Assembly: GCA_949987565.1 (NCBI GenBank)
Contig: OX465105.1
Span: 17,907,159-17,971,158 of the forward strand
Direction: 5' to 3'
DNA from: Luidia sarsii
Lineage: Eukaryota; Echinodermata; Asteroidea; Paxillosida; Luidiidae
DNA: 64,000 bases
Part shown: piece after piece, positions 1 to 64,000 of the stretch
How the letters are laid out: every line of letters begins with the position of its first letter
How positions within the stretch are numbered: the first letter of the stretch is position 1
Program-made: the position numbers and the translations under genes
Notes under the pieces: generated by a model
Seen by the model: only the letters and a program-made list of their open reading frames with translations
What the model was told of the DNA's origin: nothing
The model's database searches: none

Positions 1-640
1 ACACGGATGAGAAACAAAGGACAAAGAGTGAAGCTGGTAGGGAGAGATCAAAGGGAAGGGCAGGGGGTAGGTAGGGATTAATGAGAGGAGGGGGAAAGAT
101 CAAAGAGAAGGGCAAGGAGTGGGGTAGGGATTAGTGACAATAGGGGGAAAGATCAAAGAGAGAAGTGTGAAGGACTGAACACAAAAGAAGGATTATCAGA
201 AAGCTGCATGGTGTTAGTCATTACCCTCCTGGATGTTGAGACCATGTGGTTGAATAGTCCGAAGACGCTTCATCCACATTTTCTCACGGCTAAGACGGAC
301 AGCATTATTACGGTGACCAAGTGATTCTATGCCCAGTACACTCATGTCTGATATCGAATGATCAGTTAAAAAGTAATTTAAAAATTCGCAAAGTAAAAGT
401 TCAACAGAGGAAGACTTTTTTCTGCTTAGCAGATTTTCACGCTTAAGCGGCTCTATGAAAGTAGACCCTGTTTTCAAATTTGTTGCATATTATTGCAAAA
501 TGTATCCGTTAACAGAACATAATTATTTTGATCAAATGCATCTGAATACCACATCACAAAATAGCGATTGCAGTCTGTTTTACCAGCTATTTTTTTGATC
601 AAGTCACATTTGACGCAATTTGAGCCCAAGTGCACGTTCC
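1..640. other. 3' flank of a further upstream array unit
   Basis: Positions 200-640 resemble 12990-13260 and 38560-38800, for example the shared CGGCTCTATG region followed by CCCTGTTT. The window therefore starts in the flank of another unit or a remnant of one. Positions 1-180 are purine-rich. No coding exon was seen. Confidence 0.5.
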
Positions 641-745
641 AGCCCGTAGGTTCGAGTCCGAGTCATTTTGTTATCGTGATTGGAGTCCGAGACAGAGACA
701 TAAGACGCATGACCCGAGTGGGACAAACATCCAAGTCCGAGTCAG

Positions 746-1340
746 AGTCAGAGTCCGATATAGAGTCCGATATGAGTCCGATATAGAGTCCGATATAGAG
801 TCCGATATAGAGTCCGATATAGAGTCCGATATAGAGTCCGATATAGAGTCCGATATAGAGTCCGATATAGAGTCCGATATAGAGTCCCATATAGAGTCCC
901 ATATAGAGTCCGATATAGAGTCCGATGTAGAGTCCGATATAGAGTCCGATATAGAGTCCGATATAGAGTCCGATATAGAGTCCGATATAGAGTCCGATAT
1001 AGAGTCCGATATAGAGTCCGATATAGAGTCCGATATAGAGTCCGATATAGAGTCCGATATAGAGTCCGATAATTATAGAGTCCGATAATTATAGAGTCCG
1101 ATAATTATAGAGTCCGATAATTATAGAGTCCGATATAGAGTCCGATATAGAGTCCGATATAGAGTCCGATATAGAGTCCGATATAGAGTCCGATATAGAG
1201 TCCGATATAGAGTCCGATATAGAGTCCGATATAGAGTCCGATATAGAGTCCGATATAGAGTCCGATATAGAGTCCGATATAGAGTCCGATATAGAGTCCG
1301 ATATAGAGTCCGATATAGAGTCCGATATAGAGTCCGAGTC
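746..1340. repeat. 12-bp tandem repeat AGAGTCCGATAT
   Basis: A nearly perfect 12-bp array interrupted once by four copies of a 16-bp variant with an extra AATT (about 1064-1130). Its multiples of 3 keep spurious ORFs open in several frames. It occupies the place held by a few GAGTCC hexamers at 13258 and by a 53-bp triplication at 38808. Confidence 0.95.
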
Positions 1341-1778
1341 AGACACAGAGTCAGAGTCAGATACAGAGTTAGATACAGAGTCAGAGACAGAAGAGTCGCC
1401 GAGTCGGAGTCGGAGTCGCCGAGTCAGAGTCGGAGTCGCCGAGTCGGAGTCGGAGTCGGAGACGGAGACGGAGACGGAGACAGACAGACATAGACAGAGA
1501 CAGAGACAGAGACAGAGACAGAGACAGAGACAGAGACAGAGACAGAGCCAGAGCCACAGTCAGAGTCAGAGCCAGAGCCAGAGCCAGAGTCAGAGTCAGA
1601 GTCAGAGTCAGAGTCAGAGTCAGAGTCAGAGTCAGAGTCAGAGTCAGAGACAGAGACAGAGACAGAGACAGAGACAGAGACAGAGTCAGAGTCAGAGTCA
1701 GAGTCAGAGTCAGAGTCAGAGTCAGAGTCAGAGTCAGAGTCAGAGTCAGAGTCAGAGTCAGAGTCAGAGTCAGAGTCA
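1341..1778. repeat. Hexamer array GAGTCA/GAGACA
   Basis: The simple-repeat array continues from the 12-bp repeat, with blocks of GAGACA and GAGTCA and short GCCGAGTC variants. It ends at TCATACACGCC. It is not coding: the low-complexity DSDS and LTLT readings exist in several frames. Confidence 0.95.
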
Positions 1779-2084
1779 TACACGCCTGCTCGTCCGGGAA
1801 AAAGACGATTATTTAGGGGACAACATGCAATCGGGCACTGAGGGTGAAAGACGATCCAATTGTATGAATTCCACGCACACAACTTCCATAGACAGCGGAG
1901 TGATATAGCGAGACATGAGCGACTGGCTGTGTCATTGTCAATTTTGTTTGGGTATTTCCTTGTTGCTATTTGAGCTTTTTATGGATTGGGTGAAGGGAGC
2001 AGAACCAGCGGGATCGTGGGAAAGGTTGTCCCTTGAATGTGCTCGATGAAGCGACTCTCCATTTGTGTTTGTTATCAAGAGCCT

Positions 2085-2117
2085 CGCACACTCTCTCTCT
2101 CTCTTCCCTTCCCTCTC

Positions 2118-2163
<46 letters not shown>

Positions 2164-2965
2164 CCTCTCTCTCTCTCTGTCTCTCTCTCTCCCTCTCTCT
2201 CTCTGTCTCTCCATATATCTCCCTCTCTCCCTCTCTTTCCCCTCTCTCTCCCTTTTCTCTCCCTCTATCTCTCACTATCCCTCTCTCTCTCCATCTCTCT
2301 CCCTCCCCCTCTCTCCCTCTCCCTCCCTCTCTCCCCTCTCTCCCTCTACACTCTCTCTCCCTCCCTCTCCATCTCCTCCCTCTCTTTCCCTCTCTCTCTA
2401 TCCCTTTTCTCTCCCTCTCCCCCTCTCTCCCTCTCTCCCCTCTCTCTCCCTCTCCCCTCTCTCTCCCTCCCTCTCCATCTCTCTCCCTCTCTTTCCCTCT
2501 CTCTCTATCCTTTTTCTCTCCCTCTCCCACTCTCTCTCTCTTTCTCCATCTCCCTCACTGTCCCTCTCTCTATCCATTTTCTCTCCCTCTCCCCTCTCTC
2601 TCCCTCCCTCTCCGACCCTCTCTCTCCCTCCCCTATCCCTTTTCCCTCCCTCTACCCCTCTCTCTCCCTCTCCCTCTTTCTCTTCCTCTCTCTCTCTCTC
2701 ACCCTCTCTCTCTCCCTCTTTCTCTTCCTCTCTCTCTCTCACCCTCTCTCTCTCCCTCTTTCTCTTCCTCTCTCTCTCACCCTCTCTCTCTCCCTCTTTC
2801 TCTTCCTCTCTCTCTCTCACCCTCTCTCTCTCCCTCTTTCTCTTCCTCTCTCTCTCACCCTCTCTCTCTCCCTCTTTCTCTTCCTCTCTTTCTCACCCTC
2901 TCTTTCTCACCCTCTCTCTCTCCCTCTTTCTCTTCCTCTCTCTCTCTCTCTCTCACCCTCTCACA
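2085..2965. repeat. CT-rich tract upstream of unit A
   Basis: About 0.9 kb of almost pure pyrimidine, CTCTCC based, with a repeating ~42-bp motif containing TTTCTCTTCC near its end. It lies about 1.0 kb before the unit A start codon. Units B and C have tracts at the same relative place. Confidence 0.95.
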
Positions 2966-3993
2966 CCTCTCGCCCTTTAACGGACATGTACGTCACACCG
3001 CAAATAATAGGCATTTGTAAAACGTGAATCCGGGTAAATCTTAATAAGGTTGGAGAAAAACATGGTTGGAAAAGAAAGGGGATTTCCCCGAGGGGGATTT
3101 CGACGCCGTCGATCGAATTGAAACCGACGTCGCCTCTCCCTGAAAGAAAAATATATATAGGCACATTTTACGCACGTATAATACAATGAGCACATGCGGA
3201 TGGTGCGCCTGTGTCTCGTTCTTCGAAAAAGCCATTTGTATCTGTCTGATAAAACAAAAAATGTGAGCGCATGTAACAGGACATGTTTGGGGCATTAACC
3301 TGAAGACCAACAACTGTGGTCTTAACTATAGCAGGCCCCTTCTGTTTCTCCTTTAAAGGGAATGTGTAGTTGAGCTGTTTGTCGTTTGGGAACCGAATGA
3401 CATTATATAGGCAGCGGGTGTGTGAACATCATATTTCTGGCCCAGTGGAAAACTGGAGAAAACAAACTAAAGCAATGCACGCCGATATATACGCAATGGT
3501 AGCAATAGTGTATTTTCGTTTTATTTGTTTTCATTTTCCCAAACGGGTATATGACGTCACTGTCAGCAAGAGATGAAATAACCATTGTATGGGTTGAATC
3601 CATAGACATGACCCTAAAACTGAACTGATCAGGCGTGGAACGCCGATTGTAAGCCATTCTTTTGAACTGGGCTCGGCAAAGTTCGGTGTGTGGTGGTGTT
3701 TGAGCTGAGTCAGTGCACAGGCAACTATTTGCGTGTGCTACGCATTCAGCTCAGCCACGCAGTCTGCAGAGGATACGAGCGTCTGTACGGCAGGGATAAT
3801 GTTAGCATGTACTAGTACGACGATGGTCCGAAACTTGCCAATTTGTTCCCTACGCATCTGCTGCGAGTGAGAATGTTTAGGACCGACCTGTGGTGTCACG
3901 GTTGCCATACATCCCATCCTGCGTGTCCTTAAGCATCGAAGGATACCCAAATGCAAGATCATGGGACGTAGACCGCCACTCAGAGGGGCTACC
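2966..3993. promoter_or_regulatory. Unit A upstream region, probable promoter and 5' UTR
   Basis: About 1 kb shared with 13919-14872 and 30513-31425. A small indel at about 3868 (GAATGTTTAGG against GAATGGTTTAGG) breaks the open frame seen in B and C, so the region just before the ATG is more likely 5' UTR than coding. The most conserved blocks are near the CRE-like site and in the last 200 bp. Confidence 0.45.
3552..3559. promoter_or_regulatory. CRE-like palindrome TGACGTCA, unit A
   Basis: Perfect CRE palindrome in the context CGGGTATATGACGTCACTGT, about 440 bp before ATG 3994. It is conserved in C (31020-31027) and present as TGGCGTCA in B. Binding by CREB/ATF factors is inferred from the motif only. 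Confidence 0.4.
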
Positions 3994-4121
3994 ATGAGTC
4001 TAGTATTCACTGTGGTCATCAGTTGTCTGGTTCCTCTATGTATGGCTCAGACCCTCCCAGCGGAGTTGCAGGGAAATGGCCAAAACGTCATAATGGCGAT
4101 GAAAACGCACTTCTGCACGAG
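3994..4121 (+). CDS. Unit A exon 1: signal peptide
   Basis: The reading frame from ATG 3994 begins MSLVFTVVISCLVPLCMAQ, a compact hydrophobic signal peptide with likely cleavage after the Ala of CMA. A second in-frame ATG at 3961 would add an 11-residue basic extension (MGRRPPLRGAT); it is conserved in units B and C, so the true start is uncertain. The exon ends with AG before GTATAT, phase 2. It is nearly identical to the exons at 14873 and 31426. Confidence 0.8.
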
Positions 4122-7100
4122 GTATATTTTTGTATTGTAAAAAAATGTTTATTTAAATGGCCCATCATTTCCATTCTAGGAGGAACATTCCCAAAGTCAG
4201 ATCCTTCGGCAAGGATTGAAACGCCAGATCATCAATTATCTCGTATACAATAATTCGGTCATATTTATTAGCCAAGAAGCGGATTGTGGCATAATGTAGA
4301 TCTATGGTAATGAAGTACTTGTGTCGCTTACAGGACATTCCATTGCAGTTGTATGCCCCGCCTCCGCGGTGCCAAGTAATATACAGCTTATATTGCACTA
4401 TACCGAAGAGTACTTGGCATTTTCCTGATTACCATAAAGTCGTTGGTAACTATGGTAACTTAGTAAGGAAGTACGTGTATGTGCCGCTAACAGAACATTC
4501 CATTGCACTTGTATGCCGCCCCCGACCACCCCCCCCCCTCCCCTCCGCTGGGACAAGTAATAAACAGATTATCTTGCAGTATACCGAAGAGTACTTGGCA
4601 TTTTCCTAAACCTTAACCTCCCAATTTTCAAATTCTATCCCACCGTTTACTGTGCAGTTCGCCAGGAGATACGTGTCCTACGGGCGAGTCATCAAAGTCC
4701 CTATGCTGGTTTCTTTGTCATATGCAACCTGACAAACGTACAGCATGTCAATCCGATACAGGTTGGTTAGTTACCTTGGGAACGGTCATTCGTGATCATC
4801 AATATCGATATCAGAAACCCTTGGTAATGTTAATTGTTTCACTAAGTGTAGAGTTCTCTGCATTGACATCTAATCGGTATCTTGACCAGCACAGGTCATA
4901 GTATCGACGAGTAACTAACATGACGCCAACATTTCTGATAAACCCAGACACAATTCTTCGGTTTGTATACCGTCTCGGCTGCAGACAAACTGTTTACAGT
5001 TGACCACCGCGCCTCAAAGGCGTTGATATTAGTCTGCCATGCATGGGATTGCGTGATTATGGATTAGGGCCTGATAATCACGTGAGAACATGATAATTGT
5101 TAAAAGAACCCGTTATTGATATAAGTTCCACCTGCAAGAAAAATAACACACAAAGGGGGGCCTCATCTATCAGCGTAATTACTATTATACGTGGGCCGAA
5201 ATGTTGGCTTGCATTGTCATCATTAGGTAATAAGAATAAGAATAATAATTATGAGCAATGTAGAAAGCGCTTAAGGCAATGTGTCTAGGCTCTTCAAAAC
5301 TTTATTATGCAACTTAACCCTGCGAGCAGTGAAGCGTGGAAAAACAATTACGCCAACCTCCGGAGGCGCCAACGCAGAAGGTACTTTTGATTTTGCGTGT
5401 AAAATACTACTTTGTGGACACAATTGTTTCTTTAATGGTCTTATTTTTATGAATACAGGTCCCCAGAACATGCCCACACAAGATTGAACCATTCTGGGTA
5501 TTTACATGTGGGTTTTTTTCTTAAAAAAACTACGTCGCGTCCCTTAATTAGGTGTTAACGCATGAGCCATTTTTGTCAGATGTTAGTGACATTGAATCTT
5601 CCCAGTCAGATTCAGATGCAGCTGATGTATCCACATAACTCTCCAAACTCCCTTCACTCCACCATCTAGATAGAATTCCATGCAAGACATCCGCACTCGA
5701 AATCTTGCTTGTCGAAGCCAAAATGCACTGCAGGCATGCACTGTGAAAAAGTGCATTGGCTTTTTGGTGCACAAGTGAATGGGCGTGGAGAAAGGCCCCA
5801 CTTTCTCAGGGGGGTTGACCCCATAGGATCTCTTACAGGAGAATCGACACTACCATCTCAAACTACAGGGTTCACTCTAGAAATACACGGAGTTTCAAGT
5901 AAATTGGGAGAGAGCTTCATCCAAAAAAAAATAATAAAAAAAATGTGCCTTCCGAGTTGGCACCTCGACGGCTCGCAGGGTTAATGCACAATACAAAAAA
6001 TAGTATGAAGTGCAAATCAGTTTAAATCCTAACACACTGTGGCTACATGGGCATATAATTTATATAGACTGTCGGTTCCCAGGCACATGCCCCTTGGTGC
6101 TAATGCCCTGGCACCCCGCACATATAATACCAACATGACCAAAAATCATTTTGACTAAGAGACATGCATTATTATACATTTTAACATTCATTCATAACAG
6201 AAAAAGATCACTATAAAGTTTGACCAAAGTTTTGCTGTTGTTTAAAAGGAGCCGACTTTTGAATGTCACCTAACTGCTGTAATGTGTGAGCATTAATGAA
6301 AAGTTTGTCTGCCATAGGCAATCCAAGGTGCCATGACTCTACAAACCATTCACTAACCTGATGCAATCAACCAATTTGTCCCAGAACCATCATTTGCTTA
6401 AACACGAAAGGCCTCGGATAACAGAATGGGCATGCTCGCAAAAGTTTTGCTTACATTAATTTGTATGCTCAGCAATCACCATTTGATAACAGGGCTGAGG
6501 CAGTGTATGTCCATGAAATCCAGCATATTCCAATAAATTAACTGAGCGATAATGACAAGTTTGTCTGCCATAGACAACCCAAGGTGTCATGACCACGCAA
6601 ACCATACACACTACCGTATACTCCCTATACCGCTGCTGACCCGATGCAACCAACCAATTTTTTTTTTATTCAGGCGCCCCGGCACCAACAATTGCTTAAA
6701 CATGAAAGGCCTCGATTAACGGAATTGGGTATGCCCACAAAAGTTTTGCTTTTTATGCTAAGCAAACGATATTAAATTTTGCTTTAATACAGGGCTGAGG
6801 CAGTGCATGTTCATGAAATCCAGCAAATTATATCAAATTCCTACGGAGCTCTTTGCAGCTGGGCTCTGTTCAAGAGAATTTCTCACAACTCGGTTTTTCA
6901 TTGCATCAAACAGGACATCTTGCACCAGTAACATTGAACCTAAATAATTATTTAAACGCAGTGGCTGTTGTTACGGCAGTTGTCCGTGTGGTTCCCTGAC
7001 TTCACGGTCAGGATGTTTAGCTCTTGGAACCATACTATCAGCTAATAGACTGGTTCAACCAGCCTGCAATGCTGACGAAATACAATCAAGTCAGGGAACC

Positions 7101-10100
7101 ACACGGACGACTGCCGTAACAACAGCCACTGCGTTATTTAAAACACAGCTATCGTTATGGTGTATAGCAGCGTTGTAGGTCTTCCGACCGATCGCAACAC
7201 GTGAATATAGGCTATCCATTGTAGGAGGATGAGACCTTTGTTCAAATAAAATTCGAATAATAATGTTATCAATGAAATTATGAGTTGAATCGCTTGGGAA
7301 GATTAAAGAAATGTATGGGGGTCTTCTTTATTCAGGTCTCGAATGTCTGGTTTGTCTAGGTCTCTGTCTAGATCTCGCTCTCGATCTCCAGCTGTTGGGT
7401 CTAGACTATAACACCGTACCGTGTTCCATTCCGTTAGACGCTGGTGAGCCGATGTGCGGAGAGCCCGGCTCCCAAGATCGCCACTGCGGCTACGCAGATG
7501 CGATCGTGTGTGAATACAGCGACGGAAGCGGTTCGTGCGTGTACTCCGCCTCGACATCGCCGGGTCCGTTCTGCATTTGCAAAGACAGCAGCGGGAGCTT
7601 CCCGTCGACGCCATCTCGAATGAGGTAACTAAAGCGATCTTGATCATCTTTCATCATTTTATTTTCAGATGTTGGTAGTAAACCATTAGGGCCTAGTATT
7701 TGTACGATTATGTTTCAATGTGATTTCACCAACAAATTAAGCCACAGTTATGTTGTGCACCGACTTAATTCCACAACTTCCGAATGTGATTTCACCAACC
7801 AATCCAAACATCGGCCCTGCTTTTCCAGAATTACTTCAGAACAAAAATTAAGAAAAGTCATCCTGTTTTTACATAATCTATGAATGGGCTAAAACAAACA
7901 AAAGAAAAACTGACTAGGAACTTTTGAACACATTGAAAGATTGGCAAAGAAAACTTTGACCGGACCGGGATTTATGACCAGAATCTATGAATGTTAACCG
8001 ACCAGTTCCATATACCCGAACAAAAATCATTTGTACTTTCCGAAGTAAAACTAGAACGCGTTCGTACGGATTTCCCTCCCTTAAAAGTATTTCCTCACCT
8101 ATAGCGACGGCAAAGAGACCCATTTGAACAATTCGTAAGGAGTTTGGTCAACTTTTCTTGACAGAAATATCAAAATGAGAGGAACCGTTGACCCATTTAC
8201 CCCTTTGCCCTCATGTCGAACTGCTGTTATAACCATCGGTCTCTGTGGTATCTATGTATAATTGTTTTCCCATTCCAAATTTATTATTTGTTTCTATAAA
8301 AAATTCCGACTCACGAATTACCCGATATTGTCTAGGCCTACTAGACATGGGTGCTTGCGCTGTATATTCTTCTATGCAGTAATACTCGAAACGCCAAACC
8401 CCTTAAATGTACAGTGGCCCTCTGATGAGGACACGCCCAGTCATCGCCCGAAATGAACGGTACTTTGTAAACCGTAGACTTGTGGACATTGACGATGATA
8501 TTCATGCAGCCAGATGCTCTACACTGTCCATGCGACCCAACTACTTCATCAAGGATGGACATTACTAAAATTCTAGTTTTTGAGACTATAGGTGTAAGTA
8601 AACGGACTTACCTGCATTGATAATAGGCCTTAATTACTGAGCTCCAAGGGCCACGATTAACAACATTCGTGTCTGTTACAAACTACAGTAGTTGCAGCCA
8701 AGCCGGTGGGACGCAGACCCCTGAAACTCAGACCATTCAGGGAGACAGCGGGAGCCAGCCGCCTACTAGGCAATCCATAGACGGAATGCCTAGTAGTAGT
8801 AGCCACAAGCCAACGGCCTCGTCCGCTCCGATCACCACTCCTGGAGGAGACGGGACCGGGCCACCGCCCACGAGTCCTGCCGGCACCCAGCGGCCAACGA
8901 CGGCATCGCCCACCAGGCCCGGCACGGACGAACGCCTGGGCAATGCGGTCAGCGCATCCACCGTGGTCCTGGGCCTGGTCCTGGCTGTCGTTATACTCGT
9001 CTTTCTTCTCTTGGTGGTCCTGTGGCGACGAGGGAAACTCAAGGATCACTGCAAAGGGTCCCGGTAAGAAATGGAGACGGGGTGAATTTAAAAAGAGAGA
9101 GTGAGAGAGGAGAGAAAGAGTGGAGAGAGAAGGGGGAGAGAGGTGGGGAGAGAGGGGTTAGGAAAGAGCAAGAGATGAGAAAAGGGGAGAGAGGGGTGGA
9201 GGAGACAGGGATATGTAGGAAGGAGTGGGAAAGACACACAGACAGACAGACAGACAAGGAGAGACATGGAGAGACAGGGAAAGAGAGACAAACAAGGAGA
9301 GTGGTGAGGTTGAGAGAGGGAAAATAGAGAGTTAATGAAGAGATGGACGGAAAGGGACATGACGGAAGAGGGATTGAAAGGGAGAGCTAGAGAGATTGAG
9401 TGAGAGAGAGAGGGGGAGGTCGCGGAGAGCCATGATAACCCGAAGAAAACTCGCATTTTATTTTGTATATCTAGTAGTAAAGCAGTGTCCTGGCCCTTTT
9501 CTTTCACTTCAGGAAACCCAGCGAATCTCGCGCCATTGAAATGAATGCAGAAGGTAAGACTTTCCGGCACGGGTGAACTTTCATAGAGTTATGGGGAGTT
9601 CGTAATCTGCGTGGTTCGTGTGAAATGACCATTTTTATTGGGACTAAAAGGCAACTACTATCAACCCCTCCATCTCCGTTCAAACGGCACTCGTTACAGG
9701 TTCTGGAAGTTAATGAAAAGCACCAGGAGTGTGGTTCCCAGCCAAATTACGGTCAATCGGCTGTGTTGTACCGGATACCAGGCACGCAACACAATGCAGA
9801 GATAGCAGATGCTATACTTACCTATAATTATACAGACACTGAAAGCAATCGGTTTCAGGATGAGAATGTTCGGCAGCTCCTTTAACGGAGCATGCAGCAC
9901 GCACATTCCGTCTCTTTCATTTTCTGTACGCAATTATGCACATTCGACCATCCTGTTTAAAGGGGACGCTACACCCAATCAGGGGTGTACACTGTCAGAA
10001 TGTCAGAATGTTAGGCAACATATACCGGACATTATTTTGACCGATATTAGTCAAAACAGTTATGTGTCACTAGAAGCAGAACTTGGATAGTGCTGGTCAA

Positions 10101-10908
10101 ATTCAATCACAAACTCTTAGCAGTTTGAATCCAACTCTACAACTTGTTGGACATACGGTTTTGCCCAGAGTATAACGATGTCTTCGTGCCCGCTTTTGTT
10201 ATTTTAGTGACGACCGGTTCGTTCGAGCCCGGGCAACCGACGAAAGTAAACACAGCGGGCGCCCCAGGGACTGATGAGCCAGCATACTCCGAGATCGACC
10301 GTGACCGGTACGCGGGAGTTGAGAACGGGGCACTCACTGCGGACCGGCCACCGGAGGGAGACTCCGCCAGCTTTTACCACACCCTGGATCGGGGTGCCTC
10401 GTCCGAGGTACCCGGTGAGAGGCTCCCGTACACACCGCTGCGGACCCCGTCCGATGCCGCACCGGCAGACCGCTCCTACCAACCGCTGAGAGTTGTGAAC
10501 GGGAAACGCACGGCGGACCAGGTGCCGGAGGGAGTCTCCGCCAGCTTTTACCACACCCTGGAACCAGGTGCTCCGTCGGAGGTACCCGACGAGGACCTCC
10601 CGTACACACCGCTGCGGACCCCGTCCGATGCCGCACCGGCAGACCGCTCCTACCAACCGCTGCAGCCGGCCGCTCAGACCGCGCGGTACCAAAGCCCGCC
10701 ACCACACGACCGGCCCAGAGAGACACTGGCTTACGCCTCCACGAACATCGTGCCCGCCGACCCGCTGGCCACTCTCGATGCCGGTGCCTCGGCCTACGAC
10801 CGCCTGGGCGGCGGGTCGCAGAAGGCGCCACCGACCGAGGGCGTCCCGCCCAATGACCCCAGCTCCGGCTACGATAGCCTCAATTTCGGCGGCCCTAGGA
10901 AGCAGTGA
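3994..10908 (+). CDS. Unit A: type I membrane receptor with multi-ITIM-like tail (six-exon gene model)
   Basis: Hand-built model joining 3994-4121, 4658-4761, 7405-7624, 8689-9063, 9513-9553 and 10208-10908. All junctions are GT/AG, phases agree throughout, and the sum is 1569 nt, giving 522 aa. Residues 1-18 are a signal peptide. Residues 19-153 are Cys-rich (12 Cys plus one at the stalk start). Residues 154-239 are a Ser/Thr/Pro-rich stalk. Residues 240-263 are a hydrophobic helix, followed by RRGKLK. Residues 264-522 are cytoplasmic and hold two 58-residue modules (327-442). Tyrosines 346, 364, 404, 422, 486 and 511 fit (I/V/L/S)xYxx(I/V/L); 316, 380 and 438 are plain YxxI/L. By analogy with ITIM receptors the tail would recruit SH2-domain phosphatases or kinases at the plasma membrane; this is inference. 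I do not recognise the ectodomain as a named family. Exon 3 could instead start at 7438 (511 aa). Confidence 0.78.
4122..4657. repeat. Unit A intron 1 with an internal tandem duplication
   Basis: Two related segments (about 4305-4435 and 4440-4605) share GCTAACAGAACATTCCATTG-type and TACCGAAGAGTACTTGG blocks. The same duplication appears in unit B, where it also copied exon 2. Confidence 0.6.
4658..4761 (+). CDS. Unit A exon 2: first cysteine-rich exon
   Basis: The acceptor is TACTGTGCAG and the donor CAG/GTTGGT. The exon starts in phase 2, ends in phase 1 and encodes 34 complete codons with four Cys: SPGDTCP, SLCWFLCHM and RTACQSDT. It is too short to stand out as an ORF. It was found by phase matching and confirmed by the equivalents in unit B (16002-16108) and unit C (31879-31961), where the Cys pattern is kept while other residues and length change. 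Confidence 0.75.
5314..5984. mobile_element. piggyBac-like element in unit A intron 2
   Basis: TTAA at both ends (5314-5317 and 5981-5984) flanks inverted termini CCCTGCGAGC...GCTCGCAGGG. A TTAA target duplication with CCC-starting termini is the piggyBac hallmark. At 671 bp the element is too short for a transposase. A 74-codon minus-strand ORF (5548-5772) with an acidic SESDWEDS stretch could be a remnant N-terminus, but this is weak. Absent at the same intron in B and C. Confidence 0.7.
6040..6850. repeat. Unit A intron 2 tandem segment (~250 bp, two copies)
   Basis: Segments around 6300-6530 and 6550-6850 share the TGTCTGCCATAG, CAACCAATTT and ACAGGGCTGAGGCAGTG blocks. Unit C has a single copy near 32610-32860. 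No exon is supported here. Confidence 0.6.
6949..7141. mobile_element. Palindromic MITE in unit A intron 2
   Basis: Arms 6955-7002 and 7088-7135 are inverted repeats of 48 nt with a single mismatch, starting AACGCAGTGG, separated by an 85-bp loop. The direct repeat TATTTAA flanks the element (6949-6955 and 7135-7141). The matching position in unit B (about 16975) has no insertion. Confidence 0.85.
7405..7624 (+). CDS. Unit A exon 3: second cysteine-rich exon
   Basis: Encodes 72 full codons with seven Cys, including VPC, PMCGEPG, RHCGYADAIVCEY, GSCVYS and a terminal FCICKDSSG. The closing CxC resembles small EGF-like or EB-type modules, but I cannot assign a family. The donor is AATGAG/GTAACT, phase 2. 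Two phase-1 acceptors are possible: GGGTCTAG (start 7405) or CCGTTAG (start 7438, dropping the first Cys). Unit C can only use the second. Confidence 0.78.
7625..8688. other. Unit A intron 3
   Basis: About 1.06 kb of AT-rich intron. Its first 120 bp and last 300 bp match unit B intron 3; the middle (about 7745-8330) is absent or replaced in B. No coding signal was seen. Confidence 0.6.
8689..9063 (+). CDS. Unit A exon 4: stalk, transmembrane helix and stop-transfer
   Basis: Encodes 124 full codons: a Ser/Thr/Pro/Gly-rich stalk likely to be O-glycosylated, then a 24-residue hydrophobic helix (ASTVVLGLVLAVV onwards), then WRRGKLKDHCKGSR. The basic cluster on the C-terminal side sets type I topology, with the tail in the cytosol. 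The acceptor is CTACAG at 8688; TTGCAG at 8697 is also in phase. The donor is CCCG/GTAAGA, phase 2. Confidence 0.82.
9085..9420. repeat. GA-rich tract in unit A intron 4
   Basis: A purine-rich GAGAGGG-type tract beginning about 20 bp after the exon 4 donor. Equivalent tracts follow exon 4 in units B and C. Confidence 0.85.
9513..9553 (+). CDS. Unit A exon 5: 41-nt juxtamembrane micro-exon
   Basis: A 41-nt exon lies between a strong acceptor (TTTCTTTCACTTCAG) and the donor GAAG/GTAAGAC. It encodes KPSESRAIEMNAE just inside the membrane and changes the phase from 2 to 1. It is conserved as 41 nt at 20651, 26252 and 34340, which supports a coding role. Confidence 0.75.
10208..10908 (+). CDS. 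Unit A exon 6: cytoplasmic tail with tandem tyrosine modules
   Basis: The acceptor is TTGTTATTTTAG; the exon runs to TGA at 10906-10908 and encodes 232 residues. After PAYSEID come two 58-residue modules, each with SFYHTL, LPYTPL and RSYQPL, then a shared end with SAYDRL and SGYDSL. YTPL and YQPL are separated by 12 residues, the long limit of ITAM spacing. Codon third positions are strongly G/C-biased, unlike the AT-rich flanks. A long minus-strand ORF over this exon is a by-product of that bias. Confidence 0.85.
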
Positions 10909-13620
10909 AATCGACCCCGTCCCCACGAAGAGACCCCCATTCGATTCCAAGCAATATCACCATTACTATAACGTACCATAACTTGAAATACCGCCATTCA
11001 AATGTTTCACATCAGCCATGCAGTCCTGAAATACGTCGCTTGCTGTGTAAACTATAACGTGAATTTAGTATGGAAAGTATAACGTGAATCAATAATGAGT
11101 GATGAATCGTTTTGATACAGTATAAATCTTGGACCGAATTGCAAACGAAGATACAACTTGTATATACCTGAAAACCACTTTATATGGTTGCTGTGTATGC
11201 CCTATGCAATACCTCATCAAAAACACGTGTGTATTATTTTTGGTTTTAATGCCTTGATAAAACAATGTTAATATACTGCGGTCTGATTCATAAATATATA
11301 ATACTTTCATGATTATATAGTTTATTATACCCAGAAGAAAAAAAGCTTTCCTTTTTATTTTGAAAATTACTGTTTATTATGAAATCCATGAAAATCATTT
11401 GCACATTTTGAAGATTCTCATTCCATATATTTTTTCATCCACTTTTGCCTTATTATACACAGATTGCCATTGTTAATAATGCCATAACATCTTTGGAACT
11501 GCATGTAGGCCTATTATAGAAGTCTATTCTGACTTTAAGAACCAGAGGGTTAGTGTTAGTGGTTACTTTTCGTATTAAATATTATATTTTTAACGGTGAA
11601 ATTATTTAAAAAAATAAAAGTAATGTCCTTTCAAACTTTGGTATTCTAATTGCCTTTAGTTGTGTAAGTTTTAATTATCGCCATCCAAATTACACAGAAT
11701 GCAATATTCCTCATTATTCTCTTACGTTGTATAGAATTAGGTCGAATAAGTACAGACGTAATCATTATTATGTAATCATACATCGACGTGCGTTTATCAG
11801 CGCTGGTTCCCTCATCATTGGTATGTTCTTAAATCATTTCAGTAAGATCAGTCAGATTAAATACTAATAAGTGAAAAACTTAACTTGATTTAATTTAAAG
11901 GGAAATGCAACCCACAGAAAAATGTTGGCTTATCTGATTGGGTGTTAAAAACAACCTACAATTACCTATGTGCTACTCACCTACGAGTTTCATGAAGAGG
12001 GGAAAATCGTGGAATTCAGTGGTCGAATTTGAATTCCGCCACCCGCCAGGGGCACCCTTTAAAATGGTATGACAATGTTTCATGATGGAAATTAAGGCCA
12101 CTTCCTGAGCACTACATGCCCTCGAATCTAGCAATTATACTCTGTAAAAGCAACCTTCAACGAGCATCAGGAAACATAATACTCGCCACAATGGTAGAGT
12201 AAAATTTATCAGTCTATCTGGTTCAGGGTCAATGAAAAACCCTAACTGTACTCTGAGCTTCTGTATGACGAAGATCAAACAACTGGCTGCAGTTGTCAAA
12301 GTCATGCAGCCATAGGTAATAAACTAAATACTTAGAAACTGTTCAGACGTATGTGCTTGAATTAGTTACATCATCCTGTTCTACGACCCCACCTCAACAT
12401 TAGACACTATTGTGTCGCAAGATAATGATTATTCTCACTGCAGACGACTTGCTACGGTACGCTGTGTGTAAAGACATTCTCTCGTGTGATTGGGGGCCTT
12501 AGAATTCACCAATATGAAAATGTTACATACCTTTAAATGTTGGAGGATAGTTTTCCCCCAAACGTCATTTTCACCTGACTCTTCGACATGTGGCCTTGTA
12601 ATAAGATGTCACTATGGAAACGTATTGTATGTGTACTAGTATACTGCACTGGTATACACCTGTGCATGGGTATATGTAAAAAAGGGTGTAACAAATATAT
12701 TTATGTTATACAGGAAATTTTTAGAAGAATGGAATTAAAACAAGAGCCTTGTTCTTAATTAAGGTGAGTTGCTTCATGCAATCTTGTTTTGTGTGGTTGA
12801 AAACTATTAAGCGAAGAGTCTTTATCTGATCCGGAATTTGAATCTCAGGCTTCGGTCGGTTTGAAGCACCGGCACTCTTCCACCTGATCTATCCAGCTCT
12901 AAGCTAGGCTGCTAGGACACTGCCCCCAAAAAACAATAATAAACTGTCTTTGGTGAGATGCTGAGTAAAGAAGAGTGGAAAACAAGTCAGGAGCAATTGA
13001 GGTCGCATCATAATGTGCTTTGTAATCCTGTTTAAGAGACTGAGGAAGACTTGTCATGCTTAGCAGATGTGCACACTTAAGCGGCTCTATGGAAGTGGGC
13101 CCTGTTTGCAAAACTTATGCAAATCATTGAAATAGCAAACCGTTGATAATCCGATCAACACATGCATCTCAATAACACAATGGAGTCCATAACCCGATAG
13201 ATGGCGATATGATCTGCTGATATTCATTATTTCTATCCAGTCATGTGAGACGCAAGTTGAGTCCGAGTCCGAGTCTTTTGTTTTCGTGACTGGAGTTCAA
13301 GACAGAGACATGAGTCCGAGTCCGAGTTCGAGTCCGAGTCCAAGTCAGAGTACGAAAACATTGAAAAAGTACAATCAGGCACTGAAGGTAAAAGACAATC
13401 CGACAGAATCAATCTCTGATGAGTTCAAAGTTGCCCTGAAATCCCACTTCTTTGTTAGCAGTTATAATTAGTTCTTGATTATTTTTTGCTTTTCTTTTAC
13501 TGCTTTTTCTTGTAATGCTTTAGGAGCGTCTCTTGAAGCGGATACCGGCGCGTTATAAATGTTTGTTATTATTTATTATAAATGATTTCTATTCTCATTT
13601 CCTTCTGGCTATAGGCCTAG
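10909..13620. other. 3' flank of unit A
   Basis: AT-rich spacer without supported genes. From about 11000 it is nearly identical to 36570-39290 after unit C and more diverged from 28300-29840 after B'. It ends with a GCGTTATAAATGTTTGTTA retroelement-like tail (about 13550-13580) followed by the next unit's upstream region. Confidence 0.6.
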
Positions 13621-13744
13621 CTAAAACTTGTTATGGATAGGGAAAGGGGGCAGAACCAGCGAGATCGTGGTTAAGGTTGTCCCCTGAATGTGCTCGATCA
13701 ACCGACTCTCATTGGCTTTCAATTTAGGTGTGTTTGAGATCAAT

Positions 13745-13918
<174 letters not shown>

Positions 13919-14429
13919 CACAGCAAACAACGAATAACAATGTGATCACCAGGCTCTTCTGGTATTTGCACGTGAATCGGGGTAGTTTTTAAGCTTGGAG
14001 AAAAACATGGTTTGAAAAGAAAGGGGTTTTCCCGGGGAGTTTTTCGATGTCGATCGAATTGAAACAGACGCCCCCTCATCACCCTGTAACAAAAGTATGA
14101 TACGCATGAATACAATGCGCAAATGCCATGTGTCTCGTTTTTCAAAGAACCCATTTGTATCTGTCTGATAAATAATACGTCAGTGCATGTAACAGCACAT
14201 GTTTGGGGGCATAAACCTAACGACCAACTGTGGACTTGACTATAGCAGGCCCCTTCTAGAATCATTAGTGTCTTGTAAAGGAGATGAAGAGCCGTTTTGA
14301 AATCGATTAAATTACATTTTAGGCAGTGGATGTGTGAACATCGTATTTCTGATCCAGTGAAAAACTGGGGAGAAAAAAACCCCAATGTAAACCAATACGA
14401 TTTTTTTTTCATTTTCCCAAACGGGTATA

Positions 14430-14437
14430 TGGCGTCA
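14430..14437. promoter_or_regulatory. Degenerate CRE-like site TGGCGTCA, unit B
   Basis: Same context (CGGGTATATGGCGTCACTGT) and same distance to the ATG as in unit A, with one substitution in the palindrome. Confidence 0.3.
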
Positions 14438-14872
14438 CTGTCATAAGAGCTGAAACCATGCATGGGTTGAATCCATATGCCATGACCCTATTTCCTAAAC
14501 CAAACTGATCAGGCGTTGAACGCCGATTGTAAGCAATTTTCGGTAGGATCGGCCAAGCTCTGTGTATCGATGGTGTTTGAGCTGATCACGAGTCAGTACA
14601 CTGGCAACTATTTCCTTGTGCTATGCACTCAGCCACGTAGTCTGTAAAAACATTCGAGCGTCTGTGCGGCAGGGATAATGTTAGCATGTACTAGTATACG
14701 ATGGTCCGCTACTCACCAACCCATTCCCCACGCATCCGCTGCGAGTGAGAATGGTTTAGGGGAGACCTGTGGTGTCACAGTTACCATACATTACATACAG
14801 TGTGTCCTTAAGCATCGAAGGATACCCAAATGCAAGATCATGGGACGTAGACCACCACTCAGAGGGGCTACC

Positions 14873-21644
<6,772 letters not shown>

Positions 21645-21830
21645 GTATCCGACGATGACCTGCAGTACACGCAACTGCGGACCCCGGCCCCGTCCGTTGC
21701 CGTACCAGCAGACCGCCCCTACCACTGACCGCTGCCGCCAGCCGCTCAGACCTCGCGGTACCAAAGCTCGCCACCACACGAGACCACCACGAGGGAGACA
21801 CTGGCCTACGCCTCCACGAGCATCTAGAAT
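21645..21830 (+). pseudogene. Unit B exon 6: untranslated, decayed remainder
   Basis: This sequence is homologous to the second module and terminal part of intact tail exons but lies behind the nonsense codon. It contains an additional in-frame TGA and small length changes. The residues around TLAYAST can still be read. Confidence 0.6.
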
Positions 21831-23270
21831 GCCGAAGCTGATTTTCATTAAGCTATACCACTAAATACTTATAATAATGTGGAAATGTACCTTAACTTAA
21901 CTAATGTACCTATACCATGTATGCTATGCCAACGTTTCACAATATTATAAGCCAAAATCATTTTTAAACGTCGCTTGTTGGGTAAGGTAAAACGTGAATT
22001 TTTGGAGAACTATGAATGAGTGATAAGTCGATGAGATACAGCCTGATTCTTGAACCGAATTGCAAAATAAGATGAAATTGGTATTACAGTACATGCACTT
22101 GAAAACCACTTTCTAGTGCTATGGATGCGCTATGCAATATCTCATCCAAAACATGTTTGCATTTGTTTTTGTGCGGGAAAAACGAATGTTAATACTGCGG
22201 TCTGGTTCATTATTAAAGTAGTTTTATAATTATAGGCTTGTAGATTCTGGCTTGGAGAAGAATTCAGAAGAAAAAGCTTCCCTTTTTATTTCAAAACTAA
22301 TTGTTTATTATGAAATTCATGAAAATAATTGTCTTTTACATTTGTAAATTTGAGGCTTTTAATTTCCTTTTCGTGCATGTTTGTATCCACTATTGCATTA
22401 ATAATTATATACACAGATTGCCATTGCCAATAATGCAATAGCATCTTTAGAACTATAATTTTATATAAGTCTATTCTGGGTTGAAGAACCAGAGGTTTAG
22501 TGTTAGTGATTACTTTTCATATCAAACATTATCATTGTTAACGCAACTGGCCAATGAAAGCGCACGCTCTGTTCACGTGATGGCTTCCAAAAAGATATTT
22601 TTGTGCTCAGCACATAGCTCAAGTCGCCGCACACGATGAGTTTCCACCCACGAGAGGCGAACAAAATAGATAGGCCTAGATATAACAGGATAGATATTGG
22701 TCTTACGGCCTCTTGAGGCCGAAATCTCACCAAAAGTTCAGCGGACACCAGAGCTACGTGCTGAGCTAACGACCTCGAGATAATTTTTGCTCAGCAGATA
22801 GATCTTTCGTGTGCGGTGGCCTTTAGAGTTCACCAAAATGAAAATGTTACATACCTTTAAATGTTGGTAGATAGCTTTTCCCCCCAAACGTCATCTTCAT
22901 CTGACTATCTTCGACATGTCAGTGGCAGTAAGATGTCACAATAGAAACGTATGTGTACCGGTATCCACCTGTGCATGGGTACAAGTAAAAAGGTGGAAAA
23001 TAATAGTATTATACAGAAAATTAATTTCTATTCAAGGATAGAATTTAGACAAGAGCTTTGTCGTTAATTAAAGTTAGTTGCTTCATGAAATATTGTTTTG
23101 TTTGGTTAAAAAGCAAACAATCTTGATCTGTTCCGGAATTTGAACCTCGGCCTCCGGTCGGAAGTTGTAGCGCCTGGTCCAGCACTCTTCCACCTGAACA
23201 ATCCATCAACAAGGCTGGGGCATTGCCCCAAAAATAATCAACTGTACATGTCTTTGATGAGATGGGCGCC
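21831..23270. other. 3' flank of unit B
   Basis: Diverged version of the flank following units A and C, recognisable by GGTAAGGTAAAACGTGAATT, TACTGCGGTCTG and CACCTGTGCATGGGTA landmarks. No gene was seen. Confidence 0.5.
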
Positions 23271-25530
23271 ATTCCGTATACAATAAATTAATTACCTGGT
23301 ATATGAGCCTTCCTTACATCTTCATTTTTCATTCCGATGCCGAAACAGCAATTAAAAGGCTACTCGACATTGGATAGCCTACAGTACAAAATTGACAAAA
23401 ATAAAAGGAAACGTATTTCATCGATGAATTTGACAGCAAAGGAAATTATTGACTGAAATGGAATTCAACCTAATTATATTTAGGCCTCTGAGTTTTGGGG
23501 AACTTGTCCTCATTTGTCATTTGTCTCGGTACATAAGAGTTCACTATTTTATACAAAAATGTTGCAAACTGCAACATTTGTTTTGATCATAGCATTTCCA
23601 TTGGCTGTACTTGAATTTAGCTGAAAAGACCTTGTTTCATTATTTAACCCGATGCAGATGATTATATAGGTATTTGGCGTCAATCTGGTTGTACTGTTTG
23701 AACCCATGTAATCTACGCATGAATTGAATTCAAGATCTGACACTGAATCTGTTCACCTTCTGGGCCCAGTTTCATAGAGCTGCCTGTTTGAGCATAAAAA
23801 CCTGATAAGCATAAACATTGATTTTGAATAAATATTATTGGCAATTTTTTATGAGCAAAACTGAAACTTTGGCATCTAGAAAACAAGCATTTGGCCTCAG
23901 TTTCTTGGTGAACACTGTATAAAAAAATAATTAGGAGAGAAACCACAAAACCTGTATGTTCAGGTTTTGTCACGGTCAACTCAGAGGGACACGAAGCATG
24001 AGTCGATCCGAGCCTGATCCATGGATTCGTAAAGGGCCACGCCCCGATTTTATTTGCTAGGACATGCACAAACAATTTAAGGGGTGGGGGCAATTAGGGC
24101 CGAGGGGAGGGAGCTATGCAGTTGAAGTTAAAGCTAGGGATAGGCTTTCTGCACAGCCAATAAGGCTTTCTGCACAGCCAATACAATGTATGAACAATCT
24201 GAGTGACCTGAGACTCAATTCTTCATACTTTGTTTGTGCACAAACATTAGGCCTATGGGCCCATAAAGAAAAAGAAAAAAAAATATCGGGGAAAAGTGAC
24301 AACCAGAATCAGAATATGTCTCGGTTTCTACCCGCGTTTCTTGTACAGCCACCAGCAACACACGAAATAGGCATATTGAAGAATTTGAAATGAAATTCGA
24401 AAGGGATTTAAAACTCATTTTTCACAGAAAACAAGATTTTGGAATGAGACGATCGATCAGTGGTGCAAAGTTGCGAGCTTTTCCACGTGTACATAATTAT
24501 ACGCCTATGCATGCAGCGCGCGCAGCGCACGCCCAGCGGTACACACAGCTAGTAATAGTTTAGCTTGTTGTACATGGCAACGGCATAACAGTGAAAGCGC
24601 AATAATGACGTGTCCGGGGTCAATGAATACATTATGACGTCACCATAGCGTTTTTCTTTAGCTGTGTTTTCGTCGATGAAAGGGTGGGTTTTCGACGGCT
24701 TTTTTCTCGGCGGAAAATGCAACATAAACATAACCCATCGTCCCAGATTCACAGCGAGCTATTCACAAAATTCCAAAACGTTTCAGTTCTCTAGTCACTC
24801 GTCAAAATGGCGTTTCAAGTGACGGCAACGCAAGCCTTCTTCCTGGCCGCGCTGTATTTCATTTCGTTAGTTCTCTTAAGTGAATGGAAAAACCAGTTTT
24901 TGAAGGAGATGGTGTTTCAGAGGCGAATGCATATACTAGGCAGGGAGAGGTTTGCACCTCAGCTGTCCGGTAAGAATACTAGCCTTCGAGAGGAAAGTAG
25001 ACCGCAGTCTTCTGGAAAAGACAGAAATCAGGTATGTAATGTTTGACCATAGAGGAGATTCCTCCATGATTTGACCATGGAGGAATAAGTAGCCATGATT
25101 TGACCAGGGAGGAAGAAACATGGTTTGACATGATGTGTAATCCTCGGGGCTTTGTCGTGTTTTAGTCGTTTTTATTAGCAGGGATGTAGGCTAAGTAATG
25201 TAGTCTGAGTAACTGGTTTGGAGGGGTCGGGCGAAGGCGAGGTTGGAAACTAAGGATTTTTCGACTACCCCAACCGAAATCCCCAGATATACCCCGAAAA
25301 AAGCAGTGGCACTGTCTCACGCGTCCAGGGTTGGATTCAGGGAGAATCACAGATTCCAATACTGTCATTTGGCTTACTCAAACTCTCAAAACAACATGCA
25401 AAAAAGCTATTCAATGAGGTTTTGCCCTTGCACGACGTGATAAACACTGAGTGCTGAGTGCTTTGCCCGGTGCCTGATAAAAATATTTCAGGCAGTTCGG
25501 GATAAAGGCTATTTAAATAAAATAATCATA
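23271..25530. other. Segment unique to unit B's 3' flank
   Basis: No equivalent is present after units A or C. It contains a dispersed repeat (about 23870-24050, a second copy near 46125-46290), a 20-bp direct repeat (CTTTCTGCACAGCCAATA, near 24145 and 24166), a CRE-like TGACGTCA near 24635 and the candidate exon at 24807. Confidence 0.5.
24807..25031 (+). CDS. Candidate 5' coding exon with N-terminal membrane anchor
   Basis: ATG in the context GTCAAAATGGCG opens 75 codons that end exactly at CAG/GTATGT, a strong donor, in phase 0. The N-terminus MAFQVTATQAFFLAALYFIS continues into a hydrophobic stretch (residues 9-24), then a charged, basic stem-like region. That layout suits a type II anchor or signal sequence. 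It lies in the roughly 2.8-kb segment unique to unit B's 3' flank, about 150 bp after a CRE-like TGACGTCA. No downstream exon was identified, so this may be the start of a separate gene or a captured fragment. Family not recognised. Confidence 0.35.
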
Positions 25531-25534
25531 AATG

Positions 25535-26092
25535 AGCACTGTGAACGAAACGACATATCGTTCCCTCGAAACGTCATTTCGTTCACTCGAAATGTCGTTT
25601 TGTTCCCTTGAAACCTAGTTTCGTTCAATCGAAACCTGGTTTCGTTCAAAAGAAACCTGGTTTCGTTCCCTCGAACATGTTGAAACCTGGTTTCGTTCCC
25701 TTGAACATGTTGAAACCTGGTTTCGTTCCCTCGAACATGTTGAAACCTGGTTTCGTTCCCTTGAACATGTCGAAACCTGGTTTCGTTCCCTCGAACATGT
25801 CGAAACCTGGTTTCGTTCCCTCGAACATGTTGAAACCCGGTTTCGTTCCCTCGAACATGTTGAAACCTGGTTTCGTTCCCTCGAACATGTCGAAACCTGG
25901 TTTCGTTCCCTCGAACATGTTGAAACCTGGTTTCGTTCCCTTGAACATGTTGAAACCTGGTTTCGTTCCCTCGAACATGTTGAAACCTGGTTTCGTTCCC
26001 TCGAACATGTTGAAACCTGGTTTCGTTCCCTCGAACATGTTGAAACCTGGTTTCGTTCCCTCGAACATGTTGAAACCTGGTTTCGTTCCCTT
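25535..26092. repeat. 30-bp minisatellite (GAAACCTGGTTTCGTTCCC core)
   Basis: About 14 copies of a 30-bp unit (GAAACCTGGTTTCGTTCCC plus TCGAACATGT), preceded by more diverged copies with GAAACGTCATTTCGTTC. GAAACC/GGTTTC makes each unit nearly self-complementary. The 30-nt period keeps ORFs open on both strands, which is not evidence for coding. It ends in the chimeric junction at 26093. Confidence 0.95.
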
Positions 26093-26116
26093 GAACATCG
26101 TGCCCGCCGACCCGCT
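26093..26116. other. 24-bp fragment of tail exon at minisatellite/B' junction
   Basis: These 24 bp are identical to an internal piece of exon 6 (10743-10766 in unit A, the INIVPADPL-coding region). On the left they continue the minisatellite's GAACAT; on the right they join intron 4 sequence matching 34204 onward. This marks a recombination junction. Confidence 0.8.
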
Positions 26117-26251
26117 TCTCCACTCCGGTCCTCTACGGTCATGCTACAAGCAACACCATATAGATATATGTTAGCTGTAGCAGGTCTGACGAAAACACTC
26201 GAATTCGTAGTAGGCCTAATGCAGTGTCCTGGCCCTTTCCTTTCACTTCAG

Positions 26252-26292
26252 GAAACCCAGCGAAACTCGCGCCATCGAAATGAACGCAAAAG
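26252..26292 (+). CDS. Orphan B' cassette exon 5: micro-exon
   Basis: A 41-nt micro-exon (KPSETRAIEMNAK) with acceptor TTTCACTTCAG and donor AAAG/GTAAGA, almost identical to 34340-34380 of unit C. No exons 1-4 lie between unit B and this copy, so it would only be used if spliced to unit B exon 4, which is phase-compatible. Confidence 0.55.
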
Positions 26293-26903
26293 GTAAGACT
26301 TTCCGGCACATGTGAACTTTTATTAGAGTTAGAGGAGTTCATAATCTGTGTGGTTCGTGTGAGAGGGCCAATTTTATCTGGTGAAAAGGGCAGCCACTAT
26401 CACCCCTTCCACCTACGTTCAAGCGGTTCTCATTACGGGAACTGCAATTTGATGAAATGCCTGACTATGAGTGATTCCCAGCCAAATATCGGTCATTTTG
26501 TACCAGGAAGATTCTATACAATACCTTTAAACAGAGAATAAAAATTCGGTTTTAGGATGAGAATGCTCGACAGCTCCAGTAACGGATCAGCACGCACATT
26601 CCGTCTCTTTTTTTTCTGTAGGCTACGCAATTATGCACATTCGACCATCCAGTTTAAAGGGGACGCTACACCCTATTAGGGGTGTACACTGTCAGAATGT
26701 AAGAATGTTAGGCAACAGATACCGAACATTATTTTGACCGATAACAGTCAAAATATTAACAGTTATGTGTCAATAGAAGCAGAACTTTTGGATCAAATTC
26801 ACTCACAAACTCTCAACAGTTTGAATCCAACTCTACAACTTGTTGGACATACGGTTTTGCCCAGAGTATAACGATGTCTTCGTGCCCGCTTTTGTTATTT
26901 TAG

Positions 26904-27604
26904 TGACGACCGGTTCGTTCGAGCCCGGGCAACCGACGAAAGTAAACACAGCGGGCGCCCCAGGGACTGATGAGCCAGCATACTCCGAGATCGACCGTGA
27001 CCGGTACGCGGGAGTTGAGAACGGGGCACTCACTGCGGACCGGCCACCGGAGGGAGACTCCGCCAGCTTTTACCACACCCTGGATCGGGGTGCCTCGTCT
27101 GAGGTACCCGGTGAGAGGCTCCCGTACACACCGCTGCGGATCCCGTCCGACGCCGCACCGGCAGACCGCTCCTACCAACCGCTGAGAGTTGAGAACGGGA
27201 AACGCACGGCGGACCAGGTGCCGGAGGGAGTCTCCGCCAGCTTTTTCCACACCCTGGAACCAGGTGCTTCGTCGGAGGTACCCGACGAGGACCTCCCGTA
27301 CACACCGCTGCGGACCCCGTCCGATGCCGCACCGGCAGACCGCTCCTACCAACCGCTGCAGCCGGCCGCTCAGACCGCGCGGTACCAAAGCCCGCCACGA
27401 CACGACCGGCCCAGAGAGACACTGGCTTACGCCTCCACGAACATCGTGCCCGCCGACCCGCTGGCCACTCTCGATGCCGGTGCCTCGGCCTACGACCGCC
27501 TGGGCGGCGGGTCGCAGAAGGCGCCACCGACCGAGGGCGTCCCGCCCAATGACCCCAGCTCCGGCTACGATAGCCTCAATTTCGGCGGCCCTAGGAAGCC
27601 GTGA
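26904..27604 (+). CDS. Orphan B' cassette exon 6: intact two-module tail
   Basis: A 701-nt tail exon of the same length as unit A's, open to TGA 27602-27604. It keeps SFYHTL, LPYTPL and SYQPL in module 1 and LPYTPL, SYQPL, SAYDRL and SGYDSL later. In module 2 the SFYHTL tyrosine codon is TTC (27245-27247), giving SFFHTL. With unit B exons 1-4 it would make a 523-residue receptor. Confidence 0.6.
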
Positions 27605-29900
27605 AATCGACCCCGTCCCCATCCCCAACCGACCGGGCTGGATCCCACGAAGAGACCCCCATTCCATCTCATTCAGTCGCCATATACCAATGCGATGTCC
27701 AATGGTGTCAAAGTGCATGTTTCTTTAGCGTTGGGTCCCACCTTAGCCACAACTTGGTTATCGATGGTGAGGAGGGTCACTCAACAAAAAAGCCATTCCA
27801 CCATAAAAACTTAACTGCAAATACTGGAATGCCGAAGCTGGTTTTTCAATAAGCCATACCACCATTATAATAGAAGTAACTTACAACTGACGTGCAGAAG
27901 GTTGTCATTAGCCATACCACCATAGTTTGGTATACCTTACACGCGGACACTTGTATGCCAAATTCTAATTTCTATTACGCAATACCGTCAAAAAATAGTT
28001 TAACTTATACCTACAAATACTGGAATACCGGAGGTGAAACCATTAAGCTATACCACTAAAATACATGTAACTTACAGCTGACGTGCAGAAGCTTGTTATA
28101 AGCCATACTACTAGAGCGGTATACCTTATACACGAACACTTGTATGCCGAATGCTCATTTCTGCTACGCCATACCGCCATAGTAAGATGTACCTTATACC
28201 TACAAATACTGGAATACCGAAGATGATTCCCATTACGCTATATCACCATTACTATAACGTACCTTAACTTGAAATACTGCCAGTCAAAAGTTTCACATAA
28301 GCCATACAGTCCTGAAATACGTCGCTTGCTGTGTAAACTATAACGTGAATTTAGTATGGAAAGTATAACGTGAATCAATAATGAGTGATGAATCGTTTTG
28401 ATACAGTATAAATCTTGGACCGAATTGCAAACGAAGATACAACTTGTATATACCTGAAAACCACTTTATATGCTCGCTGTGTATGCCCTATGCAATATCT
28501 CTTCCAAAACATGTTTTTATTTGTTTTTTAATGCCTTGATAAAAGAATGTTAATATACTGCGGTCTGGTTCATAAATATATAATACTTTCATGATTATAT
28601 AGTTTATTATACCCAGAAGAAAAAAAGCTTTCCTTTTTATTTTGAAAATTACTGTTTATTATGAAATTCATGCAAATCATTTGTACATTTGAGGATTCTC
28701 ATTCCATGTTCGTGTATTTTTTCATCCACTATTGCCTTTTTATACACAGATTGCCATTGTCAATAATGCCATAACATCTTTATAACTACATATAAGCCTA
28801 CTCTGGCTTTAAGAACCAGAGGGGTAGAGTGTTAGTGATTATTTTTCGTATTAAATATTATATTTTTAACGGTGAAATTTTTTAACAAACTTAAAGTAAT
28901 GTCTTTTCAAACTTTGGTATTCTAATTGCCTTTAGTTGTTGATGTTTTAATCCTCGCCATCTAATTACACAGAATGCAATATTCCTCATTATTCCCTTAC
29001 GTTGTATCGAATGAGGTTGAGTTAGTACAGACATAATATTATGTAGTCATACATCGACGTGGGTTTATCAGCGCGGGTTCCCTCGTTGGTATGTTCTTCA
29101 ATCATTTCAATAAGATCAGACAGATTCAGTAATAAGTGAGAAACTTAACACATTAAGCAGAACATGCCCTCGAATCTACCAATAAAACCATGCAAAAGCG
29201 ACCTTCAACGAGGCACAGCGTCAATGAAAACCCCCGAGAGTACTCTGAGATGCTGTATGACGACGAAGAAGCCTGAGCCAAAGTCAAAGCCTGCCTTTGA
29301 ACAAAAATTGGCTGCTACTGTCAAAGTCATATACAACCATAGGTAATAAACTAAATGGGCACATTTATTGATTATCTTAGAAACAATTGTCAAGACGTTT
29401 GCAATTGAATCAATAACATAATCCTGATGCCAACAACCCTCGACATTAACCACTAGAATGTATTGCAAGATATGAATCCTGCAGACGACATGCTATGGTA
29501 TGCTGTATGTTGTATCGTGTGATTGGGGCCCTTAGAATTTACCAATATAAGTATGTTACATACCTTTGAATGTTGGAAGACAGCTTTTTCTCCAAACGTC
29601 ATCTTCACCTGACTCTTCGACTTCTGGCCTTGTAATAAGATGTCACTATTACATGTGTACTAGTATACTGCACTGGTATACACCTGTGCATGGGTATAAG
29701 TAAAAACAAAAAGGGTGAAACTAAATAATTATTATACAGACAATTTATAGAAGAATGGAATTAAAACAAGAGCTTTGTCCTTAATTAAAGTCAATTGCTT
29801 TTGATATACAATTTTGCTTTGTTTGGTTAAAGAGCAAACAATCTTTATCTGCCCGTTATTATTTTGTATCTTATTTTTTTATTGGTGTTGGGTTCACCTC
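27605..29900. other. 3' flank of B' cassette
   Basis: 27605-28300 matches unit C's flank at 35867-36560 almost base for base, with repeated motifs ATACCACCAT and TACAAATACTGGAATACCG. 28300-29840 is a diverged relative of the unit A and C flanks. A 60-codon ORF at 29164 is not conserved as an ORF in the A and C equivalents, so it is not called. Confidence 0.5.
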
Positions 29901-30079
29901 GGATCAAGCTACCTCCCGTAGCCTTAGATCTCGATGGTTTTCCTTAGGATCCTAGCTGTTCCTAGTAGGGCCGCTTTCTGGAGTAATTCGACTTTTACCG
30001 ATGACCCGACACTGTCAATGTTATTTTATAGTGCCTTTGGAATAATACCTAAGATATCCACTACCAAAGGGACAACATT

Positions 30080-30512
30080 TACCTCCCTCTCTTCCTCCCT
30101 CCCTCTTTCACTCACTCTCTCTTTCTCCCCCTCTCCCTCCCTCTTACCCCTTTATCTCCCTCCCTCTCTCTCCACCCCCTCTCTCTCCACCTCTCACTTT
30201 CCCTCTCTCCCTGTCTATCTATCTCCCACTCTGTCTCTCTCTCCCTCTCTCTCTCTCTCTCACTCTCTCCCCTCTCTCTCTCTCTCTCTCCCCCTCTCCC
30301 TCTCTCTCTCACTCTCTCTTTCTCTCTCTCTCTCCCCCTCTCCCTCTCTCTCTCACTCTCTCTTTCTCTCTCTCTCTCCCCCCTCTCCCTCTCTCTCTCT
30401 CTCACTCTCTCTCTCCCCTCTCTCTCTCACTCTCTCTCTCCCCTTCTCTCTCTCCCCCTCTCTCTCTCTCTCTCTCCACTTCTCTCTCTCTATACCCCTC
30501 TCTCTCCCTCCC
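30080..30512. repeat. CT-rich tract upstream of unit C
   Basis: A CTCTCC-type pyrimidine tract about 0.9 kb before the unit C start codon, positional equivalent of 2085-2965 and 13745-13918. Confidence 0.95.
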
Positions 30513-31019
30513 CCGCCTGTGTAGCGGCACTAAACGGACATGTACGCCACATCGCAAACAACAAAAACATGTGGCCAGCGCTTCATAAATGGTTGGAAGA
30601 GAAAGGGAAATTCCCAAGGAATTTTTCAATGTCGATGGAATTGAAACAGACGTCCCTTCACCCTGAAAAATATGATACACATAATGCGCAAATGCAGATT
30701 GCATGCCGGTGTCTCGTTTTTCAGAGAACCCATTTGTATCTGTCTGATAAATAATACGACATGAGTGCACGTAACAGCACATGATTGGGGCATTAACCTG
30801 AACACCAAATGTGGTCTTTACTATAGCAGGCCCCTTCTTTAGTGTCCTGTTAAGGGAATGTGTAGTTGAGCTGTCCGTCGTTTGGCAACCGAATAACATC
30901 AGACAGCGGATGTCTGAACATCATAATTCTAGCCCAGTGAAAACTGAGGGGAAAAATGTACACCAATATGCTGTGCTAACAATAATGTCTCTCTTTTTTC
31001 TTTTGCCCAAACGGATATA

Positions 31020-31027
31020 TGACGTCA
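31020..31027. promoter_or_regulatory. CRE-like palindrome TGACGTCA, unit C
   Basis: Perfect palindrome in the context CGGATATATGACGTCAGTGT, about 400 bp before ATG 31426, conserved with unit A. Confidence 0.4.
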
Positions 31028-31425
31028 GTGTCAGCATGAGCTGAAATGTATGGGTTGATTTCATAGACATGACCCTAAACTGAATTGATCAATTGTTAGG
31101 CATTCTTTTGTAGGATCAGACAATGCTCTGTGTATATCGGTGGTGTTGGCGCCGAGTCGATACACTATTTCCTTATGCTGTGCATTCAGCCAGGCAGTCT
31201 ATAAAAATACCCGAGCGTCTGTACGCCAGGGATAATGTTAGCATGTTAAGACGATGGTCCGCTACTCACCAATCCATTCCCCACGCATCGGCTGCGAGTG
31301 AGAATGGTTTAGGACCGACCTGTGCCGTCACGGTTACCATACATTACATACAGTGTGTCCTTAAGCATCGAAGGATACCCAAATGCAAGGTCATGGGACG
31401 TAGACCACCACTCAGAGGGGCTACC

Positions 31426-31553
31426 ATGAATCTAGTATTCACTGTGGTCATCAGTTGTCTGGTTCCTCTATGTATGGCTCAGACCCTCCCAGCGGAGTTG
31501 CAGGGAAATGGCCAAAACGTCATGATGATGATGACAAGGCGCTTCTGCTCGAG
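31426..31553 (+). CDS. Unit C exon 1: signal peptide
   Basis: 128 nt, beginning MNLVFTVVISCLVPLCMAQ, with donor TCGAG/GTATAT in phase 2. A run of four Met codons near its end replaces the IMAM of unit A. The upstream in-frame ATG at 31393 is conserved. Confidence 0.75.
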
Positions 31554-34500
31554 GTATATTTTTGTCTTGTAATCCATAAAATACATAATATGACTGTTTT
31601 GCTTAATTTAGAAGGCCCATCGTTTTCATTCTAGCTGGAACTTTCCCGATGGCAGAGCCTTATGCCTTCCTACAAGGATCGAAATACTAGGCCCTTGATA
31701 ACTTTGGTCATATTAGCCTAGAATTAGAGCATATTTTGTAGTTGTTATGCCCAAAATACCCCACCTATCATACACTGCATTGAAGAGTACTTGCCCTTCC
31801 ATGGCATGAAGTTGTTATTATATACCTCCATTTCCCAATTTTCAAAATTAACTTGATTTCAACTTGCCTGTTCGACAGAATGCAAGGACAGTGTCCTCAG
31901 ATGCCCTTGTCCCTATGCGAGTATCTTTGCGACGGGAGTGTAGAATGCAAAAACGGAACAGGTTGGTTACCTTAGGAACGGTCATTTAAATGTACCAATC
32001 GGTATCGGAAATCCTTGGTTAATATAATTATGTAAAGAAATAAACACGGGACCTTGCTTTGTTTACTAAAATGTAGAGTTCGTTTTCTGCATTGATATGG
32101 AATCGGAATGCTGACCAACGTGGTCCATAATAATACGAGTAATATGATGGATTGTGTCCGTAAGAATCAACCACAAAACCGGCAACATTTCTGATAAATC
32201 AAGACAAATTTTGTTTGCAAACGCTCTGCAAACGGAAGGCGTTTTCAGTTCAATAAGGTGTTTAACCGTCTCGGCTTACAAACTGTTTACTGTTATGACC
32301 ATATCTCAGAGGCGATAATACTATAGTCTGTCATGCAAGTTCGTGATTGCTGCACACGTGCCGGCGTGCTTAATACATATAACTTAGATCTGCAATAGGG
32401 CCTGATATTCACAAGTCTAGAGAACATGATAATCGTTATTTCAGCTGAAAATTAAAATAATCCAATATCATGCCGTTCTTAGATACACGCACGAAGGGGC
32501 GTCATCTTCCGGCGTTATTACTACGTGGGTCGAAAATTCCACCGATGGAGTTTACTTTCATCGCCATTATCAAGTCACCAAACTGATTTAATTTGTAAGA
32601 TTTAATGCAGTCTGTCTGCCATAGGCAACCCAAGGTGCAATGATGACCACGCGAACCCGCTACTAATTACCTGATGGAAACATGAACAACCAATTTCATT
32701 CAGGCGTCCCAGTACCGACATTGGCACAAACATAAAAGGCCTCGATTATAAACCGAATGTGTAGACTCGCCAAATGTTTACCGGTACATCTACTTGCATT
32801 GTTATGCTAGTAAGCAATCAATATTTGATTACAGGGCTGAAGCAGTGTCCATGAAAACTAGCATACTTGTTTTAACAAATCTTACAAATTACTATGGAGC
32901 TCTTTGCTGTTCGGCCCTGTTCGAGAGAATTCATCTTTACAAACCTCCTCTGTGAAGGTATCGCGGTCTCTGTCTCGGTTCTGTCTCTACCTTTGCCTCT
33001 GCCTCTGTCTCTGTCTCTGCCTCTGACTCTGCCTGTCTCAACGTGTCTCTGCCTCTGCATCTGTCTCTGTCTTAGTCTTTGTCTAGGTCTCTGTCTCGCT
33101 CTCGGTCTCGCGATTACAAGACCGTACCGTATTGAATTATGTTAGGTGCTGGTGGACCGAAGTGCCGAGAGCCTGGCTCCCAGTATCGCCACTGCGGCTA
33201 CGCAGATGCGATCGTGTGTAAATACAGCGATGAAAGGGGTTCATGCGTGTACTCCGACTCGACATCATTTCGTCCGTTCTGCATTTGCAAAGACAGCAGC
33301 GAGAACTTCCCGCGGAAGCCATCTCCAATGAGGTAACTAAAGCAATCTTTTACCATTTTTTTTTCTTCAAATGTTGGTTGTAAGTCAGCAGTATTTTTAC
33401 AATTCTTTTGTGCACCGGCTTCATTCCACAACGACGGCAAAGTGGGCCATTTGAAGGCTTTGTAAGTAGACCCTTCCAACAACCATTGTGGCTAAATTTT
33501 CCTGTGCGGTGGCCCACCGATCCGGTCATCGCACGAAATTAACGGTACTTCGTTAACCCCAGATTTGTGGACATTATCGATGTTGATTAAGTAACGTTGC
33601 ATATTCATTCAGCCAGATGCTCTACACAGTCCATACGACTCAACTACTGCATCCAAGATAAAGATTACTAACATTCTGATATTAGAGGTCTAAGGACTTA
33701 CCTGCACTTACAACATTCGTGTATGTCACATACGACAGGAGTTGCAGCCAAGGTGTTGGGAGGCAAACCCCTGAACCCCAGCCAACGACGGCATCGCCCA
33801 CTAGGCCCGGCACGGACGAACGGCTGGACAATGCGGTCAGCGCAGCCGCCGTGGTCCTGGGAGTGGTTCTGGCTGTCGTTCTACTCGTCTGTCTCCTTCT
33901 GGTGGTCCTGTGGCGACGTGGGAAAATCAAGGTTCGCTGCAAAGGGTCCCGGTAAGAAAGAGATACGTGTAGAGAGATGGGATTGAGAAAGGATAGGAAG
34001 AAGAGAGAGAGGTGGAGAGAGAGGAAAAAGAGTGTGTTACAGAAGTGAAGAGATGAAAGGAAATAGAGATGGGAAGAGGGGTGTGGAGGAAGAGATACAG
34101 AGAAAAAGTGGGAGGAAGAGAGAGAGAAAGAAAAGGGAATGAAAAAGTCTACGTAAATTGTCGATTTGCAATTTGTCTCAGCCATGGGCCAATCACAAAT
34201 CAGTTCTCCACTCCGGTCCTCTACGGTCATGCTACAAGCAACACCATATAGATATATGTTAGCTGTAGCAGGTCTGACGAAAACACTCGAATTCGTAGTA
34301 GGCCTAATGCAGTGTCCTGGCCCTTTCCTTTCACTTCAGGAAACCCAGCGAAACTCGCGCCATCGAAATGAACGCAAAAGGTAAGACTTTCCGGCACATG
34401 TGAACTTTTATTAGAGTTAGAGGAGTTCATAATCTGTGTGGTTCGTGTGAGAGGGCCAATTTTATCTGGTGAAAAGGGCAGCCACTATCACCCCTTCCAC

Positions 34501-35866
34501 CTACGTTCAAGCGGTTCTCATTACGGGAACTGCAATTTGATGAAATGCCTGACTATGAGTGATTCCCAGCCAAATATCGGTCATTTTGCACCAGGAAGAT
34601 TCTATACAATACCTTTAAACAGAGAATAAAAATTCGGTTTTAGGATGAGAATGCTCGACAGCTCCAGTAACGGATCAGCACGCACATTCCATCTCTTTTT
34701 TTTCTGTAGGCTACGCAATTATGCACATTCGACCATCCAGTTTAAAGGGGACGCTACACCCTATTAGGGGTGTACACTGTCAGAATGTAAGAATGTTAGG
34801 CAACAGATACCGAACATTATTTTGACCGATAACAGTCAAAATATTAACAGTTATGTGTCAATAGAAGCAGAACTTTTGGATCAAATTCACTCACAAACTC
34901 TCAACAGTTTGAATCCAACTCTACAACTTGTTGGACATACGGTTTTGCCCAGAGTATAACGATGTCCTCGTGCCCGCTTTTGTTATTTTAGTGACGACCG
35001 GTTCGTTCGAGCCCGGGCAACCGACGAAAGTAAACACAGCGGGCGCCCCAGGGACTGATGAGCCAGCATACTCCGAGATCGACCGTGACCGGTACGCGGG
35101 AGTTGAGAACGGGGCACTCACTGCGGACCGGCCACCGGAGGGAGACTCTGACAGCTTTTACCACACCCTGGATCGGGGTGCCTCGTCTGAGGTACCCGGT
35201 GAGAGGCTCCCGTACACACCGCTACAGACTCCGTCCGACGCCGCACCGGCAGACCGCTCCTACCAACCGCTGAGAGTTGAGAACGGGGCACTCACGGCGG
35301 ACCAGGTGCCGGATGGAGTCTCCGCCAGCTTTTACCACACCCTGGATCGGGGTGCCTCGTCTGAGGTACCCGGTGAGAGGCTCCCGTACACACCGCTACA
35401 GACTCCGTCCGATGCCGCACCGGCAGACCGCTCCTACCAACCGCTGAGAGTTGGGAACGGGAAACGCACGGCGGACCGGGTGCCGGAGGGAGTCTCCGCC
35501 AGCTTTTACCACACCCTGGAACCAGGTGCTTCGTCGGAGGTACCCGACGAGGACCTCCCGTACACACCGCTGCGGACCCCGTCCGATGCCGCACCGGCAG
35601 ACCGCTCCTACCAACCGCTGCAGCCGGCCGCTCAGACCGCGCGGTACCAAAGCCCGCCACCACACGACCGGCCCAGAGAGACACTGGCTTACGCCTCCAC
35701 GAACATCGTGCCCGCCGACCCGCTGGCCACTCTCGATGCCGGCGCCTCGGCCTACGACCGCCTGGGCGGCGGGTCGCAGAAGGTGCCACCGACCGAGGGC
35801 GTCCCGCCCAATGACCCCAGCTCCGGCTACGATAGCCTCAATTTCGGCGGCCCTAGGAAGCCGTGA
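31426..35866 (+). CDS. Unit C: paralogous receptor with three-module tail and short stalk (gene model)
   Basis: Join of 31426-31553, 31879-31961, 33146-33332, 33739-33951, 34340-34380 and 34992-35866: 1527 nt, 508 aa, phases consistent. Relative to unit A, exon 2 is seven codons shorter, exon 3 must start at a downstream acceptor to avoid TGA 33133-33135, the stalk is 54 codons shorter, and the tail has one extra 58-residue module (exactly 174 nt more). The tail therefore carries eight ITIM-like tyrosines: three SFYHTL, three LPYTPL, SAYDRL and SGYDSL. It is probably functional if the shifted exon 3 acceptor works. Confidence 0.65.
31879..31961 (+). CDS. Unit C exon 2: first cysteine-rich exon (diverged)
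   Basis: The acceptor is TGTTCGACAG and the donor CAG/GTTGGT. 27 full codons read MQGQCPQMPLSLCEYLCDG and then VECKNGT. Four Cys and the SLCxxLC core are kept while the loops are shortened in frame. This is the most diverged exon between units A and C. Confidence 0.6.
32965..33110. repeat. CT-rich tract before unit C exon 3
   Basis: Degenerate CTCTGC/CTCTGT/CTCGGT hexamers, the short counterpart of the unit B array. They end 35 bp before the shifted acceptor at 33145. Confidence 0.85.
33146..33332 (+). CDS. Unit C exon 3: second cysteine-rich exon with shifted acceptor
   Basis: The unit A/B acceptor CTAGAC is destroyed (reads GCGATTAC) and the first Cys region has become TAT TGA. Starting after ATGTTAG at 33145 restores phase 1 and gives 61 codons with six Cys (PKCREPG, RHCGYADAIVCKY, GSCVYS, FCICKDSSE). 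The equivalent acceptor also exists in units A and B, so it may be the ancestral site. Confidence 0.55.
33739..33951 (+). CDS. Unit C exon 4: short stalk and transmembrane helix
   Basis: 213 nt. The exon keeps SCSQGVGRQTPEPQPTT, then joins the TASPTRPGTDERL end of the stalk and the helix (AAAVVLGVVLAVVLLV onwards) with WRRGKIK. It lacks 162 nt of the Ser/Thr/Pro stalk present in A and B, an in-frame deletion. Confidence 0.75.
33955..34140. repeat. GA-rich tract in unit C intron 4
   Basis: A purine-rich tract directly after the exon 4 donor, shorter than in A and B. Confidence 0.8.
34340..34380 (+). CDS. Unit C exon 5: juxtamembrane micro-exon
   Basis: A 41-nt exon (KPSETRAIEMNAK) with acceptor TTTCACTTCAG and donor AAAG/GTAAGA. 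Its surroundings are nearly identical to the B' cassette. Confidence 0.7.
34992..35866 (+). CDS. Unit C exon 6: three-module cytoplasmic tail
   Basis: 875 nt ending at TGA 35864-35866, encoding 290 full residues. Three 58-residue modules follow PAYSEID; the second is closest to the first (shared TPLQTPSD), indicating recent internal duplication. All module tyrosines are intact. The end (SAYDRL, SGYDSL) matches units A and B'. Confidence 0.82.
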
Positions 35867-38800
35867 AATCGACCCCGTCCCCATCCCCAACCAACCGGGC
35901 TGGATCCCACGAAGAGACCCCCATTCCATCTCATTCAGTCGCCATATACCAATGCGATGTTCAATGGTGTCAAAGTGCATGTTTCTTTAGCATTGGGTCC
36001 CACCTTAGCCACAACTTGGTTATCGATGGTGAGGAGGGTCACTCAACAAAAAAGCCATTCCACCATAAAAACTTAACTGCAAATACTGGAATGCCGAAGC
36101 TGGTTTTTCAATAAGCCATACCACCATTATAATAGAAGTAACTTACAACTGACGTGCAGAAGGTTGTCATAAGCCATACCACCATAGTTTGGTATACCTT
36201 ACACGCGGACACTTGTATGCCAAATTCTAATTTCTATTACGCAATACCGTCAAAAAATAATTTAACTTATACCTACAAATACTGGAATACCGGAGGTGAA
36301 ACCATTAAGCTATACCACTAAAATACATGTAACTTACAGCTGACGTGCAGAAGCTTGTTATAAGCCACACTACTAGAGCGGTATACCTTATACACGAACA
36401 CTTGTATGCCGAATGCTCATTTCTGCTACGCCATACCGCCATAGTAAGATGTACCTTATACCTACAAATACTGGAATACCGAAGATGATTCCCATTAAGC
36501 TATATCACCATTACTATAACGTACCTTAACTTGAAATACTGCCAGTCAAAAGTTTCACATAAGCCATGCAGTCCTGAAATACGTCGCTTGCTGTGTAAAC
36601 TATAACGTGAATTTAGTATGGAAAGTATAACGTGAATCAATAATGAGTGATGAATCGTTTTGATACAGTATAAATCTTGGACCGAATTGCAAACGAAGAT
36701 ACAACTTGTATAATACCTGAAAACCACTTTATATGGTTGCTGTGTATGCCCTATGCAATACCTCATCAAAAACACGTGTGTATTATTTTTGGTTTAAATG
36801 CCTTGATAAAACAATGTTAATATACTGCGGTCTGATTCATAAATATATAATACTTTCATGAATATATAGTTTATTATACCCAGAAGAAAAAAAGCTTTCC
36901 TTTATATTTTGAAAATTACTGTTTATTATGAAATCCATGAAAATCATTTGCACATTTTGAAGATTCTCATTCCATATATTTTTTCATCCACTTTTGCCTT
37001 ATTATACACAGATTGCCATTGTTAATAATGCCATAACATCTTTGGAACTACATGTAGGCCTATTATAGAAGTCTATTCTGACTTTAAGAACCAGAGGGTT
37101 AGTGTTAGTGGTTACTTTTCGTATTAAATATTATATTTTTAACGGTGAAATTATTAAAAAAATAAAAGTAATGTCCTTTCAAGCTTTGGTATTCTAATTG
37201 CCTTTAGTTGCCTTTAGTTGTGTAAGTTTTAATTATCGCCATCCAAATTACACAGAATGCAAAATGCAATATTCCTCATTATTCCCTTACGTTGTATAGA
37301 ATTAGGTCGAATAAGTACAGACGTAATAATTATTTTGTAATCATACATCGACGTGCGTTTATCGGCGCTGGTTCCCTCATCATTGGTATGTTCTTAAATC
37401 ATTTCAGTAAGATCAGTCAGATTAAATACTAATAAGTGAAAAACTTAACTTGATTTAATTTAAAGGGAAATGCAACCCACAGAAAAATGTTGGCTTATCT
37501 GATTGGGTGTTAAAAACAACCTACAATTACCTATGTGCTACTCACCTACGAGTTTCATGAAGAGGGGAAAATCGTGGAATTCAGAGGTCGAATTTAAATT
37601 CCGCCACCCGCCAGGGGGCACCCTTTAAAATGGTATGACAATGTTTCATGATGGAAATTAAGGCCACTTTCCTGAGCACTACATGCCCTCGAATCTAGCA
37701 ATAAAACCATGTAAAGAGCAACGAGCATCAGGAAACATAATACTCGCCACAATGGTAGAGTAAAATTTATCAGTCTATCTGGTTCAGGGTCAATGAAAAA
37801 CCCTAACTGTACTCTGAGCTTCTGTATGACGAAGATCAAAAAACTGGCTGCAGTTGTCAAAGTCATGCAGCCATAGGTAATAAACTAAATACTTAGAAAC
37901 TGTTCAGACGTATGTGCTTGAATTAGTTACATCATCCTGTTCTACGACCCCACCTCAACATTAGACACTATTGTGTCGCAAGATAATGATTATTCTCACT
38001 GCAGACGACTTGCTACGGTACGCTGTGTGTAAAGACATTCTCTCGTGTGATTGGGGGCCTTAGAATTCACCAATATGAAAATGTTACATACCTTTAAATG
38101 TTGGAGGATAGTTTTCCCCCAAACGTCATTTTCACCTGACTCTTCGACATGTGGCCTTGTAATAAGATGTCACTATGGAAACGTATTGTATGTGTACTAG
38201 TATACTGCACTGGTATACACCTGTGCATGGGTATATGTAAAAAAAGGGTGTAACAAATATATTTATGTTATACAGGAAATTTTTAGAAGAATGGAATTAA
38301 AACAAGAGCCTTGTTCTTAATTAAGGTGAGTTGCTTCATGCAATCTTGTTTTGTTTGGTTGAAAACTATTAAGCGAAGAGTCTTTATCTGATCCGGAATT
38401 TGAATCTCAGGCTTCGGTCGGTTTGAAGCACCGGCACTCTTCCACCTGATCTATCCAGCTCTAAGCTAGGCTGCTAGGACACTGCCCCAAAAAAACAATA
38501 ATAAACTGTCTTTGGTGAGATGCTGAGGAAAGAAGAGTGGAAAACAAGTCAGGAGCAATTGAGGTCGCATCATAATGTGCTTTGTAATCCTGTTTAAAAG
38601 ACTGAGGAAGACTTGTCATGCTTAGCAGATGTGCACTATGGAAGTGGGCCCTGTTTGCAAAACTTATGCAAATCATTGAAATAGCAAACCGTTGATAATC
38701 CGATCAACACATGCATCTCAATAACACAATGGAGTCCATAACCCGATAGATGGCGATATGATCTGCTGATATTCATTATTTCTATCCAGTCATGTGAGAC
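35867..38800. other. 3' flank of unit C (mosaic)
   Basis: Up to about 36560 it matches the B' flank; from about 36740 it matches the unit A flank nearly perfectly. No supported gene. Confidence 0.6.
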
Positions 38801-38807
38801 GCAAGTT

Positions 38808-38966
38808 GAGTCCGAGTCCGAGTCTTTTGTTTTCGTGACTGGAGTTCAAGACAGAGACATGAGTCCGAGTCCGAGTCTTTTGTTTTCGTGACTGGAGTTC
38901 AAGACGGAGACATGAGTCCGAGTCCGAGTCTTTTGTTTTCGTGACTGGAGTTCAAGACAGAGACAT
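38808..38966. repeat. 53-bp tandem triplication
   Basis: Three adjacent 53-bp copies beginning GAGTCCGAGTCCGAGTC and ending GACAGAGACAT (the second reads GACGGAGACAT). After unit A the same sequence is present once (13258-13310). Confidence 0.9.
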
Positions 38967-39290
38967 GAGTCCGAGTCCGAGTTCGAGTCCGAGTCCAAGT
39001 CAGAGTACGAAAACATAATTTTGGAAAAAGTACAATCAGGCACTGAAGGTAAAAGACAATCCGACAGAATCAATCTCTGATGAGTTCAAAGTTGCCCTGA
39101 AATCCCACTTCTTTGTTAGCAGTTATAATTAGTTCTTGATTATTTTTTGCTTTTCTTTTACTGCTTTTTCTTGTAATGCTTTAGGAGCGTCTCTTGAAGC
39201 GGATACCGGCGCGTTATAAATGTTTGTTATTATTTATTATAAATGATTTCTATTCTCATTTCCTTCTGGCTATAGGCCTAGCTAAAACTT

Positions 39291-39490
39291 NNNNNNNNNN
39301 NNNNNNNNNNNNNNNNNNNNNNNNNNNNNNNNNNNNNNNNNNNNNNNNNNNNNNNNNNNNNNNNNNNNNNNNNNNNNNNNNNNNNNNNNNNNNNNNNNNN
39401 NNNNNNNNNNNNNNNNNNNNNNNNNNNNNNNNNNNNNNNNNNNNNNNNNNNNNNNNNNNNNNNNNNNNNNNNNNNNNNNNNNNNNNNNNN
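39291..39490. other. Assembly gap of 200 N
   Basis: The left side ends in CTAGCTAAAACTT, which after unit A continues into the next unit's upstream region. The right side is unrelated purine-rich repeat. The round size suggests an arbitrary scaffold gap of unknown true length. Confidence 0.99.
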
Positions 39491-40455
39491 GGAGCGAGGG
39501 AGGGAGAGGGGGAGGGGAGAGGGTGATGGAGGGGAGGGGGGATGGAGGGGAGGGGGATGGAGGGGAGGCAGAGGCAGAGACAGAGGCAGATGCAGATGCA
39601 GATGGAGAGGGGGAGGAGAGGAAGAGGTAGAGAGACAGGGAGAGGGAGAGAGACAGAGGGAGGGGGAGAGAGAGACAGGGAGAGGGAGAGGAAGATGGAG
39701 AGAGACAGAGGGAGGGAGAGGGAGAGAGAGACAGGGAGAGGGAGAGAGAGGGAGAGGCAGAGACGGAGGGAGCGAGGGAGGGAGAGGGGGAGGGGAGAGG
39801 GTGATGGAGGGGAGGGGGGATGGAGGGGAGGGGGGATGGAGGGGAGGCAGAGGCAGAGGCAGATGCAGATGCAGATGGAGAGGGGGAGGAGAGGAAGAGG
39901 TAGAGAGACAGGGAAAGGGAGAGAGACAGAGGGAGGGAGAGAGAGACAGGGAGAGGGAGAGGAAGATGGAGAGAGACAGAGGGAGGGAGAGGGAGAGAGA
40001 GAGAGAGAGAGACAGGGAGAGGGAGAGAGAGGGAGAGGCAGAGACGGAGGGAGAGAGGGAGGGAGAGGGGGAGATGGAGGGGAGGGGGATGGAGGGGAGG
40101 CAGAGGCAGAGGCAGATGCAGATTGAGAGGGGGAGTAGGAGAGGAAGAGGGAGAGAGGCAGGGAGAGGGAGAGGAAGAGGGAGAGAGACAGGGAGGGAGA
40201 GGGAGAGAGACGGGGAGAGGGAGAGGGAGAGGAAGAGAGACAGAGGGAGGGAGAGGGAGGAAGAGGGAGAGAGACAGGGAGGGAGACAGGGAGACAGGGA
40301 GACAGGGAGAGGGACAGGGAGAGGAAGAGAGACAGAGGGAGGGAGAGGGAGAGAGACAGGGAGAGGGAGAGAGACAGAGGGAGAGGGAGAGGGAGAGGGA
40401 GAGGGAGAGGGAGAGGGAGAGGGAGAGGGAGAGGAAGAGGAAGAGAGACAGAGAG
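39491..40455. repeat. GA-rich repeat right of the gap
   Basis: About 1 kb of GGGAGAG/GACAGGGAGAGG with larger internal repeats of roughly 250 bp carrying GGCAGATGCAGATGCAGATG. The orientation is opposite to the CT-rich tracts of the array. Confidence 0.95.
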
Positions 40456-40975
40456 TCAAACAAAGGGACACCAGTGTCTCTGCCACAACTGTCTCACATG
40501 AACTAGTCCCCATTGTTGATCAAACATCCGATATGGGTTAATCAACCCCGTCTCTGTCTCGCTCTACATCACACCATTAATATGACAAACCAACGAATGG
40601 TTGGTCGCCATAAAGACCTACCAATCACCCAAAGCCTGCACGGATCTTCTCCAAATGAATCAGGAAGTGCACGCAAAAACCAAGGCCAATTACTAGAAGA
40701 AAAAAAACCCTTTTCCAGTGGGTCTGAATTCAAACCCAATTCCAATTCACTGAGACAAAAACCATGATGTAGCAATAAACTGCGACTGATTGACTATGCA
40801 AATTTTTGTCTCTGGATAGACGCCACCAACCCCTTCTAATTGGCGCCGGTTAGAAGTGCATCAGGGCTGAGAAGGATTTAATTTGCATTTCTCTGTCTGC
40901 CGGAGCAGATGTGGGAATACTGAAAGGAGCCTAAGGGTCAAAGAAGTGTCAAGAATTTCAAGCAAGGGAAGATGA
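40456..40975. other. Non-repetitive spacer
   Basis: No exon, inverted repeat or relation to the array was seen. No membrane or RING exon of the ZNRF3-type gene on the minus strand. Confidence 0.5.
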
Positions 40976-40984
40976 TTGCCAGCC

Positions 40985-41437
40985 TATCACGTTTTCCTCT
41001 CATTCTCTCTCTCACTCACTCTTTCCCTTTCTCCCTCCCTCCCTCATCTCTCTCTCCCTCTCTGCTCTCTCCCCTTCTCTCTCTCACTCCCTCCCTTCTT
41101 CCTCTCTCTCCCTCTCTCTCTTTCCTCCGTCTCTCCCTTTCTCTCTCTCACTCCTTCTCTCCTCTCTCTTTCCTCTGTCTCTCCCTTTCTCTCTCACTCC
41201 TTCTCTCCTCTCTCTCCCTCTCTATCGCTCTCCTCTCTCCCTTCCCCTTTCTCTTTCTTTCCCTCCCTCTCACACTCTCATCCCCACTCTCCATTTCTCT
41301 CCCCCTCTCTGTTCCTCTTTCCCTCTCTGCCCCTCTTTCCCTCTCTCTCTCCTCTCTTTTCTCCCTCCCCTGTTTCTCTCACTCTCTCTCTCTTTCTTTC
41401 CCTGCCTCTCAAACTCTCCCACACTCTCTCTCTTTCT
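40985..41437. repeat. CT-rich tract
   Basis: CTCTCTC/CCTCTC-type pyrimidine tract inside the presumed ZNRF3-type gene region. Confidence 0.95.
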
Positions 41438-41854
41438 AAGTGGCATTTATCCTCATCATTCTCAGAGCTATCTATGCATGCTTCTTCGAGATTGGCTGCA
41501 AGCAGTCTCCTCCCCCCAAATAAAATCCCACACGGTCTCCACAGCCGTCCCATTATTTGTCATGCTTCAAGATTTACGGCCGTTAGGGCAACTCTGGGCT
41601 AGAACCGGCAGGAACACATGATGGGACGATGAAGACACACTTCTCCGAGGGCGGGGGGGGGGGGGGGGGGGGGAGGGGGGAGCCAGCTGAACTCACGTTG
41701 TAAATATCACTGGCAATTGGGCGAAGGAAAGACGAGGGGGAAAAAAAATCACTTCCCCTCAGCCTCCCGTCTTTTTCCTTGCGAGAATTCTAAAAAGGCG
41801 TGAGTAATGAGTAGACTGTTCGTCTGGGAGCCGTGAGGGAACCTGCTTGTTTAC

Positions 41855-41995
41855 CTGAGGGGGGTGTACAGGTGGCGTCAGGATGCGGGCGTGCGCCTCT
41901 GTCTGTCTGTTAATGATGTTCATCAACTCCCTGGCGTCTGAGCCGCGCAGGATAACGATGGGCCTGTCCAAGGATCCCGAATCCTCTCTCCGTAA
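41855..41995 (-). CDS. ZNRF3/RNF43-like: ZNRF3/RNF43-type E3 ligase, membrane-proximal ectodomain exon
   Basis: On the minus strand the acceptor TTTGGCTGACAG opens 47 codons (LRREDSGSLDRPIVILRGSD, then ARELMNIINRQTEAHARI and a Pro-rich end), followed by CAG/GTAAAC, phase 0 on both sides. LxRPxVxxxGxDAxxLMNIxN is the continuation of the ZNRF3/RNF43 ectodomain directly after the exon at 57116-57190, across a 15.1-kb intron. The next exon (membrane helix and RING) should be at lower coordinates but is not visible between 39491 and 41854. Confidence 0.88.
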
Positions 41996-42026
41996 CTGTC
42001 AGCCAAAAAAAATCAAAATAACAAAT

Positions 42027-45000
42027 AAAACTAGAAACATACGTCTGTTGTAACAGAACGTGTAGCTTTTCCTTTTTTTTTCGAAGAAAGACCAAGTTGA
42101 AAATCTGAAAACCAGTAGCACATGCATGGTTACACAGTACTTCCGGTCTGGACCGGAGGAAAGGGTCACATGACATGAGGAAGGTCATGAAACCTAATTG
42201 GTCCCTGAAACTCCTCTCACATGCTATAATGCGCTAGCAACAGCACAACAAGGGAGTTAACCATTTATTTAATATCGTTTTTTTATTACCTCATTAATAT
42301 TCATGAGATGACCTCATCATCATAATTATTGCAATATTTGGATACATTGTTGCCCAACTTAGATATATGCTAAATATCGATCCTGCGGGATCTAAGATCG
42401 TGGCGTGATTGCACATGCCAGGTTGGCCCTTTAAAGGGTGGTCACGTGACAACTCAAGCACAAACAAACGAAAAAAAACCACAGTTTTACTGTATATTGG
42501 TGTAAACCCCTTTTAGCATCGTTTTGATTGAGTTCATGAAGGTGGCAACTCTGTTTCGAACCTGTACCATCCATTCCTACCCCAAAAGGCACACCAACGT
42601 ATCGTGCACAAAGTCTATGGGACTAAGAAATGATATTTAACAAATCATAATAATTCAAAACAATGTTTAATCGGTTCCATACTCAGGATTTAAGATGTCT
42701 AGCCCAATAGCTAACTGGCCACCAAATTTCGAGAAGATTGACCATTGGCTAATATGTGCTTTAAAATCACGCATTTTGATGACGTCATGATTGCGTCATG
42801 ACATTTTGTTCCCGGAGGGTGTTTCTAAACTACATCCCCATTAGATATAAACGAAAAAATGAAAAAAATCTTGCTCCGTTTGCCAAATATGCTCAATTTA
42901 ATGTTAAAATCTTAAAAGTTTATGACCTCATTAATATTCATGAGATGACGTCACGATCAAATGAGGGCAATTTTTGGATACATCTTTTCCCAACTTAGAT
43001 ATGCTGCAAAATTGAAACCAAACGAATTTGCATTTTTGCTTTTATTTGAGTTTGAAATTTGCCCCTTTAAAGCGCTGTCACGTGACACGTGGTGACGTCA
43101 TGAAGATCTCACTTTTTGCAATGAATCTCCATCTACTAACCTAAGTATGTGCCAAGTTTGAAGCCATTTGTATTTGATATTAGGCCCTTAATGGATTTCA
43201 CAGCTAATTTGTACACAAACCTATGGCCCTTAGTATAAAAAAAACCTAAACAATGAAAAACAAAGGAAATTCCGGAAATATGTTTTGATATTTTCAATCC
43301 GGGGTATATGTTGAGTCGGTTGAAGACAAAATAAAAATACGATTTCTTCTTCGTTCAGGTAGTAATCTTCGTCTGAAGTTTAGATCTACCTACGTGAATC
43401 CACAATTAATGACTACAGTGTAGTGTACAAGTTGCCCCTTTAAAGCACGTGCATATTATGCGCACAAAGTGTATGGGACTACATTAAAATATGAACAAAA
43501 TCATAACAATTCTGAACAATGGTTAATTAATTCCCAACTCAGGATTATGAATGTCTAGCACAATAGCTACATGCACACCAAATTTCGAGACGATTGACCT
43601 TTGGCAAATATGTCTTTTAAAAACACGCATTTTGATGACGTCACGATTGCGTCATGGCATTTTGGCCCAAGAGGGTGTTTCTAGACTACATCCCTAATAG
43701 ATATAAACAAAAACAATAAAAAAATCTTGCTCCGTTGGCCAAATATGCTCAATTGAATGTTAAAATCGTAAAAGTTTATGACCTCATTAATATTCATGAG
43801 ATGACGTCACGATCAAATGAGGGCAATTTTTGGATACACCTTTTCCCAACTTAGATATAGTGCAAACTTGGAACAAAACGAAATTAATTTTTTGCTTTTA
43901 CTGCAATTTGAAATTTGCCCCTTTAAAGCGCTGTCACGTGACACATGGTGACGTCATGAAGTTTTAAAGACAACTGTGCACAACTTCAGCAAGGGTTCTA
44001 TGCATTTGTCAAGTTTGAAAAAAATCAAAGTTTGTTCAATGGCAAAAGTGCCCTCCGAAAAAACCCTGTGCTTTGTCTATGGGATTATTCCGACCAGAAA
44101 AAGAAGAAGAAGAAGAAGAAGAAGAAGAAGAAGAAAAAACTAGAAACATACGTCTGTTGTAACAGAACGTGTAGCTTTTCCTTTTTTTTTCAGAAGAAAG
44201 ACCAAGTTGAAAATCTGAAAACCAGTAGCACATGCATGATTACTACAGTACTTCCGGTCTGGACCGGAGGAAAGGGTCACATGACATGAGGAAGGTCATG
44301 AAACCTTGGTCCCTGAAACTCCTCTCACATGCTATATGCCCTATTACCTCATTAATATTCATGAGATGACCTCATCATCATAATTATTGCAATATTTGGA
44401 TACACTGTTGCCCAACTTAGATATATGCTAAATATTGATCCTGCGGGATCTAAGATCGTGGCGTGATTGCATCGTGGCGTGGTTGGCCCTTTAAAGGGCG
44501 GTCATGTGACAACTCAAGCACAAACAAACGAAAAAACCCCACAGTTTTACTGTATATTGGTGTAAACCCCTTTTAGCATCGTTTTGATTGAGTTCATGAA
44601 GGTGGCAACTCTGTTTCGAACCCGTAACCTCCATTCCTAACCCAATACGCACGTGCATATTTTGTGCACAAAGTGTATGGGACCTCATTATATTTTTTCA
44701 AAAAATCATAATAATTTTGAACAATGATCGATTGCTTCCAAACTCAGGATTATGAATGTCTAGCACAATAGCTACCTGCACACCAAATTTCGAGACGATT
44801 GACCTTTGGCAAATATGTGTTTTGAAAACACGCATTTTGATGACGTCACGATTGCGTCATGGCATTTTGGCCACGGAGGGTGTTTCTAGACTACATCCCT
44901 AATAGATATAAACAAAAACAATAAAAAAATCTTGCTCCGTTGGCCAAATATGCTCAATTGAATGTTAAAATCTTAAAAGTTTATGACCTCATTAATATTC

Positions 45001-45300
45001 ATGAGATGACGTCACGATCAAATGAGGGCAATTTTCGGATACACCTTCTCCCAACTAAGATATAGTGCAAACTTGGAACAAAACGAAATTAATTTTTTGC
45101 TTTTATTGCAATTTGAAATTTGCCCCTTTAAAGCGCTGTCACGTGACACATGGTGACGTCATGAAGTTTTAAAGACAACTGTGCACAACTTCAGCAAGGG
45201 TTCTATGCATTTGTCAAGTTTGGAAAAAATCAAAGTTTGTTCAATGGCAAAAGTGCCCTCCGAAAAAACCCTGTGCTTTGCCTATGGGAAAATTCCGACC
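42027..45300. repeat. Large duplicated blocks P-Q-Q'-P'-Q''
   Basis: Block P (42027-42590, repeated at 44136-44640) starts AACTAGAAACATACGTCTG. Block Q (about 42600-43200, repeated at 43440-44100 and 44650-45300) carries TTAATATTCATGAGATGACG, GCGCTGTCACGTGACAC and TGACGTCATGA. Each Q' and Q'' ends in an AAG microsatellite. No long ORF; probably an unclassified repeat family. Confidence 0.8.
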
Positions 45301-45339
45301 AGAAAAAGAAGAAGAAGAAGAAGAAGACAAAAAAAAAAA

Positions 45340-45435
45340 ATCAGAACAAGAACAATAGCTTTTCCGTATGGAACGGAAAAGCTAAAAAAAAAATCAGAAC
45401 AAGAACAATAGCTTTTCCGTATGGAACGGAAAAGC
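45340..45435. repeat. Two copies of a ~50-bp hairpin unit
   Basis: Tandem units each contain TAGCTTTTCCGT and ACGGAAAAGCTA around a 4-5 nt loop, a perfect 12-bp stem. The AGCTTTTCC part also occurs in block P. Confidence 0.8.
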
Positions 45436-46124
45436 TAATAAATAATTCAACAAATACGATAAGCAAATGAAAAAATACCTTGATAGCAAGACTGGAAATG
45501 ATGTGACAATACTGTTAACTACTCACTGACTTAAATTGAGCTAGAATTTAAATTCCCCCCCCAAAAAAAAAAAAAAAAAAAAAAAAAAATAGAGGAGAAT
45601 CCAAACCCAGCTCCCATTTCACCCAATGAGCACCTCCCCCACCCACAGGTCACACCCCTCCCCACCCACCCCCATCCTCTCCCCCCCCCCAAAAAAAGTC
45701 AACAAATCCATTGCCTCTCCACACTTTGCCTGAAAAACCGCCGCCGTTGAAATTTGGCCGTCATTAAACCCTCTTGAGGGAAATCCCACTGGGAGAGAGT
45801 CTGAGATGGGAGCGGGTTTGAGTTACAGTACTACTTGATGAAGCCACATCCAGTGGACACAGCCTGATAAACGAGAGTTAATCAAAATACAGACACCTGC
45901 TTCCCACACATGAAGTGTCAAGTCTTCCGCTGGACTATCAACTATCATGTCCACTTGCTCCTAACCCTCCCCTCCCCCCAATCCCCCTTAGCTATGAGTA
46001 GAACACTTGCATATCTGGGACAGCAACCTACAAGAATGGGTACACAGGCCGTTTACAAAATGAAGGCTTAGGCTCGGGCTTGGGCTTCAGCCACATTTCT
46101 CTCACCCATTAAAATATCACGGGC

Positions 46125-46290
46125 ATCTAGAAACAAGCGTTTGGCCCTCAGTTGCTTGGGGAATACCCTGTAGGCCTTCCAAGTCAGTAAACCTTCAAAT
46201 TTAGCAACACACCACAACCTGGATTTTCAGGTTTTGTCAGACGGAGACAAAGCCTGATCCCAAGCCTGATCCATGGATTGGTAAAGGGCA
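46125..46290. repeat. Dispersed repeat, second copy
   Basis: Shares GCATCTAGAAA, GGTTTTGTCA and CCTGATCCATGGATT blocks in the same order with 23870-24050. Family unknown. Confidence 0.5.
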
Positions 46291-47189
46291 GAGACAGCCA
46301 CACCAACAGGCAATATACTCTTGTACTAAGTTGTACGAAAACGTTTGGTACTGATAACTTTTGCCGAGTCTAGTATTCCATAGACACAGGCTTGCAAAGC
46401 TTGTGTATAATACACCAGGGTGGTCCCATTTTGTGTCAAATTTCATGCACTTTAAATGATTCTTTCTTTTTGGTGCACACAAGCAACGTACAGTATACAC
46501 AAACAATGAATAGTTACATAATTTAGATCACAAAGATTCTACAAGACAAATATCTGTGACCCAATGAAAGCAATGACTTAGTTTTTGGATGAAAAAAAAA
46601 TTTTTTTTAAAATGCTCTCTCTGCAAGCTGCCAGCGACATGACAGATGATGATCTTCAAAAAATAATGGGGGAAAAAAAAAGCTGGAAAGAACACAGACT
46701 TGAACTTGATGGAGTCCCAAAAAGATGCTGCCATAGAAACCATTCAAAATGCCAGCTGTGTTGATATAAAAACGTTCATATTTACTCCACACCAGGAGAC
46801 CAAGAAGCTACGACAAAGCCTCTTTGGAGAGGATGGGCAAGCCTTTCTTTTTAGTTGTTGTTGGTCGTACGGTCAGGCGAGGAGGCTGGTTTCCATGGTA
46901 GGTTTTCATGTGACTCAGCCCGGAGACAGGGAGGGGGGAGTGGTTGAAAAAGAAAATAATGATTGAGAGGAGAGGAAAAGGATGGGGAGGAATGAGAGAT
47001 GTGAAGAGGAAGAGAGAGCAGGTGAATCACGAAGATCTAGAGGCCATTTGGTCGTTTGATGATGTTAGCCATGAGGGTAGCCTTTCTGTCTTCCGAAGTT
47101 GACCCCTTTAAAAGCGGCTCCCTCTTGCTGCTCAGTGCGGCAATTCTGTCTTCCTTCCTGCCCCTCCTCCATCCCTTAAGCCTTCCCAA

Positions 47190-47735
47190 TCAATCCATCA
47201 TCCTCCAAGATCCTAATATTTATCTTCCCCTCTTCTGCCCTCTCTGAACAACTCTCTTTCTTCCCCTTTCTCTCTGCCTGTGCCTCTTTCTCGTTCATCC
47301 TATCTGTCTTTCTGTCTGTCTCTCTCCCCTTCCCCTCACTCTTTCTCATCATCTGTTTGTCTCCCTCTATCTACCTCTCTGTGTGCTCCTCTCTCATCCT
47401 CTCTCTCCATGTTTATCTGTCTTCTCTGTCTTTCTTGCTCCCTTTCTCTCCCACTCTCTCTTGCCCTATTTTTCTGCCTGTCACCCTCCTCTCTCTCATC
47501 CCCTCTCTCCATGTACATGTATCTGTCTGCTCTCTGTCTGTCTCTCTCTCGTGCTCTCTTTCTCTGTCTATCACCCTCCTCTCTCATCCTCTCTCTCTCC
47601 ATGTTTGTCTGTCTCCTCTCTGTCTCTCTTGCTCTCTCTCCCACTCTCTCTCTCTTGCTCTCTTCCTCTGTCTGTCCCCCTTCTCCCTCATTCTCTCTCT
47701 CCGTGTATCTGTCTTCTCTCTGTCAATTGCCGTCT
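47190..47735. repeat. CT-rich tract with CTGTCTGTCT blocks
   Basis: About 0.55 kb of pyrimidine-rich sequence with a loose ~110-bp internal periodicity (CTCTCTCCATGTTT recurring). Not coding. Confidence 0.9.
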
Positions 47736-50700
47736 GCCTGTTCCCATTCCCACATTCCCACGTGTCTCCATCTTTCTAATCTTGTCCGATTCAGTGGGTG
47801 CCCGCCCTGAATTTCCCTTCATTTCCTCCTCAGTGCTGACAAATGGCATATTGGATTTGGCTGGGACAACAAGACATGGAATGGATGTGGTCGGGCGGGG
47901 TGGCCACTCTCAATACAGAACGAAACGGATTCCGGCAGAAGACTAGAAAAAAATGATGTCGAAGGAAGTTTTCAATTTCAGTAGTGGCTTGGTGGCGTCA
48001 TGACACCTAAAAATCTCTTTTTGAAGATTGTTGAAGCAATTTTGACAATTTGGCAACATTTTAGGTATAAATTTGATTATTTCAATGCTAAATAAAAATG
48101 TAAAAAAAAAATGATTCCACCCAAAATATAGAAAAAAGACAGGTGCTATGGAATAAATCAGTCCAGAAAATGATTTGTTTCAAGGAATCTGCCACAGTTT
48201 ATCTTGAAAAATTGCCGAAAGCAAAATGAGCAAATCCAGTGCTAAGGGTTCATAATCATACGTATTTGTGCGTTGAAAGCACATGTATCCAGGGTAGGGT
48301 CATTGAAAACTGGATCCCCATAAACGTTGCCGAGTCTACTGAGGCTTTATCTAATCGTGCCAAATTCGCTCTTAAGTGGGACGCAGTGCCCTTGGCAAAA
48401 AAATACATCTGTAACCGCTTCCAAGAAATGGTACTGGAGATGATGAAGATGTACATTGTCAACGTTTTTATAAAGCAACGAGTCGTTTTCAAACAAAACA
48501 ATCGCAGAAAAAGACACCTATATCAAGATGGAAAACATCAAAACAGCATACCGAAGGTCCTGCAACATATGCGATCATGTCAAGGAACCTGAGGTGTATA
48601 AATATCATGTGTGAACATGGAGAGCGCCATCAGTTGGCAGAGTATCGACAATGATGATCCGATACGTTACAGCTTCAAGTTGTTAACCCCACGTTTACAC
48701 TACGTTCCAAACCCCACATTCTGAAAACTAACTTCCAAAGCGCTTTTTTCGAAACCTGTTTTCGGCTGTGTGGATGGTTTCTGATTTGCCAATTTGTGAA
48801 AACTCTGACATCATGTATGTACAGTAGATGCAAAAACAGTATGGTACATTTCTCCTTTATAAATCTATTAATTTCCATCTACATGTACATGTATCTTAAT
48901 ATGTACTCCTAAAGCAGCTTTTCCAATAACATCCAACCCTTCTCCAATCAGATTGGCATTATCAATCAGTTAAGTCTCCAATTAACTTGACTCTCATGAC
49001 GATGCTTAGATTCAATCACCCCCCCCCCAAAAAAAAGCACGACTAAATAAAAGCAAAATGGGTCGTAACTTCCCAATGGAGTATTCACCTGTATTGCCAT
49101 CGGCAAAAGGTGATTAAAAAAGAGACTCCCCTCAACCTTAAAAAAAAAAAAAGCCGAAAGAAAACCAGGTTCTAATCTATATTTCATTTGGAGAAGCGGA
49201 CAGTGCATTGTATCATGACAGGCATCATGCATGTTTGTGTGTCTGGACAATCCATAATCCCCCAGGTATACAGACTTGGCCTGACAGCCTGACATAAGCA
49301 AGTACAGTAGCTTCACTGGGCAACGAGTACAACTGGACATTCATTTCTTTATTCATTCATGTATATACCCCTCAACTCCCACCTAGCCTGAATTTAGCCA
49401 AATGACATCTAAGTACATACACATGTACGTTGCCAACTTTGACGTACATGTATCTGCTGAGCTTTTTTTTTTTTTTTTTTTCAGGTTTTGTTTTCTTCTT
49501 CTTCGTTCTCTGCCTGATTTGGCTGAAAAAAGGCCATACTGTATGCTTGGAGCAATCTTTAATATTTGAGAAGGAAATTACATCTGGCTGATAAAATGAA
49601 AATCTTCCATGTTCAGTCACTAGTTGTTATTGCTGAAGAGACGTTCATTTTTTTTTTTTCAATGAATATTAGAGGTGGATGGGGGAGGGGAGGGGGAGGG
49701 GGAGGGGAGGGAGGGGAAGGGAGGGGAGTTGCTTTTAGGAGTTTGATTTTTTTCCAATGAGCGGATGTTTTGTCGGGGGAAAGAGAAAAGAGTTTTGAGG
49801 TTTGACACCAAAGGGAAAAGGTATATTTTTTCAGGGTTAAAATCTTGTATTTGCATGGAGTGTAATTAGTTTGGTAAATACATGTACCTTGTTATATGTA
49901 TGTAAAACTTCTTACTTGTGTGTGATTCTCGCAAAGAGCAAGGCAAGAAATGCCACTTTCTTCTTAGATCCTGCACTCTTGAACACCTCCTCCACTTCTC
50001 CAAGAGAACTCAATGAGAAACCTCCATGAAATAGTTTGTGCGCAGCGCATGTACACACTGTACGGCAGGGCTGAGCATGAGAGTGCTAGAGCATGTACAG
50101 TAAGAGGGAGCCTTGTGCTTTGCAATTGCTCAAGAGTAGGACCAGGTGAGAAACAGGCAGGGCAGTGCACTTTCATTTCTTTGCAATATCATCAAGTCAT
50201 CGGGCCGATACTAATGCATCTGAACAGGCCCGGCCTCTGGTGACCAGCGCCAATACGGAACCGGGGCAGAATTCCCAATCAAATAGCAAAACTTATATCG
50301 GCAGAAAGGAAAAGAATGAGAAGTGGGGATACCAAACAAACAACAAAAGTAGTGGCTTGAGATTGGTCCTGTCAAGTGTTGCCCACTTTTGTACGGTTTT
50401 GCGCGGAAAAACCTGAGCATTTCAGGATCTGATAGAGACTGATTACTTAGAGCTTATCAGTTCATCTCTGGTAGCTCAATCTTTGGTCCAGCAAAGCCCC
50501 TTTGTATATATAATAAAAAAAATGGCTCCAATAGGTGGCTTTTTTAGCATTCGGCGTTTTCAAAAGGTTTTTCTTTATTATTTTTGGAGGGCGGTGCGGA
50601 CTTTGAGCAAAGAGAAACTACAATGGCACAGAGTGTTTGAATTAACTGCACATGATTTATGATATCATTATGTTGGGGGTGAGAGAAAGTAAAGACAAAC

Positions 50701-50904
50701 TTGCTGGGCCGTGTATAAAGTAAACAGGCACTGTGCAGGTTGAGGGCAAATTTATCAAGTGCGGCAGACATCTTGTTGAAAAACCAAATGCTGGATCAAC
50801 TTCTGAAGGAAATCTTTTCTGCCCAAAACATTTCCCGATTTAAAGTAATATAATGTTGCAAAATGCTTACTGACTTTTCACGCATGTCTCAAAATTTTTT
50901 AGGG

Positions 50905-50995
50905 CCTGGCGTTTCGATCCTAGCATGATCTTTTGCAAAAGCAGAATGATTCTGCATTTGAGAAAGGTCCTGCTAGGATTATAATGTCAATGTCA
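50905..50995. mobile_element. Foldback element GACGTTTCGATCC family
   Basis: CTGGCGTTTCGATCCTAGCA is followed by the near-complement ending TCCTGCTAGGATTATAATGTC. Other copies lie at 21190-21228 (half), 55945-56015, 57585-57655 and 62355-62400. Confidence 0.65.
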
Positions 50996-52324
50996 AGGAC
51001 TATCCATTTAAAAAGAAAAAATTCTAATTTCTTAATGTTAGGATTTGAGTGCCGGCTCATCTGAAGAAAAGACAAGTTCAAGGTGTCGGTTCAAGGTCTT
51101 TTTCAACAGCTGCTCAGTTCGGTCGCATCTGAGGATTCAGGTTGCCACGGCAATGGATAGTGCCACGCTTTGTGGTGAGCAAGGACGACAGTGAGTCACG
51201 TAGCGCCCATTTTCTTGTTGGTATTGTCGTCAAGATGACGCATCATCAGATGCCATTTCATTAAGGCAAGGAAACAGAACTCAATTGTGATTCCGTCTTC
51301 TTTGAAAACACAGCCCCCCCCCCCTTTTTTTTTCTCATTCTGTCAGCTGTTGACTCAAACTGTATCGCCCGCCAAGAAAATTTCGGCTAATTTCTCCAGG
51401 AGCATTAACCCAGGCCTGAAATACAATCTGTAAGACTACGAGAGATATCACGTCAACATTCCACCCAACTCTGATTTTTCAATCAGGAAAAAAATATCAA
51501 TCTTTAGGAAAATATACAAATCCTCATTCCATATGCTGTGTTTACATGTACTGTATATGACTTTACCATACAAGTTTATATTTCTTTTAAAGTAAGAAAA
51601 ACAGAAAAAAAATACTAAACATATTGAAATAAAAAGACTGCTTATTTGGATAAAATGGCAAAACAATTTCACATTTCAAGTAAACAAAATCAAGCAATGC
51701 TTTGAGCAAGTACATTGTAAGCCCTGCTGGTCTATTCTTTACTGAAGATTGAAATTTTAACATTTATCTTTGTTTTCTTTGGAGGAACATTTGTGCCAAA
51801 GATTTAACCGCGAGTTGAACTGTGTTATATGACTTGTGTGAATAGGCAATGCAAATATGTGGCACCAATGTCGTAAATTATGCTCTTTGCAATTTGAGAG
51901 AATTTTTGAGTGAAGTTATAAAATCCGGCTTAGCCCTTGGAGTCTACACTATACACAACATGGTGTTGTTAGACTACATGTACAGTGTGCGTGTACGTGT
52001 ACATTGACTTGGCTACATTGGATCTGTGTTGCGTGGTTTCTTTTTCCTTTATTGGGGACAGTATTAGCCTCTGGGTTTTGGCAAGAGAGGAAGGACTATT
52101 ATCAGCCAAGATCGGACATCCACCAATCTTGGAGATAATATCTCTTGGCCTAGGGATGCTGTCATCGGATTTTGTGTTCATCTATGAAATGGAATCAGTG
52201 TGGTTAGAAAAAAAAATCATATCTTTGTGAAATTTGAAAGGGCTTTAACATGCATTGAGCCATCACAAGGAAGTTTTACATTCTGCAAGCATGGGCAATA
52301 ACGCCATAAGGTGACACCACGTAC

Positions 52325-53075
52325 CCACGTACATACGTGTACATGTACATGTACTGTACATGGAAGTCAACTCTTTCAAGAAGGAGTATAGCTTTGAAAA
52401 CAGACGGTAACTCAATGTTTGGGACAGTGGGAAATGCTGTAAGGAAAATATTAAAATTCAACTCATATTCTGCTACAATGCACATGTACAGTGATACCTG
52501 TAAATGTAATGTACATACATGTACATGTATGTGTACATATACCGGTACATGTTTACATGTACATGTACATGTACAGTGTGAAAACCTCAGGATTTATAAC
52601 ATTTACTGGCTACCTACCGGGTACATTGTAGCTGAGAAACGTGTTCACACTTGTAATTTTCATGGTTTATATGCACATACATATACATGCACGTACATGT
52701 ATGTACATGTATACATTTGGACATGTACATTGTACATGTTCATTTGGACATGTACATTGTACATGTTCATTTGGACATGTACATGTACATGTCCAGCATT
52801 TGTCCACTATGCTGTACTTACAAATGTATACACATGTGTATCGGTACACATACATGTACAGTACATTATACTCTACATGCACACGTATAAATTTCATGGT
52901 TACAGACATGTACAGTGTAGGCCTACATGTACATGTTCATGTACAGTGTACTGTACACGTGTACCGGTAGTGTACATGTACAGGTCCAGCGTTTACGCTG
53001 TACCGGTACTTACACATGTACTGTACATGTACATGTACCGGTACACATACAAAACATGTACATGTACATGTACGG
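52325..53075. repeat. TGTACA/ACATGT palindrome-rich region
   Basis: Dense runs of TACATGTACATG, alternating with ACCGGTAC palindromes. Almost every hexamer is self-complementary. ORFs here (up to 268 codons) are Cys/Tyr/Met-rich by-products. Confidence 0.9.
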
Positions 53076-54566
53076 GAGAGCTAGAGGTGGGCAGTGTTGC
53101 ACCCACTGGCTGGAGCCAGTCATCCACTGAATCCTTGACCTGAATCTGGGGTCAAAACCATCCCCCTAGGGGAAGACATTCCTGCCAAGCCAACCCCTGA
53201 CCCTCCTCTAAGGTTACACCCACTGACAGTATTATAAAAACCTCTCCCTCATCCCCAACCTTGGAGAAGCAGTGGGACTCATGATAGCGGCCGGGGCCCA
53301 CTCCACTGCCTCCACAGCTAAACTCTCCTGGGCCCTCCCTCAGTTTTCCAATCCAAACGTGACCGTGCTAGGAGGGAGCTCAAGTACAAGGGTCTGTGCC
53401 TGCAATGCATGCAATGCGGGTCTTCATAACCTTGCTGAATTGCCTGCCCTTGCTTACTGTATGCAGTAGTGCCTCACAAGCCCAGAGAACTCTTACATTA
53501 TGTATCCATATGGTTGCAGAGCTGAGCTAAGCCCTGCGGGTAATTTAGTAGGTTTTTTTTTTTTCCTCAGGAATCCAGGGAGAGGTGACCAATTAAGTCC
53601 CCCCCCCTTACTCCTTCTCTGTCCCCTACAATGACTGCTCGCAGCCCACTCCATCAAGCACCTTCATCCCACAGGCTAGATGGAGGCCTGCCCATGTCTG
53701 CATCTACTTGATGTTTGATTTATATCCCTAAGTACCTCAAAGTGGAGGGGGGTCCAGAAAAAACTGCCAAGGTTAACGGAAGAAAAAAAGAAAGGAAAAA
53801 GTCTCAGAGATACATGTATGGCCGCTTTGGAGAATCGCAATCCCTTTGAAGGGTGTTCCCCTGCTTTTATTTCATTAATTCACAGAATCAGGAATCATGA
53901 TAAACGATCCCCGCTGTTTGTTTCTGAGCAATCGTTGTTGGTTTTCTGCACTTACGAGATGGAGAGGAGGGAGAAAGGTTCACACTGAACTCATCATTGC
54001 ACAAATTAAGACTGACAAAGACAAGCCGGCAAGATTCTGCCGTGGAGACGACTGAAATTAAGACAGTCTGAAGAGGTATTAAAGCCGCGTTTCCACTGGA
54101 CTAAAATTTAACCGAGATGGTGTTAAATGTCAAATGGTTAAATCTTACCGTCGTTCGCACCTGGACTTTTTGAGTCTGTCAATTTGAATGAGATGGTGGT
54201 TAAAGTAACCGAGCTGGAAATATAATGGTTCATGTGTGTGTCCTTTGAGGTTACAAAATCACATCGATAGCGCGTGAAATAAAAACTTCCGGAAGATGAA
54301 AAAGGATGCTTACTTCATATGCAACCATGGAGGTACAGTACATTCACGGATGAATCAACCATGGCAGATAATTGCAGTGTGGGCAAAATGTGGGCCAAAA
54401 AAGTATATATCCTAACCAAACTTTTTTTTAAATGGTCCTGCTTGGATCAGAATGTCAGGCCCTGTATCTTTTCTATACCTCACCAGGTAAAACATCAATG
54501 TGTGTACTCGCCAGGTAATTCTCTATTTCTCCTTGAATCGTCTCGTTTTTAAAGAGCAGTGTCAGT

Positions 54567-54654
54567 GGAAGGTTTGCGGTGACGCCGTGTAGCACTTCTC
54601 TTTCAAGAAAGAGAAGTGCTACACGGCGTCACCGGCGCTCACCGCAAACCTTCC
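54567..54654. mobile_element. Hairpin or MITE remnant
   Basis: A 37-nt arm (GGAAGGTTTGCGGTGACGCC onward, 54567-54603) faces its complement (54608-54654), which has an extra ~10 nt (GGCGCTCACC). The loop is four bases. It looks like a foldback element of the AAGGTTTGCGGTGA type. Confidence 0.75.
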
Positions 54655-55644
54655 CCTTAGTAATTCCACCATGCAAATCTTATCGAGCTGTGTGAGGGAA
54701 ATTATGACTTTCTGTTGAATTTTTTTACGACCAAGGGTAGCAGAGAATATGCGAAAAGGCCCTAGAGGAAGTGATTTGGGGGCAAGCTGTCCCCAACTTG
54801 TCCCCGCACAGTCAAACTTTATAGACTACCACTTGTGCTTTGTTTGGACTCTAAACATGTCCCAAATGGATGATCTATGCATGTAGCGCCTGCAGCAAGT
54901 TTCTGGGGCAAAGCTCCGCACTCGGGAAGAGAGTCAACAGGGCCGGAAAAATTCCAAAACAGAAACAATTTGGTGGTCGTTGGGTGGCTATAATTTGTGC
55001 CGTCTAAGGGGGGAAAAGGCGAGCATGGCAAAGTAATTGACTGGGTTTTTTTCTTTCTTTTTTTCTTTCAATTGGTAAATTGGAATATACTGCCTGAGAA
55101 GTATTCACACCTTGTCCTTAAAATTTGTCTTGCATATCACAGTAGCTGGGAAATCTAGCATCCTTCAAACAGCCATCGACTTGGATCTTGGATGACTTAA
55201 AGGGTCTAAATCCCAGAAAACAAGGATTAAGATCAGATGTGGGGAGGGTAATGGTATCGCGATGACTTCTTGTGAACACTTTGATTCAAGCTCTACTCTG
55301 AAAAAAAAAACCCTAACACTGATGCCTTGGCCCGATGACAGCTAGCATTAGTGTCATTGCTGGGGCAGATTGAAGCTAATGTACACGGGGATTGTGGTAG
55401 TCTGGCCTCCGATTCAACCCCACCAGTGTGGACTGCCGAGTCTTGCCCCTGACTCACACTCAGAGGGGGGTCTGACTGAGTGCAGTCCCTGTTCAAAGAC
55501 TTTGCACTGGTCTCGCCAAAGCCATACCAGCCAGCTATTCCACTTCGCCCAGTAATGGCCAATCATTGAGTCAATCACCAGTGGCCAATTTCAACGTGCT
55601 GCTTAAGCATGAAAACTTGCCCTCAAAAAAAAAATGCAAAGAGG

Positions 55645-55870
55645 CTGACGTTTCGATACTACGTGTAGCCGGACCTTTCTCAAAGGCATTTTACCAGTAC
55701 CTAGCAGGACCTTTCTCAAAGGCATTCTACGGTACCTAGCAGGACCTTTCTCAAAGGCATTCTACGGTACCTAGCAGGACCTTTCTCAAAGGCATTCTAC
55801 GGTACCTAGCAGGACCTTTCTCAAAGGCATTCTACGGTACCTTTGAGAAAGGTCCCGCTAGAATCGAAGC
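55645..55870. repeat. 42-bp tandem repeat within a foldback element
   Basis: Four to five copies of a 42-bp unit (TAGCAGGACCTTTCTCAAAG plus GCATTCTACGGTACC), between GACGTTTCGATAC on the left and GGTCCCGCTAGAATCGAAGC on the right. An internal expansion of the foldback family. Confidence 0.85.
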
Positions 55871-55944
55871 GTGGGCTCTGTATTCGGGTCATTTTAAGTC
55901 AGAAAGCATTTTGCAACAATTTTGTAATGTATCACAAATTAGGA

Positions 55945-56015
55945 AGTCCTGACGTTTCGATCCATGTAGGACCTTTCTCAAAGGCAGAAAAGGTCCTGCT
56001 AGGATCGAAACATCA
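55945..56015. mobile_element. Foldback element copy
   Basis: TCCTGACGTTTCGATCC...AAAGGTCCTGCTAGGATCGAAA, complete two-arm copy. Confidence 0.7.
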
Positions 56016-57115
56016 GGTCCTCCTAATTTTTCATAATCAATTTTTGGTCATTTTAGTAAGTGTACAATGTAGTTACTCTAAAAGAGTGAACATTCGTTCA
56101 AATTAGTACAAACTTGAGTCATTGAAGCTGATTAGTAGGTTTTGGTTTGGTTGGGATCCTGAATTAAAAATTTAGATTAATCCCTGACAGCTGAAATGTC
56201 TCAGATACAGTTTAAATCCAAGGATTTTTTTGTGAAATTTGCTGAAATTTGTTACATTTTTGGGAAATTTGAAAGTTTCAGAGAGAATTTAATTGTTAAT
56301 GTACAGAATACAGTAAAAGAACTGGATTGAAAACCTTGGATAATAATCTTTTAAGAAAAAAATATAATTGACTGATTTTTGGAAGCAGTTAATGTTGAAA
56401 GACGTTCTTTCATAATTCAAACGATGCCATTTTTTTTTTTTTGACAAAAGCCATTCCTTCATGAAAAATTTGCCAGCACTAGTGAAGACCTTTTAAAACG
56501 TTTGCACAACACTCATTGCAGGACGAGGATCTTATCGATGCATAATTTGCCTGAGTCAGGCTTCGATGAATCTCCGGGTTACGCAGTACTTAGGATTCCT
56601 CCGGCCATTTCTTAAATGTCAAGTGTTTAGGGAAAAAAATCAATACAGACAGCTTGGTTGCCCTAGCAAGAAGGCTTCGGCACAGCATGGAGAAACCTTG
56701 GGCAGAGCAGTTTGGACTGTAGCATAGCTGTCAACCTATCTTCAAGGAAATTAGGAATACTTCTTCCAAAAAAGAGGAATCACAGAGCAAACTACATAGC
56801 AATACATGTGTATTTCCAAACAAAAATCGGAATCTGTTGTCCAGAGCTTGTAAAAAGTGATACATTTTCATCAAGAAAGAGGAACGATTCCTCCAAAAGT
56901 CCAAAATAGGAATGGTTGGCAGGTACATGTATGTACTAGATGCAGTTTTTGGCCACCATCGTACCATTGAAAGACTGCATCTCTGCGAAGAAAAAAACCC
57001 CAGTGATTTATCTTTTTTTTAGAAAAGGGTAGTTCATCGCGGCGGTACGGGTAAGGAGAAATGTGATCAAAGTCACGCGATGTCTCGTTAATTTTTTATT
57101 TTTGTCCCTCCTTAC

Positions 57116-57190
57116 CTCCTCGATGGCGTCCGTGTTGTGGGTCACGTCAAAAATAACTGCCGTCGCACCCAGTTGAACTGCACGCTTGGC
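57116..57190 (-). CDS. ZNRF3/RNF43-like: ZNRF3/RNF43-type E3 ligase, ectodomain exon (upstream of the two)
   Basis: On the minus strand the acceptor CTCGCAG is followed by 25 codons (AKRAVQLGATAVIFDVTHNT then DAIEE) and the donor GAG/GTAAGG, phase 0 on both sides. The motif AKRAVQxGATAVIFDV is characteristic of the protease-associated-like ectodomain of ZNRF3 and RNF43, transmembrane RING E3 ligases that clear Frizzled and LRP6 from the cell surface and are inhibited by R-spondin. The match is from memory of the vertebrate proteins. Exons for the signal peptide and first half of the ectodomain were not found up to 64000 and should lie beyond. Confidence 0.88.
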
Positions 57191-57584
57191 CTGCGAGCGA
57201 ATCAGAAGCAAAATAACAAAGTCAGGGGAATAATTAGAGGCCTATTAACGACTGATGACAGAACTGAGCCGGATCATATTTTCTTTTGGGGGGGGGGGAG
57301 ATTTTTTTCTTCGGAGGTGACTAACCAGCATTCATAGCCTCTGTGCAAAGAATTTTCTAGCGCAAAAAAAAAAAATGACATCCAATTGACAAATTATAGG
57401 CATGTTCATAAACTGGTGAATCGGTGCAAAAATACTTGTTCCAGCCATTTCCTGGTTTTGCATCTTTCTGCAAACATCTGAAACGGTGTATCATTTGTTA
57501 ATCACAATACATGTAACTAAAAGTGATATAATACAAAAATACTGACTGAAATTACCAAATTGCAAATCTCAAAATTCAGTGGGC

Positions 57585-57655
57585 CTGACGTTTCGATCCT
57601 AGCAGATCCTGCTTTTGAGAAAGGTCCTGCTGGGATCGAAAAGTCAGGCCCACTA
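57585..57655. mobile_element. Foldback element copy
   Basis: AGTGGGCCTGACGTTTCGAT on the left and TCGAAAAGTCAGGCCCACT on the right form nearly perfect inverted arms, 400 bp upstream (in minus sense) of the ZNRF3-type exon. Confidence 0.75.
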
Positions 57656-58314
57656 AATTTTTAGAACCACAGTAACTGCTGAAAAAAAAAAGTTTCAACA
57701 AATGTTAACAACTTTCAGACCAAAATTGAAAGAGGGTTGATCACTTGACCCAGTGCTCAGTGCAAGGTACATGTAATAAAGCTAATGTCCATAGACATGT
57801 ATGAACATGTATGCACAGTTTTTAATCTGCTTACATGCAATTCAAAGGAGTGCACTGTTATTGATAATTAAGGATTCCTCCAGAATTGTGCGAATCAAAG
57901 TTGGCAACTAATAATTTGCTCAAGGAAAGAGTTTTCTATACTGTGGATTTGCCAGACTAATTCCATTTGTCACAAATTTGATTGGAAATGGGTCTAGACC
58001 ACTGCCATAAAATGTATACATGTGACCCGGCACAGCATAATGAGGAATAACCCCCACTTTTGAGATTTTGAGATTTTCTAATGATGTGAAAGAGTATTCC
58101 ATTAGCTTTCAAATGATATCAAAATTATTTCCGTGTGAATTATTTCCTAGTAGCAGGACCTTTTCCGACAAAGTAAATCTATATATGCACAAACTATTGG
58201 ATGCAAAAAATGGATGAAAAAAACCCCGACCAATTCACTGCACGATGTTCGGCAGCAAGCGTAGACAATGGCAGAGGATAAAAGTAGCACAAGCAAAAAA
58301 ACTGGTAGAAGGGA

Positions 58315-58315
<1 letters not shown>

Positions 58316-58388
<73 letters not shown>
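58316..58388. repeat. (GA)n microsatellite
   Basis: Perfect GA dinucleotide run of about 70 bp. Confidence 0.98.
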
Positions 58389-58392
<4 letters not shown>

Positions 58393-59991
58393 TGGGAGAG
58401 GGTTGGGGGAAGTCAAGGCCCAGTGCACATGCATGTGCCAGTCACGCATGGTTCACCGTGATCGGTCCGTCCGACTTGACGTCTGCCTCCGATGAATAGA
58501 CCTAAAACGATTGGGGAGGAGAGGGTGAAGGGAGGGACAGATGCCATGGCAAACAGCGACCACACGCACACGTCCACGCATTCCCCCCTCTCTGCTATCT
58601 CCTTCTGGCTTTGACCGCAATATTCAGACGCCGGCTTACAAAAGACAGAGCTCCAATCTACATGTACAGCAGTGGACGCTTTTTATTGTGCATGTGCGGC
58701 AAATCACAAAATGCAACCATGAAATGTTCTGCACTTTGCAGGGTCTTGCTAAAGTTTGCTAGGAAACTTGACATAAGATCAGAGTGAAGTGAAATACGTA
58801 CGGGCAAATTTCACAATAGTGCGCCCTCAAGAGTTTGCAACGCATAGGCCAATCACAATGCGCGGAATCAGTCGACCCTTTCCAGACGTGAATATGAATT
58901 CCAGACGTGAATAGGCGCACTATTGTGAATCGCCCATATAGTGAAATGCTAGGAGGTTTTTTTTAACAGCGCACGTGTGGACCCAGACTATGGAGTTACC
59001 GTACTCAACTCATTTGCATTTTTAAAAAGTCACCAAAAAATATGATCCAAGCGTGGCTGCATCTACATTATGGAAGGCTTCTTGTACCACCATTCTCACT
59101 CGTATTTGTTTCTTCATGGCAAGTAAACTCCTCGCTAAAATCTGCCATTAATCATTGTCAGGGATTATTCTTGTCTGTCAGCTGCTGACTAGCCTGTATG
59201 TTATTAGTTTGTAAAGTCGGCCTCCCCCTCCCTAGCGTGTGAAAAGTGGCAGGTACACGCCTGGTCTCAATGGCTGGCCGGCTGGGTGTGAGTGAAGTGA
59301 GAGGAGAGTAAGAGATGGGAGAGAAAAAAAAAGGGCAAAAGGGACAAAGGGACCATCCAGATCAAAATAAGAGGATTAAGGACAGACAAGGGGAGATCAA
59401 TTTCAGCCAAAGAAGGCAGGAGAGATAATCTCCTTAAGCCAGCATCACTAATGCCTGTTGTGTCTTGTCAATAGGGCATGTACTCAACAAAGTAACAAGG
59501 GGAAAGAGGGTAAGGAAAGCCCTGGAACAAAGCAACTCGTCAAGTGAAGTGGCGAATCCAGGAACAAATATGAAGAAGACAACTCTAACCCAAACCTAAC
59601 CCTTCCCACAAGTCACACCCATGACTTTTTTTTTCTTCTCCAAGGGTATTGTGGCAACCAACGTATATCCGACATGGTAAGAAAATGGCATCCTACCGGT
59701 AGATCAAATGACAAGACTGAAATTAAAGGAAACGAAGCAGAACATGGGGGAGAAGGTCGTTCACTTTTTATTGGAGTGGTAAGGGGGCGCTGTAGAATTA
59801 GAATAACAATATAGTACCTGGTAGTCTGTAGTCGGTGAAGATTTGCGGCAGTCACAAAGGAAGCATTTGATTTCATTCAGCCCTGTCACACCCATTTAGG
59901 GTGATGTAGCCTTTATCACCACGGGTTTTTTTCCTTCCCCATATCCTAATTCAACATAGTGATTTGTCATCTGATAGAAGTACATGTATGC

Positions 59992-60000
59992 AAGCAAGCA

Positions 60001-60040
<40 letters not shown>
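59992..60040. repeat. (AGCC)n microsatellite
   Basis: CAAGCAAG followed by about ten AGCC tetramers. Confidence 0.97.
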
Positions 60041-60041
<1 letters not shown>

Positions 60042-63000
60042 AATCCGCAATGGACTTTTTTTGGTAGAACTAATACTGAGATGAAGGGAACTTTTCCCAT
60101 TTTAAGACCAGTGTGGACAGCCTGGGACATTTTCCTCTCAGTTACATTTCCCGAGTCCAGCAGTTACATGCACATGTACTTCTATCAGCCAACTGCTTCT
60201 CATGAAAAGTTACCTGGTCTCTTTTCCCGAGACAATAAGTCCAGTGTGGACAGTGCATGCAGAGCGAGTCGGTAAAAGCAGCACACAGGAAAGCGTACAT
60301 CCGGTCTTGCGTCCAGCCGTGGGAGTGAGATCATGCTGCACAGGCCACCATGCATGCGTTTTGCATTGTTTTGAGTCATTTTACTGCCAGCTCGGTTACA
60401 TGTACTTCTACCATGGTCTTGGTCAAATTTACGGACAGTGCGGACAGTGGTTAAATTTGACCATTTTTCATTTAACCTTCATCTCAGTCTGCGGACACGG
60501 CTTTAGTGTGCTTTTTTTTTCTTTCATTAACAGGCACACCCTTGCATGTAAACTGATACATGTACATGTACAGTGTATATGTCATAATCATCTCATAAGA
60601 ACGAAACAAATTATAATATGCATGCCTAGAAACATAAAAAAGTAAATAATGCTACCAAGCTGGATTTTTTTTTAAAATCTATGTTCCAGATTTGATTGGC
60701 CTATCTGTTAAGCGTTTCCGCAGAACTCGTGTCTGGAAAAAGCAACACTTCCTAATGAGCAAACTCTTCCTCCCTCCCTCAAAAAAAAGAAAGAAGAAGA
60801 AGCCTGAAATTCATCAAAGTAATTGGCCAGACTCGAGCCCCCCCCCCCCCCGGGAAAAAAAAATTGAGCAGGTGAGAGCATTAAGTTTATATTAGTCTGG
60901 TGGGGATATGAGACCCCATGTGATACTGTCTGTTTGTAGGCCTGCACTGAATGCAAATTTAGCACTTCTCCATATTGTGGGCAAGACTACATCTGCCGAA
61001 ATGACACACGCCAACAAGAGAACAATTATGAATGCACCGCACGATCTCTCTACTCATCGGGGGGTTTTCTCTCCTTTTTTTTACCCCCCAAGGCTCCGTT
61101 TTCACAGTTTTTGGGGCGGTGCCAATGGCGCCAGGGAACCTGATAGTGGGCTAAGCCACCTCACAGACTAAAATCTAAATTCTGAAGCGAAAAATCTACA
61201 TGTATTATAAGATATAGTGAATATAAGATGGCGCTGGGATTCAAAGCTGTTTTTAGGTCTTTGGCCACAAACTAAATCTAATTTGGTCTGGTAACCTGGT
61301 AGATTGTACATGTACATCAAAGAAGAAAAGACAAAAAGGGTTGCCCTTGCTGACTATTTTTATTGCTCCATCGTGGACATGCTTGCATTCATTGAGAGTT
61401 TTTGAGATCATTCTCAATTCTGTTAATCAGCATTAAGATATTACTAATAAACACAGTTACGACATACATGTACAGTGATGAAATGAGCATGTACTGTATG
61501 AAATGAGCATGTATCGTGTAAATTACATTTGTACATGTACACGCGTGTACACACAACACATGTATGTGAACTTCCCTATGTGGCAATTTACATGCATTTG
61601 TGCACTCTGTGGACGTGCATTTTTTTTTTTAAAGCTGATCGCGAAAGTTGGGGGTGCACCTTACGTATACAGGTGCACCGTGTACGCGGGAATTTACGGT
61701 ACTCGCAAACACTTGTGTTTCAAACATGTCGCAACTGTCAGTGAGAGCATGAGCAGTGCATTGTGGGATTAGAAAAACCTGGTGTGATTTAGCATTCACA
61801 CACACACCGCGTCACAAATAAACGAAATTATTTGGAAAGAGTCCAAATCGTGATTCAAATCTCACTTATAATCGCGTAAATTGTGTCCGAACACAGAAAA
61901 AGTTGAGTTTGAAATGCGATTCAAATCACGATCCAAATAATTGCATTTATTGGGGACAGTGGAAATAGCCCTATAGTGGGTGAGGGTGGGTAGACCGCCT
62001 TACTGTGAATGGTATGGGTCCTAACACACCAGTACATGTGCACTGTGCATGACCCTCAAATCGTTAATTTCTTTCTGATTTTTTTATTGAATATGTTGGA
62101 TCAGACCCATGTGTGTCAACCGCGCATTTGTGTTCAGTCACCAGAACCAGGACAATGATCTTTTCCCCAAAAAAACTCTACAACAATCCTCCAACAATTT
62201 GAAGAAAAAAAAATTGTCAAGGTTACCACAAAAATCTACCCGTTGGGATGATGAACCCTTTATTATACAGACACCTACATTCATTTCACTTTTTTTTCAC
62301 AAAAAAAAAAATTGTTTGTCTTTCTCAAAACGTTGGAGAGTCTGGCATTCCTAGCCCAGCAGGACCTTTCTCTGCATTTGAGAAAGGACCTCCTAGGATC
62401 TCTGAAATGTTGAGTCTTGTATGTCGGTCATTCATCCATCTTTCTTTACAGAGGGAAATGATCCTCAGCTATATGATCATTACTACAGACTAGACCTGGC
62501 AATTGACTAATTGCACCCTATAGGTCAGGTGACAGGTTTGGTGTCAAACAATCCCAAACATGGTGGCCCCCAGTTGAAGGTTCCACTGTTGTAAATTACA
62601 TACACGATGATTGTTACACTAGTTTGTTTGATCGAGGCTATTCTTTCTCGACATCTATGCAGAATATTCCAGAGTTTGTACCTAAGACCAATACAGTAAT
62701 ACCCACTATAAGTCACGCGATGACATCGCGCAATCGGTCCATTATGATCTTACAAAGTTATTGAAGTAAAAACTTTATAAGAAAATGGGTTTAATAATGT
62801 ACAATCAAGTCACAGGGCTGTGCGGGTTGCGGGTTTTCCCGGCAACGATCTGGAAAGCAATGCGGGACATTCTGAACTCTCTTCCAGGGTTGAGGGAGTC
62901 AACCCACACCAGATGAAGAGACTGAGCAACATCCGACAAGCTCGTCTGACATTTAGCCATTCAACCAACCCAGGAAACTATAATGTAAGGTTTGTGGGCT

Positions 63001-64000
63001 TGTGCACAGGAGTCACATTCAATGGTGCATGCATATATCGTCATCATTTCCAAAAACTGATGAAACCACCCACTCATCAGGGAAAAATGCATTTTGGGAA
63101 ATAGCCCTTTGAAAATTAACATCATTTTTTGATCGACATTTTCGCTCGCCTTTTAATAAGTGATGCAAAAGTGTTCTTACAATACGATGATCTGTCAGGT
63201 TAACACCATGAAGTCAAACTGATTTGAAGTAGGGTTTAATCCACTTTTCACATTCGAAGATGATTTGCCTCTTCGTGAAAATGCCGATGATATGACAATC
63301 CCCAGAAAATCCAAAGCAACATGGCGTCATTAAAATCTCATTTCCAGCTCTGTGCGGTTTCCTTACCGCCATCATCCCTTTCACCCCTGCTAGAAAATCC
63401 ATATTTTTGGGTCGGACATCTGATATATCCTTTAAAACTGGTAAACCGAGAACTCATGTTTTAATCATGAGTTTGGGGCTTGGGGGGTTAAAGGGGGCAG
63501 GACGAGGGGTAGGGAGGGGGTTTCGGGGGGGGGGAGGTGGAACTGAATCTACCCACAAATCTATTATGGCTTAGAACCAGAGATCCAGGGTCTTCTGGGC
63601 CTCTGAGGTAGCAACTGATCAAGAAATGGAAATAAACTGAGTTTGGTTTCACGTAAGCGATGTTCCATGGATCATAAATACACATGTAGGATCTACACTG
63701 TACAATACATCTACATGTACATGTATGAGTGAAACCCACCACCATGCACATTTGGTCTGTATTCAGAAATGGAGAGAAATAAATGCATTTCGTCCATCAA
63801 ATGCATTCATTACCTTTTACCAAATGATTGGGTTTTTATTGTGTTTTTTTCTGGCATACTCTTGACCACTGAGTTGCTGTGCTTTGAAGGAAACTACCTG
63901 GATGGCCTATAAAAGCTATGAGGTGAACCACCTCATTGGTTAATACAGGGGGTGGGACCTAGATCGATAGGCCACCTATTGGCTCTCTTCTTCCATCATT

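Follow-up and report, generated by a model that had tools for sequence, protein, structure and literature searches.

Tandem genes for predicted single-pass receptors with repeated ITIM-like tail modules in Luidia sarsii

The window analyzed here, 64,000 nucleotides of the starfish Luidia sarsii (contig OX465105.1, positions 17,907,159 to 17,971,158), contains four related tandem units on its forward strand, designated C1 to C4, as expected from the tandem amplification proposed in the initial annotation. The frames of C1 and C4 are intact, those of C2 and C3 are damaged. C1 (3994-10908) consists of six predicted GT-AG exons which, at the coordinates first listed, translate in one continuous reading frame, and the six phase-consistent exons predicted from the DNA were thus recovered. 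Exon 1 (3994-4121) carries the start codon, a signal peptide assigned by inspection and hydropathy (about 3994-4047) and the first ectodomain residues, and ends at a GT donor; its amino acid identity is 85.7% to exon 1 of C2 and 83.3% to exon 1 of C4. Exon 2 (4658-4761), bounded by AG and GT sites, encodes a Cys-rich part of the ectodomain whose cysteine pattern is retained in the divergent exon 2 of C4. A second Cys-rich part with six cysteines follows in exon 3 (7438-7624). Translation of exon 4 (8689-9063) yields the last ectodomain cysteine, a Ser/Thr/Pro stalk, the transmembrane helix (about 8954-9025, with a hydropathy peak of 3.63 over 19 residues) and basic juxtamembrane residues, exon 5 (9513-9553) encodes the juxtamembrane tail, and exon 6 (10208-10908), supported by translation and motif statistics, the cytoplasmic tail and the stop codon. 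GT and AG dinucleotides are present at 10 of 10 splice sites of C1 and likewise in C2 and C4, exon phases are identical across these three copies, and exon 5 comprises 41 bases in the same phase in all four units. The tail exon is also overlain by long antisense frames; these were discarded, the splice sites, exon phases and helix all being on the forward strand.

Two acceptors, 7405 and 7438, had been considered for exon 3 of C1, of which 7438 is more likely judging from the paralogs. In C4 the position equivalent to the AG at 7405 reads CG, and the 33 additional bases carry a TGA in frame, so that 7405 was rejected as the main form. Use of 7438 gives an even number of 12 ectodomain cysteines, all of which are invariant in the three copies bearing an ectodomain. 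The predicted C1 protein has 511 amino acids with this acceptor and 522 with 7405. Tyrosines 346, 364, 404, 422, 486 and 511, as numbered in the initial annotation, match their positions in the 522-residue version and shift down by 11 in the shorter one.

C1 encodes a predicted type I single-pass membrane protein composed of a signal peptide, a 12-Cys ectodomain, a Ser/Thr/Pro stalk, one uncharged helix and a tail of about 260 residues, in this order. Hydropathy detected one N-terminal signal-like and one further hydrophobic segment, and the sequence RRGKLK lies directly on the tail side of the helix. Hydropathy prediction accordingly places the tail in the cytoplasm, consistent with the topology proposed at the outset. 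The helices of C1, C2 and C4 contain no charged residue, and since the helix is uncharged we suggest that signaling would proceed via the receptor's own tail rather than via a charged-helix adaptor. All 12 ectodomain cysteines are kept between C1 and C4, although the two copies differ at 37% of the remaining 107 aligned positions; if cysteines were as free to change as other positions, the chance of keeping all 12 would be about 0.004. The cysteine spacing of exon 3 and the start of exon 4, C-x7-C-x8-C-x11-C-x1-C-x16-C, may loosely fit an EGF-like pattern with CxC. Pfam EGF models gave no match at E up to 10 in two copies, a range in which HMMER filters drop most matches; the sole Pfam match of this sub-part was Bowman-Birk, in one copy, with E 0.19.

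Searches of Pfam, PDB and a protein database returned no significant relative, the databases searched being probably poor in relatives of this animal. In the protein database nothing was found at E <=1 for full-length C1 (best 7998 candidates by shared words scored), for the C4 ectodomain (9 candidates scored) or for the C4 tail (best 8000 candidates by shared words scored). Pfam matched the whole C1 protein only at E 0.23 and the three ectodomains only at E 4.3, in both cases to unrelated entries and without any Ig, sushi or LRR family; across whole protein, ectodomains and sub-parts the best E was 0.19, under every cut-off. The best PDB matches were at chance level, namely a phage protein (E 0.41), three factor H chains as the only sushi proteins (best E 0.43) and three antibody heavy chains (E 1.9-2.3). 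By sequence comparison, therefore, an Ig-fold ectodomain finds no support in Pfam or PDB, and the description of the ectodomain as lacking a recognized domain holds for both databases. Rfam gave 0 matches. From a list of 112 ORFs with >=100 amino acids, ten long ones near the genes were compared with Pfam; none had a match at cut-off, and no other gene of the window was recognized among them. GC-rich ORFs also lie outside the genes, with no obvious gene in the list.

The second unit, C2 (14873-21827), has exons at 14873-15000, 16002-16108, 18984-19170, 19649-20023, 20651-20691 and 21322-21827. An in-frame TAG in its tail leaves 386 amino acids with two strict ITIM-like sites, and another stop lies downstream. 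An alternative second exon 2 near 15655-15746 was rejected: an acceptor is present, but none of the AG/GT pairs scanned gave an in-phase stop-free exon. C3 (26252-27604) is a fragment of exons 5 and 6 (26252-26292 and 26904-27604), adjoined upstream by a 30-bp minisatellite; its tail frame is open, with one tyrosine changed to phenylalanine (SFFHTL). C4 (31426-35866; exons 31426-31553, 31879-31961, 33146-33332, 33739-33951, 34340-34380 and 34992-35866) is an intact paralog of 508 amino acids with a shorter stalk, a diverged ectodomain and three tail modules. The net exon length differences between C1 and C4 are 21, 162 and 174 bp, each divisible by three. At 404-2269 lie pieces that resemble the sequence flanking C1 and C4 on the 3' side: 404-498 matches 13039-13132 (80%), 653-758 matches 13264-13355 (74%) and 650-758 matches 38916-39010 (73%), both partly minisatellite, and 1975-2269 matches 13627-13917 (79%), partly CT-rich. 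These pieces are perhaps the end of another unit left of the window.

Six of the 12 tyrosines in the C1 tail match the strict ITIM-like pattern [ILVS]xYxx[ILV] and ten match Yxx[ILV]. Shuffled tails contain on average 0.26 and 1.33 such sites, and none of 20,000 shuffles equaled either count, so the six sites listed initially lie far above chance. After removal of one module the counts are 4 and 7 against shuffle means of 0.18 and 0.99, again reached in 0 of 20,000 shuffles. The three further YxxL/I sites of the initial annotation are YSEI and, twice, YQPL; RYAGV is a fourth further Yxx[ILV] site, and SYQPL, YSEI and YAGV all fall short of a strict ITIM. In C4, 8 of 15 tail tyrosines are strict ITIM-like. 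YxN, YxxM, NPxY and PPxY have no match in the C1 and C4 tails.

The sites are arranged in an in-frame tandem repeat of 174 bp, corresponding to 58 amino acids with three tyrosine sites each (SFYHTL, LPYTPL and SYQPL). C1 contains two modules, a at 10315-10488 and b at 10489-10662, C3 likewise two and C4 three, giving seven for comparison. Behind the modules of C1 lie the tyrosine codons of SAYDRL (10795-10797; Y486 in the 522-residue numbering) and SGYDSLNF (10870-10872; Y511). Over the seven modules 13 of 14 SFYHTL- and LPYTPL-type sites fit the ITIM consensus, the exception being SFFHTL in C3, and the residue at -2 is S or L in all 14. Variation affects one of the six motif positions (Tyr and +3) and 16 of the 52 others.

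Just upstream of the tail exon the identity between copies jumps, and across this exon the best-matching partner switches. The tails therefore look homogenized by recombination, with ectodomains diverging. For the tails of C1 and C4 we determined a dN of 0.017 and a dS of 0.037, based on 9 and 7 changes (binomial P = 0.10), which supports selection on the tail only weakly. Strong purifying selection was rejected as the chief cause of tail identity; exchange explains it better, because dS is also low and the copies are 96.6% alike in their 3' flank. Among modules, the homologous pair C1a and C4a shows five synonymous and two nonsynonymous changes (P = 0.02, uncorrected, the pair being picked from 21), and the b-type pairs C1b-C3b, C1b-C4c and C3b-C4c each show three nonsynonymous changes and no synonymous one. 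In the ectodomain the dN/dS ratio lies close to 1, a value also compatible with relaxed constraint. Single gaps in multiples of three, with the C2 tail exon excluded, number 3 of 7 in exons versus 12 of 41 in introns for C1-C4, 2 of 6 versus 9 of 40 for C2-C4 and 1 of 1 versus 17 of 45 for C1-C2; in these three pairs exon gaps have no clear excess over intron gaps.

Gene anatomy, motif enrichment, copy number, module number and the sequence mosaic are observed in the DNA. Their best reading, to which we assign a probability of about one half, would be a set of tandem inhibitory receptors recruiting SH2 phosphatases. The 12-Cys ectodomain on its mucin-like stalk would bind a ligand, and upon engagement a Src-family kinase would phosphorylate the evenly repeated [S/L]xYxxL sites of the tail. 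The phosphorylated sites could then dock tandem-SH2 phosphatases of the SHP-2/SHP-1 type, or SHIP, which would damp a neighboring activating signal. Module number, two or three, would set the docking sites offered per receptor, and copies may swap or homogenize the tail exon while ectodomains diverge, resulting in varied ligand binding with one signaling tail. We infer expression, phosphorylation, phosphatase recruitment, inhibition and an immune role; ITIM-like sites are also found in non-immune proteins. A precedent is amphioxus BbLcLRR, which is described as inhibiting via ITIM or ITIM-like tyrosines and, in Jurkat cells stimulated through the TCR, as binding SHIP1 and to a lesser extent SHP1/2 (PMC8211107), and Botryllus FcoRs are reported to be able to carry ITIMs (PMC12065747).

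The same tail might instead belong to an activating or dual receptor, if YTPL-x12-YQPL of each module served as an extended ITAM recruiting a Syk-type kinase, either by itself or in alternation with phosphatases. Classic ITAM spacing, Yxx[IL]-x6-8-Yxx[IL], is matched nowhere in C1, C2, C3 or C4, whereas a spacer of 6-12 gives 2, 1, 2 and 3 matches, respectively, always with 12 residues. Module b has acidic residues ahead of YTPL (DEDLPYTPL), but the hemITAM pattern, acidic residues followed by GYxxL, has 0 matches in the four units. Related motifs are described for oyster CgIgIT2, which has an ITAM (PMC11999971), and for Botryllus FcoR loci with ITIMs and hemITAMs (PMC12065747). Set against six strict ITIM-like sites in C1 and eight in C4, we consider this reading rather unlikely.

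We also think it unlikely that the Yxx-hydrophobic sites are AP-2 sorting or general adaptor sites of a scavenger or adhesion molecule lacking any inhibitory function. The Yxx[ILV] pattern of ten C1 tyrosines does overlap the AP-2 sorting signal, and seven PxxP matches in the C1 tail and a Cys-rich ectodomain on a mucin-like stalk would suit such a molecule. However, sorting signals do not require the S or L present at -2 in every SFYHTL- and LPYTPL-type site, one sorting signal normally suffices, and dileucine [DE]xxxL[LI] had no match in the tail scan. A decaying, non-functional repeat array, in which open frames would be recent drifting duplicates and motif count would mirror repeat expansion, seems very improbable: stops in the C2 tail, absence of exons 1-4 from C3, the ectodomain dN/dS, the exon gaps taken singly and a tail similarity best explained by recent exchange all speak for it, yet in C1 and C4 the frames are complete and the splice sites and 12 cysteines are all retained, motif enrichment persists after removing one module, and the C1a-C4a comparison also stands against it.

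A receptor with a repeated ITIM-like module on an ectodomain without recognized domain would mark the motif as a portable output for new ectodomains, and two- and three-module copies with near-identical modules would offer a natural test of ITIM number versus inhibitory strength. More tentatively, the genes may form a lineage-specific family with an unseen ectodomain fold and a modular, copy-number-variable ITIM array, in which tail-exon recombination spreads one signaling tail over copies whose ectodomains diverge and both valency and ligand binding thereby vary within the cluster, as an independent KIR/LILR-like evolution outside Ig and lectin folds.

Vertebrate inhibitory receptors such as LILRB, Siglec, CEACAM1, SIRP and PD-1 share the ITIM consensus with the C1-C4 family, and have Ig-fold ectodomains and usually one to four ITIMs; by sequence, the present family has no PDB relative. 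We know of no 58-residue tandem module among them, and YSEI and YDSLNF of the C1 tail presumably resemble Siglec tails. The initial annotation regarded the family as undescribed. This stands insofar as no significant database relative was found and the literature matches listed include no receptor of this description, but ITIM receptors of invertebrates and basal chordates are already published (PMC12065747, PMC8211107), and the kind of system is therefore not new. Reports of ITIM/ITAM signaling extend from allorecognition receptors of cnidarians and tunicates to mammals (PMC12065747). Amphioxus FrLRR, in the available part of PMC10199209, was judged not related. Oyster CgIgIT2, also from an invertebrate, shares the presence of an immunoreceptor tyrosine motif, but is described with five Ig domains and an ITAM (PMC11999971). 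Amphioxus BbLcLRR, from an invertebrate chordate, resembles C1-C4 as a receptor in the membrane whose tail carries ITIM or ITIM-like tyrosines; Lck phosphorylation and binding of SHIP1 and SHP1/2 were tested there and are only proposed here. It differs by an LRR/WSC ectodomain, the C1-C4 family having no Pfam LRR match, and by three mapped tyrosines, and the available part of the report mentions no repeated tail module, which the C1-C4 tails have (PMC8211107). Similar in build are the fester co-receptors (FcoRs) of Botryllus schlosseri, described as a multigene set of type I membrane proteins of 520-610 amino acids (508-511 here) with tyrosine-motif tails able to hold ITIMs and core Yxx[ILV] sites; their ectodomains are of Ig and sushi type, neither of which was matched here in Pfam, and relative to the FcoRs as described the repeated tail module is a feature of the C1-C4 family (PMC12065747).

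Searches with tblastn and blastn within the window revealed four related receptor units on the + strand, in line with the tandem amplification proposed in the initial annotation. C1 (3994-10908, 511 aa) and C4 (31426-35866, 508 aa) are intact. C2 (14873-21827) keeps exons 1-5 and carries an in-frame TAG in its tail, leaving 386 aa, and C3 (26252-27604) consists of exons 5-6 only. Exon phases are the same in C1, C2 and C4, each with GT/AG at 10/10 splice sites. On translation, the six exons proposed for C1 indeed form a single open frame with canonical splice sites. The signal peptide and single helix described for C1 were recovered by hydropathy as a signal-like segment at the N-terminus plus a single other hydrophobic stretch, the helix ASTVVLGLVLAVVILVFLLLVVLW, which contains no charged residues. 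Since only this stretch follows and is succeeded by RRGKLK, a cytoplasmic rather than lumen-facing tail is predicted. The antisense strand is likewise open across the tail exon; antisense frames were rejected because splice sites, phases and helix all lie on the + strand.

Two acceptors had been put forward for exon 3 of C1, at 7405 (522 aa) and 7438 (511 aa). AG is present at both positions in C1 and C2; C4 has AG at the 7438 equivalent only, and its frame through the 33 extra bases runs into a TGA. The 7438 form contains 12 ectodomain cysteines, invariant across C1, C2 and C4, and the 7405 form adds a thirteenth. Judged by these comparisons exon 3 more likely starts at 7438; the 7405 start does not hold as the main form and may be a variant in C1 and C2. 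The tail tyrosines 346, 364, 404, 422, 486 and 511 were all found in the 522-aa version.

The window has a GC content of 0.44 and a CpG o/e of 0.69, values that, together with its introns and long microsatellites, are in keeping with an animal and probably with an invertebrate. Pieces at 404-2269, in part within repeats, are similar to the flanking DNA 3' of C1 and C4 and may mark another unit beyond the left edge of the window. An assembly gap of 200 Ns (39291-39490) breaks the C4 3' flank at the point where the corresponding flank of C1 continues into the following unit; the assembly may lack another copy here. To the right of this gap the same searches gave no convincing receptor-like match. 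A 30-bp minisatellite (25652-26098, 14.9 copies, 96% match) occupies the place where the upstream exons of C3 are lost and is possibly the breakpoint of this truncation. C2 contains a second, decayed exon 2 copy (15599-15746; 23 residues aligned with C1 exon 2 at 52% amino acid identity), which keeps CWFLCH and an acceptor without a stop-free in-phase exon and which we interpret as a trace of ectodomain exon duplication. Intron 2 of C2 carries a hexamer repeat of ~1.6 kb (17184-18823; CTGCCT, then CTCGGT) ending 161 bases before exon 3, and its open frames of 550-611 aa were dismissed as artefacts of the repeat. Intron 2 of C1 holds a near-perfect inverted repeat (6955-7135) with 48-nt arms (6955-7002 and 7088-7135, 98% complementary) and 85 nt between them; the arms may be the termini of a small mobile element.

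The motif richness claimed for the tail is borne out: within the 259 residues of the C1 tail 6 sites fit [ILVS]xYxx[ILV] and 10 fit Yxx[ILV]. Shuffled tails gave means of 0.26 and 1.33, and neither observed count was reached (0/20,000). Because the C1 tail contains a duplication, the shuffle was redone with one module removed, leaving 4 and 7 sites against means of 0.18 and 0.99 (0/20,000). The duplication is an in-frame 174-bp tandem repeat in the tail exon, present in 2 copies in C1, 2 in C3 and 3 in C4. Every 58-aa module contains SFYHTL (SFFHTL in one), LPYTPL and SYQPL. Among the 7 modules 17 of 58 positions vary, comprising 1 of 6 at motif positions, a Y-to-F change in C3, and 16 of 52 elsewhere. 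In the middle C4 module, residues typical of b modules stand beside others typical of a modules, a pattern expected from unequal exchange. Strict ITIM-like sites ([ILVS]xYxx[ILV]) number 6 in C1, 8 in C4, 5 in C3 and 2 in C2, the last counted up to its stop.

The initial annotation took the receptor family to be apparently undescribed, and for the ectodomain an HMM search found no significant Pfam match; sequence searches of the PDB likewise gave nothing significant. A protein database also returned no significant match, weak evidence of novelty if its animal proteins are few. By pattern reading, without Pfam support, the cysteines are arranged 6 + 6, the second set with CxC and a loosely EGF-like spacing. 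Between C1 and C4 12/12 cysteines are kept and 37% of the other 107 aligned positions differ. Were cysteines as free to change as the rest, the chance of such retention would be ~0.004 for C1-C4, 0.10 for C1-C2 and 0.006 for C2-C4. Ectodomain dN and dS are nearly equal for C1-C4 (0.221, 0.202), C1-C2 (0.085, 0.094) and C2-C4 (0.211, 0.185), so an overall purifying signal is absent. Exon 4 of C4 (33739-33951) lacks 54 codons relative to that of C1 (8689-9063), chiefly in the stalk, a difference predicted to place the two ectodomains at unequal distances from the membrane.

C1 and C4 differ in net exon length by 21, 162 and 174 bp, all multiples of three. Gap by gap the picture for this pair is not clear (3/7 exon gaps versus 12/41 gaps in introns 4 and 5), since several small gaps in exon 2 fit only in sum. 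With the C2 tail exon excluded, exon and intron counts are 2/6 versus 9/40 for C2-C4 and 1/1 versus 17/45 for C1-C2. For the C1-C4 tail, dN is 0.017 and dS 0.037 (9 and 7 changes, P = 0.10), so selection acting on the tail is suggested only.

C1-C4 identity is 0.73-0.90 across intron 5, climbs abruptly to 0.99 some 80 bases ahead of exon 6 and stays at 0.93-1.00 along the tail and the following kilobase. Over intron 5 as a whole it is 0.882, compared with 0.995 for C3-C4. Counting sites where two of C1, C3 and C4 agree, C3 and C4 pair at 92/95 sites upstream of exon 6, the 16 sites inside it are mixed (C1=C3 8, C3=C4 5, C1=C4 3), and C1 and C4 pair at 73/93 sites in the 3' flank. With the best partner changing in this way, C4 looks like a recombinant whose switch point falls within the tail exon or close to it. 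Such recombination would account better for the close identity of the tails than selection by itself, and would leave the ectodomains free to differ.

The best reading of these putative receptors, to which we give a probability of about 0.5, is that the tail sites would dock SH2 phosphatases in dependence on a kinase and that the docked phosphatases would cause inhibition. Matches to Yxx[IL]x6-12Yxx[IL] also occur (2 in C1, 3 in C4, 2 in C3, 1 in C2), with a spacer of 12 in all, and a pattern scan of all four tails found no pairs with a spacer of 6-8; a rival reading, unlikely by our estimate, has the x12-spaced pairs serve an activating or dual function. The C1, C3 and C4 tails have no match to YxN, YxxM, NPxY, hemITAM or TxYxx[VI], and C2 has one YxN match. 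An endocytic or adhesion function we judge quite unlikely, and mere decay of the array, with C2 interrupted and C3 truncated beside intact C1 and C4, very improbable.

Among the matches listed in a text-based search of the open-access literature there was no receptor of this description. ITIM receptors of invertebrates and basal chordates are already known; the new elements are the unrecognised ectodomain, the tail module repeated in variable number and the tail-exon mosaic. In Jurkat cells, TCR stimulation is reported to be followed by binding of amphioxus BbLcLRR to SHIP1 and SHP1/2, and the receptor is inhibitory there (PMC8211107); the Botryllus FcoRs are described with tails bearing ITIM, hemITAM or core Yxx[ILV] (PMC12065747). 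The inhibitory docking proposed here from the sequence anatomy would have its precedents in these two systems.
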